A DNA stretch of 64,000 bases, taken from Alteromonas macleodii. Its GTDB lineage: Bacteria > Pseudomonadota > Gammaproteobacteria > Enterobacterales > Alteromonadaceae. This document shows positions 1-64,000 of this stretch, piece after piece. The notes below the pieces were generated by a model, which saw nothing but the letters and a program-made list of their open reading frames with translations, ran no database searches and had not been told where the DNA came from. Within the stretch, counting starts at the first letter, position 1. Every line of letters starts with the position of its first letter. The stretch covers positions 2,934,333 through 2,998,332 of the forward strand of contig NZ_LR812090.1 of NCBI RefSeq assembly GCF_903772925.1, written 5' to 3'. A program made the translations under genes and the position numbers.

Positions 1-1530
1 CATCACCGAAGCATCTACCACTCTAAGACCTGCTATGCCCCTTACCCGTAACTGAGTATCAACCACTGCCATCTCATCGTCATCGCTGCCCATTTTACAG
101 GTACCAATCGGGTGATAGATGGTTTCAGCGCGCTCACGCAAAAACTCTAATATTTCTTCATCTGTTTGTGCTTCTTCCCCTGGATATAGTTCACTGCCTT
201 GGAACTTGTCGAAGTCAGGAGCCGATAGTAGCTTACGAGCAATACGCACACCTTCAATCATAACTTGCTGGTCTTCTTTGGCAGACAAGTAGTTCGGGTC
301 AATAAGCGCTTGATCAGCAGGATGGTTGCTTTGAAGCGATATAGTTCCTCGGCTTTTGGGGTATAGACAGCATACATGTAAGCCATAACCGTACCCAAAG
401 GCCAACTGTCTTCCATGGTCATTTAAGATTGCAGGTAAGAAATGAAACTGAATGTCAGGACCTTGCGTTGCTAAACTTGAACTAACAAAACCACCGGCTT
501 CAGCAATATTTGAAGAAAGAATACCTTTGCGTTTAAACGCGTAGTCTGCAGTGGCTTTCACATAGGAAGGCAAGGCCCCTAACGCCACGGCATAACCCTC
601 TCTGGCCTTACAAGTGAACTGCACAATGGCATCAAGGTGGTCTTGTAAGTTTTGTCCCACACCAGGCAAGTCTTGCTGTACAAAAATACCTTTGTCTTCT
701 AACTCTGCTCTTGGTCCTATACCTGACAGCATGAGAAGTTGAGGAGAGTTTATCGCACCGCCACAAAGAATGACTTCGCTTTTAGCGAAATAGCGGTTTA
801 CTGCGCCTTTTTCACGTACCTGAACGCCAATTGCACGCCCTTCTTTTAAGAGCACTTTTTCGGCAGCCACTTTTGTTAAAACAGTTAAGTTATTGCGATG
901 CTTTGCCTGCGTTAAGTAGCCTTTTGCTGTTGAGCAGCGCTGGCCGTTGGCTTGTGTAACATGATAGTAGCCAAGCCCTTCCCTATCGTCTCGGTTAAAG
1001 TCGTTAAGCTGTTGATAGCCGGCAAACGAGGCTGAGTTAACAAATGCGTCTGACAGCACGCTGGTATGCCTTAACTTGCTAACATTTAATGGGCCGCCCG
1101 TGCCGTGGTATTCATCAGCACCTTCTTCAAAGTTTTCGGAGCGCTTGAAATAAGGCAGCACATCATCAAACGACCAGCCCTCGGCCCCCTCTTCATTGGC
1201 CCAGCGGTCGTAGTCTTCCTGTTGTCCGCGAATATAGCACATGGCGTTAACTGAACTGCTGCCGCCTAAAGTTTTACCGCGAGGCCAAAACAGCTCTCTG
1301 TCATACATCTCTTTTTGTGGCGCCGTATGATAACCCCAACCTATACCCTCAAACCTACTCAGCAAAGATAAACCAAAAGGAATATGAATAAGTGGGTTGG
1401 TATCTTTCGAGCCAGCTTCCAATAGCAAAATATCTAATGCAGGATTTTCCGATAATCGAGTGGCAAGCACCGCCCCGGCAGAACCGCCGCCCACAATGAT
1501 GTAATCGTATTTGCTGAGTATTTCGCTCAT
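1..1530 (-). CDS. GMC family oxidoreductase, choline dehydrogenase type (C-terminus outside window)
   Basis: FAD-dependent alcohol oxidoreductase of the GMC family; the closest well-known members oxidise choline to betaine aldehyde, but the substrate here is inferred only. The visible 510 residues run from the ATG at 1530 and leave the window in frame. Seen: an N-terminal dinucleotide-binding motif GGGSAG at residues 14-19, GMC signature 1 (RGKTLGGSSSVN, 84-95), and near the window edge the C-terminal HPIGTCKMG motif with the catalytic-base His at 473. About 40 residues are expected to be missing. No betB or betI gene is adjacent, so a role in glycine betaine synthesis is not supported by context. 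Confidence 0.9.
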   Translation of the reverse strand, partial: MSEILSKYDYIIVGGGSAGAVLATRLSENPALDILLLEAGSKDTNPLIHIPFGLSLLSRFEGIGWGYHTAPQKEMYDRELFWPRGKTLGGSSSVNAMCYIRGQQEDYDRWANEEGAEGWSFDDVLPYFKRSENFEEGADEYHGTGGPLNVSKLRHTSVLSDAFVNSASFAGYQQLNDFNRDDREGLGYYHVTQANGQRCSTAKGYLTQAKHRNNLTVLTKVAAEKVLLKEGRAIGVQVREKGAVNRYFAKSEVILCGGAINSPQLLMLSGIGPRAELEDKGIFVQQDLPGVGQNLQDHLDAIVQFTCKAREGYAVALGALPSYVKATADYAFKRKGILSSNIAEAGGFVSSSLATQGPDIQFHFLPAILNDHGRQLAFGYGYGLHVCCLYPKSRGTISLQSNHPADQALIDPNYLSAKEDQQVMIEGVRIARKLLSAPDFDKFQGSELYPGEEAQTDEEILEFLRERAETIYHPIGTCKMGSDDDEMAVVDTQLRVRGIAGLRVVDASVM

Positions 1531-1744
1531 TTCGCCAACTCCTTGAGGGCAAGACTTTTAAATGTTAATAAAACGTTGTGGTACGACCAGATTAGCAAAC
1601 AATACTTCATCAATAAAAGAATTAAATTGTAAGATTTAAAAAATCTAATAATCCTGATAACTTAAGTGCTATATCGGTATATGCATCACGTTAGACTATC
1701 TAACTACGTGCCATTGCCTAGCAACATTAGGCTAAGAATACACC

Positions 1745-2470
1745 TTGACCAATAACTTATCCTTCAAAGACAAATGCAAAGTGTACCTGGCACAATGGCT
1801 TGTGAAATGGGGTAAGCTGACGCACGACGACTTTACCAAAGCTGAGCTCCAAGACCTTATCAACGATAGCTTTCCTTACGCGTTCACCATCAATATCCCT
1901 ATGGGAAGTGGCACGGTTACCGTGCTTGAAGGCAACATTACATTAGATAATGCAAACAACCGTATTGGTCTTCAGTGCCTTGCGGCACTTAATATTGTGG
2001 TAGCTTCTACAACTATTTATCGCGCTCACGTGGTGTTCACTGTGTCAGCATCGCCTCATTACGACAAAAATATGAGCACGCTTTATCTAACCGGCCTTTC
2101 CACTGATAGTGTCAGTTTAGTTAACGATGATTACGCGCTTATTAAAGACACGCAGTTTTTAGTTTCGCGCTTCTTTCCTAAAAGTGTAAATACACTCCTT
2201 GGCGGCTCGTTAAAGTCAGCCCTATCGCTTTTTAGCGCCGGAACGTCTGATATTGCAGCGGATTATTTACAGGTCTATTTAACGGGTTCGAAACAAGCTG
2301 TTTTGGAATACCACATTCCTCACATTAATAACGCGATCAAACAACAAATTACCCAAGAAGACTTAAGCCATGCTATGCGTGGTGACCACTGGCGCGAGGT
2401 TCTCTTCTCGAAACTAGGTCAAAACGTACGTGTAGAAGACGACGTACTGCGCTTCTATCTCATCGAATAG
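1745..2470 (+). CDS. Conserved hypothetical protein, possibly DUF1439/YceB-like
   Basis: A 241-residue protein starting at TTG 1745. An in-frame TAA at 1733 rules out any earlier start, and the ribosome site is weak. It has no signal peptide or membrane segment that I can see. Alternating hydrophobic beta-type segments (residues 45-130), the early 'LQDLINDSFPY' stretch and a later strand ending in 'LYLTGL' recall the lipid-binding-like fold of YceB/DUF1439 lipoproteins, but the lipobox of that family is absent. It is transcribed convergently with the acyltransferase gene downstream (24-bp gap). Function is unknown; the family suggestion is inference. Confidence 0.7.
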   Translation: MTNNLSFKDKCKVYLAQWLVKWGKLTHDDFTKAELQDLINDSFPYAFTINIPMGSGTVTVLEGNITLDNANNRIGLQCLAALNIVVASTTIYRAHVVFTVSASPHYDKNMSTLYLTGLSTDSVSLVNDDYALIKDTQFLVSRFFPKSVNTLLGGSLKSALSLFSAGTSDIAADYLQVYLTGSKQAVLEYHIPHINNAIKQQITQEDLSHAMRGDHWREVLFSKLGQNVRVEDDVLRFYLIE

Positions 2471-2494
2471 CACTTAGTCTGCAAATTACGCATG

Positions 2495-3934
2495 CTAGTG
2501 ATCTGACACAATAGAAACAGGCACGGTATCCACCTGCTCACCAATATCATCAATATTTAGCCTTGGGTCGTCCACGCTCGCTTCTAGCATGTCGAATGCC
2601 TCTTTAACGTAGCGCGCTAATGGTTGTAACGATTCGATATTTTTATTGCAGCACACCAACCCAACATTCGCAGTGCCCGCGTAGGTCATAAGCGTAATAT
2701 TTACCCCGCCCCCAGGCGTCATGGTAGAAATGGGATAGCAGGCCAATAACTTCGCATCTTTTAGATACCTTGTATCTTTGGGGCCAGGTACGTTTGAAAT
2801 TAGAATATTTGCAATGGGTTTAACTAGGCTAGATAGCTTTAACCACTCGAAGACCAGTGCAAGAGATTGAATAGCAATGGTATAGCCACTAAATGCCGCA
2901 GGGCGCGCATGCTGCGCTGCATTTTTAACAATACGGTGATTCACCACAATCTGGCGCAACCTAAGGTAGGGGTCGTTTTCGCCATGTGCTAGCTCCACCG
3001 GTACAATAGCTATTTTATTACCTGTGGTTTTCTCACCGGGTTTGCGCAAATTAATCGGCATATTGGTGAATAAGGCTTTTTTAAATACCTGACCATGATC
3101 TTGTAGCAACTTATGCACACCGATATCAAAGGCGCATAGCAATACCTCGTTCGCGGTAGAGCGCGTGCGTCTTGCAAGTTTCTTTACTCGCTTGAAGTCT
3201 AAGTCCATAGTTGCCACGGCCCTACCCGCTTTTACTTGCCCAGTCAGCACTGTTTTCGTGCCCGTAAAAGGAATAGGCATATAATTTGGATTTACACGCA
3301 GTACTTTCATAAAAATGCGAATAAAGATGATGAGTAAATCGAACGCTGTTTTTAACGCATAGCCCACCCCAACTAAGCGCTTGTAAAAACTCATCGAGTC
3401 TCTACGCTTGTGTCGAAGCCGCTTCACTGCCCAAACAGGTGTAAATTTTGTTTCGTGAGAGTTGGAAACGTAACCAGCCTGAAACCAGCGTACTAAAGTC
3501 GCACCATCACCATACATATGGTGAACGCGAGCATAGATGGCAAATGTTTCGCTATTATCGTCAAAAATAAAATGGTATTGCCACAAAGGTTTGTCAGGGT
3601 CTAACCGCGACGCATGTAACCTCGCAACAAAGGCGTCCAGCGCTTCTCGGTTTGTAATATCTGCCACTCGATGAATTTGCACATGATAGTCCATGTTTAG
3701 CTTTTTCACCGGCGAAAACCCAACAGGGTAACCTAGCACCGTTTTTACCGAACAGTTGAACGGAGAAGTAGCGCGAGCAAAGCTTCTTATTTCTTGGAAT
3801 AACTGAGGAACATATTCAGTACTTTTTGCCCCTTTTGGAATTGCGAGTAGCTGCAAGCAAGCAACATGTTTGGGGTTCTCGTCTGACTCTGTTATCCAAA
3901 ATGACTTATCTAAGAAACTGAGCGTTTTTGCCAT
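2495..3934 (-). CDS. Wax ester synthase / diacylglycerol acyltransferase (WS/DGAT)
   Basis: Acyl-CoA:alcohol/diacylglycerol O-acyltransferase making wax esters or triacylglycerol as storage lipid. The 479-residue length is normal for the family. The catalytic HHxxxDG motif is present as HHMYGDG at residues 138-144, with His139 expected to be the general base. The C-terminal domain has the family-typical 'ISNVPGP' stretch. Ten bases separate it from the TetR gene upstream, so the two probably form one transcript and the regulator may control it. Chain-length preference cannot be read from the sequence. Confidence 0.9.
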   Translation of the reverse strand: MAKTLSFLDKSFWITESDENPKHVACLQLLAIPKGAKSTEYVPQLFQEIRSFARATSPFNCSVKTVLGYPVGFSPVKKLNMDYHVQIHRVADITNREALDAFVARLHASRLDPDKPLWQYHFIFDDNSETFAIYARVHHMYGDGATLVRWFQAGYVSNSHETKFTPVWAVKRLRHKRRDSMSFYKRLVGVGYALKTAFDLLIIFIRIFMKVLRVNPNYMPIPFTGTKTVLTGQVKAGRAVATMDLDFKRVKKLARRTRSTANEVLLCAFDIGVHKLLQDHGQVFKKALFTNMPINLRKPGEKTTGNKIAIVPVELAHGENDPYLRLRQIVVNHRIVKNAAQHARPAAFSGYTIAIQSLALVFEWLKLSSLVKPIANILISNVPGPKDTRYLKDAKLLACYPISTMTPGGGVNITLMTYAGTANVGLVCCNKNIESLQPLARYVKEAFDMLEASVDDPRLNIDDIGEQVDTVPVSIVSDH

Positions 3935-3944
3935 TACTATTCCT

Positions 3945-4610
3945 TTACGCGAAGTCTAAGGGTGACGGGGTTGAGGCATTTCTCACAAAGTCATGTGAGT
4001 TCAGCATCTGTTCTAGCTCGTGCTTTTGTTCATCAGGCAGCGTCAGCCTTGGCAATACACTCACCATCATGAGTGATAGAGCATGATAACGCTGCATTGT
4101 GCTATCCATATGACTGTTTAGCTCATCAAACTGACAAGACTGGGTAATAATTAAAGATATCAAATCTACTAATAGCGCCCTATCTGCATTTGAGGCAATA
4201 AGAATACCTCGCTTCGATAGTGACTCGAAAAGAAACGCTAATTGTTTATTTAAGCTAGATAGGATGTGCTGCCTAGGCCGCACAATACTCGGGTATTTTT
4301 CCGCCAAGTCAGCTGGACTGCGATAGAAGAAGCGAAATACATGGATGCTATCGATAAGAAGATACAGGTAGTACATGATTTCTTCAGCGTGAAGCGTGTC
4401 GAGCTTTTCTCGATTTAGCACCTTCTGCATTTGTTGTTCATGCATTTTCATCAGCGCACTAACTAGGCTGTCTTTACCTTTAAAGTGGTAATAAAGGTTT
4501 CCCGGACTAATATCCATTTCGACGGCGATATCCACACTGGTTACCGTGTTTTCGCCGTGCTCATTAAATAATGTTAGCGCGGTGAGTAGTATTTTCTGCG
4601 CGGTTTTCAT
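3945..4610 (-). CDS. TetR family transcriptional regulator
   Basis: A 221-residue DNA-binding repressor-type protein. The N-terminal helix-turn-helix lies at about residues 24-43 and ends in the family hallmark 'GNLYYHFKGKDSLV'. The remaining helical part should form the ligand-binding and dimerisation domain. It is the first gene of a probable two-gene unit with the WS/DGAT acyltransferase, so an acyl-CoA or fatty-acid ligand is plausible but not shown. I did not find a clear palindromic operator directly upstream. Confidence 0.88.
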   Translation of the reverse strand: MKTAQKILLTALTLFNEHGENTVTSVDIAVEMDISPGNLYYHFKGKDSLVSALMKMHEQQMQKVLNREKLDTLHAEEIMYYLYLLIDSIHVFRFFYRSPADLAEKYPSIVRPRQHILSSLNKQLAFLFESLSKRGILIASNADRALLVDLISLIITQSCQFDELNSHMDSTMQRYHALSLMMVSVLPRLTLPDEQKHELEQMLNSHDFVRNASTPSPLDFA

Positions 4611-4665
4611 AGTTCAGTTCGACCCTTTGCCAACCCTATGCGTTAGTTTTTGCTAATGGAACACC

Positions 4666-5874
4666 TTACATAAACACCAAATAAAGTTGGGCAACACCTG
4701 CTAACATTCCTAAAATAGCGCCCGTTACGATGAGTTTCCACTCATCTTGTTGATAAGCTGGGCGCAACACCCCTTCGAATTCTTCAACACTCAGTGCCTG
4801 CATGCGCTCGCTCAAATCGTGTCCAATCTGCATAGCATTGTTGGCATAATCAAAGGCATAAAGTAAGTATTTATCGGAATTATCAAATATTTGACGTACG
4901 GCTAGCGCCTTCATTTGATGGTAATTTTCTGACCCCACACCTAACGCGAAATAAGGCTGAGCGATAGCAACGTAACGTTCAATAGCATCATTAACATGAA
5001 GCTCTATTAGCTCTAAAAGCTGCGCAGAACCAGAACCGTGCAATATAACGTGGGTAATGTTTTTCGGCGTTATCAGCTTTTTTTCAATAATGCTTGAGTA
5101 AACTTCTGATACTTCTTTTTGCCGCTTTAAAAACATACCCTGAATAGTAATAGGCCCGAGTTTTCGTGGGCGTTTGGGCTCAAATATAATTTTGATGGCA
5201 ATATAATTAGTCGCATAACCCACAAGCAAGCCGCCTAGGGGTAATATCCACCATGCTTGATAGAAATACCAAAGCAGCATGGTCGGTAAGCCGAACAGGA
5301 AGCCGAAATAAAAGCCAGAACGCACTATAAACGGAAATTCTTTGCTGCCGGCGGTTAAGAAAATCTCATTGACAAGTTCTGGGGTGTTAACAAGTTGTTC
5401 AACCACCAACTCTTTAATATCTAAAATTTCTGAAACGTTATGCTGAAAGTCGTCCACCATTTTGTGGACCACATTGGGGATGTCGTTTTCGATACGCTGG
5501 TAAACTAGATTTTTGCCTTGCACAGGCAAAGCAGCCCAAAGTTGAGGCGCTGACTGGGCCATTACGTCATTAACAACTTTGCGAATAACCTGACCTAAGC
5601 GGCGCTCGATAGCCTTCGTTAGCTCATCTGCATCTAAACGCTGGGCTAATTCTTCAACACTTAGCAATTTACCTAAAACTAGCTCTACCTCAATCTCTGC
5701 CATTTGACGGCGCTTAGCAGGAATGAGCCCTTGCCAGCCAAGGAAAGGTTTAATACCAACGAACTCTATGGGGTAAAACATCATTTTTACCGCCAAAAAG
5801 TTAGTCAGCCATCCAACAATAGCGCTAATTAAAGGAATTGATAGCAGGCTTAGCGTTTGAAAATTCCATTCCAT
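4666..5874 (-). CDS. DUF445 family membrane protein
   Basis: A 402-residue integral membrane protein of the DUF445 (YheB-like) family, function unknown. Membrane segments are predicted at the N-terminus (about 9-30), in the middle (about 185-230) and at the very C-terminus (about 383-402). The family motif appears twice, as 'GWLTNFLAVKMMFYP' after the first helix and 'GYATNYIAIKIIFEP' in the middle, which indicates an internal duplication. It stands alone, 55 bp upstream of the TetR gene start in the same direction. Confidence 0.85.
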   Translation of the reverse strand: MEWNFQTLSLLSIPLISAIVGWLTNFLAVKMMFYPIEFVGIKPFLGWQGLIPAKRRQMAEIEVELVLGKLLSVEELAQRLDADELTKAIERRLGQVIRKVVNDVMAQSAPQLWAALPVQGKNLVYQRIENDIPNVVHKMVDDFQHNVSEILDIKELVVEQLVNTPELVNEIFLTAGSKEFPFIVRSGFYFGFLFGLPTMLLWYFYQAWWILPLGGLLVGYATNYIAIKIIFEPKRPRKLGPITIQGMFLKRQKEVSEVYSSIIEKKLITPKNITHVILHGSGSAQLLELIELHVNDAIERYVAIAQPYFALGVGSENYHQMKALAVRQIFDNSDKYLLYAFDYANNAMQIGHDLSERMQALSVEEFEGVLRPAYQQDEWKLIVTGAILGMLAGVAQLYLVFM

Positions 5875-6287
5875 ACTACAAAAAAGAGGTCCACATTATT
5901 ATTTTCTTTCTCAGGCTACTGAGTGCTCATGAAATGGTCAACGTAAAAAACAAAATTACTGCTAATTGTTGATTGAAAACAAGTCTCTGAGAGTCTAAAA
6001 ATTTAAAGATACCGCTTTGACTCCCGCGCAATAAGAGCAACGCGGTTAATTAAGTAAAAGGGTTTAGGTAGTGGATTCTAAATTTACGCCATACACTCAA
6101 TATAGCGTAGAAACCGTTGTTGATGTGCGCAGGCTTATCACATGCTTTTTGACAAATGTCGATAAATGCGCCTCTTAGTAAACAGGGTTTGAAATACGTA
6201 TCTATGCTTTTACTGGTGTTAACCGCGCCTGTTCGCTCGTCTTATAAAAAAGGCAGCAGCGCTCATCAATTAAAATAGGTAATCGTT
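5875..6287. other. Intergenic region between divergent genes
   Basis: 413 bp between the DUF445 gene (leftward) and the patatin gene (rightward), so both promoters must lie here. I see no convincing ORF, RNA gene or strong palindrome. The last 20 bases before the patatin ATG hold only a weak ribosome site (AGGTAATCGTT). Confidence 0.6.
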
Positions 6288-7748
6288 ATGGCAGTATTCG
6301 ATTTTCGGTTGAAAAAGCTTGAGCATGAGATTGAACATGCAAGCAGTTACGATGAATATGAAGCCGCGTGCCTAGCGCACGATGCGCTGTCTGGCGCTGA
6401 CGAGTGGAAAGCAGAAGATGCTAGCGATGACTATGATTACAAGCTTATTCGAAAGCGGGTTCAGCGCTTACAACTTGCTAGAGGTAAAGGTGATTTACCT
6501 GCACTGATGTCAATACTGCACGAAGGATTGCACGGCAACTTGGGCAATATTGCCAACCCTATACTGCTTACCCAGTGCAAAATTGGCACTAAATACCTTA
6601 TTGAACAGTTTATTGATGAAGTAATATTGGCATTAGAACAGATCTATAATGCCGACGAGCAAGACGTAGACTTCTATGAAAAGCTGTCATTTTTTGACGA
6701 AACTGCGCACGCTTTCGGGCGAAGCTGCCTTATGCTTTCAGGAGGAGCTGGTTTAGGTTTTTTTCATGCTGGTGTGGTCAAGTCGCTAAATGAAAAGAAT
6801 TTACTACCTACCGTCGTGTCTGGCTCTAGTGCTGGGTCGATCATTGCTGCGATGTTAGGTACGCGAACGCACGATCAGTTGCTAGAAGCTCTCAGCGCGG
6901 ATTTTATCTACGAGACTTTCAAACATTGGCGAAGCTTTGCCGGTCTTGGTAAAAAAGGACTATTTGATAGCTCAGTACTTGAAAATGCACTGATTGAATT
7001 GTTCGACCTTACAACCTTTGAAGAAGCCTTTAAGAAAACTGGCCGCCACATAACTGTGACGGTATCTCCTGCCGACCTGCATCAGCATTCACGACTGTTA
7101 AATGCCAAAACCTCGCCCAATGCTATTATTACCCAAGCGGTACGTGCATCTTGTGCGGTACCCGTTATCTTTAGCCCTGTGCAGCTAAGAGCGAAAACTC
7201 CGTCTGGCGAGATAGTTCCTTATATCCCTAACCGACGTTTTGCCGACGGTTCGTTAATGGCTGACCTCCCCTACGAACGGTTAGCTCGGTTATACGGTGT
7301 CAATCACAGTATCGTAAGCCAAACAAATCCACTAGCGGTGCCGTTCATTTCATCAAATCGCATTGATCCCAACTCGCTATGGGATATGTCGGCACGTCAC
7401 ATTGGACAACTTGCAAAAACCAATAGTATTTTCGCTATCGATATCATTGAACATTTGACTGGAAATAAGAGCGCCAAGCTAGCAATTCATAAAGTACGTT
7501 CTATTATTGATCAGCAGTATGTAGGCAATATCAATATTTTACCCAAGCGCCAAATAAGGAATTTATCCCAGGTATTGTCTAACCCAACCCGCGAAAGTAT
7601 TAACCAGTTAATTGTAAGTGGTGAGCGAGCATCATGGCCGCAACTACATGTTATTAAAAGAAATACCAAAATCAGTGAAAATTTACGGTATCATTTAGGC
7701 CAATTGAAAAAACGTGAGGCAGTAGAGCTTGGACACGAGGTTAGGTAA
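6288..7748 (+). CDS. Patatin-like phospholipase with N-terminal DUF3336-type region
   Basis: Serine lipid hydrolase with a Ser-Asp dyad. The 486-residue protein has a helical N-terminal part (about 1-145, DUF3336-like). The patatin domain begins with the oxyanion motif 'SGGAGLGFFHAG' (151-162), has the nucleophile elbow GSSAG at 179-183 (Ser181) and the dyad Asp in 'ADGS' (Asp320). The DGS form instead of DGG/A is common in this subgroup. The next gene follows after 78 bp on the same strand and may be co-transcribed. The physiological substrate is unknown; members of this subgroup act on triacylglycerol or phospholipid. Confidence 0.9.
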   Translation: MAVFDFRLKKLEHEIEHASSYDEYEAACLAHDALSGADEWKAEDASDDYDYKLIRKRVQRLQLARGKGDLPALMSILHEGLHGNLGNIANPILLTQCKIGTKYLIEQFIDEVILALEQIYNADEQDVDFYEKLSFFDETAHAFGRSCLMLSGGAGLGFFHAGVVKSLNEKNLLPTVVSGSSAGSIIAAMLGTRTHDQLLEALSADFIYETFKHWRSFAGLGKKGLFDSSVLENALIELFDLTTFEEAFKKTGRHITVTVSPADLHQHSRLLNAKTSPNAIITQAVRASCAVPVIFSPVQLRAKTPSGEIVPYIPNRRFADGSLMADLPYERLARLYGVNHSIVSQTNPLAVPFISSNRIDPNSLWDMSARHIGQLAKTNSIFAIDIIEHLTGNKSAKLAIHKVRSIIDQQYVGNINILPKRQIRNLSQVLSNPTRESINQLIVSGERASWPQLHVIKRNTKISENLRYHLGQLKKREAVELGHEVR

Positions 7749-7826
7749 CCTTTGTGTCGCTTGGTCTGTCCTGAATTGCTTATAGCAACGTAATCGCAAT
7801 TCGCAGCATCATTTGAAAGGAAGACG

Positions 7827-9260
7827 GTGAGCGCACAAAGCCAAAACCCCGATAGCATTTTTACGCAGCAGGTAAAACAACTTATCAACATGATTTATCC
7901 TAAAGACTCGGGCTTCGGTTCGGTTTTTGAGGATGCCAGTCATTACTTTTCCCTCGCCCCTTCTCTTGAGCAGCATATTGAAGAATTAAAAGCACAGCTT
8001 AAGCGAATAGAAGGTAATAAAAAGAAAGAAGTATTAGCTGAACAGCTTGCTCAACAAATAAGAAATAGCTCAGAAAAACTTGAAGAGGAGCGTTTAGCGA
8101 GATTAGAGCGCTTGGACGCTGTAAGCACTAAAATAATCGAGCTCTGTGAAGGCGATAACTGGCAAGAAACACAACAGTTAAGCGCTAAGCTGCTTGGGAC
8201 CATAATGCTGCTGACACGAGGACCTGAGGGCAATTTTGCTCGTGTGCATATGCGCTTCAAACCGCTCTATAAGGCTGTCTTAACGTTGCGCTTAGTAGAT
8301 AGACTTTTAGAACACGACACAATTGCCCACAAATATTTATCAAAGTATCGCGAAGCCGCCTCTCGCTTTCGCGGAAACCGCTATTGGCGAGACAAATGGA
8401 AAACTGAGTTAGGTCGCCCTCTTATCACCGCCGCCCTTCTGCAAGATATTGGTTTACAGAGCCCTGCTGCGCAGACCATATTAAAAGGTGAAAACGGCGA
8501 CCTAGATGAGTTTCGTTTATTAGAAGAATCGCAGCGAAAAGACCTGCTGAAGCTAAACTATCACTTCACGTTACGTTACTTATCCGATGGTTTAGGACAG
8601 CCTAACTACGTAGGTAACAACAAAGAAGAAAGAGACCGTTTCAATCAAACTCACAAAGATGCTAACGAATTTTTGCTGAGTTTGGTTAAAGACGCCTTTG
8701 TGTCAAAAACCGGTTTAGGCGAGATTGTGAAAATCCCGCAAATTTACGTTTCCATCGTGCTTTCTACCAAGTCAGACTATTCCCGCAAGAGCTTACCCAA
8801 GGGCTATATGTTAATTGAGCAACTTGCGAAAAAAGGTGGCCTAAATAAACAATTAGCACAGGACTTTGTTGAGCTGGTGGGCTACTTCCCACAAGGTTTT
8901 GGTGTTACATATATACCTGTTAATGAAAAAGGCCAAGAGAAAGACCAATATGAATGCGCGATAGTGATTGGGCTGAACCCCGCGAACCCCGCAGAGCCTT
9001 TATGCAAAGTCGTGACAAGGAACCAAAAATACATCACCAGCGGTGCGCAAGAAGTCATTCCAAAAGGTAGAAACCTGTATTTCCCAGCAAACAGAAAAAA
9101 GCTAATGCGCGTGGGCCAAGAAAGGTTAGGCGAAATTATGAGCCAGCTGTCGAGCAATTTCACGCCAGATGCTATTGATGATTTAGTACCAAGCTTTTGG
9201 GAACCCTACGATTTCTTCGGTTTTAAAAAGCATCAGAATTTGTGGGCGAAGAACGGTTAG
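7827..9260 (+). CDS. Conserved protein with a coiled coil and a degenerate HD-GYP-like domain
   Basis: A 477-residue protein starting at GTG 7827, chosen for the GAAAGGAAG ribosome site just upstream. Residues 48-100 form a charged coiled coil. Further on, 'AALLQDIGL' (202-210) sits where an HD domain would have 'ALLHDIG', with Gln206 replacing the metal-binding His. The stretch from 'SDYSRKSLPKGYMLIEQL' to 'GYFPQGFGV' (317-360) matches the C-terminal layout of HD-GYP cyclic-di-GMP phosphodiesterases. I infer a catalytically dead HD-GYP relative used as a sensor or scaffold. No receiver or GGDEF domain is present. It lies 78 bp behind the patatin gene. Confidence 0.7.
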   Translation: MSAQSQNPDSIFTQQVKQLINMIYPKDSGFGSVFEDASHYFSLAPSLEQHIEELKAQLKRIEGNKKKEVLAEQLAQQIRNSSEKLEEERLARLERLDAVSTKIIELCEGDNWQETQQLSAKLLGTIMLLTRGPEGNFARVHMRFKPLYKAVLTLRLVDRLLEHDTIAHKYLSKYREAASRFRGNRYWRDKWKTELGRPLITAALLQDIGLQSPAAQTILKGENGDLDEFRLLEESQRKDLLKLNYHFTLRYLSDGLGQPNYVGNNKEERDRFNQTHKDANEFLLSLVKDAFVSKTGLGEIVKIPQIYVSIVLSTKSDYSRKSLPKGYMLIEQLAKKGGLNKQLAQDFVELVGYFPQGFGVTYIPVNEKGQEKDQYECAIVIGLNPANPAEPLCKVVTRNQKYITSGAQEVIPKGRNLYFPANRKKLMRVGQERLGEIMSQLSSNFTPDAIDDLVPSFWEPYDFFGFKKHQNLWAKNG

Positions 9261-9414
9261 CGGGTAATGACTAGAAGTGAAGCAGTGCTTAGGGTCTTTT
9301 TTGAGAGCCTCTAATCATTCGTGAGTTTAAAAAGAGAGTGCTTCTCCCTGAACTTGTGAGTATAAACGGTGCAATAGAGAGTTGAATTCGTGCTCAATGG
9401 GTTAAATTTTAATG

Positions 9415-9777
9415 CTATTCATTTTGCAATACTTTCATATATATCAGCGATTTGTATATCAACACTAATATCAAACCAGCCAAGATTGTAAACACAATAT
9501 CCATATAGTCTGTTGTTCCCCAGTCTAACTTAGCCTGCATAAACTCATAGACTATTGTACCAAGAATTAATCCTAGCAATATTTTCTTGAAAGCGTATCT
9601 AGTAAACATAAATGGCAAAGAAACAAAAAATACCGAAATAAAATTAGGCATTGAGTACAAAGCCGTGCTCAAAAGAATGTTTTCAGAAACAGAACTTCTA
9701 TATTGCTCAACAAAACCGTCAGAGTATATTGCGCAAGGAAGACATACACATGCGACCAAAAATGCTTTGTAGTTCAT
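9415..9777 (-). CDS. Small integral membrane protein, VanZ-like or candidate immunity protein
   Basis: A 120-residue, very hydrophobic protein with about four membrane segments (roughly 4-20, 36-58, 64-80 and 92-112). The stretch 'YEFMQAKLDWGTTDYMDI' followed by a glycine-containing helix loosely recalls VanZ-like proteins, which I rate as weak evidence. It lies 51 bp downstream of the GG-leader peptide gene on the same strand, with a hairpin between them. This arrangement is typical for a bacteriocin immunity gene, so that role is proposed by position only. The base composition is AT-richer than the flanking genes. Confidence 0.6.
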   Translation of the reverse strand: MNYKAFLVACVCLPCAIYSDGFVEQYRSSVSENILLSTALYSMPNFISVFFVSLPFMFTRYAFKKILLGLILGTIVYEFMQAKLDWGTTDYMDIVFTILAGLILVLIYKSLIYMKVLQNE

Positions 9778-9796
9778 TATCGTTCCGAGTAATTGT

Positions 9797-9820
9797 GGCC
9801 TGCTACTAGAAAAGCAGGCC
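9797..9820 (-). repeat. Hairpin between GG-peptide gene and membrane protein gene
   Basis: Perfect 8-bp arms GGCCTGCT (9797-9804) and AGCAGGCC (9813-9820) with an 8-base loop. It lies between two same-strand genes and has no run of U behind it. A processing or partial-termination element that lowers downstream expression is a plausible inference. Confidence 0.55.
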
Positions 9821-9828
9821 AGCTAAAG

Positions 9829-10047
9829 TTATGGGCGATTTAACTCAAAGGTTCTGCGCAACCTTCTAACATTGTAATCGTAAGAAGACTTCATCGAAGC
9901 CCATGAGTTTTCGAAATATCGGTTAATTCCGGCAGCACCGCCGATACTTTCATATGTATAATTTACTGCTAAACCAATTCCGACTCCAAGAAGTAATTGA
10001 TTGCCGCCGTTGACTTGAGCAATTTCCATCTCACATATTTCTTTCAT
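9829..10047 (-). CDS. Double-glycine leader peptide, candidate microcin-like secreted peptide
   Basis: A 72-residue peptide with a clear AAGGA ribosome site 7 bases before the ATG at 10047. The first 15 residues (MKEICEMEIAQVNGG) fit the GG leader consensus: hydrophobic at -12 (Ile), Glu at -8, hydrophobic at -7 (Ile), Val at -4 and Gly-Gly at -2/-1. Cleavage would leave a 57-residue product with a glycine-rich hydrophobic start (LLLGVGIGLAV, GGAAG) and a basic, aromatic C-terminus. Such leaders are removed by C39-peptidase ABC exporters; none is in this window. There is no serine-rich siderophore-attachment tail. A signalling peptide is the alternative. Confidence 0.75.
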   Translation of the reverse strand: MKEICEMEIAQVNGGNQLLLGVGIGLAVNYTYESIGGAAGINRYFENSWASMKSSYDYNVRRLRRTFELNRP

Positions 10048-10584
10048 TTTCGATTCCTTATTTAAATATAATTAGAGAGCTCGCTAGACTCTCTTACGCT
10101 GATAGTTTTCAGTTTACATATTGATGGCTCGCACTCAGAACTCATACTAATTACATAACTGAATTTAACGAACACCCTAGTGCTCGTCCTTTAAATAATT
10201 TAGTATTTTCATTATTAAATAAAATTCTCCCAAACCACAAATAAACTCTATAAAACAGTGGTTTATATGAATTATTATTAACTCGTAAGAATTAAATAAC
10301 TAAAAATAATCAGAAGGGATTGAATATAATTACTCAATTTCTAACTAACAACATTTGTGGCAGTATTTATCACGCCCTGTACGCTAGCCAATTTGCTCTA
10401 AGATATTCTTTCTTAACATTGTCAGGTTATTCGCCAGTTATCTCGAAGACGACCCACTTCATATTTTCTCGAATGGCCTTGCTGAAAGACGTAAAATCAA
10501 ACTCAAATACAACTACCTCTATGCGTAGCCTACGGCATTAATATTTCTTATACTTGTTTTTATTATTCAAAAGGGAATTTAAGT
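10048..10584. other. AT-rich intergenic region of the accessory pocket
   Basis: 537 bp between the leftward GG-peptide gene and the rightward frameshifted gene. It is visibly AT-rich. A 73-codon frame beginning at TTG 10320 has no convincing ribosome-site spacing, no recognisable protein features and unusual composition, so I do not call it. Both divergent promoters should lie here; I cannot place them with confidence. Confidence 0.5.
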
Positions 10585-11150
10585 ATGAAAGCGGATGACG
10601 AAATTACTATTACACGAGAACTAGCCGCTTCTAGTTTTTGCAACGCAAATTTAAATATTAATAAAGATGCCGTCACTATTACTCCTAGTTTAAAAGCCTA
10701 TTTGTTTGAATGGGTAATGCAAATTTTTTGTTGGGCATGCTGCATATTTATGTCGGTTAAAGTTTGGCAGTTGGAGCCAAACCTTGATTCGAGAACCGAA
10801 TTCGTTGTTGTCGTGCTTACACTGGGGGGCTCTTTAGTTTAGGAACGGCCTTTATATGCAGAAAAAGCAGAACAAAATTCTATTTTGACCTAAACGAAAA
10901 AGCGCTGAACGTCGGCAGTTCGCATAGTCCAAAAACTAAAGTTGCTTTTGATTCGTTTGAAAAGCTTCTGTTAGTTACGCATCGAATATATACATTTAGT
11001 GGGTCACTTACTTGTCACGTGCTAAGCGTTTTAACTAATAACCAAAAACGAATCGCGTTAATGTATCACGGTGATTATTACGCAATACAAAACGATTCAG
11101 ATATACTCGCGAAAATACTGGGATTAGAAGCGGATAATTTAGAGGCTTGA
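10585..11150 (+). pseudogene. Membrane-anchored hypothetical protein gene split by a -1 frameshift at a G6 run
   Basis: The first frame starts at ATG 10585 behind an AAGGGAA ribosome site and stops at 10842 after 85 codons. A second open frame without its own good start continues to the TGA at 11148-11150. The two join smoothly if the G run at 10824-10829 had one more G. The joined product would be about 188 residues: a soluble N-terminus, two adjacent membrane helices (about 46-62 and 76-92) and a cytoplasmic C-terminal domain with alternating strands, PH-like at best. A true lesion, a sequencing error or programmed frameshifting are all possible. I do not recognise the family. Confidence 0.6.
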
Positions 11151-11212
11151 TGCTGCCATTCATTATTTTTGAACTTATTGAAAGACAATCTACTGCACCT
11201 CTGACACGAAGC

Positions 11213-11249
11213 AGCGCCAATTAATGCATAAGCGTGTAATTGGCGCTTT
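11213..11249 (+). terminator. Perfect 11-bp hairpin between convergent genes, likely terminator
   Basis: Arms AGCGCCAATTA (11213-11223) and TAATTGGCGCT (11237-11247) pair perfectly around a 13-base loop, followed by TTC. It sits downstream of the frameshifted gene and downstream of the leftward phasin-like gene, so it may serve both directions. The U run is short. Confidence 0.65.
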
Positions 11250-11283
11250 CTTCAAAAGCGACTTCTAGCTATCTTCAGTGCTT

Positions 11284-12051
11284 TTACTCGTCGTTTTTAG
11301 CGGTTTCAGAGGAACTTGATGTACTTTTAGTCGTACTTTGGGCCGGTGTAGTTTTGTTACTCGCCGTTGTTTTACGTGCTGTGCTCTTAGCTGCAGTTGA
11401 CTTCGCTGTAGTACGCTTACCAGCTGTTCCAGTAGACGCTTTTTTAGTTGTGCTCGTCGATGTCGTCGCAGGCTTTGCCGAACTCGTTTTGCGAGTGCGT
11501 GCAGTTGAAGAAGAGGCACTGGGCGACTTAGCCGGAGTACTTTTAGCAGCTGTAGCTTTAGATGCTGTCTTCTCAGGTGCAGCAGCCTTGCTCGCAGTGC
11601 TTGCCGCATCTACTTTTTTAGCCGCTTCTTTTGCAGCTAAAAGGGCTACTTGCTCGACGAGCAAATCCACTTTTGCACTCAACATTTCAAGTTGCTGCTC
11701 TTTCTGTTGACGTTTTTGACCACCTGATAATGCTGAAAATAACGGCGTTGATGCCACCAGCTTTTGTGCAGCGTCGACTAAAGCGAATGGATTAAGTGTA
11801 CGCCTAAGTTCACTTTCCACTTCAAGGCCTTTAACCTGCATTGCGTTAATGGTTTCGTGTGTATCGTCAATTCTCTGGCTGACCACACCTGCAGCTTGGT
11901 CTAACTTTTCAGATAATAAGTCAGAACCAGCGAAGAGCCATCCGAACAAGGGGGACGATTTTAAAGGTGAAGCGTTGCTACCATTTAGTGTTGTCGTTTT
12001 TCTTTCGGCAACAGGCACAACTTCTGGATTGGGAATATTTTTGTTGCTCAT
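11284..12051 (-). CDS. PhaF-like granule-associated protein with histone-like Ala/Lys/Thr-rich tail
   Basis: 255 residues from the ATG at 12051, chosen because GGAGG lies 5 bases before it; an upstream in-frame start is not needed. The N-terminal half holds an amphipathic region with an 'FALVDAAQKL' stretch and a helix ending in 'DLLVEQVALLAAKEAAKK'. The C-terminal ~115 residues are almost only Ala, Lys, Thr and Ser, like the histone-H1-like tail of PhaF-type phasins, which binds DNA and polyhydroxyalkanoate granules. The next upstream gene is a phasin. No PHA synthase is in the window. The assignment is by composition and context. Confidence 0.65.
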   Translation of the reverse strand: MSNKNIPNPEVVPVAERKTTTLNGSNASPLKSSPLFGWLFAGSDLLSEKLDQAAGVVSQRIDDTHETINAMQVKGLEVESELRRTLNPFALVDAAQKLVASTPLFSALSGGQKRQQKEQQLEMLSAKVDLLVEQVALLAAKEAAKKVDAASTASKAAAPEKTASKATAAKSTPAKSPSASSSTARTRKTSSAKPATTSTSTTKKASTGTAGKRTTAKSTAAKSTARKTTASNKTTPAQSTTKSTSSSSETAKNDE

Positions 12052-12261
12052 AACGCCTCCAATATGGAGATTTGTAAGCATGGCAGTGTAAGGCCTTTTC
12101 ACAGCTTAGTTTCAAAGCTTTGCTAATAGCTCACTCTAAGCTTGAACACGCGGCTTTCACTGCCACTCAGTTGCAATTTTATTAATACCCTACTCAAACT
12201 AAGTAGTAATCAAAAACTGCATATTGAGCACCGCAAGCGGAGCCCAAAAAAGACTATCGCT

Positions 12262-12621
12262 TTACTTGCTTGCCGCCAGTTTAGCAACAGCTTCAGTCAA
12301 GGCATCGATTTTAGCCGAGAGCTCTTCAATACGCTGATCTGCTGGCTCAGAATCAAGACCAAGTTTTTTGCGAACATCAGCTACACGATTTTCCACATCG
12401 TTAGTGGTGGATTTAAACTTGCTCTTAGCATCGTCTTCTAGCGTTTCACCTTTAGTTACTAGCTCGTCGAACATTTTGTTCGCTTCTTCGCTTAGTTTCT
12501 CGTAACGCCCTTGCGCTTCTTCAACGCTTTTACCATAAGCGCCTAGGCCTGCTAACCAAATTTTACGCGCCATTTCTTCGGCTTCGTTAATTTTGCCTTT
12601 AATTGTGTCAGTAGTAGTCAT
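12262..12621 (-). CDS. Phasin family protein (polyhydroxyalkanoate granule-associated, PhaI/PhaF type)
   Basis: A 119-residue all-helical acidic/basic protein. The N-terminal 'ARKIWLAGLGAYGKSVEEA' stretch is the hallmark of the granule-associated phasin family, followed by a long coiled-coil region and a C-terminal leucine-zipper-like helix ('RIEELSAKIDALTEAVAKL'). Phasins coat PHA granules, set their number and size and help segregate them. The ribosome site AGGAGCTGAAC precedes the ATG at 12621. The PhaF-like gene lies 210 bp downstream in the same direction. Confidence 0.85.
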   Translation of the reverse strand: MTTTDTIKGKINEAEEMARKIWLAGLGAYGKSVEEAQGRYEKLSEEANKMFDELVTKGETLEDDAKSKFKSTTNDVENRVADVRKKLGLDSEPADQRIEELSAKIDALTEAVAKLAASK

Positions 12622-12720
12622 GTTCAGCTCCTATGAATGCTAAATTTGAGTGTGTTTCAACACCATGGTTAAACTGTACGCTTAACAATTAGAATCCGCA
12701 TACTAAAAACACTAAAAAAT

Positions 12721-12757
12721 AAAAAAGCCCGAAAAGTGGTGACTTATTCGGGCTTAA
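12721..12757 (-). terminator. Rho-independent terminator of the oligopeptidase B gene
   Basis: Arms AAGCCCGAA (12725-12733) and TTCGGGCTT (12747-12755) pair perfectly. Read on the minus strand the hairpin is followed by TTTTTTATTTTTT, and it lies 35 bp behind the oligopeptidase stop codon. Confidence 0.85.
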
Positions 12758-12791
12758 AGACAAAAGCTAAATTCTAAATATTAGCATCGAA

Positions 12792-14969
12792 TTAAAGTGG
12801 TACACCTGCAAGGTGCAAAACAAAGGCATATTCTAGAGCAGTTGATTCAAACCGCTTAAAACGTCCTGACGCGCCGCCGTGCCCCGCTTCCATGTCGGTT
12901 TTAAACAGAAGCAAGTTGTCATCTGTTTTATACTCTCTAAGTTTAGCAACCCACTTCATCGGCTCAAAGTATTGAACTTGCGAATCATGTAACCCTGTAG
13001 TTACTAGCATGTGTGGATAATCTTTAGCTTCTACTTGATCGTAAGGCGAGTAAGACAGCATGTAATCAAACTCATCTTTATTTGCTGGGTTACCCCATTC
13101 AGTATACTCACCTGTGGTCAATGGAATAGTCTCATCGCTCATCGTAGTCACCACGTCAACAAACGGCACGTGAGCACTTACCCCTTGATAAAGCTCAGGG
13201 GCCATATTGACAACGGCACCCATTAGTAATCCACCTGCGCTGCCGCCCATTGCAAATACGCGATCTTTATCAGCGTACTGCTTAGCAACTAAGCCTCTTG
13301 ATACATCAATAAAATCAGTAAATGTATTCATTTTTTGATGCATTTTACCGCTCTCATACCATTCACGCCCTAGCATCTGCCCACCGCGAATATGTGCAAT
13401 AGCAACAACAAACCCTCTGTCTATTAAAGAAAGCCAGCTGCTCCTAAATGTCGGGTCAATAGTTGCACCGTACGAACCATATGCATATTGATACAGTGGG
13501 TTAGTGCCATCTTTCTTAAACTTATCTTTACGATAAACCAAGGACACGGGAATCATTGCGCCATCACGCGCTTCAATCATTACTCTCTCAGATGCATAAG
13601 CGGAAGAGTCAAACGTGTCAGACACACGGGTTTGCTTCATCACTTCACTTTCAAGCGTATCAAGGTTGATATCAATGATAGAGCCTGGCGTCGTTAGCGA
13701 GCTGTAATAAATTCTTAACTTGTTAGTATCCATTTCAGGGTTCGCATTAAAGTACGCTCCGTAAATTGGATCTTGAGTTGGTATAACCTTTTCTTCTTTT
13801 GAAGTTAGGTTGTGTACGACTAAGCGCAACACGCCATTTTCTTTTTCTTTCACAACCAGATGATTTTTCATCACTTCAATACTTTGAAGAAATACCTCTG
13901 GACGATGTGGGACTACTTCTTGCCATTTCGACACATCACTTGTTGCATCAAGCGGCGCTTTCATTACTTTGAAGTTTTTTGCATCAATATTAGTTAAAAC
14001 GTAATAACCGTCACTTGCTTTTGCTACGCTATATTCCTGACCGTCTTTAATAGGTAGGAATACTTCTGATTGAGACGTAGGATTGTCTGCATCTATCAAA
14101 GTCACGCCAGTTTTGTCAGTGTTAGAATGATGAATGTAAATAACGCTATCGTCTTTGCTTTTACTGATGTAAGTATAAAACGTAGGGTCGCTCTCTTCGT
14201 ACATTAAGACATCGTCTTCTTGAGAAGTACCCAGCTTATGACGATACACTTGATAGCCTAAAAGAGTTTGCGGGTCTTTTTTCACATAAAATAAATGTTC
14301 ATTGTCATTAGCCCACACTGCGCTACCTGACGTGCCCTCTAGTACATCATTTAGCTTTTCGCCGGTATCCAGGTTTTTTACGTATACGGTATAAATTCGA
14401 CGACTAAGCGTGTCTTCAGAGTACGCCATAAGCGTGTTGTTACTGCTCACCGAGTAACTTCCAATACTAAAATAGTCATGTCCTTCAGACATAACATTTG
14501 CATCAAGCAACACTTGTGGCTCTGCATCCAGTGAAGGCTTTCTCAGGTATACAGGATACTCGTTCTCTCCCGAATAACGGGTGAAGTACCAATAGCCATT
14601 ATCGAAAACAGGTACCGTGGAATCGTCTTTCTCTATACGAGAGATCAGCTCTTCATAAAGTGCTTCACGGGTTTCTTTGAGTGGCGCAAGTACTGTTTCA
14701 ACATAGCTGTTTTCCTGCTCTAGATGCGCCAATATCTCTTCATCTGTGCGTGAATCATCGCGCATCCAGTAATAATTGTCGTTTCTAGTCACTCCATGCG
14801 CCGACATCTCATAAGGCACTTTTTTCGCTACTGGTGCATTTACATTTGTGTTTAACATAACTGATGGAGCCGCCTTGTCTAACTCTTGTTGAACGTTTTC
14901 CGTTTTGTTCTCAAGGCTACAGCCTGACATCAGCCCGCCTGCAGCAAGTGCTATCCATATGAATTTCAT
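12792..14969 (-). CDS. ptrB: Oligopeptidase B-like S9A serine peptidase, predicted lipoprotein
   Basis: A 725-residue serine peptidase of the prolyl oligopeptidase family, expected to cut after Arg or Lys in short peptides. I start it at ATG 14969 because AAAAGGA precedes it and the protein then begins with a clean lipoprotein signal ending in the lipobox LMSGC; an upstream in-frame start would hide this. An N-terminal beta-propeller (about 80-440) is followed by the alpha/beta-hydrolase domain with GGSAGG (Ser577), Asp662 in 'HDSQVQ' and His697 in 'GHGG'. Oligopeptidase B of E. coli is cytoplasmic, so the lipid anchor points to an envelope location here. Confidence 0.88.
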   Translation of the reverse strand: MKFIWIALAAGGLMSGCSLENKTENVQQELDKAAPSVMLNTNVNAPVAKKVPYEMSAHGVTRNDNYYWMRDDSRTDEEILAHLEQENSYVETVLAPLKETREALYEELISRIEKDDSTVPVFDNGYWYFTRYSGENEYPVYLRKPSLDAEPQVLLDANVMSEGHDYFSIGSYSVSSNNTLMAYSEDTLSRRIYTVYVKNLDTGEKLNDVLEGTSGSAVWANDNEHLFYVKKDPQTLLGYQVYRHKLGTSQEDDVLMYEESDPTFYTYISKSKDDSVIYIHHSNTDKTGVTLIDADNPTSQSEVFLPIKDGQEYSVAKASDGYYVLTNIDAKNFKVMKAPLDATSDVSKWQEVVPHRPEVFLQSIEVMKNHLVVKEKENGVLRLVVHNLTSKEEKVIPTQDPIYGAYFNANPEMDTNKLRIYYSSLTTPGSIIDINLDTLESEVMKQTRVSDTFDSSAYASERVMIEARDGAMIPVSLVYRKDKFKKDGTNPLYQYAYGSYGATIDPTFRSSWLSLIDRGFVVAIAHIRGGQMLGREWYESGKMHQKMNTFTDFIDVSRGLVAKQYADKDRVFAMGGSAGGLLMGAVVNMAPELYQGVSAHVPFVDVVTTMSDETIPLTTGEYTEWGNPANKDEFDYMLSYSPYDQVEAKDYPHMLVTTGLHDSQVQYFEPMKWVAKLREYKTDDNLLLFKTDMEAGHGGASGRFKRFESTALEYAFVLHLAGVPL

Positions 14970-15322
14970 TATTTTTCCTTTTGTACCCATGTTTAACCAC
15001 GCTTTGTGCTTTATCGCTGTCAAAAAGTGCTTCTTCAAAACTATCGTAGTTTTGAATTTATGTGCAAAAAAGCCCGTCGCTGTTTTATATAACGAGTATA
15101 TATAAATGAAAGTGAGGTTCTAGCTTTAATGGCAAATGTATGCGGGTAAGGCGGGAATTAAGTGTTACAAAATATACACGCTTAAAAGATAGAAAAATAT
15201 TAAGCAGCTTTCACAACCAAAAACACCGCATATCCCTAAGGGCCATGCGGTGCTTGATATAAAAACGTGTTATCGAATTTTAAATAAAGTTTACGTTCTT
15301 CTGAACCTAAACGTGACTAACC
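14970..15322. other. Intergenic region between oligopeptidase B and fadR
   Basis: 353 bp on the leading side of the oligopeptidase gene and behind fadR, both leftward. It holds the fadR terminator listed separately and must hold the oligopeptidase promoter. I see no further gene. Confidence 0.55.
15224..15252 (-). terminator. Rho-independent terminator of fadR
   Basis: Arms CACCGCAT (15224-15231) and ATGCGGTG (15245-15252) with an inner CCC/GGG pairing. On the minus strand the hairpin is followed by TTTTTGG, 70 bp behind the fadR stop. Confidence 0.75.
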
Positions 15323-16033
15323 TTAATCGACTAAATCTTTTGGCATTTCGTCGCGAATAGACAGCCATACTTTACCACTCTCAATACCATAGTTTCTTAC
15401 CACTACTGGTACTTTTTCGTATTCGCCTTTTTCAGCCACTTCTAGCAAATCAGCGTAATACTTGTTTGCCACGTCTCTTGCTTGCTGGTGCGAGAAAAAG
15501 TACCCGCCTATTCTCGAGTAAAGCCCTCGGAATCCGTTCATCATCAAAACGAAAACGTTATTGTTTGAGGCAAGCGCTAGATCGTGAGTCATTTGATAAT
15601 CGAATTGAGCAAACGCCAAGCCTTCTTGCTCTACATTTTTATATCTCGCGATAATATCTGCAGACGCTTGAGGATTGTTACGAATGGCGCCTCGGATGAA
15701 AACTGCACTCAAATTCGTGCGAGCAGCAAGCAGATTATCGACAAGCTCAGGAATGCCCTCTTGGTCTAAGCGAGCCAAGGTTTCAAGAATGTTCAGACCG
15801 CACGTTTCCCAGAAATTATTTACCTTGGTCGGCTTGCCGTGTTGAATGGTCAACCAGCCATCACGTGCTAAACGCTGCAATACTTCTCGTAAAGTGGTTC
15901 GCGTTACACCAATTAACTCAGAAAGCTCTCGCTCTGCAGGCAAAATGGTGCCAGGTGGAAATCTTCCACTCCAAATAGATTCAACAATATATTCTTCGGC
16001 GAATCCGGCTGGACTCTGTGCCTTATAAATCAT
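15323..16033 (-). CDS. fadR: Fatty acid metabolism transcriptional regulator FadR
   Basis: A 236-residue GntR-family regulator that senses long-chain acyl-CoA, represses beta-oxidation genes such as fadD and activates unsaturated fatty acid synthesis in enterobacteria. The winged helix lies at about residues 10-75, with '[20 protein letters not shown]' (two helices of the HTH) and a wing '[19 protein letters not shown]' typical of FadR. The helical acyl-CoA-binding domain fills the rest, and the length is typical. It diverges from nhaB, the same neighbour as in E. coli. A FadR-like operator lies 33 bp in front of its ATG, suggesting autoregulation. Confidence 0.95.
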
Positions 16034-16065
16034 AACTAATCGCCTGCACGTTCTTGTTATTTTGC

Positions 16066-16082
16066 AACTGATTGTACCAGAT
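16066..16082 (-). promoter_or_regulatory. FadR-like operator at fadR
   Basis: The 17-mer AACTGATTGTACCAGAT matches the enterobacterial FadR consensus (AACTGGTCGGACCAGTT) at 13 of 17 positions by eye, including both AACTG and ACCAG half-sites. It lies 33 bp upstream of the fadR start, as expected for autoregulation. Confidence 0.6.
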
Positions 16083-16221
16083 GCTGTTTTATTATCACAA
16101 TGAATTATGCTTAGTCCACTAAAGGTTTTAACAACTTGTTAAAATTAAAGTGTTATTTCAAAGACCATAAAGCACTACTTGTATACTTTATGTTCAAAAT
16201 AGTCAGCATTATCTATCTTAA

Positions 16222-16236
16222 TGATAATTATCATCA
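16222..16236. promoter_or_regulatory. Near-perfect Fur box in the fadR-nhaB gap
   Basis: TGATAATTATCATCA matches the 7-1-7 Fur consensus TGATAATNATTATCA at all but one informative position. It lies 189 bp from fadR and 227 bp from nhaB. Neither gene is a classical iron gene. Confidence 0.55.
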
Positions 16237-16462
16237 AAAAAGTGATAAATATTCAGTGACTTTCATATGGTGGGGTCTGTGAATTGCTTTCTCAAGGCGG
16301 TAATATCATGTACGCTTAATTTCCGACTATAATGACAGCAACAAAACGGCGGTTAGACGAATTAAATCGTACAGCACCAGCAGTTTAAGTATGCAATAAC
16401 CGGAACTACACAGTATAAAGATGCGCAAAATGCGTGCTTTGTTGTAAAAGGAACAGGAACTC

Positions 16463-18037
16463 ATGCAAACCTCAATGATCGCGGCGATCTATAAGAATTT
16501 CCTGGGACATGCGCCCGACTGGTATAAAAAAACCATTATTGCCTTTCTCATTGTTAATCCCTTCATCTTTATGGTGGATCCATATATAGCTGGCTGGACG
16601 CTTGTCATTCAGTTTATTTTTACGCTAGCAATGGCGCTCAAATGCTACCCGCTCCAACCAGGCGGACTCCTTCTTATCGAAGCTATGTTTATAGGTATGA
16701 CGACACCCGGTCATATGATGCATGAGATTGAAGTGAACTTAGAGGTACTACTACTGCTTGTATTTATGGTAGCTGGTATCTACTTCATGAAAGATTTACT
16801 TATGTACTTGTTCACCAAACTGGTTATCAAGGTACGTAATAAGCTAATACTTTCGCTTTCATTTATTTTTGCCTCTGCGTTTTTATCTGCATTCCTAGAT
16901 GCGCTCACAGTAGTGGCGGTAATCATCAGTGTTGGCTTAGGCTTTTACTCTATTTATCACAAAGTGGCGTCAGGCAAAGAGTTTCATTCTGACCACGACC
17001 ATACCAGTGATGACGAATTAGGAAGCCACGATTTAGAAGACTTCAGAGCATTTCTACGCAACCTCATGATGCACTCAGCGGTAGGTACAGCGTTAGGTGG
17101 CGTTATGACTATGGTAGGTGAACCCCAAAACCTAATTATTGCTGACAAAGCAGGTTGGGACTTTGTAGAGTTCTTTATCCGCATGGCGCCAGTAACCTTA
17201 CCCGTTTTTGTATTCGGTTTGTTAACCACGGTAGTGTTAGAAAAAACCGGTATGTTCTCGTACGGTGCCAAACTACCCACAGCAGTTAGACAGATTTTGG
17301 TCGATTACAACGAACACATGGACAAAGGTCGCAGTAAGCGTGAAACAGCAAAACTTGTGGTTCAAGCGCTAATTGGTGTTTGGCTAATAGTAGGCCTGGC
17401 TACACATATGGCGTCGGTCGGTTTGATTGGCTTATCTGTTATTGTGCTAGCCACATCGATGAGCGGTGTAATCGAAGAACATGCGCTAGGAAAAGCATTC
17501 GAAGAAGCGCTACCATTTACTGCTTTGCTTTGTGTGTTCTTCGGCGTTGTAGCGGTTATTATTGATCAAGGCCTTTTCCAGCCAGTTATTCATTGGGTAC
17601 TGTCTTTTGAAGGTGAAACGCAGATGGTCATGTTTTACCTTGCCAACGGCGTTCTTTCGATGGTGAGTGACAACGTGTTTGTAGGCTCAGTGTACATCAC
17701 AGAAGTAACGGCGGCTTTACAAGCAGGTCAAATTACTCGTGACCAATACGATATGCTTGCGGTAGCAATTAACACAGGGACTAACTTGCCAAGTGTTGCA
17801 ACGCCAAACGGACAAGCTGCGTTCTTGTTCTTGCTAACATCAGCTATTGCCCCACTACTTCGCCTGTCGTACGGCCGCATGGTGATGATGGCGCTACCGT
17901 ACACAATTGTACTTACTATTGTAGGTTTGGTGGCAACCTATGTTGGGCTTGCCGATGCAACTCAGTGGCTATACGACATGCACCTTATTGAGCACCACTC
18001 GGTTACCGAAGCAGGCGTGCAAGCGGTGGGGCACTAA
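16463..18037 (+). CDS. nhaB: Na+/H+ antiporter NhaB
   Basis: A 524-residue inner membrane sodium/proton antiporter that exports Na+ using the proton gradient. Around twelve hydrophobic segments span the whole chain, with a charged cytoplasmic loop rich in His and Asp at about 172-195. The N-terminal '[18 protein letters not shown]' and the length are characteristic of NhaB. The dsbB gene follows after 3 bp and an acetyltransferase overlaps dsbB, so the three probably form one operon; nhaB-dsbB adjacency is known from other gammaproteobacteria. Confidence 0.95.
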
Positions 18038-18040
18038 TCC

Positions 18041-18568
18041 ATGCGAGGTCTTATTCACGGCATAAGCCAGTGGGCAGAGCACAAGTCTTCTTGGCTTGTG
18101 CTTTTCGCTACATCACTAGCATTGGAAATTGCAGCCCTGTACTTCCAATACGGCATGGGCCTGAAACCATGCATTATGTGCATTTATCAGCGTACGGCTA
18201 TGTACGGGATTGTGTTGTCGGCACTTGTGGTAATTATAAAGAACAACGGGTTCACCCGTATGCTTGGCTTTGCTGGCTGGGCGGTATCTGCAGGCTGGGG
18301 CTTTTTAATAGCCAAAGAGCACGTAGGTATTCTTAACGCTGCCAACCCGTTTTTCGCCAGCTGTGAAATAGTGCCTAACTTTCCTTCATGGTTACAGCTT
18401 CATGAGTGGCTGCCCGCGGTGTTTGCTGCTGAAGGTGACTGTTTAGAAGACACGTGGCAGTTTTTGTCTATGGGAATGGCAGAGTGGATGCAAATTATCT
18501 TTGCTGCTTACTTCGTTGTATTTGCCGTTATATTTGCCTGCCGCTTGCTGGATAAGAAACCCTTTTGA
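18041..18568 (+). CDS. dsbB: Disulfide bond formation protein B
   Basis: A 175-residue inner membrane quinone reductase that reoxidises DsbA and passes electrons to ubiquinone. Four membrane helices are visible (about 15-34, 48-66, 73-92 and 150-168). Both periplasmic cysteine pairs are present: Cys44/Cys47 in 'PCIMC' and Cys108/Cys134. Arg51 behind the first pair corresponds to the quinone-interacting Arg. It follows nhaB by 3 bp and its stop overlaps the TTG start of the acetyltransferase gene. Confidence 0.95.
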   Translation: MRGLIHGISQWAEHKSSWLVLFATSLALEIAALYFQYGMGLKPCIMCIYQRTAMYGIVLSALVVIIKNNGFTRMLGFAGWAVSAGWGFLIAKEHVGILNAANPFFASCEIVPNFPSWLQLHEWLPAVFAAEGDCLEDTWQFLSMGMAEWMQIIFAAYFVVFAVIFACRLLDKKPF

Positions 18569-19113
18569 TTGACTTATCCATTTTACCTTCTCGCCTGCCT
18601 CCTATACAGACAGAGCAAGGACCAATTAGCATTCAGCGCATCGCAGAGAAACACTGCAATGCGCTATGCGATGCGGGTCAACAATCTATTCACCATGTAA
18701 AGCCTTGGTTCGGCTCTGCGGTGTGCCCTGTCACGCCAGCATTGTCGAAGCAGTGTATTACTAGTATGGAGAAAGCTCGCCAGACAGGTTACGGCCTTAC
18801 GTATTTGTTAATGCATGACGAAAAGTGTTTGGGCATGGGTATTATCAATCATATTCATCACACGCATTTAACCGCAAACCTCGGATACTGGTTAAGACCC
18901 GACGCTTGCGGTAGAGGCTTAGCCACGGCGCTATGTGAAGCACTGAAAAAGCTCGCATTCTCGCAAATGAATCTGCACAGACTAGAGTGCTTTGTTGAAC
19001 CAAACAATAAAGCGAGTATGCGTGTTGCTGAGCGAATTGGCGGTGTGAAAGAAGGGCTGTGTAGAAAACGCGTATTTGGAAGAGACGCGCTTCTCTATGC
19101 ACTCACTATCTAA
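18565..19113 (+). CDS. GNAT family N-acetyltransferase (RimJ/RimL-like)
   Basis: A 182-residue acetyl-CoA-dependent N-acetyltransferase, substrate unknown. The TTG at 18565 overlaps the dsbB stop (TTGA), which favours translational coupling. The core shows 'LGYWLRPDACGRGLATALCE', the acetyl-CoA pyrophosphate-binding loop typical of the ribosomal-protein acetyltransferase branch, then 'RLECFVEPNNKASMRVAERI' with the family-typical N-x-x-S/A-x-x-V pattern. The length is normal. Confidence 0.85.
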   Translation: MIDLSILPSRLPPIQTEQGPISIQRIAEKHCNALCDAGQQSIHHVKPWFGSAVCPVTPALSKQCITSMEKARQTGYGLTYLLMHDEKCLGMGIINHIHHTHLTANLGYWLRPDACGRGLATALCEALKKLAFSQMNLHRLECFVEPNNKASMRVAERIGGVKEGLCRKRVFGRDALLYALTI

Positions 19114-19196
19114 TCAGCTTAATTGTAAAAGCAGGCCATCAACAATCCCCCCTACCTGCCTATGTGGCAATGTTTTACTATAACCAATATTAACAC

Positions 19197-20486
19197 TTAG
19201 AAAGAGTACATAACTCCCGTATAGGCGTACATAGAATTATCGGGGTATGCGCCAGTTTCTAACGCTTCACCTTTAGCAAGGTATGCACCGCCTAGTTCGA
19301 ACCTTAGTGGCGCAGATGCTTGATATCGCCAGCGAAGCTCTATTTGGTGTCCTAAAAAGTCTTCCTGCCCCTCAGCTACTTCTTCAAGCCAAAGCCCTTT
19401 GTAACCCAACATGATCGTATTGACACTATTGAACTTTGTGACCGCTCTTAACCCCGGTGCTAGGATATTACTTCGAGGGAATGTTTGATACACGTCCGTA
19501 GGACCAAAATCAAACCGCCGTAAACCATAAAGGGAGTCAAAGGCTTTTATAGTGTTATCGGTGCTATCATCATCACCACTTGCAGCATCAATTTCCGCTC
19601 TGATAAAAATATTAGCACTGATTTGTTTGCCGATGTGACTATGTACCATCCAAGCGCTAACATCCTTATCGTCAATGTCAGATGTCGATGTAGACTGCCT
19701 AGCTTGACCAGTTTGCCCTATCGCTTCTATATTGTATTTCCAGTTTTCTGAAAAGGTTTTCGAATAATCTACCGACAGGGTAAAGAGGTCGCGATTTTTG
19801 GTCGCAAGATCCTTTGAGTCGGACTCTTTTAACCAATAACTATGTACTTTCCATGTGTTATCTTCCGATTCAGCATAAACGCCAAAAAACTTTCTATTAC
19901 TAAAACTTTTATCAAAAGCCCGTTTATTACTATCGACTGATGGTGAATCGATAGGAAAGCGAGACAGCGGCAATAGATAAAAACCACGCACATGCCATCC
20001 AGACCAATTTGCATCAATGAGTGCGCCTTCAAAACTATTCGTAGCGTTTCTAAATCGTGTGCGCCCAATCAGTCGACGGCTACCGTGATCAAGCGTTACT
20101 CGTCCAATAGTAACGCTACTTAGGTATTCGCTTATGCCCTTATAGGAAATATACAACTGCACTGGTTCAAGCGTATTCACCTGCGAAGACTTAAGGGTGG
20201 GATCGTTCTCGTCGAGATAAGCGCGAGAATCTTCTATCTCGGCGACAGCATTCCAATTCCCATAGTTGGCTTCGCCTTTTAGCCTAACTCGCGTTGAGAG
20301 GCGCTCATTTGTTTTTGTGCGGATGTTTTCATTAGTAGGGAAAATTGGATTATTAAGCGTTTCGTAACGTACTCTAACCGAGCCACTGTAGCTAGTGTCT
20401 AGGCTTTGTGCTTTTAATGTTGAGCCCATACAAGTAGTGGCAAACAACAGTATCGAAACACTAGCGCTCAATTTGCTCATTTTCAA
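19197..20486 (-). CDS. Alginate-export-type outer membrane beta-barrel protein
   Basis: A 429-residue protein with a signal peptide (residues 1-26, 'LLFATTCMGSTLKA') and many amphipathic strands with alternating aromatic residues, ending in an aromatic C-terminal residue ('GVMYSF') as needed for BAM-dependent barrel assembly. The pattern 'NERLSTRVRLKGEANYG', 'LYISYKG' and 'GRVTLDHGSRRLIGRTRFRN' is that of the alginate_exp outer membrane family (AlgE-like channels). No alginate genes are nearby, so the cargo is unknown and other oligosaccharides or organic acids are possible. It stands alone. Confidence 0.8.
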   Translation of the reverse strand: MKMSKLSASVSILLFATTCMGSTLKAQSLDTSYSGSVRVRYETLNNPIFPTNENIRTKTNERLSTRVRLKGEANYGNWNAVAEIEDSRAYLDENDPTLKSSQVNTLEPVQLYISYKGISEYLSSVTIGRVTLDHGSRRLIGRTRFRNATNSFEGALIDANWSGWHVRGFYLLPLSRFPIDSPSVDSNKRAFDKSFSNRKFFGVYAESEDNTWKVHSYWLKESDSKDLATKNRDLFTLSVDYSKTFSENWKYNIEAIGQTGQARQSTSTSDIDDKDVSAWMVHSHIGKQISANIFIRAEIDAASGDDDSTDNTIKAFDSLYGLRRFDFGPTDVYQTFPRSNILAPGLRAVTKFNSVNTIMLGYKGLWLEEVAEGQEDFLGHQIELRWRYQASAPLRFELGGAYLAKGEALETGAYPDNSMYAYTGVMYSF

Positions 20487-20610
20487 GCCTTTGAAAATCG
20501 GGTAAGAAAGCGTAAGTATAAGCGAGACAATCGCATTTCACTCACGCTCTTTAGTCTAAAAAGCTTACAAAGGTGAGAAATTGAGCCTGTGTAATGACAG
20601 CTTATTGTGT

Positions 20611-21105
20611 TTAGTCTAAATCTTCTAACGGCCAAATGGCGATATAGTCTTCAAAGTGGTTGAGATCTACATCGCTTTCAAACACCGTTTTATTACGTAC
20701 TGACATTCCCTTCGCGTGCATTACGTTCTTCTTACCTTTGTTTAGCAAAGGGTGCCACGAGGGTATCCCCCTTCCTTCATAAAGGCGTCGATAAGTGCAA
20801 CTGTTTGGCATAAAGAAAATATCTTTAAGGTTTTCTTTTGTCAGCTTCACGCAATCTGGTACAAGCTCGGTGCGTCTTTCATACTGAGTACATTCACACT
20901 TTTTCGTATTCAAATATGAACACACAATATTGGTGAAGTGAATTTTTTCGTTGTCGTTAATGTGGTCGGTAACTTCGTATTCTTCAACGGCCTCGTCGTC
21001 GATGAACTTTTGCAGGCAACACTTCCCGCAACCGTCACAAAGAGATTCCCATTCTTTTTGGGTCATTTCTTCTAATGACTTAGCTTCCCAAAATGCTACT
21101 GTCAT
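20611..21105 (-). CDS. ycgN: YcgN family cysteine cluster protein (UPF0260)
   Basis: A 164-residue cytoplasmic protein of the YcgN family, biochemical function unknown. It shows the CxxCxxCC-type cluster (DGCGKCC near residue 24-30) and further cysteines ('CSYLNTKKCECTQYERR', 'CTYRRLYEG') that probably bind a metal or Fe-S centre. Its start overlaps the stop of the FAH-family gene by 4 bp (ATGA), so the two are translationally coupled, as in E. coli ycgM-ycgN. Confidence 0.9.
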   Translation of the reverse strand: MTVAFWEAKSLEEMTQKEWESLCDGCGKCCLQKFIDDEAVEEYEVTDHINDNEKIHFTNIVCSYLNTKKCECTQYERRTELVPDCVKLTKENLKDIFFMPNSCTYRRLYEGRGIPSWHPLLNKGKKNVMHAKGMSVRNKTVFESDVDLNHFEDYIAIWPLEDLD

Positions 21106-21770
21106 TCAGCTACTACCTTTGAACTTACCGTTATTAGGCCGTCTAACGATGCCTTAACTTTATCTGCCGGGCTAAGCTTACCCACCCCTTTGGGCGTACC
21201 GGTAAGGATTACATCACCGCTATCTAGGGTAAATATAGACGACATATGGGCGATCAGGGGAATGATCTTGTGTAGCATGAGCTCGGTATGCCCCTGCTGC
21301 CTGACCTCTCCGTTTATGGTTAAGGTAAAGCGCAAATCATCAAGATTCCCAACTTCACTGTACGGCACAAAGCCAGAAAGTGGCGCACTGTTATCAAAAG
21401 ACTTCGCCCGTTCCCAAGGTTGCCCTTGCTTTTTAAGCGCTGCTTGGATTTCGCGAAGGGTTAAGTCAAGCCCCAGGCCAATTCCCCAAATAGCGTCTTT
21501 GACCTCATCATTACTAGCATTTTTAAGTGGTGACTTAAGCAGTACTGACACTTCAAGCTCGTTGTGGCACTCGCCTTTGTCAGTGGGAATAGCAATGGGC
21601 TCATGCATATGGCACAAAGCAGCTTTCGGTTTCATAAACAGCAGCGGAGCTTCAGACACCGTAGAGTTCATTTCTTGAATGTGGTCGAGGTAATTTCGAC
21701 CAATGCATAACACTTTACTAACCGGTAATGGTATCTCATTACCTTGGGTATCAATGTGACGATATGTCAT
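21102..21770 (-). CDS. ycgM: Fumarylacetoacetate hydrolase family protein (YcgM)
   Basis: A 222-residue FAH-fold protein; relatives act as acylpyruvases or oxaloacetate tautomerase/decarboxylases, and the exact reaction is not settled here. Seen: 'VLCIGRNYLDHIQEM' at the N-terminus, the metal-binding residues in 'HNELEVSVLL' and 'GIGLGLDLTLREIQ', and the C-terminal 'SGDVILTGTPKGVG'. Its start overlaps the stop of the transglycosylase gene by one base and its end overlaps ycgN. Confidence 0.9.
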   Translation of the reverse strand: MTYRHIDTQGNEIPLPVSKVLCIGRNYLDHIQEMNSTVSEAPLLFMKPKAALCHMHEPIAIPTDKGECHNELEVSVLLKSPLKNASNDEVKDAIWGIGLGLDLTLREIQAALKKQGQPWERAKSFDNSAPLSGFVPYSEVGNLDDLRFTLTINGEVRQQGHTELMLHKIIPLIAHMSSIFTLDSGDVILTGTPKGVGKLSPADKVKASLDGLITVSSKVVAE

Positions 21771-22852
21771 TAGTAACCTCGCTTTATTCGTTCAGATAAA
21801 TACCCAACCGAAACGCCGAAATAAGACGAACGGTTCCACTTCATTAGCGTATGGAAGTTGTTATACACCAAGTAGATTCGGCCTTTCTCACCGTCTGGCA
21901 TAATGAGTGATGCATCGACATTTACATTGGGAAGCTCACTACCGTTATAGCGCCTAACGCCATTTGAGCTCCAAAAAGATAGCGGCTTCATATTAGATTT
22001 TGCAAGGCCTGAAAAAGGCACTGGCTTGGTCAGGGTCACCTGACGGCCCCATGTCCCTTCACTATCCCACCCTTCAGCTGACAAGTAGTTAGCGATTGAC
22101 GCGAACACATCAGCCTTAGTTTCCCAAATATCCTTTCTGCCGTCGCCATCGTAGTCTACAGCGTAGTTTAAAAACGATATGGGCATAAACTGAGTTTGGC
22201 CCATCGCGCCAGCCCAAGAGCCTTTTAATGCTTTCACATCGATGTGGCCTTCATCAAGTATGCGAAGCACAGCAAAGAAATTATCTTTGAATAGCTTCTC
22301 TCTTCGCCCTTCATACGCTAGAGATGCAAGTGCGGACAGCACGCTGAAATTACCCTGAATTTTACCAAAATTAGACTCGTTCCCCCATAGCGCAACGATA
22401 AACCGTGCTTGTACGCCATATTTGTCAGCAATCTCTTCAAGTAGTACTTTATTTTCGTTGTACTGCTCAACCGCTTGCTTTACTTTCCAATCAGGTACTC
22501 GCGTTGCCAGATAGTCATCTAACGTAATTTTTTTCTCTGGCTGACTTTTATCAGATTTAACAACGGTAGGCCTAAAGGTGATATCAGCGAACGCCTGCTC
22601 TAGCTTAGCTTTATCAATACCTTTTGCAGCCGCTTCGTTTTTAAGCTGAGCAACATAACGGTTAAAGCCTTCTTCACTCAGCCCATTGTCACTACTCGGC
22701 TTGTTTTCAGCGTAAGCCGAAGCCGAAAGGCTTAAGGTGATACTAGATATAAGCACGGCAACGTTTAGCGGCTTGGGCAGCAAACTGTAGCAACTACGCT
22801 TAGTGTGAACCGTCAGTCGAGCGACTAAGCGGTTTATTATCTTTACTAACAT
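21770..22852 (-). CDS. Lytic murein transglycosylase (MltB-like)
   Basis: A 360-residue periplasmic peptidoglycan lytic transglycosylase that cuts the glycan strand with formation of 1,6-anhydro ends. A long N-terminus ends in a signal sequence (about 28-48, 'ISSITLSLSASAYA'); no lipobox is seen, unlike MltB itself. The catalytic Glu159 sits in 'ALWGNESNFG', followed by 'GSWAGAMGQTQFMP' and the 'DYDGDGRKDIW' motif of this family. It is inserted between ycgL and ycgM in a tightly packed minus-strand operon. Confidence 0.9.
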   Translation of the reverse strand: MLVKIINRLVARLTVHTKRSCYSLLPKPLNVAVLISSITLSLSASAYAENKPSSDNGLSEEGFNRYVAQLKNEAAAKGIDKAKLEQAFADITFRPTVVKSDKSQPEKKITLDDYLATRVPDWKVKQAVEQYNENKVLLEEIADKYGVQARFIVALWGNESNFGKIQGNFSVLSALASLAYEGRREKLFKDNFFAVLRILDEGHIDVKALKGSWAGAMGQTQFMPISFLNYAVDYDGDGRKDIWETKADVFASIANYLSAEGWDSEGTWGRQVTLTKPVPFSGLAKSNMKPLSFWSSNGVRRYNGSELPNVNVDASLIMPDGEKGRIYLVYNNFHTLMKWNRSSYFGVSVGYLSERIKRGY

Positions 22853-22858
22853 GAATAT

Positions 22859-23155
22859 TTAAAACTTTTTATCCGGGTTTTTAGACAAGCCGAGGGATTC
22901 GCGATGCTGCTCAAGTAGGTTGTCTTCTTTGGGTGGCATTTGTAGATAAAAACCTTTTTCAGTAAGTTCATCGATAAGCTTTTGCTTATCGACCATACCC
23001 AGTTTTTCCCGTTTTTCTAAAGCGATAATAGTCACTAATTCCGGGCGACCAAAGGTTTCCATTAGCGCTTCGGGCACATCTTCGAAATGATCTTTTTTTG
23101 GCACATATAAATACATGCCTTCTTTTTTTCGCGTTTTATAAACTGCGCATAACAT
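22859..23155 (-). CDS. ycgL: YcgL family protein (UPF0745)
   Basis: A small cytoplasmic protein (98 residues from ATG 23155), family function unknown. The start follows the family pattern '[18 protein letters not shown]'; an upstream in-frame GTG at 23212 would add 19 residues without a good ribosome site. The conserved '[15 protein letters not shown]' and 'YLQMPP' motifs are present. It lies 77 bp downstream of rnd and 6 bp upstream of the transglycosylase gene, so it belongs to the rnd-ycgL-mlt-ycgM-ycgN series. Confidence 0.88.
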
Positions 23156-23232
23156 AAATGATTTACTCGCTTTGTAATGAGTGCGGTCGTGAAAATTTTC
23201 ACTTTTATACACCCACGTTGTTTTGTAGACGG

Positions 23233-24390
23233 TTACTGGGAAGGCGCGTCGCCTAACAGTCGGGTTACGTGAGGACGAAATAATGGCTCACGCCAAGTAG
23301 ACAACACGTCAGGCATTAAACCTTGTACACGGGTCTCATCAACTGGAAACCAGTACCATTTTAACAATTGATTTAGCTGTTTTTTAGAGGCAATAACGTC
23401 ACTATTAACGGCATTGTCTTTCGCTATCTGGTCGCTGATGACTTTAAGCTCGGCCAGCGTCTTTTTGTACTTGGCGATATCAATTAACCGCAGCACAACT
23501 GGAAGCCTAAGCTTTTCTGGCGTTTGCGCATATTTTGCTCTCGCCTCTTCAATTAGCGTGATAATGGTGTCTCCGTAACGACGGACCGACTGGTGATTCA
23601 CGCCGTTAATGCGCGAAAGGCCAGATTTGCTATCAATAAGACGCTGAGCTGCTTCAAACAAGTGACCTTCTTTGAAAACAAAGTTTAGCGCCAAGTCTTT
23701 CTTTCGTGCTGTATTTAGACGCCATGCGGCTAACGCTTGTAATACTGTGAGCTGTTCGCTGTTTAAGCGCCAATTGTTCTTAATACTTAAATAGGCAAAA
23801 TCTTCTGGCATTTGAGCGCGTTTTTTATCCACTAGCAACGCTATTTCTTGGTAAATCCAATGCACTTTACCCGCTTCTTGGACTTTACTGGCTAGCTCTT
23901 GGTAGCATGGTAGTAAGTACAATACGTCGTTTGCTGCATAGCTAAGCTGAGATTCGCGAAGGGGCCTGGCTATCCAGTCTGTTCGCGATTCACCTTTATC
24001 TAATGTTATATCGCATAGCAACTCTACTAGCTTTGCGTAGCCCAGTGATGGCCCCATATCCAAAATACTTCCCGCCAACTGTGTATCAAATACCGGCGTT
24101 GGCACCGTATCAAAGGCGGTGAGAAACGCCTCTATATCCTCTGAGCACGAGTGCAGCACTTTTACTACTTCGGTATTTTCCATAAGCTCAATAAACGGGC
24201 TCATGTTGTCTATAGCTAACGGGTCAATAAGCACTAGTTGATGGCCATCATAAAGCTGAATAAGCCCAAGGTGAGGAGTAAGGGTTCTTGTTCTTACAAA
24301 TTCGGTGTCTAAGGCTACCGCCTCTTGACGTTGTGCTGCAGTGCACACTTTTTCGAGTTGTTCAGATGTTGTAATTAATTGATATTGCAT
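23233..24390 (-). CDS. rnd: Ribonuclease D
   Basis: A 385-residue 3'-5' exoribonuclease that matures tRNA 3' ends. The DEDD exonuclease domain comes first, with '[11 protein letters not shown]' (Asp28, Glu30), then '[10 protein letters not shown]' and '[18 protein letters not shown]' which carry the remaining acidic residues and the Tyr of the DEDDy class. One HRDC domain follows at about 210-290 ('[20 protein letters not shown]'). Length is typical. It lies downstream of fadD, with a terminator between them, as in E. coli. Confidence 0.95.
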
Positions 24391-24410
24391 ATTTTTGCAC
24401 AGTAATAAAA

Positions 24411-24430
24411 AAGCCGGCTAACGCCGGCTT
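24411..24430 (-). terminator. Rho-independent terminator behind fadD
   Basis: Perfect 8-bp arms AAGCCGGC (24411-24418) and GCCGGCTT (24423-24430) with loop TAAC; read leftward it is followed by TTTTTTATTA. It sits 22 bp behind the fadD stop and 20 bp before the rnd start. Confidence 0.88.
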
Positions 24431-24452
24431 TCAAAAAACTATTTCAACGAAA

Positions 24453-26108
24453 TTAGTCTCGAAGCTCCCGACGCAGTATTTTACCTACATTGGTTTTTGG
24501 TAAGTCGTCTTTGAAAACAACTTGCTTAGGCACTTTGTAACCTGTTAAATGATTACGGCAGTGCGCGATAACGTCTTTTTCAGTGAGTGAATCGTTATTT
24601 TTAACTACGAATAGTTTCACAACTTCACCGCTGACTTCGTGAGGAACCCCAACTGCAGCTGCTTCAACAATATGGTCATGCATTGCAGCAACTTCTTCAA
24701 TCTCGTTCGGGAACACGTTGAAGCCTGACACTAGGATCATATCCTTTTTACGGTCAACAATATAGAAGTAACCTTCATCATCTATTGTTGCTATGTCGCC
24801 AGTGGCTAGCCAACCGTCTTTTAAAATTTCTTCTGTTGCTTCAGGTCGGTTCAAATACCCTTTCATCACCTGAGGGCCTTTTACCCACATTTCACCCGGC
24901 TCACCCTTTTCGACAGGGTTACCGTCATCATCAAGCAGCTTGATATCTGTAGAAGGCACGGGCATACCGATTGCGCCTTTATAAGCTTCAATCTGAGGTG
25001 GGTTTACCGCAACCACAGGTGAGCACTCTGTAAGGCCATAGCCTTCAAGAAGCACAGTGTTAGTAATCTTCTCCCACTTCTCTGCAACAGGGCGCTGTAC
25101 AGCCATACCGCCGCCTAAGCCAAATTTAAACTTACTGAAATCAAGCTCGCTGAACCCAGGCGTGTTTAACAGGCCGTTAAACAAAGTGTTAACGCCAGGC
25201 AGGATAGTAAATGGGTATTTGCTAAGTTCGTTCACAAAAGCTGGCATGTCGCGGGGGTTGGTAATAAGCAAGTTGCGGCAGCCATATTTTACGAACATGA
25301 GGCAGTTCGCCAATAGTGCAAAGATATGATACAGCGGAAGCGCGGTAACAACAAAGTCTTCGCCTTCTTCTATAACGGTTTCTAGAATACCTGACACTTG
25401 TTCTAAGTTTGCCACCATGTTGCGGTGAGTTAGCATAGCCCCTTTAGAAACACCGGTTGTTCCACCTGTGTACTGAAGGAATGCCAAATCGCCACTATCA
25501 ATATCTGGACGCTTGTATTCAAGAGACTGACCTTTTTTAACCGCCGACATAAACGAAGTCGTTTCAGGCAGGTTGAATGAAGGCACCATCTTTTTGACGT
25601 ACTTAACCACCGCGTTCACAACCCAACGCTTAGGAGCAGGCAACATATCACCCAATGCCGTCAAAAAGACTTCTTGTAGATTAGTATCTGCGATAACCTC
25701 TTCGAGAGTACAAGCGAAGTTCTCAACTATAACGATAGCTTTAGCGTTGGCATCGTTAAGCTGGTGCTTCAACTCGCGAGCGGTATAAAGAGGGTTAACG
25801 TTAACCACAACCATACCTGCACGCAATATCCCAAACATAGCAACAGGGTACTGAAGGAGATTAGGCATCATAATTGCCACAGCATCACCGCGTTTTAACC
25901 CGCTAGACTGTAAGTATGCAGCGAACTGCGCTGATAAGGTATCTAGCTCCTCAAACGAAATTGAGTGCCCCATGTTGATGAAGGCTTCTTTGTTTTTAAA
26001 CTTCTTAACCGACTGCTCGAAAATGTCTACTACAGATGCGTAACGATCGGCATCGATTTCTGCGGAAACGCGAGGGTCGTAATGCTTAAGCCAGGTTTTT
26101 TCCACCAA
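24453..26108 (-). CDS. fadD: Long-chain-fatty-acid--CoA ligase
   Basis: A 551-residue ATP-dependent acyl-CoA synthetase at the inner membrane that activates incoming long-chain fatty acids. The AMP-binding signature '[12 protein letters not shown]' is at residues 213-224, followed by '[10 protein letters not shown]', '[17 protein letters not shown]' and the C-terminal catalytic Lys in '[12 protein letters not shown]'. The FACS-type motif and length fit FadD. A FadR-like operator lies about 60 bp upstream of the start, so repression by FadR relieved by acyl-CoA is expected. It is followed by a terminator. Confidence 0.96.
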
Positions 26109-26167
26109 AACCTCCTCTACTTTATTCTTATACTATTTAATGAGCACTTTAGAAGACGTGCCCATGT

Positions 26168-26184
26168 AACTGGTCTGATAACTT
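26168..26184 (-). promoter_or_regulatory. FadR-like operator at fadD
   Basis: AACTGGTCTGATAACTT matches the FadR consensus AACTGGTCGGACCAGTT at 13 of 17 positions by eye, with a complete left half-site AACTGGTC. It lies 59 bp in front of the fadD start codon. Confidence 0.7.
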
Positions 26185-26226
26185 GCGAATAGTATAGGAA
26201 GTGTAAAAAAAAATAAACGGCACAAT

Positions 26227-27066
26227 TTACAATTGCTCAACAAAATTGCGAATTAATAGCCCTACATCATCAGTATTTTCCATGTGAATATGATGACCGC
26301 CTACTAATTGTTCGTATTGTGCATTTAAAAACCACCCCTTCCTTTTTGGAAAGACTGACTCTAGATTTTTAAAGCTATTAGATGCACCGATAAAAAGTAC
26401 AGGACATACAATAGCACGCATAAGAGATTCTGCCTGTTTTTCTGTGAACCTTAACGATGATTTTGTGCGTAGTTTAGGATCGCTCGCCCAAAAGCAATGT
26501 CCACCAGCATCTTGGGTTAAGTTTCTAGACAATATTGAACGGGCGTGCTCTTCTGGAATATCTGAAATTTTGCATCTTGCTTTTACAGCATCTTCTAAAT
26601 CGACGATTCGCAACTTATTACGCGATTTAGCATGACGGCTGATAATAGACTCTCGCATTTGCGATGCAGTGGTCTCTTCGCTTTCTGTAAGCGGGCCGCA
26701 TGCGTCAATGCTAATGACAGCAGAGACTTTTTCGGGGAAGAGCGCAGCGAATAAGCTAGCAAGGATTCCACCAAGTGAGTGCCCCAGTAGAATTACCTCT
26801 TCCCAATTTTGAGATTCAATTAAGGCGTACAAGTCTTGCAGGTAGTCAGCTTGATTGTAATGCGCACCATGCACACGATGAGATGAACGGCCATGCCCTG
26901 CGAGATCAATTGCAATAAAGCGGTGGGTTTGAAGATAAGGCGCTAGCAACCTTAGGCTTTCTGCGTTATCCAAGTACCCGTGTAAACCAATAACAACTTT
27001 GCCACCACCTTGGTTATCTAACGCAGCTAGGTGTAGTGCTCCAATATTGAATTCTGTTTCAATCAT
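26227..27066 (-). CDS. Alpha/beta hydrolase
   Basis: A 279-residue alpha/beta-hydrolase fold enzyme, substrate unknown. I use ATG 27066 because GGAG stands 6 bases before it. Features: 'GLHGYLDN' oxyanion region, nucleophile elbow GHSLGG (Ser97), a cap region at about 120-200 and a C-terminal 'GGHHIHMEN' with the catalytic His. The layout resembles esterases or thioesterases of the BioH/YbfF type. It sits between fadD and the slp lipoprotein gene, a place where E. coli has no such gene; its own promoter may lie in the 97-bp gap upstream. Confidence 0.85.
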   Translation of the reverse strand: MIETEFNIGALHLAALDNQGGGKVVIGLHGYLDNAESLRLLAPYLQTHRFIAIDLAGHGRSSHRVHGAHYNQADYLQDLYALIESQNWEEVILLGHSLGGILASLFAALFPEKVSAVISIDACGPLTESEETTASQMRESIISRHAKSRNKLRIVDLEDAVKARCKISDIPEEHARSILSRNLTQDAGGHCFWASDPKLRTKSSLRFTEKQAESLMRAIVCPVLFIGASNSFKNLESVFPKRKGWFLNAQYEQLVGGHHIHMENTDDVGLLIRNFVEQL

Positions 27067-27163
27067 AACGCTCCGTACCGGCAAATAACCGCCGCCTCCC
27101 TTACATTTTCATTCCACTAAAACCAATAAGGCGGCAATTATATGCCGCCCCAATTAACTATCC

Positions 27164-27820
27164 CTATTGTCGCTTGTTGGTACTTGGTGATTTACCGCGC
27201 GGCTCAGAATTGTTGTTACTTGGTCTATTGTTGGTAGAAGGTAACTTTGCTTTGCTCGGTGCATTTTGATACCGGATTACGCGGGTCCTATTGAAATGCG
27301 GGTACATCCACGGCCCATTAAAGCGATAAAACGGTGAGTACCAGCCAGTGTGATAGTTAAAGAAGTAAGTATTTACATCGTAAACCTCTTGTTTTTTCCA
27401 CATATGGTAGTCTTCGACGATAATTGTTGGGTAGATATAAGGTTGCTCCCCTACCATACCCGCAGTCGGCGCAGTAATACTGCCTAAAAACGTTGCGGAG
27501 CGCCCTTCTTCAAAAACTATAGGGTCAACAAAGCCATCTATTTGCACTTTAAATCGGCCTGACGTTTCGCCATTGGTGGAAGGTTTACCGTAGTGGTTCA
27601 AAGGAAAGTGTGCAAGCTCGATCAATGTTTTGTTGGGCTTATTTTCAACCCCAACAATCATACCACCCCATCGCGCTTTTTGACCTTGCGCACTAGCACC
27701 TGAAGTCACCGCCTTAGAGTAGCTGACTAACTGGGTACCTTCAGGTACATCGATACTATCTGGAACTATGGTACAGCCTGTAAATAACATGACCGTAATT
27801 AGAATTAAATAACGAGACAT
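27164..27820 (-). CDS. Slp family outer membrane lipoprotein
   Basis: A 218-residue lipoprotein starting at ATG 27820 (GAGGAG ribosome site 7 bases before); the lipobox is LFTGC. The body matches Slp/YeaY lipoproteins: 'ARWGGMIVGVENKPNKTLIE', 'PLNHYGKPSTNGETSGRF' and 'VVGEQPYIYPTI'-like strands. The C-terminus is unusual: a Tyr/Trp-rich stretch, then a low-complexity Ser/Asn/Pro/Lys tail. Slp proteins are linked to starvation and acid resistance in E. coli. The gene keeps the fadD-slp-tsaB order. Confidence 0.88.
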   Translation of the reverse strand: MSRYLILITVMLFTGCTIVPDSIDVPEGTQLVSYSKAVTSGASAQGQKARWGGMIVGVENKPNKTLIELAHFPLNHYGKPSTNGETSGRFKVQIDGFVDPIVFEEGRSATFLGSITAPTAGMVGEQPYIYPTIIVEDYHMWKKQEVYDVNTYFFNYHTGWYSPFYRFNGPWMYPHFNRTRVIRYQNAPSKAKLPSTNNRPSNNNSEPRGKSPSTNKRQ

Positions 27821-28169
27821 CAAAGCGCTCCTCTGAACCCTAGAAAAAATGTTGCGCCTAATTGAATCACAATGAATCAACAGGTGTTTTAAACGAAATT
27901 CTTGTGCGGCAACACATCTAAAAACTCTTATATACTCTTACGTATCTCTTTAAGTTACAAAGAAAAACCGCATCCTAGCAACTCAACATTAGCATTAATA
28001 CGAGACGACTACCATTGTCGTTCAATTAATGTATTGGATAAACGCAAAAGGGGCCATATGCCACACTAATTTAGTGCAGGTACAGGGGGAGTTAGTTCAA
28101 AACGACGTGCGAGATTTAACAATTCGTTAAAATTAATTTGCAAGTAAAGAGGCAATAGTGTGCTGAAGT

Positions 28170-28463
28170 TTATGCGTAGATGTCCACGCCGAACATAGAT
28201 TGAATAGACTCGCGTTGCTGCTGCTTTTCAAAGCTCGTGTATGACGCTATGGCATTTTGAGAATACGTGTTGCCATCTTCACGAATAAATTGTTGGTACG
28301 CTTTGGCGTTATCCGTTCCCTGTTCGTCGGGCGCAACAACAATCGCCCTAGCAGACGATTCGCTTTGCCCTTTACTTTGCTGTTCAGGGTCTTTGTTAAT
28401 TTTAGCGACACGGCCTTGCGAAGGTTCGGAAGACGGTACGGCGAAATTATTATTGATAATCAT
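28170..28463 (-). CDS. Small conserved hypothetical protein
   Basis: A 97-residue hydrophilic protein I do not recognise. The N-terminal half is low complexity (Gln, Ser, Lys); the C-terminal half (about 52-97) is predicted helical, with 'YQQFIREDGNTYSQNAI' and a final 'FGVDIYA'. There is no signal peptide. The ribosome site is weak. It lies between slp and tsaB, each gap being over 100 bp. The amphipathic C-terminal pattern looks like a constrained protein rather than a chance frame. Confidence 0.6.
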   Translation of the reverse strand: MIINNNFAVPSSEPSQGRVAKINKDPEQQSKGQSESSARAIVVAPDEQGTDNAKAYQQFIREDGNTYSQNAIASYTSFEKQQQRESIQSMFGVDIYA

Positions 28464-28593
28464 ATAAAGTTAACTGAGGCAAGAATCATACCATTGGGAA
28501 GCGAGCTTTAACCTTAAGACTCGCTCCTCTTTTCCCCGTTGCTCGATTTATCTTATTGTTAGTAATGGGCGCCCAATATTTGGCGGCGTGTCG

Positions 28594-29310
28594 TTACTCT
28601 CTGCCTGGTAATTTTTTCCACGTTACTTTATCGCGCAGATATACAGGTTCTACATTCACAGCTTCAGATACTTCGCCTTTGCTATGTGCATCTATTGCAA
28701 GTTTAAGCATGTATTGAGCGTTTGGAAGGGTCACGTCAGACGCTACTTCGCCACATACCTCAGACTTCCAGTTATCAAGCTCCTCGTAGGCAGACCAGCC
28801 GGTGCCCGCTGCAATTACAGCCGCGCCGCTTTCTTCTCTAAGTACTTTTAGCTGTTCAATAGCCACTTCAGGCGGACAAACTTGCTCTTCAACGCAAAGT
28901 ACAAGCCCATTTTGCGACTGTGAGTAAACCGCGAAGTAAACTTCACCCATACGCGCATCAGACGCGACGGCAATCCATACATCTTTATGCTGAGTTTTAG
29001 ACACTACTTCAAACGCCATAGCTTCAAGCGTACTCACGCCCGCTACTTTTAAGCCTGTCCCTAACGCTAAACCTTGAATCATTCCCGTCGCTATGCGAAC
29101 ACCGGTAAAGCTGCCTGGGCCTCGACCAAAAGCCAGTAAATCTAGGTCGCCCAGCGAAACCTTTGCTTCTTTTAACACCTCATCGACCATGGGAAGAAGT
29201 CGCTGACTATGCTGCTGAGGGCATATCTCAAAACGCGTTATGACGGCGTCTTTGTATTGAAGTGCCACCGAACAAGCTTCGGTTGCCGTGTCTATAGCTA
29301 AAATGTTCAT
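28594..29310 (-). CDS. tsaB: tRNA threonylcarbamoyladenosine biosynthesis protein TsaB
   Basis: A 238-residue protein of the TsaBDE complex that makes t6A at position 37 of ANN-decoding tRNAs. TsaB is the ASKHA-fold scaffold partner of TsaD. Seen: 'NILAIDTATEACSVAL' at the N-terminus and 'LLAFGRGPGSFTGVRIATG', the most conserved family motif. No TsaD-type metal-binding histidine pair is present, as expected. It follows yoaA on the minus strand after 77 bp. Confidence 0.95.
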   Translation of the reverse strand: MNILAIDTATEACSVALQYKDAVITRFEICPQQHSQRLLPMVDEVLKEAKVSLGDLDLLAFGRGPGSFTGVRIATGMIQGLALGTGLKVAGVSTLEAMAFEVVSKTQHKDVWIAVASDARMGEVYFAVYSQSQNGLVLCVEEQVCPPEVAIEQLKVLREESGAAVIAAGTGWSAYEELDNWKSEVCGEVASDVTLPNAQYMLKLAIDAHSKGEVSEAVNVEPVYLRDKVTWKKLPGRE

Positions 29311-29387
29311 GTTTATCTCTTATTTCATATAAGCTGAAAATGGGGCTAATGGCGTAAATACGCTTACCGCTTTTTCAGTGCTTTAAC

Positions 29388-31307
29388 TTAGGCTTCATCA
29401 ATGCCGGCTAAAAATTTTTCTACTTCGTCCAAGCTTCTTGTTCTTTTCATATCTGGCAAGCTACCGACGAAGGTTTTGGCGTAAGGTTTTGTCACTAGTC
29501 GATTGTCACATATTACCAATACGCCTTTATCTGATGGGTCTCGGATGAGTCGTCCTGCGCCCTGCTTTAACGTAATAACAGCTTGAGGAATTTGAATAAC
29601 ACCAAACGGGTTTGCTCCACGTTTTTTTACATCTTCCATACGGGCTTGAAGCAGCGGATCATCAGGTGACGCAAAGGGCAGCTTATCAATCATCACGCAA
29701 ACCAAATCGTTGCCGCGTACGTCTACTCCTTCCCAAAACGCGCCTGTGCCCATTAGTACCGCTTTTTCATCTGCAAGGTACGCATCCAGCAATGCTTGCT
29801 TGGTGGTAGTCCCTTGCACCAGTAGCGGGTTGTCTATCTCATCTTCTAGCTTCTGCGCAATCTCTCTAAGCATAGCGTGACTTGTAAACAGCAAAAAACA
29901 TCTGCCGCGACTCGCTTTAATTAACCGTTTGGCTGTTTCTAGCAAGGTTTCGCGCATAGCGTAGCTATTCGGTTCTGGTAAATAGCGGGGCACGCACAGC
30001 ATGGCCTGTTCGGGGTAATTAAACGGGCTATCTAATCCTAACGTTTCTGCGTCTTCTAAGCCCATGCGGCGCTGAAAGTGATCAAAACCGCCGTTTACCA
30101 TTAAGGTTGCCGAGGTAAAAATCCACCCGCGCGGCGGCGATGATACGAATCGTCTGAATTTAGCGGCAATTGATAAAGGTGTTAAATGCATAATGAGGTG
30201 GCGCTGAGTAGTTTCATACCACAAACTTACATTTTCTTGCTTATTGTCGCTTAACGCATCTAACTGCTCTCTTGCAGCCACAACACGTTCGTACATGTTG
30301 TCTAAATCTTTATCGCGGCCAATATGGAGTTTACACACTTCATGCAGTACACCTAGCGCTTCGGCCAGCTTGCCCACCTGCATGCGCACGTCGTCACGGT
30401 CTAACGCCTCAGCCCAGTTGCCGCGTTCAGCCGTATCCGGGAACAATAAGCGTAAGTCAGAGGCAATCATCCTGCATTTGTCAGCCGCTTTATCTAGCTG
30501 CCCAGCATCTTTTAGCACTGTTCTGAACAACAGCGTGATATCTTTCGCAATGTCGTGAATTTGTCTTGTTGACAGTGACTCGCCAAAGTAATCACTCGCA
30601 ATATCGGGAATTTGATGAGCCTCATCAAAAATAATCGCGTCAGCTTCTGGGATAAGTTCGCCAAACCCTGTGTCTTTCAGTGCCATATCAGCAAAGAAAA
30701 GGTGGTGGTTTACCACAATAATATCGGCGTCCAGCGCCTTTCTGCGTGCTTTAACCAAGTAACAATCTTCATAATCTGGGCAATCGCGGCCCAAGCAGTT
30801 ATCCACTGTAGAGGTAACAAGCGGTAAAACGCGGGCATCTTCAGGAAGGGTTTTAAGCTCCCCCATATCACCTGTTTTCGTAGTACTAGACCAACGTTTC
30901 ACTTCTGAAAGCTGACCCAATACCTCTTTTTCAACCAGCGTAGAATTACCACTGTGCTGTGCTACTCGATGAAGACAAAGATAATTTGAACGGCCTTTTA
31001 ACAGTGCAGTTTTTCGCTTGCTGCCCAAGGCCTTTTTTACCAGTGGTAAGTCGCGGTGAAATAACTGCTCTTGTAAGTTTTTAGTTCCTGTAGAAACAAT
31101 AGCCTTTCCGTCGCTCAACAATGCAGGGGCGAGATATGCGAAGGTTTTTCCCGTTCCCGTTCCCGCTTCAACGATCAAACTACCCGTGGTATCAATAGCG
31201 CGCTTAACCGCCTTTGCCATTTCAGTTTGAGCTTCGCGAGGTACAAACCCCTTGATAGCACCCGCAAGGAGGCCATCTGAAGAGAATACGTTATTTATTG
31301 TGGGCAT
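29388..31307 (-). CDS. yoaA: YoaA/DinG-family ATP-dependent DNA helicase
   Basis: A 639-residue superfamily 2 XPD/DinG-type 5'-3' DNA helicase with an iron-sulfur cluster; E. coli YoaA aids repair of stalled forks. Walker A 'EAGTGTGKT' is at 47-55, the four cluster cysteines are Cys111, Cys171, Cys176 and Cys182, and the DEAH box is at 228-231. The C-terminal helicase half includes 'GTGAFWEGVDVRG' and 'QGAGRLIRDPSDKGV'. Order yoaA-tsaB-slp-fadD-rnd is as in enterobacteria. Confidence 0.93.
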   Translation of the reverse strand: MPTINNVFSSDGLLAGAIKGFVPREAQTEMAKAVKRAIDTTGSLIVEAGTGTGKTFAYLAPALLSDGKAIVSTGTKNLQEQLFHRDLPLVKKALGSKRKTALLKGRSNYLCLHRVAQHSGNSTLVEKEVLGQLSEVKRWSSTTKTGDMGELKTLPEDARVLPLVTSTVDNCLGRDCPDYEDCYLVKARRKALDADIIVVNHHLFFADMALKDTGFGELIPEADAIIFDEAHQIPDIASDYFGESLSTRQIHDIAKDITLLFRTVLKDAGQLDKAADKCRMIASDLRLLFPDTAERGNWAEALDRDDVRMQVGKLAEALGVLHEVCKLHIGRDKDLDNMYERVVAAREQLDALSDNKQENVSLWYETTQRHLIMHLTPLSIAAKFRRFVSSPPRGWIFTSATLMVNGGFDHFQRRMGLEDAETLGLDSPFNYPEQAMLCVPRYLPEPNSYAMRETLLETAKRLIKASRGRCFLLFTSHAMLREIAQKLEDEIDNPLLVQGTTTKQALLDAYLADEKAVLMGTGAFWEGVDVRGNDLVCVMIDKLPFASPDDPLLQARMEDVKKRGANPFGVIQIPQAVITLKQGAGRLIRDPSDKGVLVICDNRLVTKPYAKTFVGSLPDMKRTRSLDEVEKFLAGIDEA

Positions 31308-31615
31308 GGTTTAAGCGCTGTCGTTACTTTTCTACTTTAGGCCGCGCATTATGCCAAAAAGCCTTCAAAATGCCCATCAAAGGTTTACACTTTAGCGTGA
31401 GCCTAGCCCACTCTCTTAAATCCTGAACTACCCAGATATCAAAAAACTTCCCACCTTAACTATTCGCTTCCTGACACTTTAAGAGTCAAAAAAATTGTTA
31501 AATTTTTGATGAAAAGAATTTGTCTTCTAGAACAAAAAAATTAGCTTTTTAATAGTAAAACTTAGGCGCAATATCCCGCTCGTAAATATTTACACAACTA
31601 TTTAACGAGGTAATT
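31308..31615. other. Intergenic region between divergent genes
   Basis: 308 bp, AT-rich in the right half. It should hold the promoters of yoaA (leftward) and of the small secreted protein (rightward), the latter with ribosome site CGAGGTAATT. No other feature seen. Confidence 0.5.
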
Positions 31616-31855
31616 ATGAAAGGTTTACGCATTATAGGTTTAGGCTTGGTAGGTTTAAGCGCAATGGCGTTCTCTGTAATTGCAGCTGCATCGGAAGAAG
31701 CACCTGCAGAGCTGGTAGCGGAATTAACCCAGTTCTGTAAAGAAATTGCTGAAGAAGAAGGTACAAAAGGTAAGTCGGAAGACGTATTCGTATTAGAATG
31801 CGTAAACGATGAGCTAGAAGCTGAAGGTTACCAGAAGCTGCAATCTTTAAACTAG
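31616..31855 (+). CDS. Small exported acidic protein
   Basis: A 79-residue protein with a signal peptide (residues 1-25, cleavage near 'VIAAA'), leaving about 54 residues that are strongly acidic and helical with two cysteines ('QFCKEIAEEEG' and 'VLECVNDEL') that could form a disulfide. A ribosome site (GAGG) and a strong terminator bracket the gene, so it is expressed alone. I do not recognise the family. Confidence 0.75.
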   Translation: MKGLRIIGLGLVGLSAMAFSVIAAASEEAPAELVAELTQFCKEIAEEEGTKGKSEDVFVLECVNDELEAEGYQKLQSLN

Positions 31856-31902
31856 TCTAACAAGCTAGTTTGCTGATTCACGTTAACAGAATTAATAAAC
31901 GT

Positions 31903-31930
31903 GCCTCGCCAGAAATGGCGGGGCTTTTTT
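31903..31930 (+). terminator. Rho-independent terminator
   Basis: Arms GCCTCGCC (31903-31910) and GGCGGGGC (31917-31924), one G-U pair, loop AGAAAT, followed by TTTTTT. It lies 48 bp behind the small exported protein gene. Confidence 0.88.
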
Positions 31931-31934
31931 GTAC

Positions 31935-31951
31935 TTTTTTTTGGGGGGGGG
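31935..31951. repeat. T8-G9 homopolymer junction
   Basis: Eight T directly followed by nine G just behind a terminator and outside any gene. It is a place where replication slippage or sequencing errors are likely. Confidence 0.8.
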
Positions 31952-32038
31952 CGTGGTTTCGGGCTCTGGTCTTAGAAAAATTTTTCGCTGTTAAGCGTTT
32001 TTAACGGCGACGTATACTGTAGCTGCTCAATATAAAAG

Positions 32039-32371
32039 TTAGCGCTCAAAAAAGGCGTCAACCAAATCGGCGAGTGATTCTTCTAACTCTTCTTCGAAAG
32101 CATCGATATCAATACCAAAGCTATCCATATATTTAGCCGCATTGTCGCGGGAAAGTACGGCATTTTTTATCTGAAATTCAAGCTCAGGCAGTGTCTTGTC
32201 GTAGCGGGGCTTAATGGTCCATCGCAAACAATGACCATGGTTGTCTTTTAGCTTTTTCTTGGCAAATACACAGAATTCTTCGACGTAGTCAGCACCTTGC
32301 GGCCCAAGGCAACCCGGTTCTATGCGGTACATCACAAGCAGCTTTTTATATAGCGGAAGTCGCGTTTCCAT
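32039..32371 (-). CDS. Conserved hypothetical protein
   Basis: A 110-residue soluble protein, not recognised. It starts with 'METRLPLYKKLLVMYRIEPG' and has two cysteines close to 'GCLGPQG' and 'EEFCVFAKKKLKDNHGHCL', then an acidic C-terminal helix. A GTG directly before the ATG is an equally possible start. It lies behind the CDF transporter gene, separated by a 15-bp inverted repeat that probably ends the transporter transcript, so it is likely expressed separately. Confidence 0.65.
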   Translation of the reverse strand: METRLPLYKKLLVMYRIEPGCLGPQGADYVEEFCVFAKKKLKDNHGHCLRWTIKPRYDKTLPELEFQIKNAVLSRDNAAKYMDSFGIDIDAFEEELEESLADLVDAFFER

Positions 32372-32434
32372 CACATCTTCAATTTGTTTAAAGATTTGAT
32401 TATCGGAAAATTTTGAGAATTTTGCCAGCTACGC

Positions 32435-32470
32435 AAAGGGTGAATACGAGAAATGTCGTATTCACCCTTT
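32435..32470 (-). terminator. Perfect 15-bp inverted repeat, probable terminator of the CDF gene
   Basis: Arms AAAGGGTGAATACGA (32435-32449) and TCGTATTCACCCTTT (32456-32470), loop GAAATG, starting 5 bp behind the CDF stop codon. The following U run on the minus strand is only three bases, so it may also act in mRNA protection. Confidence 0.7.
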
Positions 32471-32474
32471 ATCA

Positions 32475-33404
32475 CTACTCTGCTAGTTCAGGATCTTTTA
32501 TGAACAAGATGTCCATAATGATTGCAGGGTCCCACTCGCGCATCTCTGCTTCGCATTTCAGTCGAATTTCATCTAACTCACTGATTGTTGCAATCGAGAA
32601 TGCGTCATCTACTATAATGTGGACTAACAGATAAACATCCCTACCCCGCTTACTAATTCGCACTTCCACGTGCTCGTATGGGACGTCAGCCAAGGTTTTT
32701 TTGAATTTTTTCTCGATTACCCCCGAGATAGCTTCAGGCGGCGCTTTATTGATTACCTCATTAAGGCTTTCACGCAGAATCTTAAAAGGAACCGGCAGCA
32801 TTACCGTGCCAAGAATAATCAATAAAACGGGGTCAACGTACGGCGACAGCGTTCTATATTCCGTCAACTCTAACGCGTAGGCCAAAATAAAAGCGAACAA
32901 GATGGATGCACTTAGCACGCCGTCTATCATCCAAGTATGAGAATCCACTTTTACTAAGTCGGACAGTAAATCCTTACCTTTTACTCGCATGTACAGAGAG
33001 ATACTAAAACAGCCAACCGTTGCCACAACACCGTAGATCATACCAATACCATACTCAGCTGCGTGCCCACCTGCTAATAAACTCTGAACAGAGCTCGCGA
33101 CGGCATACACACACGTGGCAATGATAATAAGCGACTTAAACATGTTTAGCGTAGGTTCGATTGCCGTGTAACCAAAGTGGAACCGGTCATCATCAGGACG
33201 TTGAACCAAATTAGCTACTTTAAGCGTTAGCATTGACATAACAAAAGCGATTAACGAGTACGCGGCATCAAATAAAATAGCGCCTGAGCTCGTTAAAATG
33301 GCAAAACCAAGCGCAATAACGACAAATGCACCGGCAATGTAAAAAGAAAGCGTTAATAGGCGCTTTTCTTCAAGGTGATGGAAGCCAATGTCCATGAAAG
33401 TCAC
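32475..33404 (-). CDS. Cation diffusion facilitator family transporter
   Basis: A 309-residue inner membrane divalent-metal/proton antiporter. Six membrane segments occupy residues 18-215, followed by a cytoplasmic C-terminal domain. Family motifs are seen as 'FDAAYSLIAFVMS' in helix 2 (Asp kept), 'DRFHFGYTAIEP' in the first loop and 'KVDSHTWMIDG' in helix 5 (His and Asp of the metal site). Helix 2 has Asp but the usual second Asp position reads as Phe/Val, so the metal site may differ from zinc-type CDFs. The substrate is not predictable. Confidence 0.88.
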   Translation of the reverse strand: MTFMDIGFHHLEEKRLLTLSFYIAGAFVVIALGFAILTSSGAILFDAAYSLIAFVMSMLTLKVANLVQRPDDDRFHFGYTAIEPTLNMFKSLIIIATCVYAVASSVQSLLAGGHAAEYGIGMIYGVVATVGCFSISLYMRVKGKDLLSDLVKVDSHTWMIDGVLSASILFAFILAYALELTEYRTLSPYVDPVLLIILGTVMLPVPFKILRESLNEVINKAPPEAISGVIEKKFKKTLADVPYEHVEVRISKRGRDVYLLVHIIVDDAFSIATISELDEIRLKCEAEMREWDPAIIMDILFIKDPELAE

Positions 33405-33557
33405 ATCGAGATTAAGGTGCGCGGATTCTACTCCGTTATTTTAAAAAAAATAGTGCTTTGAACAAAAATATTGCTATTTTTTTAATCAATTCAGTGATAC
33501 ACAGCGCCTATATAATTTCGACTTAACGCAATGCGTTTTTAATACCTATTTTAAACT

Positions 33558-34622
33558 ATGAAAACCGTTATCCACCCTTCTATAAAAAGTTATTTTGATG
33601 CTAATGAAAGCCAGCAGGAAATCGAACAGGCATTCTCTCGTGGGCTTGCTTATGCGGGCCATTCTCTCATGGTGCCAGAGAAGTTTAGTTATCAGGTGCT
33701 GCCGCACTTTAACGACCGTTATGTGTTATTTAATCAGGGTGAGAACCATGAACTTATATCCAATGTTTGCTTACATCGACAAGCTCAACTTCTTGAAGGG
33801 CAAGGTCGGGCACGCAGCATTGTTTGTAAACTCCACTGTTGGGGCTATGACAACACAGGCCAGCTTAAAGGGACACCCCACTTTAAGGATGCTCCTAGCG
33901 GTCAGTTGAAAAAAGAATCGCTATCAGTGTGGAACGGCCTTCTATTTAGAGGGCGCTCTCCTGATATGGACTTATCTGCCCTTGGGCTTGAAAACTATCT
34001 CGACTTTACCGATTACTTTTACGCCGGTTCTGAAACGTCGGAATATCAATTTAACTGGAAGACATTTATCGAGATCTATCTAGAGAACTATCACGTGTAC
34101 TCCATGCACCCTGGGCTTCGCCAGTTTGTTAAGCCCGATGATTTAGAGTGGTCCTTTGGCGATGATTTTTCAATTCAAAAAGTAGGGCTAGGCGACCAGC
34201 TTACCAAGCGCACAACGCCGCGTTACAGAGAGTTCCAAGACGCATTATTGGCACGATTCGGGCAAACACTTCCTCGCTTTGGCGCAATATGGTGCTTTTT
34301 GTACCCTAATATTATGATTGAGTGGTACCCGGACATTATCGTTGTCAGCACGATTTACCCCAAGGGTGCGAGCGCGTGTATAAACCACGTAGAATTTTAT
34401 TATCCAAAAGCGCTTTATAAGGATATGCCAGACTACTTTGCAGCAGAAAAAGCGGCCTATATGGAGACAGCGGTAGAAGATGAAGAAGCCTGCCTATTGT
34501 TAGAAAAAGGTCGACGGGCACTTTATTTATCAGGCGAAGAAGAACAAGGCCCCATAGAACCGTTTTTAGAAGCGGGCGTGGCGCATTTTTACGACTGGCT
34601 TGCTAAACAGCAGCAGTCTTAA
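33558..34622 (+). CDS. Rieske non-heme iron oxygenase, alpha-subunit type
   Basis: A 354-residue ring-hydroxylating-type oxygenase. The Rieske [2Fe-2S] ligands are Cys71/His73 ('CLHR') and Cys90/His93 ('CKLHCWGY'). The mononuclear iron site is seen as 'ENYHVYSMHPGL' with His179 and His184. No ferredoxin or reductase gene is adjacent, and the GFA-type gene downstream (35 bp) is not an obvious partner. Relatives demethylate choline-type or aromatic compounds; the substrate here is unknown. Confidence 0.88.
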   Translation: MKTVIHPSIKSYFDANESQQEIEQAFSRGLAYAGHSLMVPEKFSYQVLPHFNDRYVLFNQGENHELISNVCLHRQAQLLEGQGRARSIVCKLHCWGYDNTGQLKGTPHFKDAPSGQLKKESLSVWNGLLFRGRSPDMDLSALGLENYLDFTDYFYAGSETSEYQFNWKTFIEIYLENYHVYSMHPGLRQFVKPDDLEWSFGDDFSIQKVGLGDQLTKRTTPRYREFQDALLARFGQTLPRFGAIWCFLYPNIMIEWYPDIIVVSTIYPKGASACINHVEFYYPKALYKDMPDYFAAEKAAYMETAVEDEEACLLLEKGRRALYLSGEEEQGPIEPFLEAGVAHFYDWLAKQQQS

Positions 34623-34657
34623 TGCTTTAAATAGTATTATTTCACAAAAAAGGAGTT

Positions 34658-35059
34658 TTGATGAAAAATTACAAAGGGTCTTGTTTGTGCGGTTCAGTAA
34701 CTTTTGAAATTGAGGGTAATTTCGACAGTTTTTATCTATGTCACTGCAAACATTGTCAAAAGGATACAGGTTCGGCTTTCGCTGCCAACCTGTTTTCAAG
34801 TTCGGCTATATTAACTTGGACATCGGGTGTTGACTCTGTGACTACTTTTACTCTTGAAAACACCCGTCACTGCAAAAGTTTCTGTAAAATTTGTGGTTCA
34901 GCCCTCCCGAATACTCACTTCGGTAACATTCTAGCCGTACCCGCTGGGTGTTTGGATACAAAACTACTCATTAAACCTACTGCACATATCTTTGGCGTAA
35001 GCAAAGCTGCGTGGGAACAAAGTTTAGAAACAATTACAAAATTCGAACGTTTACCGTAA
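34658..35059 (+). CDS. GFA family zinc protein (glutathione-dependent formaldehyde-activating-like)
   Basis: A 133-residue zinc-binding protein of the GFA/CENP-V fold. Cysteines Cys8 and Cys10 in 'GSCLCGSV', Cys27, Cys29 and Cys32 in 'CHCKHCQKDTGSAF' and a later 'CKICGS' pair fit the family's two zinc sites. Most family members are not proven to act on formaldehyde, so the biochemical role is open. An AAGGAG ribosome site precedes the ATG, and it may be co-transcribed with the Rieske gene. Confidence 0.9.
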   Translation: MMKNYKGSCLCGSVTFEIEGNFDSFYLCHCKHCQKDTGSAFAANLFSSSAILTWTSGVDSVTTFTLENTRHCKSFCKICGSALPNTHFGNILAVPAGCLDTKLLIKPTAHIFGVSKAAWEQSLETITKFERLP

Positions 35060-35378
35060 CAAACATCGAGCACTCATTCGAAACTTGGTGACTTTATATT
35101 AAACAAAACTCGCTGCTTGAATAGCTGCAGGTCGATTGATGCTTACGGTCTTAGCGAACCTAAATCATCATGTATCACTTTTGTTAAAATCATTGGGTAA
35201 CTTTTGCATGAAATTCTATAGTTCTCACAATTCAGCGTAACGCCCATTAGCCCCGCAAAAACCTAAAAAATTGATTTAATTCACCTTTATTGAAATGGCA
35301 CATGCTGTGAATAGTCCATTGTGAATTCTCTCCTCCGTTTTTAAGCAGTATGGAGGCCGAAAAACCAAGGAGTAAGAT
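35060..35378. other. Intergenic region upstream of the EF-hand gene
   Basis: 319 bp with no convincing gene. A CCTCC/GGAGG inverted pair (about 35330-35356) lies shortly before the AAGGAG ribosome site of the EF-hand gene. It should contain that gene's promoter. Confidence 0.5.
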
Positions 35379-36074
35379 ATGAAAAAGTTAACTATTGCTA
35401 CATTAATTAGTGCCGCTCTGTCTGCTGGTGCATTTGCTGGCAACGACATGGAAAAAATCGACACAACCTTTGTTGATTTAGACAACGATGACAATGGATA
35501 CATTTCACGAGAAGAGGCAGACGACGATGAGATTTATGCGCACTTCTCTAAAATTGATACCAATTCAGACATGCAACTTTCAGCTAAAGAATTTAATGCT
35601 CATGTTATGAAACACCCTCAACATTTCGATGATGAAGTGCTTTCTTCAGTAAAGTCTATGAAAGAAAGCATGGGGTCAAACGGTACAATGGAAACAGAGG
35701 TTAACGTTGATACTGATGTAGATGAAGTGGTTGCCGCAACAAAAGATAAAAGGCTGACTCACGAGTTAAGAGCTGAAACTGAGCTTAAAGCTAATGGAAA
35801 CTTAGAAAAGACAAAGGTCGATAAAGTAGCCGAAGATACTGTTGTGAACGATAAGACGGTGATCGCAGATGAAGCAGTAATCGCGCGTAGTAAATTCGAG
35901 ATGATGGACGCAAACAACGATGGCGAGCTTACCAAAGCTGAAGCCTCAAGAAGTGGCGTAACGCGCAATTTCGATAAAATTGATTTAAATGATGATGAAT
36001 TGATTACGCGCACAGAATTTAAGCGTTATCAGCGCTCATCTGAAGGAAATTTAGACGGTAATTCGGAAGAGTAA
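35379..36074 (+). CDS. Exported EF-hand calcium-binding protein
   Basis: A 231-residue protein with a signal peptide (1-20, cut after 'GAFA'). Four EF-hand loops are visible in two pairs: Asp33-Glu45 region, Asp60-Glu71, Asp177-Glu188 and Asp202-Glu213. The first pair has 'DLDNDDNGYIS', the third has the canonical 'DANNDGELTKAE', and the fourth lacks the central Gly and may be weaker. An acidic, Val/Thr-rich linker (about 105-170) separates the pairs. Likely a periplasmic calcium buffer or sensor. A terminator follows closely. Confidence 0.88.
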   Translation: MKKLTIATLISAALSAGAFAGNDMEKIDTTFVDLDNDDNGYISREEADDDEIYAHFSKIDTNSDMQLSAKEFNAHVMKHPQHFDDEVLSSVKSMKESMGSNGTMETEVNVDTDVDEVVAATKDKRLTHELRAETELKANGNLEKTKVDKVAEDTVVNDKTVIADEAVIARSKFEMMDANNDGELTKAEASRSGVTRNFDKIDLNDDELITRTEFKRYQRSSEGNLDGNSEE

Positions 36075-36090
36075 TGTTGCAGTAAGAAAA

Positions 36091-36113
36091 GAGCCGCTCG
36101 TGCGGCTCTTTTT
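36091..36113 (+). terminator. Rho-independent terminator behind the EF-hand gene
   Basis: Arms GAGCCGC (36091-36097) and GCGGCTC (36102-36108), loop TCGT, followed by TTTTT; 17 bp behind the stop codon. Confidence 0.9.
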
Positions 36114-36202
36114 ATTGTTTAAATACTTTTTCTGTACACGTGCTATCAAGCCTGCACTTATTGATTCCCTTTCCCATCACTTCATCGAATAAAGGATTTT
36201 TT

Positions 36203-36817
36203 ATGTTAGCTTCAACAGGACTTAAAAGTTTACTCGCGTACCGAGCACTGCGCCAAATGAACGGGCCCAGTTCAGACAATGCGCAGAGTAAAGAGAACCT
36301 CATTACATCTAGTAAATTAAGCAATGCAACGACGCCGCCATCAGTCGCCGCAATAACAGGTTCAGCCTATGCTGTATCTCAGATGACGGACGCTCCAAAA
36401 ATACAACGCTTCCTTCTAAAATCGACGTTATCAGCCTCAGTGGCAGGTCTACTTAATGCAGGCCTTAAGAGATTGATTGGACGAAAGCGTCCTAGAGCTG
36501 AGACAGGCCCTGAAATAAAAGGCCCGGCATTGAAAGACAAATTTAACTCTATGCCATCAGGACATGCGGCAGCAGTAGCGGCAGTGGCAGGCTCAATACC
36601 TCGGACTTCTGGACCTTTACTATTAGCATCAGCGGCAGGTTTAGCTGCTACAGCTGTTATAGGAAAGTCGAGGACCAAGCGCGACGCGCATCACTTAACA
36701 GATGTTTTGGTGGGAAGTTGTTTGGGCTTTGGCGTTGCCTACGCAGTGTCTAAACTCGAGAAACCTGTTGAAGCTGAAGTTGAAAATCTGAACAAAAATA
36801 AGCATCTACGGAAGTAA
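36203..36817 (+). CDS. PAP2 superfamily phosphatase
   Basis: A 204-residue protein starting at ATG 36203 (AAAGGA 6 bases upstream). It carries all three phosphatidic-acid-phosphatase motifs: 'KRLIGRKRPR', 'MPSGHAA' and 'SRTKRDAHHLTDV'. The hydrophobic stretches between them ('AAVAAVAGSIPR', 'LLLASAAGLAATAVI') are compatible with membrane helices, though weaker than in typical lipid phosphatases. Likely substrate is a lipid phosphate or diphosphate such as undecaprenyl diphosphate; this is inference. Confidence 0.85.
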   Translation: MLASTGLKSLLAYRALRQMNGPSSDNAQSKENLITSSKLSNATTPPSVAAITGSAYAVSQMTDAPKIQRFLLKSTLSASVAGLLNAGLKRLIGRKRPRAETGPEIKGPALKDKFNSMPSGHAAAVAAVAGSIPRTSGPLLLASAAGLAATAVIGKSRTKRDAHHLTDVLVGSCLGFGVAYAVSKLEKPVEAEVENLNKNKHLRK

Positions 36818-36852
36818 TTTAAACAAAGTTGCGTTCGTAAGTATAAGCTATG

Positions 36853-36885
36853 GTGCGCCCCTTCCGGTAATAGAAGGGAACGCAC
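36853..36885. terminator. Imperfect hairpin between convergent genes
   Basis: GTGCG...CCCTTC and GAAGGG..CGCAC pair around 8 bases, with a bulge on each side. It sits between the PAP2 gene and the leftward small gene. No U run, so termination is only suggested. Confidence 0.35.
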
Positions 36886-36910
36886 TTACCTTAAGGTAAA
36901 TAAGAAAAAG

Positions 36911-37129
36911 CTAACTTTCCGGCGTAGACTTGATTACTTCCTCTATCTCACTATTCCCACTTAAGCGCGCGAGATCAATTAAGTAGCCTTTTTCTAGCTT
37001 GTTTAAAGAATGCCCTTTGAGCCGCGTCTTGACCTCTCTTACATCACCATTGGCAATGGAAGTTTTCAGCGCAGCGTGATTATTTAAAGAGCGGTCTTCG
37101 CTTTTTTCACTTGAATCATTCGCAGTCAT
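36911..37129 (-). CDS. Small hypothetical protein
   Basis: A 72-residue soluble protein with a good ribosome site (AAGGA, 8 bases before the ATG). The second half ('LKTSIANGDVREVKTRLKGH', then an 'YLIDLARLSGNSEIEEVI' helix pair) looks like a single ankyrin-like helical hairpin repeat. No further family signal. Downstream neighbour of the GH13 amylase gene on the other side of a short gap; promoter not placed. Confidence 0.6.
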   Translation of the reverse strand: MTANDSSEKSEDRSLNNHAALKTSIANGDVREVKTRLKGHSLNKLEKGYLIDLARLSGNSEIEEVIKSTPES

Positions 37130-37214
37130 AGTTCGTCCTTTATTTTTATTCAGGAAAAGATGAAAAATCTCATATACCTTTTGTAGTTAAACACGACGCC
37201 AAACGATCAACGCC

Positions 37215-38519
37215 TTAAGCTATCCATATTTCAAATTGCCACGGTTCAAGTTTATAGACCGAATCAGCGTTAACCCTTCGTTTTTCATTACGCTGCCAAT
37301 GTGTGTATTCGCCCTGAAATAATGGCTCTTCGAAGGTTACTTCGAGATGCTCATTTGAAAAGTTAATAACAACAAACACTTTTTCCCGCTCGTTATGGCG
37401 TACAAAGCTGAAAACCTTGTCCATTTTCGAGTTCGGGACCTGAATCATCCTTGCGCCATACTCTCCGTTTCCTAACACGGCTTTAGATTTTTTAAGCGTA
37501 ATAAGCTCGCGATACAAATTGCCGATTTTATGGTCTTGCCATTCAATAGGATCGCGCTCGAAGAATGCTAACCGTTTCGTTTCTCCCGCTTCTTGCCCGT
37601 TGTGAATTAGGGGCATGCCCTCACCTATTACCGATAAAGCAATGCAGGCTTCAAGTGCTTCGCCAAACTGTTCACGCTGCGTGCCATCCCAGGCATTTTT
37701 GTCGTGATTACTAACAAAGGTCATTCTATACGCAGAGGCTGGCCAGCTGCGTTCGTTCCACGAATAATACTTGCGCAACCTATCCAGTGAGCACTTTCCG
37801 TGAGCGAGCTCATGAAGTGTTTCATTCCAGCTCCATGCGTAAGTCATATTGAACGCATTTTCGTGAAGGTCGCGATTCTCCCATTCAGCCAGCATAAAGA
37901 CCGGCCGAATTGCATTTAATGTCTCGACAGCTTGACTCCAGAAGTCGTTGGGCACATAACCTGCCACATCACAACGAAAGCCGTCGATATTGAACTTTTC
38001 AACCCAGTAACACATTGCATTAATCATGTATTTTCGGAGGCCAACTTGTTCATAATCGAACTCAATAATATCGCTCCAATCCCACCACGGCGAGGGACGA
38101 AAATCGCCTTTATAATCTTTGGCGTACCACTCAGGGTGCTGTTCAGCTAATTGATTATCCCATGCACTGTGATTTGGTACCCAATCTATGATGACTTTCA
38201 GCGATAGGCGGTGCGCTTCGTTCACCAGCGCTTTGAAATCTTCTTCGCTGCCAAATTCTGGATTAATGGCCAAGTAGTCTTTAACGGCATAGGGGCTGCC
38301 AAGCTCACCTTTTCTGTTTTTTTCACCGATAGGATGTACAGGCATAAGCCAAACGATATCCGCGCCCAAGGATTTAATATGCGCAAGCCCCTTCCTTACA
38401 CCCTCGAAAGTTCCTTCTTCTGAAAACTGACGGGTGTTGACCTGATAAATAACCGCATGAGATGACCATTGTGGCTGAAACACGTTGTAGCGTTTCTGAG
38501 GGGTAGGATTGATATCCAT
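37215..38519 (-). CDS. Alpha-amylase family glycoside hydrolase (GH13)
   Basis: A 434-residue cytoplasmic GH13 enzyme acting on alpha-glucans or maltooligosaccharides; no signal peptide. Catalytic residues in the TIM barrel are Asp184 ('GFRCDVAG'), Glu212 ('LAEWEN') and Asp273 ('SNHDKN'). The early 'VIYQVNTRQFSEEGTF' and 'WLMPVHPIG' strands are typical. A C-terminal beta domain (about 355-434) follows. No other glycogen or maltose genes are adjacent, so the pathway role is not clear. Confidence 0.9.
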   Translation of the reverse strand: MDINPTPQKRYNVFQPQWSSHAVIYQVNTRQFSEEGTFEGVRKGLAHIKSLGADIVWLMPVHPIGEKNRKGELGSPYAVKDYLAINPEFGSEEDFKALVNEAHRLSLKVIIDWVPNHSAWDNQLAEQHPEWYAKDYKGDFRPSPWWDWSDIIEFDYEQVGLRKYMINAMCYWVEKFNIDGFRCDVAGYVPNDFWSQAVETLNAIRPVFMLAEWENRDLHENAFNMTYAWSWNETLHELAHGKCSLDRLRKYYSWNERSWPASAYRMTFVSNHDKNAWDGTQREQFGEALEACIALSVIGEGMPLIHNGQEAGETKRLAFFERDPIEWQDHKIGNLYRELITLKKSKAVLGNGEYGARMIQVPNSKMDKVFSFVRHNEREKVFVVINFSNEHLEVTFEEPLFQGEYTHWQRNEKRRVNADSVYKLEPWQFEIWIA

Positions 38520-38617
38520 TTTATCTTTCCTTTTGCCGATTAGCGTTTTTAAAGAATAATTGGCATCACACTTACGAGCTTATTTACTGGTGTTTGTAGT
38601 AGTACCGATAGCCACAC

Positions 38618-39526
38618 CTATAATATTGGTAAACTTGTAATGCCTAAAATTAATACCCACATGCCGAAAAAAAGTTTCAGCCGATGAACAGAAAAAGCTA
38701 AGACCACATATTTTGCAATCATTCCGCCAATAACTGCACCAGCCCCCGCAAACAAAACGACCTGCCAAACCACCGACGGATTTATAAAAGCGTGATACGG
38801 CAACGCTGACCACACAGTAAACGCAGATAAAATAACAGCTACCGCGATAGACATGGTGACATTAAACCCACGAATAATGAGGTAAACCGCCACTAACTCA
38901 CCCACTCCCACCGAAAGCCAGGCCGTAATAATGCCGCCTAGAAAACCGATGAAGGGCAGAAACACTAAGTCTTTTGTTTGTAACTCTTTTATAAAATGAG
39001 TGCGCTTCATTAGAGGAATAGAAGCAAAAATTGCAATCGCTAATAAGATAGAAAAACTTCCAAAAGCAATATGAAGGTTATTAGCTCCCCCCCATAAATG
39101 TTCGAGCAGAAGCTTGCTTTGCGACGAATATTGCGCAAAGCCTATACCGCAAATTGACGAAGGAATGGTTAGCATTAGTGCGCTCGGCAGCGCTTGCCAG
39201 TAGCCATCGTACTTGTGCTGTCTTTTATAATACGCCGCCCACGTTAATGCGCCAGAGGTCATTCCGCAGCATTGAATAGCAAAGCTGGTTGCCACTACGC
39301 TTTGAGGAGAAAACGAGAGATAGTTAAAAAACGGAACAAACACCACACCTCCACCGGCGCCTGTAGCGTTTGCAAATATAGCCCCTATCACACCTAGCCC
39401 GCTGAAAATTCCAAATTCCTTAACAAGCTCAATGGGAGCAGGCTCTGCTAACCAAAGGCCACACCAGATAAGAAGAAGTAAAGCTACAATTAATTTGCCC
39501 GTTTGGCGCTTTAAATAAGAAATCAC
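38618..39526 (-). CDS. TauE/SafE family membrane permease
   Basis: A 302-residue integral membrane protein with about eight helices, of the sulfite exporter TauE/SafE family (formerly DUF81). Seen: 'NATGAGGGVVFVPFFNYLSF' in the first half and 'FLGGIITAWLSVGVGELVAV' in the second, the two related family motifs that indicate an internal duplication. The transported anion is unknown. It lies 91 bp upstream of the GH13 gene in the same direction. Confidence 0.9.
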   Translation of the reverse strand: MISYLKRQTGKLIVALLLLIWCGLWLAEPAPIELVKEFGIFSGLGVIGAIFANATGAGGGVVFVPFFNYLSFSPQSVVATSFAIQCCGMTSGALTWAAYYKRQHKYDGYWQALPSALMLTIPSSICGIGFAQYSSQSKLLLEHLWGGANNLHIAFGSFSILLAIAIFASIPLMKRTHFIKELQTKDLVFLPFIGFLGGIITAWLSVGVGELVAVYLIIRGFNVTMSIAVAVILSAFTVWSALPYHAFINPSVVWQVVLFAGAGAVIGGMIAKYVVLAFSVHRLKLFFGMWVLILGITSLPIL

Positions 39527-39678
39527 ATACGTCCTTACGACAAAACAATGATAATTTTTAGAAAATAAATTCGCTTAACACGTTAATCATTAGCATTAGT
39601 ACATTTTTCAAACTATTGTTAGCTCGAAACGTATAAGATTTTACTTACACAGTTATCATATACAGCACTCTGTAAAAT

Positions 39679-40161
39679 ATGGTTGAAGTATCTACATTTG
39701 AGCAACAGGTGCAACTGCATCTTTCGCCAAACCGCTCAGCAACATGGCAGCAGACTAAATACCTAATTATGGCGTTTGCTTTGTTCATTGGTTTAATCGC
39801 TATTGCGTGGTCAATAGTCGGTGCTTGGGTAATTTTGCCGTTTGCAGGGTTAGAAGTGGGGTTGCTCGCGTTAGTTATGTATTTGGTGTCTAAAGCCACC
39901 TACCGATGGGAAACAATTTTAGTTTCTGCTGACCGCATACAAATCTCCTGCTCGAACGGCACCAGCCTATGCTTCCACCGTCCAGACACATCCTTGTTTT
40001 ATCAAAAAGACGTAAGCCTTAAGCGGATTTCACGATTGATTTTACAGACGCCTTTGCAGCAATTTGAGTTGGGCGCTTTTTTAAACTCGGAAGATAAAAA
40101 GCTAGTACACGATAATTTGTACAAAGCTGGGATCATGGTCTGCTCGAACAAATGGTGGTAA
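39679..40161 (+). CDS. DUF2244 family membrane protein
   Basis: A 160-residue protein with two adjacent membrane helices (about 31-50 and 54-74), flanked by 'HLSPNRSATWQQ' and a soluble C-terminal domain with 'RWETILVSADRIQI'. This layout is that of DUF2244, function unknown, often found beside cytochrome oxidase assembly genes in proteobacteria; no oxidase gene is present here. The start codon is ATG 39679 with a poor ribosome site. Confidence 0.85.
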   Translation: MVEVSTFEQQVQLHLSPNRSATWQQTKYLIMAFALFIGLIAIAWSIVGAWVILPFAGLEVGLLALVMYLVSKATYRWETILVSADRIQISCSNGTSLCFHRPDTSLFYQKDVSLKRISRLILQTPLQQFELGAFLNSEDKKLVHDNLYKAGIMVCSNKWW

Positions 40162-40343
40162 CGCTCGCTGTTACAGTTTCCTTCCAGCAAACTCTCGTCT
40201 GCTTCAAAGGTTTGGTGTTCGTTGTTCTAACGAGGCTGAATGAAAACCTTCATGACACAAAATTAATGATCATTGTCACTGTTTTCGACTAATTAATTAA
40301 AAGACGCAGCCAAAGTTAGCTGCGACCTAACGAGGGCAACATT

Positions 40344-40589
40344 ATGAATTTATACATTGAGTCATTAGAAGGTGGTAACTACCTTGCTGCTACGGGTATG
40401 GGTGCATCGCGCAGCTTAGTTAGAGACAAAAAGTCGCAACCTAAAACGTTTCACTGCTTGAATGAAATTAGAGAACATTTCGACTCTCAGGCCTTTGAGC
40501 ACGTTTGGCTGCGCCAAAGCACGCCGTATGAAGAAATGGTTGGTCAAACCGACCACCCTGGTGCGCTTGAGTTAGAAATCGAGTGGTAA
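40344..40589 (+). CDS. Small protein, probably DUF6482 family
   Basis: An 81-residue soluble protein with a good ribosome site (CGAGGGCAACATT). The pattern 'MNLYIESLEGGNYLA', 'LHCLNEIR..F' and 'VWLRQSTPYEEMVG' recalls a small family of marine gammaproteobacterial proteins annotated as DUF6482; this is from memory and not certain. Function unknown. Stands alone. Confidence 0.7.
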   Translation: MNLYIESLEGGNYLAATGMGASRSLVRDKKSQPKTFHCLNEIREHFDSQAFEHVWLRQSTPYEEMVGQTDHPGALELEIEW

Positions 40590-40775
40590 ATCTTCATTTG
40601 AGTGAAGCTTAAAACGCATTTAATTTTTCTGATTTTAGTTTGGATGCATCACTTAGCACAGTTTTTGCGTACAAGTCATGAAACGTAAATAAAAACGGTA
40701 TTTTATTTAATTACTAGCGTTAGAAGCTGTCTTTTAACGCAAGGGGTAAAATACCTACATGCTAAGGAGAATTGC

Positions 40776-41348
40776 ATGAAGATTAGTAAGTTAGCTATTA
40801 AGTCTGTATTTTTGGCTGCTGTTTTGGCATTGACTGCTTGCGCTTCTATGGGCGATGGCACTGTTGCTGAAAAGCAACAAGCTATTTTAGACATGCAAGA
40901 GAATGCGCTTGCACGCCTCTATACCGAGAAACCAGATACTCGCTCTCAAATAAGGGATGCCGCAGGCTATGCTGTATTCACCAACGCCAACATTAATGTG
41001 TTTTTTGTGGCCGCAGGTACAGGCTACGGGGTGGTGAACAACAACGTTACCGGTGCAAAAACATATATGAATATGGCCGAAGGCGGCGTTGGCCTTGGTT
41101 TAGGCGCTAAAGACTATCGCATTGTGATGGTTTTCCACACTCAAAAAGCGATGAACTACTTTATCGAAAACGGCTGGACAGTGGGTGGCAATGCAGACGT
41201 CGCAGCGAAAGCAGGCAATAAAGGCGCATCTGCTGAAGGCGAAGGTTATCTTGGCAATGTAACAGTTTACACCATGACTGAAAGCGGTCTTACTTTACAG
41301 GCCACTGTGAAAGGCACGAAATTTTGGGTAGATAAAGAACTAAACTGA
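40776..41348 (+). CDS. SYLF-domain (Ysc84-like) lipoprotein
   Basis: A 190-residue lipoprotein; the signal ends in the lipobox LTAC (Cys22). The SYLF domain covers about 50-190, with 'AAGYAVFTNANINVFFVAAG', 'GYGVV.N..TG..TYM' and a C-terminal 'GLTLQATVKGTKFW'. SYLF domains bind phosphoinositides in eukaryotes; the bacterial role is unknown, perhaps envelope lipid binding. An AAGGAG ribosome site precedes the ATG, and a strong terminator follows. Confidence 0.88.
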   Translation: MKISKLAIKSVFLAAVLALTACASMGDGTVAEKQQAILDMQENALARLYTEKPDTRSQIRDAAGYAVFTNANINVFFVAAGTGYGVVNNNVTGAKTYMNMAEGGVGLGLGAKDYRIVMVFHTQKAMNYFIENGWTVGGNADVAAKAGNKGASAEGEGYLGNVTVYTMTESGLTLQATVKGTKFWVDKELN

Positions 41349-41400
41349 TCCTGTTCTTGTTATGACTAAACGAAATAGCGATTAGTGCTTTACCTAACCA

Positions 41401-41430
41401 AAGGCCTCTTGAATACAAGAGGCCTTTTTG
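41401..41430 (+). terminator. Rho-independent terminator behind the SYLF gene
   Basis: Perfect 11-bp arms AAGGCCTCTTG (41401-41411) and CAAGAGGCCTT (41416-41426), loop AATA, then TTTTG. Confidence 0.9.
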
Positions 41431-41556
41431 TTTTTGCAGCATAGAATGTTCACTACAATCTAAATCTTTAGGCAGTCTACACCACATAAATAAGCAGCAT
41501 TGTGTCACCCGCATAGCTTCTCTTACCACCATCCTGTATACGAAACTCTCATTTTA

Positions 41557-41654
41557 GGGGGAAACCCTCATAACTTTAGCGAACACTCGCGACTACGCTT
41601 TACCTGTAAAAGGCTCGCTTAGCAGCACGCTAAGCCATAAACGAGGGTTTCATC
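41557..41654 (+). promoter_or_regulatory. Structured 5' leader of the PEP-CTERM gene, candidate translational switch
   Basis: An outer stem GAAACCCTC (41561-41569) / GAGGGTTTC (41643-41651) encloses about 73 bases and buries the ribosome site GAGGG of the gene. Inside are hairpins GCGA/TCGC (41579-41590) and GCTTAGC/GCTAAGC (41617-41635). The anti-ribosome-site CCCT can instead pair with GGGG at 41557-41560 under a GAAA loop, so two exclusive folds exist. I do not match it to a known riboswitch class. Its RNA start is unknown. Confidence 0.5.
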
Positions 41655-42644
41655 ATGCAACCACAAAACAACAAAGTGATAAGAGCAGTAGTAAGAACGA
41701 TATTAACGAGCGCATTGTTCGCTTCGGCGACGGTAGGCTTTTCAACTAACGCGGCAATAATAGGCAGCAGTTATGGGAATGCAGTCTATGTCGACCTATC
41801 CATTACGAGTAATGTTGGAAATGTGGTCTCTACAATTGCTAACTCAACTATTAACTTAGCTCACACCAGCGGTAGTGCTCCTGAAAATTATTCACAGATT
41901 GACACTATTATTGGCGCAAGCGCAAATGCTTCGGGTACGTTGGGCAGCCCGATTGACATTACAGAGTTTGATGGCGCGCTATCTACGGCCATTATTGAAG
42001 GCGATTCTCAATCTTCTTTAACGAGTTTTGTCCCAGCAAGTTTTTTTACCTCAGGCCGCGGAACAATAAACGACCTCAATCTTGATTTATTTTCAGACTT
42101 GCTTGGCATAAGTGGCTTTCTAACCTTACGTGCTGATGTACTTTCAACTGTATCGCGAATTGATGGAGACGCCACATCCGGCTCGAACGTCAACCTATCA
42201 ACAGCAGGTACGTCTGACATTGCAGAAGCAGAGGTAAGCCTTTGGGGAAATAGCGTGAAAGCAACTGCACTTGAAAATCAGTCTTTATTTGCTGGTTTGA
42301 ATATTGCTGACTTCGGCTTAGGTATATTTGTTAATGAAGTTGAGAGAACTTGCTCCGACTTTACATGTACTGAGTCTCGAAACGCGGTTAGAGTATCATT
42401 TGAAGATTTCTCGCTGAACGCGCTCTACGATGCAATATTTCCTACAGGAACTCCGCTTAACGGGCCAGTGCTAAGTTTAACTAATAACCCCATTGTTAAC
42501 GGAGAAATCATACTAGCAAGTTCGTTTGCTACCACCTCTTCTACAACTGAAGTGAATGCCCCCTCTACATTTGCACTCTTCCTTCTCGCTGTGGGCTTGC
42601 TCGGTGCGAGAAAATTCAGTAGGCAATGCGCTGAATACAGGTAG
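41655..42644 (+). CDS. PEP-CTERM-type sorted exported protein
   Basis: A 329-residue exported protein. It has an N-terminal signal (about 10-33, cut near 'GFSTNAAI') and a C-terminal tripartite sorting signal: 'NAPSTFALFLLAVGLLGARK' with a short motif, one hydrophobic helix and a basic end. This is the variant PEP-CTERM signal common in Alteromonas-like bacteria, processed by an exosortase not present in this window. The middle is rich in Ser, Thr, Asn and small residues with two cysteines ('CSDFTCTES'), suited to an extracellular beta-structure. Likely an exopolysaccharide- or matrix-associated protein. Confidence 0.8.
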   Translation: MQPQNNKVIRAVVRTILTSALFASATVGFSTNAAIIGSSYGNAVYVDLSITSNVGNVVSTIANSTINLAHTSGSAPENYSQIDTIIGASANASGTLGSPIDITEFDGALSTAIIEGDSQSSLTSFVPASFFTSGRGTINDLNLDLFSDLLGISGFLTLRADVLSTVSRIDGDATSGSNVNLSTAGTSDIAEAEVSLWGNSVKATALENQSLFAGLNIADFGLGIFVNEVERTCSDFTCTESRNAVRVSFEDFSLNALYDAIFPTGTPLNGPVLSLTNNPIVNGEIILASSFATTSSTTEVNAPSTFALFLLAVGLLGARKFSRQCAEYR

Positions 42645-42712
42645 CATCCGCCAGCAATTAGGCAAGAAGGCTGTGGCGTTCATTCTCTCTTTCTTGCCTT
42701 CATTCTCGAAGA

Positions 42713-43765
42713 CTATTTGGCCTGATAGCTTCGATTTTCCTCAATTCTCATCCACTGTGCGCGCGTGCAGTTTTCAAGCAGTTCAAATGCTTCTACAACT
42801 ACATCTTGACCTTGGACAAAGGCATGTTTTTCATTACTCTGCCGGTTACTTAAGGCTTCAAGCTTTTCTCTGGTTCCAGCACGCCCAGGATGGTTCGATA
42901 AAAAAACATCAACATTTTGTTCTTTTATTATTCGTTTCATCGTAATGGCAGAGTCAGTATAAGACTGAATGCGCGAGACATCAGGACCATAGTTGAGCCC
43001 AGTACCGCCCCACAACACAGCCCGATGTTTCTCGTTTCCGTCAACTACGGGAAAAATGACAGTTAAGGTACCTGGTGTATGGCCCGGCGTAACATAAAGC
43101 GATAGTTCAGCACCGTTAACGTTCAATTTTTCACCATCGTCTACCGCCACATCTCGGCTTGGCTTTTTACCCCAACGATAACTGGCGAATTTATCGTTTT
43201 CGAGATAATCCCACTCTACACTACTCATGACTATGCGAGGATCATATGTTGACTTGATAAGTTCAAACCCACCATAGTGGTCGCCATGGCCATGAGAAAT
43301 AATAAGGTGAGAGATTGGCTTGTTGCCTAGTCCGAGCGCAGACAAACCATCAATAATGTACTGTTGAGCTTGGTCGTCATTATTCAACGCATCCACTAGG
43401 ACAATGCTTTCACCCGTATCGATTGCCCAACTTGCAACGTTGCCTGCCCCCACGTAATAGAGGTTATCAAAGACCTGCTGGGGTGGTATTTGGCGCCGCC
43501 CCTTGCCTTTGCGATCGGACTTGCCTTCACTCTCGGCACGCTTAGGCCTTTCTCGTCGCTTTTCATCGAGTTTAAACATATCTCTAGGTGGAGCACTAAT
43601 ATCACAGAGGCTTGCCAAACCAGGAAAATGCGTAGCACTCTCTAGGCCCTTTCGGGCGTAATCCTGAGCGGTTGGCGAAGAGTTAGCAGTAGTGCAACTA
43701 GCGCAAAAAAAAACAGCCCATAAAATAAACGCTATTTTCAGAACGTCCAATTTAACCCTACCCAC
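42713..43765 (-). CDS. Metallo-beta-lactamase-fold hydrolase, predicted lipoprotein
   Basis: A 350-residue protein whose start (GTG 43765, GGAAG ribosome site) overlaps the end of the siderophore receptor gene by 28 bp, so it is translationally coupled to it. A short signal ends in the lipobox-like CASC (Cys24). A very basic/charged linker (about 65-92) precedes the MBL fold with the metal motif HGHGDH (His158, His160, Asp162, His163) and later 'GHTPGT' and 'SNHPG'. The layout resembles subclass B3-like hydrolases. Because it shares the Fur-controlled transcript, a role in handling a siderophore is plausible but unproven. Confidence 0.82.
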   Translation of the reverse strand: MGRVKLDVLKIAFILWAVFFCASCTTANSSPTAQDYARKGLESATHFPGLASLCDISAPPRDMFKLDEKRRERPKRAESEGKSDRKGKGRRQIPPQQVFDNLYYVGAGNVASWAIDTGESIVLVDALNNDDQAQQYIIDGLSALGLGNKPISHLIISHGHGDHYGGFELIKSTYDPRIVMSSVEWDYLENDKFASYRWGKKPSRDVAVDDGEKLNVNGAELSLYVTPGHTPGTLTVIFPVVDGNEKHRAVLWGGTGLNYGPDVSRIQSYTDSAITMKRIIKEQNVDVFLSNHPGRAGTREKLEALSNRQSNEKHAFVQGQDVVVEAFELLENCTRAQWMRIEENRSYQAK

Positions 43766-45660
43766 AATCTTCTTCCATCTTCAACATACCCAAACTCGTC
43801 GTAGCGCATGGTTTTATCAAATGCATTGTAGAGCCCCGTTTGCAATTTAATATTACGCGTAAGCTTGGTGTTGTAACCTATGTCAAACAAACCGACCCCT
43901 GGGGATAAAATAGAACGTGAAGATACTGACGTTAGCGCCGTTTCTTCCCCTCTCACTGTCCATCTAGACCAAATTTCGCTCACTTGTGATAGACGGTATG
44001 TAGTGTTCAACGTGAACAAATGTTTCGGCTGTTGTACCAAAGGTAGGCCTTCATTCGTGCCAGTTTTTTGCTCTGAACGCGTGAAGCTATACGCACCATT
44101 GAATGACCAATTACCAATGTTATATTTTGCTGCAAACTCGGCGCCGTAAGACTCAGCCTCGTCTACGTTGATGTTATAGCGGTCAGTTTCATCTAAACAG
44201 ACTGATAGTTCACATGATGCAATGGCAATTTTATCATCGAAATCATTATGGAAGACGGTGAGACTGTACTCCAAGCCCGCATCACCTGAATAGTAAAGCG
44301 CGAGCTCTTTGTTTAACGTAGTTTCGGGTGACAAGTCCGGATTCCCATAAACATCTCCCCCTCGGCTTTCTTGTATCCACCCATCAGCCATTTCTCTTAA
44401 TTCCGGCGTACGATAGCCAGTAGAGACACCACCTTTCAATACCCAATTATCGTTGATGTTATACACCGCGTACGCACGAGGGCTTATTTGAGAACTAAAT
44501 TGTTCATTGTCATCTAGGCGAATACCTAACGTAAAGGCTAAGCTATCGTTAACACGCCACTCATCTTCGCCATAGATAGACCACTGACTGTTTTCAATAT
44601 TAGTGGCCTCGCCGCCGTTTGTATCAAAATCATCAAGTGACTCTTCTAGAAACTCTGCCCCTACCGTTAGCATGTGGCTATCACTTACAGCCCAAGACCA
44701 CTGCGAGTTAAGGACTAAATTATCGATGGTGATATCTCTGCCAACGTTTTCAATCGACTCTTGCTGAATATAACTGCGCGCGGTCAATTCCCCATATTTT
44801 CCTTCGTGAGTTAATGCATATGAGTATCTGTTACTTTCAGTCTCTGATAATGAATTTCTTTCTGGTAACGACTTACCCGGTGTTGAAGTACGTGTCTGAT
44901 CTTGGAAAATATACTCAAACGTGAGCGTATCTGTCGTGTTTGGGGTTAAATGCAATGCTGTACGAATGTTGCTTAGGTCTTTTTCAGCGTAACCTCGCTC
45001 AATATCGTCTTCGTCTCGCTTTTGGTAAAGGCCGCTGGCTGTGATACTTAACAAATTCTCGATTAACGGCCCAGAAAAGGCTAGCTGAATTTGGCTATCT
45101 GACCCACTGTCCGAATTTTCTTGAATTTTTGTTTCTGCACGAAGGTTACCACTCCATTTTCTGAAGTTTTTGCGGGTGATGATATTGATTACCCCGCCCA
45201 TTGCATCTGAACCATACAAGGTAGACATGGGTCCGCGCACAATCTCAATACGTTCTATGCTGTCCAAGGGAGGTAACCAATCTTGTTCATACCCTCCGCT
45301 GCCATTTGGCTGAGACTCTCTTCCCGTTTGTTTTTTTCCATCGACAAGTATTGTGGTGTACTGCGCGGGTAAACCCCGAATGCTGATATCTTGGCGGTAT
45401 CCGCCACCTGTTACAGTTATACCGGGCACGTCTCGAAGCGCGTCAGTAATATCTTTGTAGGCGCGCTGTGCAAGTTGTTTTCTATCAATAACGCTCACTG
45501 AGGCAGGCGCCTGAGACAAAAGCTGTTCAAAGCCAGAGGCTGTGACAGTAATACTTTCCACATTGTTTTGGTTATTAGTTTGTTCACTAGATTGGGCAAA
45601 CAAGCTCGAAGAAAATAGAGAACACAGTGAAATTGTCAAAAAAGAGGGAGTAAAACGCAT
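43738..45660 (-). CDS. TonB-dependent siderophore receptor, IrgA/CirA-like
   Basis: A 640-residue outer membrane receptor from ATG 45660; an upstream in-frame start would place coding sequence across the Fur box, so I reject it. Signal peptide at 1-22 ('LFSSSLFAQ'), TonB box near 'ESITVTASG', plug domain (about 35-150) with 'DVPGITVTGGG' and 'GPMSTLYGSDAMGGVINIIT', then a 22-strand barrel ending in 'WVGLNWTF'. The plug closely follows the Vibrio IrgA/enterobacterial CirA pattern, which points to catecholate siderophores. A perfect Fur box lies 33 bp upstream. Confidence 0.93.
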   Translation of the reverse strand: MRFTPSFLTISLCSLFSSSLFAQSSEQTNNQNNVESITVTASGFEQLLSQAPASVSVIDRKQLAQRAYKDITDALRDVPGITVTGGGYRQDISIRGLPAQYTTILVDGKKQTGRESQPNGSGGYEQDWLPPLDSIERIEIVRGPMSTLYGSDAMGGVINIITRKNFRKWSGNLRAETKIQENSDSGSDSQIQLAFSGPLIENLLSITASGLYQKRDEDDIERGYAEKDLSNIRTALHLTPNTTDTLTFEYIFQDQTRTSTPGKSLPERNSLSETESNRYSYALTHEGKYGELTARSYIQQESIENVGRDITIDNLVLNSQWSWAVSDSHMLTVGAEFLEESLDDFDTNGGEATNIENSQWSIYGEDEWRVNDSLAFTLGIRLDDNEQFSSQISPRAYAVYNINDNWVLKGGVSTGYRTPELREMADGWIQESRGGDVYGNPDLSPETTLNKELALYYSGDAGLEYSLTVFHNDFDDKIAIASCELSVCLDETDRYNINVDEAESYGAEFAAKYNIGNWSFNGAYSFTRSEQKTGTNEGLPLVQQPKHLFTLNTTYRLSQVSEIWSRWTVRGEETALTSVSSRSILSPGVGLFDIGYNTKLTRNIKLQTGLYNAFDKTMRYDEFGYVEDGRRLWVGLNWTF

Positions 45661-45692
45661 ACTTAATCGATTAATATAAAATAATTCACCAA

Positions 45693-45707
45693 TGATAATC
45701 ATTATCA
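45693..45707 (-). promoter_or_regulatory. Fur box of the siderophore receptor
   Basis: TGATAATCATTATCA matches the 7-1-7 Fur consensus at every position. It lies 33 bp in front of the receptor ATG at 45660, so iron repression of receptor and coupled hydrolase is expected. Confidence 0.9.
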
Positions 45708-45860
45708 TTTCAAAGTAAAGCAAGATTTTACTTCTATAATGTTATCGACACATATAACTGCAATGTATCGTGGTTTAAGTGAAAACACGCTTTACATCAA
45801 CTGTCGTATGCGGGCATATTTTAACCAGTTCGCTTATCAGTTTTTTACAAAGGTATTTTT

Positions 45861-46640
45861 ATGATTACCGTGGTGTTTAACCAAAAAGGCGGCGTGGGCA
45901 AATCAACTATAAGCACCAACTTAGCCGCTCAAAGCGCCAAACTGGGCCATAGAACTTTATTAGTAGACTTAGACGCTCAAGGAAATAGCACTCACTACAC
46001 GGGGTTTGACGTCAACGAGCAAAGCCTTACTGTGGCCGATATGTTTAAACAAGTGGTGGGAATATTTAGAACCGCAAAGAAACCGAATGTGTTCGTTCAC
46101 CCTACGCCTTTTGAAAATCTGTTTGTCATGCCGTCCTCACCAGCCTTAGCTGATGTAGAGCGAGAACTTGAATCTCGATACAAAATTTTTAAGCTTAAAG
46201 ATGCGCTGAAGGAGTTAAAAGGGGAATTCGACCATATCTTTATTGATACGCCACCAAATTTTAATTTCTATTCAAAAGCGGCACTTATTGCTGCAGATGG
46301 CTTTTGTGTACCTTTTGATTGTGATGACTTTTCCGCACAAGCTATCGAGCTCTTACTCGACAATGCAACAGAACTTAAAGAGGACCATAACCCAGAACTT
46401 AAGCTATTGGGCATTGTAGTCAATCAATTTAGTAGTCAGGCAAAACTGCCTACAGAACTAGTGCAATCGCTCAAGCAACAAGGGTTGCCAGTGTTAGAAA
46501 GCTATATAAGTGCTACAGTGAAGGTGAAAGAGTCTCATTCTAAGCGTGTGCCGCTGCCCTTCTATCTACCAAAGCACAAGGTCACCGGGCAAATAGAAGC
46601 GTTATTTGAAGCGTTAAACGCAGAAAAACGTAATCACTAG
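45861..46640 (+). CDS. ParA family ATPase (orphan)
   Basis: A 259-residue deviant Walker-A ATPase with 'KGGVGKST' at 9-16 followed by 'NLAAQSAKLGHRTLLVDLDA' and 'DHIFIDTPPNF', as in ParA/MinD proteins that position DNA or protein cargo. The C-terminal part ('SYISATVKVKESHSKRVPLP') is typical of chromosomal ParA-like orphans. No ParB or cargo-type partner is adjacent: on one side lies the siderophore receptor, on the other a small unknown gene in the opposite direction. A ribosome site AAAGG precedes the ATG. Confidence 0.88.
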   Translation: MITVVFNQKGGVGKSTISTNLAAQSAKLGHRTLLVDLDAQGNSTHYTGFDVNEQSLTVADMFKQVVGIFRTAKKPNVFVHPTPFENLFVMPSSPALADVERELESRYKIFKLKDALKELKGEFDHIFIDTPPNFNFYSKAALIAADGFCVPFDCDDFSAQAIELLLDNATELKEDHNPELKLLGIVVNQFSSQAKLPTELVQSLKQQGLPVLESYISATVKVKESHSKRVPLPFYLPKHKVTGQIEALFEALNAEKRNH

Positions 46641-46646
46641 AAATGT

Positions 46647-46886
46647 CTAGACATCAATATCAATGTGTTTGAGTCCGCCGCTGCTGTTGTCTCGCTCTTT
46701 GTCTTTCGAGTTCTCTATTGACGCATCGACTACCTCCGTGCGTTTTATGTCTTGATAGTTGTCGCGATCTTCTTCACTGAGATGCTCAGACTTTTTTGTT
46801 TTCTGCACTTTCTTCACCCGCTCATCGGGTTCCACGGGCACTTTGGTGTTACGAGGCAAAATGGGAAACAGTAAATCGTTGCTCAT
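46647..46886 (-). CDS. Small hydrophilic hypothetical protein
   Basis: A 79-residue, strongly charged protein (many Glu, Asp, Lys, Arg) with a perfect AGGAGG ribosome site 4 bases before the ATG. It begins 'MSNDLLFPILPRNTKVPVEP' and becomes disordered-looking after residue 20. It is convergent with the parA gene, with a gap of 6 bp. Not recognised; a small regulatory or adaptor role is possible but not shown. Confidence 0.65.
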   Translation of the reverse strand: MSNDLLFPILPRNTKVPVEPDERVKKVQKTKKSEHLSEEDRDNYQDIKRTEVVDASIENSKDKERDNSSGGLKHIDIDV

Positions 46887-47095
46887 ACGCCCTCCTAAAA
46901 TGTGTATCTGTTTTATAATTTATCGGCAGCAAAGTGCTCAAAATTATGGTTCACAACTAATTCATAACGAATAGTTTTATTATATGTATATTAATTTAGA
47001 GTTAATGTAGCAAAAGAGTTCAATTTTGCCTTGCAAATCCATGCTCAAACCGCTAATGTTTCAGCCGTTCGAAATTAGGAATTTAATTCATCAAA

Positions 47096-47140
47096 ATGAT
47101 TAACTGCGCGGCGAAACATCACCATCACCACAAAGCATAA
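47096..47140 (+). CDS. hisL: his operon leader peptide
   Basis: A 14-codon peptide MINCAAKHHHHHKA with five consecutive His codons (CAT CAC CAT CAC CAC, 47117-47131), ending at TAA 47138. It is the sensor of transcription attenuation: ribosome stalling at low charged tRNA-His lets RNA polymerase read into hisG. A TAGGA lies 16 bases before the ATG, a loose ribosome site. The attenuator hairpins follow directly. Confidence 0.9.
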   Translation: MINCAAKHHHHHKA

Positions 47141-47155
47141 CCTTTCAGGTTCGTG

Positions 47156-47235
47156 CTGGAAGGTCTATGAATCCTTCCAGTGGCGCAGATAGAAAAATTC
47201 TCGACCCTCGGAAGGAAACTTCCGGGGGTTTTTCG
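47156..47235 (+). promoter_or_regulatory. his operon attenuator
   Basis: Four alternating complementary segments: CTGGAAGG (47156-47163), CCTTCCAG (47173-47180), CGGAAGGA (47209-47216) and CTTCCGGGGG (47219-47228). Segments 1-2 and 2-3 can pair, and 3-4 belong to the terminator CCCTCGGAAG/CTTCCGGGGG (47205-47228, loop GAAA) followed by TTTTT. This is the classic attenuation layout. Confidence 0.88.
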
Positions 47236-47284
47236 TTTTAGGCGCAATCAAAAAGTTAAAACACAACGTGTAAGGAACGTTTCA

Positions 47285-48187
47285 ATGAGTAACAGCAACA
47301 GACTTCGAATTGCCGTACAAAAATCAGGTCGCTTGAGTGATGACAGCATCGCACTTCTTAAAGCTATCGGCATTAAATTGAACATTCGTGATCGCCTGCT
47401 GATTGCGCACTCAACGAACGAGCCAATTGATTTACTTCGCGTACGTGATGACGACATTCCAGGCCTTGTTATGGATGGCGTTTGCGACCTTGGTTTCATT
47501 GGCGAAAATGAGCTTGAAGAAAAAATGCTTGAACGCAAAGCAGCAGGCAAGCCGTTTGAGTATGAAGTATTACGTCGTCTAGACTACGGCGGCTGCAGGC
47601 TGTCAATTGCCGTACCTAATGAGATGGATTACGACGGCATTAAGTCTTTAGAAGGTAAAAAAGTAGCAACCACTTACCCTTACCTTCTTGAGCGCTACTT
47701 CAAAGACCAAGGCATTAACGCAAAAGCTGTAATGCTACAGGGCTCAGTAGAAGTAGCACCTCGCGCTGGTGTAGCTGACGCTATCTGTGACCTTGTATCA
47801 ACAGGCGCAACCCTTGAAGCAAATGGTCTTGTAGAAAAAGATGTCATCTTCCGCAGTAAAGCAGTACTTATCAAACGTACCGACAGCGAACTTAGCGACG
47901 AGAAAGTAACACTGGTTAATCGTCTTATGCCTCGTGTTGATGGGGTATTACTGGCGAAAGAAAGCAAGTACATCATGTTACACGCGCCGAAAGCCTATTT
48001 AGAGCAGGTTAAAAGCCTACTTCCAGGTGCTGAAAACCCAACGGTGCTTCCATTAGCTGGAAATGAAGAGCAAGTAGCTATCCACGTTGTTTCTACAGAA
48101 ACCTTATTCTGGGAAACCATGGAAAAGCTTAAAGCCCTTGGTTGTAGTTCTATTCTTGTAATGCCAATCGAAAAAATGATGGGCTAA
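47285..48187 (+). CDS. hisG: ATP phosphoribosyltransferase
   Basis: A 300-residue long-form HisG, first enzyme of histidine synthesis (ATP + PRPP to phosphoribosyl-ATP) and feedback-inhibited by histidine. The start at ATG 47285 has AAGGA 9 bases upstream; an upstream in-frame start would run through the attenuator and is rejected. Seen: '[16 protein letters not shown]' at the N-terminus and '[20 protein letters not shown]' for PRPP binding, then the C-terminal ACT-like regulatory domain (about 225-300). First gene of the eight-gene his operon. Confidence 0.97.
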
Positions 48188-48200
48188 AAGGCAGACAATT

Positions 48201-49505
48201 ATGATTACTTGGTCATCTCTCTCGGCAAATGAGAAAAAACAGGCGCTAGCCCGCCCGGCTATGGCCAATAGCCAACAGTTAAAGCAAACCGTGGGCGAGA
48301 TAATCGCCCGCGTTGAGGCAGATGGTGATGCAGCAGTACTTGATTACACACGTAAATTTGACTGCCCAGATCTCACTGACCTTGTGCTTTCGCAAGAAAA
48401 TATCGATACCCTTGCTGCTAAGGTAACGCCCGAGGTAGCAAGTGCTATCGATACTGCGTTTAACAACATAAAAATGTTTCACGAAGCGCAAATGCCAAGT
48501 GATATTGCGCTAACTACCACACCAGGGGTTAAGTGTGAGCTGCGCTTCACTGCCCTTGACGCAGTAGGTCTTTATATTCCAGGCGGCAGTGCTCCACTTC
48601 CCTCTACCGTGCTGATGCTTGGTGTACCAGCGCTAGTGGCAGGTTGTGAGAACAAACTACTGTGCACACCGCCAAACAAAGAGCAGCTTATCGCCCCTGA
48701 AATTGCCTATGCAGCTAGAAAGTGCGGTATTGATAAGATCTTTTTATGCGGCGGAGCGCAAGCGGTTGCAGCCATGGCGCTAGGTACTGAAACGATTCCT
48801 CAGGTCGATAAAATTTTCGGGCCGGGCAATAGTTTTGTAACTGAAGCAAAACAACTAGTTAGCCAACGCGCTGATGGTGCGGCCATTGATATGCCGGCTG
48901 GTCCATCAGAAGTGTTAGTACTTGCTGATGAATTCGCAAACCCTGAGTTCGTCGCTGCAGACTTACTTTCTCAAGCAGAGCACGGTCCTGACTCGCAGGC
49001 TATTTTGGTATCTAACAGCGCTACGCTCATTGAAGAAGCTAAAGCCGCCGTTGAACGTCAGTTAGCGACCTTATCTCGCGCTGAAATTGCACGCCCTGCT
49101 ATGGAAAATGCACGCTATATACTGGCCGATTCAATTGAACAGGCTATTGAAGCAAGTAACGCTTACGCGGCTGAACACTTAATCGTGCAAATAGAAAACG
49201 CCCGTGATTATTTACCAAAAATTAAATATGCCGGCTCGATTTTCTTAGGCCCTTGGTCGCCAGAATCTGCAGGCGACTATGCGTCAGGCACTAACCACGT
49301 GCTGCCCACATACGGCTATGCTAAGAATTACTCTAGCCTTGGTCTGTTGGACTTTATGCGTCGCTACACGATTCAAGAGTTAAGTGAAGACGGCATGCGC
49401 AATTTAGGCCCTGCAATTATGGCACTAGCGGCAGCAGAAGGATTAGACGCCCACGAACAGGCTGTTGCACTTCGTATGCAGGCACTTAAGCAGGGAGACG
49501 CCTAA
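48201..49505 (+). CDS. hisD: Histidinol dehydrogenase
   Basis: A 434-residue zinc- and NAD-dependent enzyme that oxidises histidinol to histidine in two steps, the last of the pathway. Seen: 'LYIPGGSAPLPSTVLM', 'KIFGPGNSFVTEAK' and the His/Asp zinc site region 'AEHGPDSQAILV' plus 'EHLIVQIENA'. Its stop codon overlaps the hisC start by one base (TAATG), 13 bp behind hisG. Confidence 0.97.
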   Translation: MITWSSLSANEKKQALARPAMANSQQLKQTVGEIIARVEADGDAAVLDYTRKFDCPDLTDLVLSQENIDTLAAKVTPEVASAIDTAFNNIKMFHEAQMPSDIALTTTPGVKCELRFTALDAVGLYIPGGSAPLPSTVLMLGVPALVAGCENKLLCTPPNKEQLIAPEIAYAARKCGIDKIFLCGGAQAVAAMALGTETIPQVDKIFGPGNSFVTEAKQLVSQRADGAAIDMPAGPSEVLVLADEFANPEFVAADLLSQAEHGPDSQAILVSNSATLIEEAKAAVERQLATLSRAEIARPAMENARYILADSIEQAIEASNAYAAEHLIVQIENARDYLPKIKYAGSIFLGPWSPESAGDYASGTNHVLPTYGYAKNYSSLGLLDFMRRYTIQELSEDGMRNLGPAIMALAAAEGLDAHEQAVALRMQALKQGDA

Positions 49506-50584
49506 TGTCGTCACTTATCGATAACCTAATCAACGACAACCTTGTGCCGCTAAAGCCGTATGAATCGGCGCGTCGCTTGTTTTCAGGCGGTCAAGATTGG
49601 CTTAATGCCAACGAGTCACCTTATGCTAATGAATACAGCGTTAATAGCAGTAACTTTAACCGCTATCCGTCGTGTCAGCCTGAAGCGGTAGTGAGTGGTT
49701 ACGCCAATTATGCAGGCCTTGATAAGTCGCAGCTAATCGTTACTCGTGGTGCAGATGAAGGCATTGAATTGCTTATTCGTACCTTCTGTACGCCGGGTAA
49801 AGATAAGATTCTTATCTGCCCGCCTACCTACGGTATGTATGCAATCAGCGCTGAAACCTGCGATGTGGGCATTAAAAAAGTCCCTTTAAACGATGATTTC
49901 AGCTTGAATGTAAATGCCGTTTGCGCCGAAGAAGACGTGAATGTGATTTTCATCTGCGCGCCAAATAACCCAACCGGTACGCCGGTCGCTCGCGAAGACA
50001 TTAAAACTGTACTTAATCACTTTGCCGATAAAGCGCTCGTTGTTGTCGATGAAGCGTACATTGAGTTCGATGCTGACAATACCTGGGCAAATGAGATAAA
50101 CAACTACCCTAACCTTGTTGTACTTCGTACGCTTTCGAAAGCGTTTGCGCTTGCTGGGCTTCGCTGTGGTTTTACACTCGCTCAGGCACCGGTGATTCAA
50201 GCTCTACTTAAAGTGATAGCGCCCTATCCTATCCCAGAGCCAGTGGCGCAGATTGCCGCGCAAGCATTATCGGCCGAGTCATTAACGTTACTTGAGCTAC
50301 AGGTTGCAACGCTCAACCGCGAAAAAGAAACATTAGCTGAAGCGTTAGAAGCGGTTGAAGGCTTTGAGCTAGTTGGTGACAGGCGAGCAAACTTCATTTT
50401 GTTCCGCTATGCAAAAGCGCAAGCACTAATGCAATACTTGGTAAGCCAAGGCATGCTTATTCGCGACCAATCGAAGCAGCTTAATTTACAAAACTGTTTA
50501 CGCGTAAGCATAGGCACAGAAGAACAAAATCAGCGTCTAATGCAGTTGATTAACGAATTTAAAAATAGTGAGGATGCGGCATGA
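49505..50584 (+). CDS. hisC: Histidinol-phosphate aminotransferase
   Basis: A 359-residue PLP-dependent class I/II aminotransferase converting imidazole acetol phosphate to histidinol phosphate. Seen: '[14 protein letters not shown]' near the N-terminus, 'APNNPTGTP' and the PLP-lysine in '[16 protein letters not shown]'. One-base overlap with hisD and four-base overlap with hisB. Confidence 0.97.
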
Positions 50585-51650
50585 GTCAGCAAGCCATTTT
50601 ATTTATTGACCGCGACGGTACACTTGTTGAAGAGCCGCCAGTCGATAAGCAATTAGACAGTCTTGAAAAGCTGGTTTTCGAGCCAAACGTCATTCCCGTG
50701 TTGCTAAAGCTTAAAGCAGCTGGGTTTAAACTCGTTATGGTAAGTAACCAAGACGGCTTGGGTACAGACAGTTTCCCGCAAGAAGACTTCGACAAGCCAC
50801 ACAATGCCATGATGGCGATTTTTGAAAGTCAGGGTGTAGTGTTTGACGACGTACTTATTTGCCCGCACTTCGATGCTGATAACTGCACATGCCGCAAACC
50901 AAAGCTTGGCTTAGTGCAAGAATATTTGCAGCAGGGCAAAGTGGACTTCACCCGCTCTTTTGTAATTGGTGACAGAATTACCGACGTACAGCTTGCTGAA
51001 AACATGGGTATTCGCAGCTTTCAGTACAATCGTGAAAGCTTAAACTGGAACGATATTCAGAAAACCTTGCTGGCGTCTTCACGTATTGCAGAAGTAGTAC
51101 GCACCACTTCTGAAACCGACATTCGCGTGCGTGTAGATCTTGATTCGCAGGCCAAGTCGACTATTCAAACCGGCATGGGCTTTTTTGACCATATGCTCGA
51201 TCAGATTGCTACACACGGTGGTTTTGAATTAAACCTGACTACCAATGGCGATTTGCACATTGACGATCACCACAGCGTGGAAGATACCGCCCTTGCTTTA
51301 GGCGAAGCCCTTAAAAAGGCCCTAGGTGATAAACGCGGTATTGGCCGTTTTGGCTTTGCATTACCAATGGATGAGTGTCGTGCTGAATGTATCATGGATA
51401 TTTCAAACCGCCCTCACCTTAAATTTGATGCAGAGTTTAGTCGCGACCAAGTTGGCGAAATGGCTACTGAAATGGTACCGCACTTCTTCTACTCGCTAGC
51501 GCAAAGTATGGGGCTGTCACTGCACCTTTCCACCAGCGAAGGTAACGCTCACCACCAGGTAGAAAGCCTGTTTAAAGTATTTGGTCGTGCCCTTCGCCAA
51601 GCAATTACGCGCCAGGGTGATGCATTACCAAGCAGTAAAGGAGCACTGTA

Positions 51651-51651
<1 letters not shown>
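50581..51651 (+). CDS. hisB: Bifunctional histidinol-phosphatase / imidazoleglycerol-phosphate dehydratase
   Basis: A 356-residue fusion enzyme. The N-terminal HAD phosphatase has '[13 protein letters not shown]' (Asp10 nucleophile, Asp12) and a zinc loop '[15 protein letters not shown]'. The C-terminal dehydratase domain (about 168-356) has the metal-binding '[12 protein letters not shown]' and '[18 protein letters not shown]' motifs. The fused form is typical of gammaproteobacteria. ATGA overlap with hisC and one-base overlap with hisH. Confidence 0.97.
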
Positions 51652-53807
<2,156 letters not shown>

Positions 53808-53811
<4 letters not shown>

Positions 53812-54425
53812 TCATTACTAATGAAAACAGCAATAAACTAGCTTGGGACAAAATGGATAACCTGCTACCTGCCATAGTGCAAGACGCACTATCAGGCAAA
53901 GTATTAATGCAAGGCTACATGGACCAAGATGCGCTAGCGAAAACCCTTGAAACAGGTAAAGTAACCTTTTTCAGCCGCTCGAAACAGCGCCTTTGGACTA
54001 AGGGTGAAACCTCAGGTAACACGCTAGATTTAGTGAGCGTTGCCTGCGATTGCGACCAAGATTCACTATTGGTACTAGCTAACCCTAACGGCCCGACGTG
54101 CCATACAGGCGTTGAAAGCTGTTGGTTCGACGGCAACACACCCGCATTTACCTTTCTTGCAGATTTAGAACGTGTCTTGGCTGCTCGTAAAGATGCCGAC
54201 CCTAAAAGCAGCTACACCGCAAGCCTTTATAACAAAGGCATTAAGCGCATAGCTCAGAAGGTAGGTGAAGAAGGCGTTGAAACCGCACTAGCAGCTACTG
54301 TGCACGACAAAGAAGAGCTTAAAAACGAGGCCGCTGATTTGTTGTATCACTTAACTGTACTGCTTCAAGCAAGCGATATGTCACTAAACGATGCGCTAGA
54401 TGTGCTTCGCGAGCGTCATAAGTAA
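53808..54425 (+). CDS. hisI: Bifunctional phosphoribosyl-AMP cyclohydrolase / phosphoribosyl-ATP pyrophosphatase
   Basis: A 205-residue fusion of HisI and HisE, carrying steps 2 and 3 of the pathway. GTG 53808 overlaps the hisF stop (GTGA). The cyclohydrolase half (1-110) has '[16 protein letters not shown]', metal-binding '[10 protein letters not shown]' and 'CHTGVESCW'. The pyrophosphatase half (about 115-205) has '[13 protein letters not shown]' and '[14 protein letters not shown]'. It is the last gene of the operon, and an IS element now stands between it and the terminator. Confidence 0.97.
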
Positions 54426-54452
54426 GCAGCACTCGCACTTACATATTAAAGT

Positions 54453-54461
54453 ACTCTGACC
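54453..54461 (+). repeat. Left 9-bp target site duplication of the IS element
   Basis: ACTCTGACC, repeated exactly at 55796-55804 on the other side of the element. Nine bases is the duplication length known for many IS4-family (IS10-like) elements. Confidence 0.92.
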
Positions 54462-54526
54462 CTGAGGTATCCCCACAAATAATGTAACGATATCAGTAAG
54501 ATAAAAAAGACAGGAACATTCATGAC

Positions 54527-54553
54527 GTTTGGTGATCAGATCAATCGCCAAAC
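54527..54553 (+). repeat. 10-bp inverted repeat before the transposase start
   Basis: GTTTGGTGAT (54527-54536) and ATCGCCAAAC (54544-54553) pair with one G-U, loop CAGATCA, ending 21 bp before the transposase ATG. A translational shield against read-through transcripts, as known in IS10-like elements, is an inference. Confidence 0.6.
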
Positions 54554-54573
54554 TTCACCGAGACCAAACAACC

Positions 54574-55770
54574 ATGAATGCCCTATCTATTGTGAACAAA
54601 GTCGTTACGCTTGTCAGCTACAATATGCATAAAACACGTCTAAATGCGGTCACGGCGTGCGTCAAAAGTCTGCTTAATGGAAGCGCTGCAACCGTAACCA
54701 GCATAGGTCGAGGGATAAACACTAAAGCCTTTGAAAAACATAGAATTAAACGTGCAGACCGCTTGCTCTCAAATCCGCATTTACTAAGTGAAACACCGCT
54801 CATCTATGCATCTATATGCCAACTATTTTGCGGCAACACAACACGCCCTGTTATCTCAATCGACTGGTCAGATTTAGACGACCGCAAAGCGCATTTTCTT
54901 TTACGTGCAGCAATATCTCTGAAAGGAAGGCCCATCACACTTTACCAAGAAGTACATTGCAACAAGACCAAAGAGAAACCTGCTACACACAAGGCATTTT
55001 TAAAGGCGTTACACGCTATATTACCTTCAAATTGCCGACCCATTATCGTTACCGATGCAGGGTATAAATCGCCTTGGTTCAGAGAAGTTAGGGCCCTAGG
55101 ATGGGACATTGTTGGGCGTATCCGCAAGCCACATCTTTATTCGCTTGATAGAGGAAATACGTGGCAATGTATTCGTCGTTTATACGCACAAGCAACCTGT
55201 CGACCGAAGCGTTTTGATAACAGCCAAATAGTAAGGAGCAACCCCTTTACCTGCACGCTAGTTCTTTTTAAACAGAAATCTAAAGGGCGTCATGCTTCAA
55301 ATCCAGATGGTACACGTAAAGCCTCAAAACGCTCAAAAGTGCATGCACAAGGTGCAAAAGATCCATGGCTATTAGCGACATCACTGGCACCTCATCGAAG
55401 CTTATCGAAGCAAGTAGTAGCCATTTACAGGCAACGAATGCAAATTGAAGAAGGCTTTAGAGACATGAAAAGCACGAAGTTCGGGCTTGGCTATGAACAG
55501 AATAAAAGCGTGAAAAAGCAACGTCTAATAATACTGATATTGCTGACAACGTTAGCGTCACTCGTGGCTATATTACTGGGTATGGTGCTCGTCTCATCGA
55601 ATAGGCATCGGCGCTTCCAAGCCAATACCGAAACCAGAAGCGTGCTGTCATTCCATTACCTTGGACTCAGGGCTGTCGCTTGTCGAATGCGATTTACTAT
55701 GCGACAGTGGAAAGCTGCACTCAAATGGTACAGCTCCATAGTTGACGCAGCCTGGGCCGGAGACACATGA
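54574..55770 (+). CDS. IS4-family transposase
   Basis: A 398-residue DDE transposase counted from ATG 54574 (an in-frame TTG 45 bp upstream is less likely). The catalytic residues are Asp97 ('SIDWSDLD'), Asp161 ('IVTDAGYKS') and Glu292 inside the Y-x2-R-x3-E-x6-K signature (Tyr285, Arg288, Glu292, Lys299), which defines the IS4 family. A basic region around 230-260 separates the second Asp and the Glu. No frameshift or stop is seen, so the gene should be active. Confidence 0.92.
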   Translation: MNALSIVNKVVTLVSYNMHKTRLNAVTACVKSLLNGSAATVTSIGRGINTKAFEKHRIKRADRLLSNPHLLSETPLIYASICQLFCGNTTRPVISIDWSDLDDRKAHFLLRAAISLKGRPITLYQEVHCNKTKEKPATHKAFLKALHAILPSNCRPIIVTDAGYKSPWFREVRALGWDIVGRIRKPHLYSLDRGNTWQCIRRLYAQATCRPKRFDNSQIVRSNPFTCTLVLFKQKSKGRHASNPDGTRKASKRSKVHAQGAKDPWLLATSLAPHRSLSKQVVAIYRQRMQIEEGFRDMKSTKFGLGYEQNKSVKKQRLIILILLTTLASLVAILLGMVLVSSNRHRRFQANTETRSVLSFHYLGLRAVACRMRFTMRQWKAALKWYSSIVDAAWAGDT

Positions 55771-55795
55771 AACTAAATTCGTGGGGATCCCTCAG

Positions 55796-55804
55796 ACTCT
55801 GACC
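55796..55804 (+). repeat. Right 9-bp target site duplication
   Basis: ACTCTGACC, identical to 54453-54461. Its last four bases are also the first bases of the his terminator stem, so the duplication rebuilt the terminator on the right side. Confidence 0.92.
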
Positions 55805-55842
55805 CCCGATAATTTAATCGAATGATTATCGAGGGTCTTTTT
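55801..55842 (+). terminator. his operon terminator, now behind the IS
   Basis: GACCCCCGATAAT (55801-55813) and ATTATCGAGGGTC (55825-55837) form a 13-bp stem with one mismatch, followed by TTTTT. Before the insertion it stood about 27 bp behind hisI; it now lies 30 bp behind the transposase stop. Confidence 0.85.
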
Positions 55843-55866
55843 ATTTGTCAGTTAACCACTTAGCAT

Positions 55867-56172
55867 TTAGTCAAACCTTCGAAATTGACTCTCACATGGA
55901 ATGCCATCGTCATCACCATCCATTTTCGTATTAGGGCAATTTTTCAGAAAGTACTTTGCCTCTTCATACGACGACATTTGACTGCAATATTGTCGTCCGT
56001 CGCACATAAAAGAAACGCGCTCAGGTTGAGTGAGACGCTCTTGAGTAAGCACCTCTTGAGTAGAAAGTTGATTTCGGTCCGATAGATTATCTGAGTATGG
56101 ATGGCTGCTGTTTTCGAGGTAAAGTTTCACGCCAAAGACAACGACTAAAATAAGTAACAGTTTATTCAACAT
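55867..56172 (-). CDS. Small membrane-anchored Excalibur-domain protein
   Basis: A 101-residue protein with an N-terminal signal anchor (about 3-19) and a C-terminal Excalibur calcium-binding motif: 'DGDDDGIPCES' following 'YCSQMSSYEEAKYFLKNC' (about 60-98). Excalibur domains usually accompany surface nucleases or cell-wall proteins; here it stands alone. The downstream end faces the his terminator. The ribosome site is weak (GGGACG). Confidence 0.8.
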   Translation of the reverse strand: MLNKLLLILVVVFGVKLYLENSSHPYSDNLSDRNQLSTQEVLTQERLTQPERVSFMCDGRQYCSQMSSYEEAKYFLKNCPNTKMDGDDDGIPCESQFRRFD

Positions 56173-56407
56173 AGTATTTTTCGTCCCTGAATGATTCGCT
56201 TGCCTACTTATTCGGTCTAGATAGCGTTAACATTTTCATGCACTAATGACTGCTATTATTAACTAGGCATTTACTAAAATTATGCGTAACACCTCTATTC
56301 TACTGTTTTGAAGACCAATAGCCAATGATGAAATAGCGACACATTCTATTAAGCAACATTCGCCATAAGCTTACTAAGCCCCTTTCTCATTTAGTAAACG
56401 ACTTAGG

Positions 56408-56653
56408 TTACTTAAATGCGCTTAACATTGATAAATTGAGCTTATTCCCAATAATCGATAACAAGCTTTTCCTGTTCAGCTTAAATGTGTCGCCATGTTG
56501 CTCCAAACAAGCTATTTTTGATAAATTTTTTAAGTCGCCCTCGCTATTCCTGAAAACTCCAAAGCTTTCTTCACTAGCAACAACACTTTTGTTTTTATTG
56601 GCTTGCAACAAAGTTGAATCTATCTTTTTCGCAGTTTTAGGAAGCTTTCTCAT
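56408..56653 (-). CDS. Hypothetical small protein, doubtful
   Basis: An 81-codon frame with ATG 56653 and a weak ribosome site (GTGAGA). The product is basic and polar, with a C-terminal 'LNLSMLSAFK' helix; not recognised. A comparable frame exists on the other strand (56436-56657). Base composition is AT-rich like its surroundings. It may be non-coding; between 56173 and 56756 I see nothing else. Confidence 0.35.
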   Translation of the reverse strand: MRKLPKTAKKIDSTLLQANKNKSVVASEESFGVFRNSEGDLKNLSKIACLEQHGDTFKLNRKSLLSIIGNKLNLSMLSAFK

Positions 56654-56756
56654 ATAAGTCTCACTGAATGTATTTGAGACTAGTTTCTGTTTTTGAGCTT
56701 TACATGACCAACGATAAAAGTTAACTTTAAATATTAGGTGAACTTATATTTCGACT

Positions 56757-57698
56757 ATGGATAGAAGATTAAGATGGTTAAATAATTTGCTCTGCTTTGA
56801 AGTGGCTGCTAGACACGAGAGTTATAGTAAGGCTGCTAATGAGCTATGCATTACGCAAGCTGCAGTTAGTCAGCAGATGCGTCAATTAGAGCAGAGTTTA
56901 CAGGTTAAACTTTTCAGACGAAGCGCAAGAAGGATGCTACTGACTTCTCAGGGACAGATACTCTTTGAAGCTTGTCAAAATGGCTTTAGTGAAGTTATAA
57001 ACGGTTTAAACAAAGTTCAAGAAGAGCCATTAGAAGGAAGTTTGACAGTGAGTACTACACAGGCGTTTTGTGCTCTGTGGCTGTTACCAAATTTGTTTAA
57101 ATTCTTTAATCAGTATCCAGATATAAATATTAATACTTTCGCCTCCAATAGAATAGAAAGCCTGCATGATGGCAAGATAGATATCGCAATTCGCTTTAGT
57201 ACTTCGACTTCGTCAATTATTGAGGATGGCTTAGAGGTACAAAAGTTTGGTGAAAATGGAATTGTTCCAGTTTGTTCACCAGATTACAAACAAACGCTTG
57301 CGTTGAATACTCCATTTGATCTTCTTGATGCTAGATTACTTGCCCTAGCTTTTGGAGATAGAGCTAATTGGGAAAGCTATTTTGAGCATTGCAATATTGA
57401 TATTACCAACAAAAACCTAAAAAAAACGGAAATTTCTTCCAGTGACTTAGCATTAAGTGCAGCATTAACTGGTCAAGGTGTAATGCTGGCATCAGACGTA
57501 ATGATTGGCCAGTATGTTAAATCAGGTCAGCTTGTTGTTCCGTTTAATATACCTCACCCTGTTCGTTGGAAATCTCATTTTGTATACCTTAAGAATTCAC
57601 CACGTAAAAGGCGCATCGCTCTTTTTTGTAGTTGGTTAGCACAGCAGATGGAAAATGATGAAGCGCTTATGAACTTAGACCAACCTTCTTTAGGCTAA
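56757..57698 (+). CDS. LysR family transcriptional regulator, GcvA-like subgroup
   Basis: A 313-residue regulator. The winged helix-turn-helix is at about residues 7-66 ('SYSKAANELCITQAAVSQQM' and 'RRSARRMLLTSQG'), followed by a periplasmic-binding-protein-like effector domain with 'LPNLFKFFNQYPDI' and 'DIAIRFS'. The N-terminus beginning 'RRLRWLNNLLCFEVAARHES' is typical of the GcvA/AmpR subgroup. Its likely target is unknown: the next gene in the same direction, 368 bp on, encodes a beta-helix protein. The region is AT-rich. Confidence 0.88.
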   Translation: MDRRLRWLNNLLCFEVAARHESYSKAANELCITQAAVSQQMRQLEQSLQVKLFRRSARRMLLTSQGQILFEACQNGFSEVINGLNKVQEEPLEGSLTVSTTQAFCALWLLPNLFKFFNQYPDININTFASNRIESLHDGKIDIAIRFSTSTSSIIEDGLEVQKFGENGIVPVCSPDYKQTLALNTPFDLLDARLLALAFGDRANWESYFEHCNIDITNKNLKKTEISSSDLALSAALTGQGVMLASDVMIGQYVKSGQLVVPFNIPHPVRWKSHFVYLKNSPRKRRIALFCSWLAQQMENDEALMNLDQPSLG

Positions 57699-58066
57699 AA
57701 TTTGTCTAAACGTTATTGACAGAACTCTTCGCGTCAAGCGTACCTACTCCCAGTTATCGGCAAATAAAATCTGTTAAACGAAAAAGCAACCAAAAAACTT
57801 GTGCAAACAGTTTTATCTCCAACGAAAGCCCATCACAAAAATATATTTAGCAATTAATTTTTACTGCTAAAAACATAATTATTTGATTTTACTTGAACTG
57901 TTAAACCACTCGTATCACTACTTATACGGGGACTTGAGGTTTGATACCGTTTGGACAAATGCGCTTACTACACTGTGCCAAGAGACATAAACAATTAGTT
58001 TTTTTAACTAACTATAGTTCGTCTTGTACCCAGAAATTTTAAGTCAGTAGTATCGAGTAGTCTAAT
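57699..58066 (+). other. AT-rich intergenic region before the beta-helix gene
   Basis: 368 bp without a convincing gene or strong hairpin. It should contain the promoter of the secreted protein gene; the bases right before the ATG do not show a good ribosome site. Confidence 0.5.
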
Positions 58067-60955
58067 ATGAATGGTTACAAAATTAAGTTTTTTCATTTCA
58101 GTAAAATATGGTTAATAGCTTTTTTTATGGGCGTAATTAGCTTACCAAGCTTCGCCCAAAGTCAATGTGAAGAGAAGAGTGTTCGCCTCCTCAATGATTG
58201 GGGGGATAGGAATCAATTTACCTTTACTCCTACTTCACACAATGTTCAGGGAGCGGTAGTAGAATCAGGCTGCGTTGTTTTAAACGAATTAGAAGAAGAG
58301 TTGACAGCAACAACTCAGCGCGGCTCTCTAATATCGCTAAACGGCAGCGACTTTTCGAATGGCCCAATCCGTGTTAGAAACAGGGATAAAATTGAGTTAA
58401 TGTTCTTAACGCCTAATAAAATAGGCGAATCAGTTACTGATCGGCTTATTTTGACTAAGGCTGAAACTAATAGCCATTGGTATTATCCTTGGACTATCTC
58501 AACAGTGGAATCAGAAACACTACCAGAATCTTGCTTTGAAGCGAATTTTACGTTCGATGAGAAGCGTCAGCGTCTACGCGTATTTGAATTGCCTCCTAGT
58601 AAATATCAAAAGCCCAGTTCACAAATCATATCACGCTGTATAAAAGTAACTAATCTCCCTCAACCAGTTTTGGCGAGTATGCAGCGCGATGGGGAGTTTT
58701 CAATAAATAACGAACCTTACTCTACCTCTACTAGAATAATTAGTAACGGCGATATAATTACGCTTCGAAAAAATGCATCAAATGTCAAAGGTGATGTATT
58801 GTTGGACCGTTTGACTCTTCAGCAAGAGCTAGACAGTGGGGAAATATCAACCACTTATTATCAATGGTTTGTTGCTAACGAATCAAACAATTCCTTCGAC
58901 CACATTTCAGACTGTTATGCCCTTTACAAACATAGTGCTAACTCCACAATTCTTCCTCACACCGTGGTATCTGATGAATCACCTCGCGCTATTTCACAAT
59001 GTGTGGTCAATGCTGAACCACAATCCACACTAACTTTAAAGTCCTTACAAAAGCACTCACAAGTCTTTGTAAATAACAATCTCACTACAGATGAGTTGAT
59101 CGAACTCAATTATGGTGATCGTTTACACTTTGAATATAGCTTTTCTGTACCTAGCTTTAGTTACTCTTGGTTTAATTATCAAACAATATGGGAAGATGGA
59201 AGCGTTAGTGCGAGTAATATTAAATGGATAATTGAGAACAACATAACAACTTATAATGACTCATTACCTGTAAATTCATCAGTCCCTTCTTACCAGGTTG
59301 ACGTTTCCATGTTTGAAAACTGTCGCTCTTCTTCATTCCATTTAAGAGTCAATGATTCGAGGTTTTTTGCTGCTGCAGCTTTACCCTCGAACCTTTATCA
59401 GCCATTGAATACCGAGATATATTCTAATTGCATTCAGTTTGAGGGTTTAGAGGCACCTATGAAATTGAAAAGTCATAACAACAGCTTTTTTTCCATAAAT
59501 TCACAGCCGTTTAGTAATGAGGAGACACTGGTCACTAACGGAGATAAGTTAGTATTTGCAACAACAACACCTAACGATTTTAACAGCTCTAAAACGATCA
59601 GAGCTCAAGTTATTCCTGGTGAGGGTGCTATTGACGACCGTGTGTTTTTTTTAAACTGGAGCATCCAGACAACGAACACGGAAAGAGCACCAAAAACTTG
59701 GAAGATAGGACCCAATCAAAACTATAGAGAAATGGATGATATTGCTCACCAACTGATAGCAGGTGACGTTGTTGAGGTGCAAGGAGATGCAGACTATAAA
59801 CCATTTATATTATTCAATACCAGCGGCACTCCCAGTTTGCCTATAAAAATTGTTGGTACAACAGTAAATAATAAAAGACCTAAATTCATAGGAAACCACA
59901 AAGATTGGAAGTGGACAATTGCTGTTAGAAATTCTCATTCGATTGAATTAGAAAATCTAGAAGTAACTGGTGGAGACAACATCTGTATTAGACATGAATC
60001 AGACAACTTAAAGATCATTAACTCTTATATTCACAACTGTCCACATATAGGAATAATGGGAACTGATTCTAATTCAGGCAGCATTTCTATATTGGATACG
60101 GAAGTTACTAACTCTGGAGGACTGCCTGACCCTTCTCAAAAATGGGGGCACCCCATCTATGTCGCCACAGATCAATTTAGATTCCCGGGTAGTGTTCTTC
60201 GCGTTGAAAACTCATTTTTACACAATAACCGAGGCAACAGTATAAAATCTAGAGCTGAAAATACTAAGCTTTACTACAATTGGATTGAAGTTAGCGACAT
60301 TGAGCAGTCCAGATACGCTATCGAACTTATAGGTCCCGAAATGAGAAGTGTAGGTGTTATGGACCAAGATGTTGTTGGGAACTCTATTGTTATGAATAAA
60401 GATTTTGCTGTCGCTAGGTTCGGAAACGATGGTTCCGGAGGCTCTAACGGAAGAGTTCGCTTTGCAAATAACTTATTTGTTATAAATGCTGACTCATACA
60501 ATACGTACCTCTTTAACTTAACTTACGCAATGACTTCGTTCACCCTGCAAAACAACTTAATTCACTCATTAGATAATAACGTAGATATCCGTTATCTACT
60601 AAGAGATGATGTAAATCCTGGAAATTGGGAACAAGATTACGTGGGTATATTCATAGAAAACAATACGTTCTCGAATATTATGAGATTAAAGTCCTCTAAC
60701 TTACCAGATACAGCGGGCAGTACTAGCGAGCACATTTTAGGTACTGAAAGATGGAGTAATAATGATTATGCCCAAGATGTAATATCTACATCAGTTCACA
60801 ACGGTTTAGTAGAACAAATTTGGGGTTATCAAGAGAACACAATGCCCTATCAATTAAACGTTCCTGACTACTTAATATTAGATGAGTACTTGGTAGGTGC
60901 ACCTGTGGATAAGATGCGCCTAAGCAGACCTATACCTGGAGAAAGTATCCACTAA
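58067..60955 (+). CDS. Secreted protein with four cysteine-paired modules and a right-handed beta-helix domain
   Basis: A 962-residue exported protein with signal peptide (1-30, 'SLPSFA'). Residues 34-535 hold four related modules, each opening with a pair of cysteines (34/69, 156/191, 283/312, 419/455) and continuing into a strand pattern like 'FSINNEPYS...NGDIITL' as in the Ig-like repeats of marine surface proteins. From about 545 a parallel beta-helix begins ('GDVVEVQGDADYKPF', 'GTPSLPIKIVGT', 'NSHSIELENLEVTGGDNIC') and runs to about 880. Such helices are common in polysaccharide lyases and adhesins; no catalytic residues can be assigned. A LysR gene precedes it. Confidence 0.85.
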   Translation: MNGYKIKFFHFSKIWLIAFFMGVISLPSFAQSQCEEKSVRLLNDWGDRNQFTFTPTSHNVQGAVVESGCVVLNELEEELTATTQRGSLISLNGSDFSNGPIRVRNRDKIELMFLTPNKIGESVTDRLILTKAETNSHWYYPWTISTVESETLPESCFEANFTFDEKRQRLRVFELPPSKYQKPSSQIISRCIKVTNLPQPVLASMQRDGEFSINNEPYSTSTRIISNGDIITLRKNASNVKGDVLLDRLTLQQELDSGEISTTYYQWFVANESNNSFDHISDCYALYKHSANSTILPHTVVSDESPRAISQCVVNAEPQSTLTLKSLQKHSQVFVNNNLTTDELIELNYGDRLHFEYSFSVPSFSYSWFNYQTIWEDGSVSASNIKWIIENNITTYNDSLPVNSSVPSYQVDVSMFENCRSSSFHLRVNDSRFFAAAALPSNLYQPLNTEIYSNCIQFEGLEAPMKLKSHNNSFFSINSQPFSNEETLVTNGDKLVFATTTPNDFNSSKTIRAQVIPGEGAIDDRVFFLNWSIQTTNTERAPKTWKIGPNQNYREMDDIAHQLIAGDVVEVQGDADYKPFILFNTSGTPSLPIKIVGTTVNNKRPKFIGNHKDWKWTIAVRNSHSIELENLEVTGGDNICIRHESDNLKIINSYIHNCPHIGIMGTDSNSGSISILDTEVTNSGGLPDPSQKWGHPIYVATDQFRFPGSVLRVENSFLHNNRGNSIKSRAENTKLYYNWIEVSDIEQSRYAIELIGPEMRSVGVMDQDVVGNSIVMNKDFAVARFGNDGSGGSNGRVRFANNLFVINADSYNTYLFNLTYAMTSFTLQNNLIHSLDNNVDIRYLLRDDVNPGNWEQDYVGIFIENNTFSNIMRLKSSNLPDTAGSTSEHILGTERWSNNDYAQDVISTSVHNGLVEQIWGYQENTMPYQLNVPDYLILDEYLVGAPVDKMRLSRPIPGESIH

Positions 60956-61044
60956 CCTTACTTTTCAACACGATGTATTTAAATTTAGTCGAAACTACTT
61001 CAATTTAGTATTTTGATATGTCAAAAAACTGAAGATGTACTTTT

Positions 61045-61081
61045 AAATGCCCATATCAATTATCGTTATGGGCATTTTTCA
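61045..61081 (+). terminator. Rho-independent terminator behind the beta-helix gene
   Basis: Arms AAATGCCCATA (61045-61055) and TATGGGCATTT (61067-61077), loop of 11, followed by TTC; about 90 bp behind the stop. Confidence 0.85.
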
Positions 61082-61164
61082 CAAGCACCTGCTTCTCATT
61101 AGAAAATAAAGTAATTCTTGTACCTCAATGGTAGAACCTGAGAGGTGGAATCTTCTAATCACGC

Positions 61165-62010
61165 TTACTCTTCTATTTCCCTTACTACCTGTCCATAAGC
61201 TAGTAGCGCGAACAGCCCCGTTCCGCCCACAATATTTCCTAATAGTGTTGCGCCAATTAGTGAGATTGTTTCAAGAACGCTTATTTTATTTTGTAGTGCT
61301 AACAAGAACAGTTCTGTTGAACCGGCTATCACGTGCGTGAAATTTCCTATAGCTATTAAATAGGTAAAAATAACTATCATCCATATTTGCGAATGTTTAA
61401 CCGAAGGCTTCATCCACACGATAGCGGCAATAATAAATCCAGACGTTATGCCATATGAGAAGGCGTCTGACGGTGATAACTTGGCATAGTGTTCAGATAT
61501 AGCAGTCATTCCTTCCACCAGCTCTGATGGAACCGCTTGCAGAGTATAGCTGAAAAAGGCGGCTAAGAAGGTGCCAACCATGTTTGCGGCGAAAACGATA
61601 GTCCACAGTCGTGCAATGCACACTCCCATATTAAGAGATGGCTTACTTAGCAACGGCAAAATAACTGACAGCGTATTTTCGGTAAATAGCTGTAATCTAC
61701 CAACAATAACCAGTACAAAGCCCACTGTATAACCTAAGTTCTCTATCACAAACTGATAACGAGAACCGGCAAAGAGGTGATGCAGGATCCCCTCAGCTAG
61801 AATAGACAGCGAAATGCCAATACCCGCCGCAACCCCAGACCACCAAAGCGACATCATAGGCCGCTGAAGCTCTTCCAGCCCTTCTCGATGCACAATTGCG
61901 TATAAAGAGACAGAGTTTAAACTTTGATTGTTTTGTACATCCTTTTCTTCGGTGTGACTAAGTGCCACATCCTGTTCTCGACGTCCAGATTCCTTCTCTT
62001 TCTCAGTCAC
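61165..62010 (-). CDS. Formate/nitrite transporter family protein
   Basis: A 281-residue inner membrane anion channel of the FNT family. The N-terminus has an extra hydrophilic tail (about 1-50, rich in Glu, Lys, Gln). Six membrane segments follow, with 'SGVAAGIGISLSILAEGILH' in the first and conserved glycines in 'NFTHVIAGSTELF' and 'LGNIVGGTGLFALLAYG', which include the central-pore His region. Substrate (formate, nitrite, hydrosulfide or other) cannot be told. It is divergent from the signal peptidase gene. Confidence 0.88.
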   Translation of the reverse strand: MTEKEKESGRREQDVALSHTEEKDVQNNQSLNSVSLYAIVHREGLEELQRPMMSLWWSGVAAGIGISLSILAEGILHHLFAGSRYQFVIENLGYTVGFVLVIVGRLQLFTENTLSVILPLLSKPSLNMGVCIARLWTIVFAANMVGTFLAAFFSYTLQAVPSELVEGMTAISEHYAKLSPSDAFSYGITSGFIIAAIVWMKPSVKHSQIWMIVIFTYLIAIGNFTHVIAGSTELFLLALQNKISVLETISLIGATLLGNIVGGTGLFALLAYGQVVREIEE

Positions 62011-62214
62011 TCATGCCTCCGTAACGCTTTTTTAAACTTCTAAACTTCGTTCAAACATTTTCAACAGCGTAATAGCAGGTGAGTAATGCAGGACGATATT
62101 AATTACACTAATACGTGTTCTTATACAGGTACGTCGGTTTCGCACCTTTTCGGTCATATTAATTACACTCTTTAGAAGTTCGTACTTAAAAAAACTAAGA
62201 TAGAAGTACTAGAG

Positions 62215-63009
62215 GTGAGGCGATTCTGTATAGGCAAAGACACAATTACTTACATTTTTCAAACCGGTAAGTTGAACGAATGGGTTAAATTGACCTCTAT
62301 ATTCAATGAAAGAGGAGACTTCAAAAGTCTTTGCATGATTTTGCCAGATGCGAATAGCGAGAACTCGATTTTGAAAAATATTAAACAAAGCGTAAAAAAC
62401 AACCTGTCTTTTATCTTATTCATCGTCTTGCTTTTCTCATTTAGAAGTAGCGTAGCTGACTGGTATCATGTTCCCAGCGGCTCTATGGAGCCAACTATTA
62501 TGGTCGGGGACCGAGTGGTGGTAGATAAATCAGCATACACGCTAGAGCTTCCCTTTACCGATGTTGTAGTTGCTCGAACTGGTGATATAAAACGCGGCGA
62601 TATCGTGATTATCGACAGCAGCGCTGCTGATACAAGGCTTATTAAGAGAGTCATTGCCGTTGCGGGCGATAAGGTCGCGTTAAAAAATAATGTGCTCTTT
62701 ATTAACGGTGAGAAAGCGGCATTAACCTCCACAAATGAGCAGGTTTATTCTGAAGACATTCTAGGTCACAACCGCACTATTGCGCTTAATCCAATACCAA
62801 GCCCTGCAAAGAGTTTTAATATGGTCACAGTGCCCAAAGCTCATGTCCTTGCTATGGGGGACAACAGAAACAATAGTGTCGATTCCCGCTACTATGGATT
62901 CATTCCAGTTGAAGAGATTCAAGGCAAGGCAACATCCGTTGCATTTTCTTTAGACACGCATAATATGTATTTACCAAGAAAAGACAGAGTTTTTGTGGCA
63001 CTTCAATAG
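62215..63009 (+). CDS. Signal peptidase I
   Basis: A serine-lysine signal peptidase, 264 residues from GTG 62215 or 224 residues from ATG 62335; the short form is plausible but neither has a strong ribosome site. One membrane helix (about 62-79) precedes the catalytic domain with 'VPSGSMEPTIMVGDR' (Ser90), Lys144 in 'RLIKRVIAVAGD' and 'GDNRNNSVDSRYYGFI'. The single N-terminal helix and small size differ from E. coli LepB, and no rnc or lepA gene is adjacent, so this is probably a second, specialised signal peptidase. Confidence 0.9.
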   Translation: MRRFCIGKDTITYIFQTGKLNEWVKLTSIFNERGDFKSLCMILPDANSENSILKNIKQSVKNNLSFILFIVLLFSFRSSVADWYHVPSGSMEPTIMVGDRVVVDKSAYTLELPFTDVVVARTGDIKRGDIVIIDSSAADTRLIKRVIAVAGDKVALKNNVLFINGEKAALTSTNEQVYSEDILGHNRTIALNPIPSPAKSFNMVTVPKAHVLAMGDNRNNSVDSRYYGFIPVEEIQGKATSVAFSLDTHNMYLPRKDRVFVALQ

Positions 63010-63456
63010 AGCTATTTAAGTTCAGTCTTCATTGCGTTTTGAAAGCGACCTTTACTCACGTTCAAATTTTCATCATAAAAAGACTGGTCAGATCTGCGAA
63101 AATGAGAGGTCGCCAGTATCTCACGAAAAAAATATGAGCGCTCCCCCCCACCTAGCATATTAAAAACCATACGCTTGTATGTACAAATTATTTCTTAATT
63201 AAACCAAGCCAGTAGCACTCAGCTATCAGGCTTCAGCTCTCTGCCCGTTCGAGTTTTCAGCCCTTTAAGATCACTTCGTCTAGACAAGCACTACACTAAA
63301 AAGTAAGTCTTTATTTACACACCTTGTAACCAAGTGTCACATTTTTCGCGTTTTTCCCTATTGCAACTTTAGTATAAGGAATGCTATTCATAATTTCGCA
63401 GCATGACTATGTTGCAGAAACACACAACAAGTAAGATGGACAATAAGGAAATAATA
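63010..63456 (+). other. Intergenic region upstream of a TonB receptor
   Basis: 447 bp with no convincing gene. A FadR-half-site-like string ACTGGTCAGATCTG lies at about 63083. A good AAGGA stands 8 bases before the receptor ATG. Otherwise AT-rich with no strong hairpin noted. Confidence 0.5.
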
Positions 63457-64000
63457 ATGAAACAAGGTCGTAAAGTAAGTGCAATTGCAGTGGGATTAGC
63501 ACTTTCAGGATTAACTTCTCTATCTCCTGCGCATGCACAGCAAGCTGACGAAGAATCAGCGAACCTCGAGCGCATAGCGGTCACCGGTTCTCGTATTAAG
63601 CGTACAGATATGGAAGGCCCCTCTCCTATTCAATCAATTGATGCAACCATGATTGAAGGTATGGGCTATGAAAACCTTCAACAGTTACTTGAGCGTATGC
63701 CTGCTACCGGCGCAGGTACCTTTTCAACCCGCAATAACAGTCAAGACTCGACTGCGAATGGTGCGGCTGCAGTATCGCTTCGCGGCATGGGCCCAGACGC
63801 GACGCTGGTACTAATTAACGGTCGCCGTGTCGCAATTAGCGCATTTGCAGAAAGCATCACGAATTCATTTGTTGATATTAACTCTATTCCTGTATCTGCC
63901 ATTGAGCGCATTGATATCTTAAAAGACGGTGCATCGGCGATTTATGGTTCAGACGCGGTAGCAGGTGTGGTTAACGTTGTTCTTAAGAAAGACTATGAAG
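63457..64000 (+). CDS. TonB-dependent receptor (C-terminus outside window)
   Basis: The first 181 residues of a large outer membrane receptor, open at the window end. Signal peptide 1-28 ('SLSPAHA'), TonB box near 'ERIAVTGSRIKR', and the plug domain with 'LLERMPATGAG', 'VSLRGMGPDATLVLINGRR' and 'ERIDILKDGASAIYGSDAVAG'. The 'SRIKRTDMEGPSPI' stretch is typical of the large Alteromonas/Caulobacter-type receptors for carbohydrates or other complex nutrients. No Fur box is seen upstream. AAGGA ribosome site at 63445. Confidence 0.92.
   Translation, partial: MKQGRKVSAIAVGLALSGLTSLSPAHAQQADEESANLERIAVTGSRIKRTDMEGPSPIQSIDATMIEGMGYENLQQLLERMPATGAGTFSTRNNSQDSTANGAAAVSLRGMGPDATLVLINGRRVAISAFAESITNSFVDINSIPVSAIERIDILKDGASAIYGSDAVAGVVNVVLKKDYE

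Follow-up and report, generated by a model that had tools for sequence, protein, structure and literature searches.

A candidate double-glycine bacteriocin gene paired with a VanZ-like membrane protein gene in Alteromonas and related marine bacteria

About ten class II microcins, mostly from E. coli, are counted as validated in excerpts of PMC9746304. Excerpts of PMC10233263 define their leaders as the N-terminal 15-18 residues ending in GG or GA, and the class IIb (siderophore) members by a Ser/Gly-rich C-terminal motif. In the available text of both sources the immunity proteins are described as sharing no recognisable sequence, which makes new class II microcins hard to spot. The closest described system is that of microcin V, a class II microcin of the IIa type exported by a PCAT/MFP/TolC machinery (PMC10233263, excerpts). 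The cassette described here resembles it in its 15-residue double-glycine (GG) leader, small core and adjacent small membrane partner, and in the C39-peptidase ABC exporter with catalytic triad, HlyD-type adaptor and TolC of its genome. It differs from that system in being chromosomal, with the exporter 1.2 Mb away, in a host that we take to lie outside Enterobacterales, and in that its antibacterial activity is predicted. With the lactobin A/cerein 7B family of class IIb bacteriocins (NCBIfam TIGR03949) the cassette peptides share a GG leader and a glycine-rich start of the core, but their scores stay below its 21.5-bit cut-off, the window peptide being unmatched and the best relative tested (G414) reaching 19.3 bits, E 7e-4. 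The partner protein shows a weak profile match to the VanZ family (PF04892). VanZ genes pair with glycopeptide resistance genes, whereas the partner is paired with GG peptides. CAAX-protease (Abi) immunity genes serve Gram-positive class II bacteriocins; our cassette has a comparable arrangement, with a small membrane protein next to a putative GG bacteriocin, but its partner is VanZ-like and not a CAAX protease.

The window analysed is a stretch of 64,000 nucleotides of a genome assembled as a single 4.67-Mb contig. On its minus strand, an open reading frame at 9829..10047 encodes a precursor peptide of 72 residues and is followed by a second one, at 9415..9777, encoding a membrane protein of 120 residues, both at the positions and on the strand given in the original prediction. 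We consider it probable that they encode an exported class II microcin-like bacteriocin and its VanZ-like immunity protein, a reading in which killing, cleavage, export and immunity are deduced from sequence, and in which both genes, their family, their pairing, the exporter set and the recent transfer are directly supported. The leader, MKEICEMEIAQVNGG (10003..10047, minus strand), carries I-12, E-8, I-7, V-4, G-2 and G-1, as expected of the textbook GG leader that had been claimed, and its 15 residues ending in GG place it within the class II microcin definition. A good ribosome-binding site had also been claimed, and AAGGAA is found 6 nt before the ATG (10054..10059, minus strand), with AAGGA present in 7 of the 9 loci compared. 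The remaining 57 residues (9832..10002, minus strand), the predicted mature peptide, form a core that is glycine-rich and then basic, with a net charge of +3. A strict GG-leader pattern was matched by one of the 233 window ORFs of at least 45 aa, the 72-aa ORF itself, compared with 0.033 per shuffled window (2 in 60 shuffles); a looser pattern was matched once in the window vs 0.23 times per shuffled window. As a comparison for the partner loci described below, a loose GG pattern was found upstream of none of 44 other large window ORFs.

No credible family was found for the peptide in Pfam or NCBIfam, where the best matches, RalF models with E of 0.1 and 0.2, were dismissed as chance. The Ser/Gly-rich C-terminal motif of class IIb microcins is absent, the peptide ending in RRLRRTFELNRP. 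Among solved structures, a profile search matched the peptide only weakly, at best over 24 residues of carnobacteriocin B2 (1ry3; E 0.12), and did not match the partner. Structures of both proteins predicted from two-row alignments had mean pLDDT values of 50 and 65, and were therefore too poor for use.

The partner had been described as a four-helix membrane protein of 120 residues; its size and position hold, and the number of hydrophobic segments is three or four depending on the threshold. With these segments, its place next to the peptide gene and a length inside the 51-216 aa range of the inner-membrane immunity proteins of class II microcins, it is a candidate immunity protein. Its match to Pfam VanZ (E 0.0029, 18.6 bits) lies below the gathering cut-off of 30.1, and for this reason we call it VanZ-like only. 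In NCBIfam its best match was a urea-permease model at 20.1 bits against a cut-off of 575.55, with an E-value of 2.4e-4, smaller than that of VanZ. Pfam VanZ was matched at E 0.1 or better by 10 of the 13 aligned partner members (best 1.1e-6; three unmatched), the profile similarity covering the C-terminal half of the protein. Conservation is highest in the stretch from PN(F) via G..YE..Q to (R)TFD..D.

Between the two genes lies a hairpin without a T-tract (9796..9821, minus strand), which the original prediction had taken as suiting a lower expression of the partner. The hairpin is real (9 pairs when folded, -17.4 kcal/mol, z -3.24), but a general role of that kind is less well supported, since in G030 and G074 the peptide and partner genes overlap or almost touch. 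In G025 the intergenic hairpin has a different sequence (z -1.6). The window hairpin was ruled out as a terminator, as it has no T-tract and is absent from the list of the terminator scan; the single terminator-like site of that scan lies elsewhere and is at chance level. Promoter matches were also at chance level, with 4 found vs 5.0 expected. Upstream of the cassette, a 188-aa gene is interrupted in the window (10585-10842, plus strand), an 85-aa ORF ending after a G-run. The same gene is open in G027, G017 and G067, and the interruption may be genuine or due to an error in sequencing. Far from the cassette, a histidine operon leader (Rfam RF00514) at 47116-47233 is an ordinary feature.

Single-sequence and profile searches of sampled family genomes identified the peptide-partner pair in 17 genomes of nine genera of one taxonomic family, at differing chromosomal sites. 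These comprise 15 of the 395 sampled genomes together with G025 and G027 from the genus of the window. In 394 genomes of the order, a profile search found the core only in the window's own genome (G000) and in G131, none lying outside the family, and four other matches covering the leader and first residues; in 284 genomes of the class it found the window's own genome only, and a tblastn search of plasmids gave no match. Single-sequence matches in G006, G048, G051 and G062 lay in frames of 465-1515 aa and were dismissed as chance. The counts exclude five genomes whose matches comprise the leader and first residues only, beside exporter genes (G088, G136, G170, G287 and G151), as well as G005, which has a different GG peptide, and G016, with a stop-bearing match of 31 residues. 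In G005 (L017:4340-4903, minus strand) two tandem GG peptides with different cores precede a small hydrophobic protein, a possible two-peptide bacteriocin. The weak match of G016 (L018, ca. 4327-4419) adjoins ribosomal genes near the site of the broken cassette of G063, and is a possible remnant.

The peptide is open in 11 of the 17 genomes (the window, G027, G030, G074, G131, G147, G179, G203, G207, G331 and G414) and broken by stops or frame changes in six (G025, G063, G065, G124, G155 and G243). All 11 unbroken copies, including the window and the identical one of G027, have a leader ending in GG (10) or GA (G030), so that the original prediction does not fall for lack of conservation of the motif. 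Similar GG leaders were also found on different cores when related genomes were scanned, as the original prediction had suggested doing. Alignment A6 has V12, G14, G21, Y30, Y32, G36 and G40 invariant in its eight rows, with a conserved YxY[ED]xxGxxxG centre in the core, and the net charge of the core is not conserved, ranging from +5 to -9. The peptide of G207 differs from those of its two relatives by 9-10 synonymous codons and one non-synonymous codon (the two relatives differ from each other by one synonymous and two non-synonymous codons), and the synonymous excess between G207 and its relatives shows the peptide to be under purifying selection. In G025 (L016:4921-5141, minus strand) and G065 (L021:1403-1632, plus strand) the reading frame of the peptide gene changes in a G-run that coincides with the GG cleavage site, which may reflect one inherited break or a slippage site.

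The cassette lies in a block (9126..10674) that differs from the corresponding one of G027, a sister species, at 4 positions in 1549 bp. The flanks are far more diverged, with identities of 82-95% overall, 93.1% in the neighbouring 477-aa gene and 81.8% in the region of the 188-aa gene, so that the cassette appears to have been exchanged recently between the two species through these flanks. The 477-aa gene is present in 56 of 59 genus genomes. When the 1500 bp downstream of it were read at 30 loci, the cassette was found in two, the window and G027; in G017 and G067 a 178-aa ORF occupies its position (that of G017, which was compared with Pfam, being DUF3592), and the remaining 26 showed no match to the cassette. 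Elsewhere the cassette adjoins other genes, with a site beside what we take to be prlC common to two genera (G203, G331).

A homologue of the partner lies directly downstream of the peptide gene, on the same strand, at 17 of 17 core-family loci. Partner genes were also sought by profile in 295 family genomes, and at E 1e-6 or better they were found in 30 genomes at 35 places, one locus per genome being read. Upstream of these 30 VanZ-like genes lie a core-family GG peptide in 10 cases (broken in G243), a stop-bearing core-family peptide in two (G155, G124), and a GG-type peptide of another kind in five (G091, G141, G185, G222, G298), four of the latter sharing the stretch SSGGQMN and G141 having a less clear cleavage site. 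In G267 the VanZ-like gene directly follows a C39 exporter, and at the 12 remaining loci the few hundred bases read upstream contain no GG-type peptide and no C39 exporter. The G267 locus, with an adaptor, a glycine-rich GG-type (GA) peptide, a C39 exporter and the VanZ-like gene in this order, is by its gene content a class II microcin-type cluster. It occupies the same site, on the side of a gene presumed to be purT, as the core-family cassette of its congener G414. The G267 and G414 partners are 31% identical over 100 residues, and a profile comparison with alignment A7 gave a probability of 99. The consistent pairing and this complete cluster reinforce the original assignment of the companion as a putative immunity protein. 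In G131 a C39 exporter, an adaptor and other peptides of GG type lie no more than 13 kb from the cassette, with genes between them that we take to be transposase-like.

It is possible, though less likely than not, that immunity to double-glycine bacteriocins in this marine family repeatedly draws on small membrane proteins of VanZ-like type, one fold serving against several unrelated peptide families. In that case VanZ itself, the molecular action of which the available text of PMC6697439 calls unclear, could owe its resistance function to an earlier role in protecting against membrane-active peptides. A recognisable membrane family that pairs with one GG peptide family across nine genera, and also with other GG-type peptides, offers a means of searching for immunity genes and a role for VanZ-like proteins that can be put to the test, and the near-identical block in two species shows that the presumed weapon and antidote travel as one unit. 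A search of non-subscription literature rendered, among the papers listed, no description of a GG peptide paired with a VanZ-like immunity protein, and no paper on Alteromonas with a double-glycine microcin or with a bacteriocin and a C39 peptidase.

The absence of a C39 exporter from the window, noted in the original prediction, was borne out, and the distant transporter that it called for was located. There are three C39 matches in the genome, all outside the window: an ABC exporter with its catalytic residues, a degenerate C39-like domain in a 721-aa frame, and a 327-aa frame too short for an exporter. The exporter (G000:C1, 4168 kb) lies 1.2 Mb from the cassette, with an HlyD-type adaptor upstream, and its triad (C30, H103, D119) has the spacing of that of CvaB (C32, H105, D121; PMC10233263, excerpts). 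Two TolC-type proteins score over the family cut-off, so that the genome holds the export components of a class II microcin system, namely a C39 ABC exporter with a Cys/His/Asp triad, non-adjacent to the cassette, an HlyD-type membrane fusion protein and TolC, and the prediction does not fail for want of an exporter. The same locus also holds a regulator of LuxR type, a GG peptide of 73 aa and an ATP-grasp gene. Since the exporter is thus already accompanied by a GG peptide, the window peptide can only be presumed to use it. The 73-aa peptide gene and the RimK-type ATP-grasp gene after it (L013:14008-15340), conserved in G027 (L156), look like those of a ribosomal peptide modified by an ATP-grasp enzyme, and provide the exporter with a second likely substrate.

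With the exporter and adaptor present, GG or GA kept and the partner consistently paired, the candidate class II microcin cassette of the original prediction gains support, and we envisage that it would work as follows. The 72-aa precursor would be made in the cytoplasm, and the C39 domain of the distant exporter would recognise its leader and cleave it behind Gly-Gly; together with the HlyD-type adaptor and TolC, the exporter would then export the 57-residue core. This core would most likely insert into and damage the inner membrane of close relatives, and the VanZ-like protein, seated in the inner membrane of the producer, would most likely protect it there. Between species, the pair would move by recombination through flanking housekeeping genes. 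Counting against this bacteriocin reading are the two loci with the partner cut and the peptide open (G147, G179), the exporter not being beside the window cassette but with its own GG peptide and an ATP-grasp gene, the varying charge of the core, the 12 VanZ-like loci with neither GG peptide nor exporter, and the weakness of the VanZ label.

It could also be the case that the peptide is an exported signal or a surface or biofilm peptide, and the VanZ-like protein a receptor or surface modifier instead of an immunity protein. The conserved core centre would suit such a function, and excerpts of PMC4997328 report small proteins with a GG motif and a biofilm role in Synechococcus. We regard this as unlikely, as the loci read show no kinase or regulator that regularly accompanies the cassette, a weapon accounts for the patchy presence (15 of 395), the varying sites and the transfer between species better than a housekeeping signal does, and a VanZ-like gene completes the microcin-type cluster of G267.

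Somewhat less likely still, the cassette could be a decaying or orphan remnant, with a peptide that is neither exported nor active in this strain and a VanZ-like gene that alone matters, as resistance to the peptides of neighbours. The state of the genes at the 17 loci bears on this. The partner is open at 14 of them, ends after 55 aa in G147 and G179, which share one truncation followed by a CAAX-protease-like gene, and is split in G025; the peptide is broken and the partner open at five, the peptide is open and the partner cut at two, and both are broken in G025. Although the numbers are small, such an asymmetry would be expected if a toxin were lost ahead of its antidote, as in the bacteriocin reading. 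The five loci and G025 can equally be counted in favour of a remnant, as can the lack of an exporter nearby and the fact that the sole catalytic C39 exporter of the genome adjoins another GG peptide. In the window, however, both ORFs are open in a block nearly identical to that of a second species, from which it follows that the cassette spread recently as a pair, and the leader is intact and the exporter set present.

A gene for a short peptide with one for a small membrane protein behind it would also be compatible with a toxin-antitoxin pair whose toxin acts inside the cell, or with a small membrane-active protein that stays unexported; the GG would then be coincidental. This is very improbable in view of the GG or GA found at one position in all 11 unbroken copies, and of the C39 match (E<=1e-20) in 17 of 17 carriers. 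The association of carriers with a C39 match also favours the bacteriocin reading. In the 395-genome sample, a C39 match was found in 15 of 15 carriers vs 188 of 380 others (Fisher p 5e-5), in 20 of 20 vs 183 of 375 when the five leader-only genomes were added, and, by genus, in 9 of 9 with the cassette vs 27 of 43 (p 0.04). The genomes are non-independent, so this association is support, not proof, of a link between cassette and exporter, and it says little within the genus, since the exporter is present in 30 of 32 genus genomes among the matches listed, with or without the cassette. Finally, the pocket is AT-rich, as had been claimed (9261-10584, G+C 0.349 vs 0.431 for the window), and its 1324 bp gave an ORF of at least 72 aa in 148 of 500 shuffles and of at least 120 aa in 7 of 500, but chance ORFs are already refuted by protein-level conservation across nine genera and the synonymous bias.

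Other arrangements of GG peptides were found in the family. In genus g31 (L038-L041) a short GG peptide is followed in all four loci by a CAAX-protease-like gene, with a C39 match ca. 1 kb further; the peptide is directly behind an HlyD-type gene in L038, L040 and L041 and behind another gene in L039. To judge from this layout, the g31 loci are a candidate further type of bacteriocin cassette. Genes that we likewise take to be CAAX-protease-like, from sequence inspection, follow the cassettes of genus g46. In G027, a second C39 exporter cluster (L157; C1:1573000-1592000) contains two glycine-rich GG peptides, a 1049-aa gene and an ATP-grasp-like gene.
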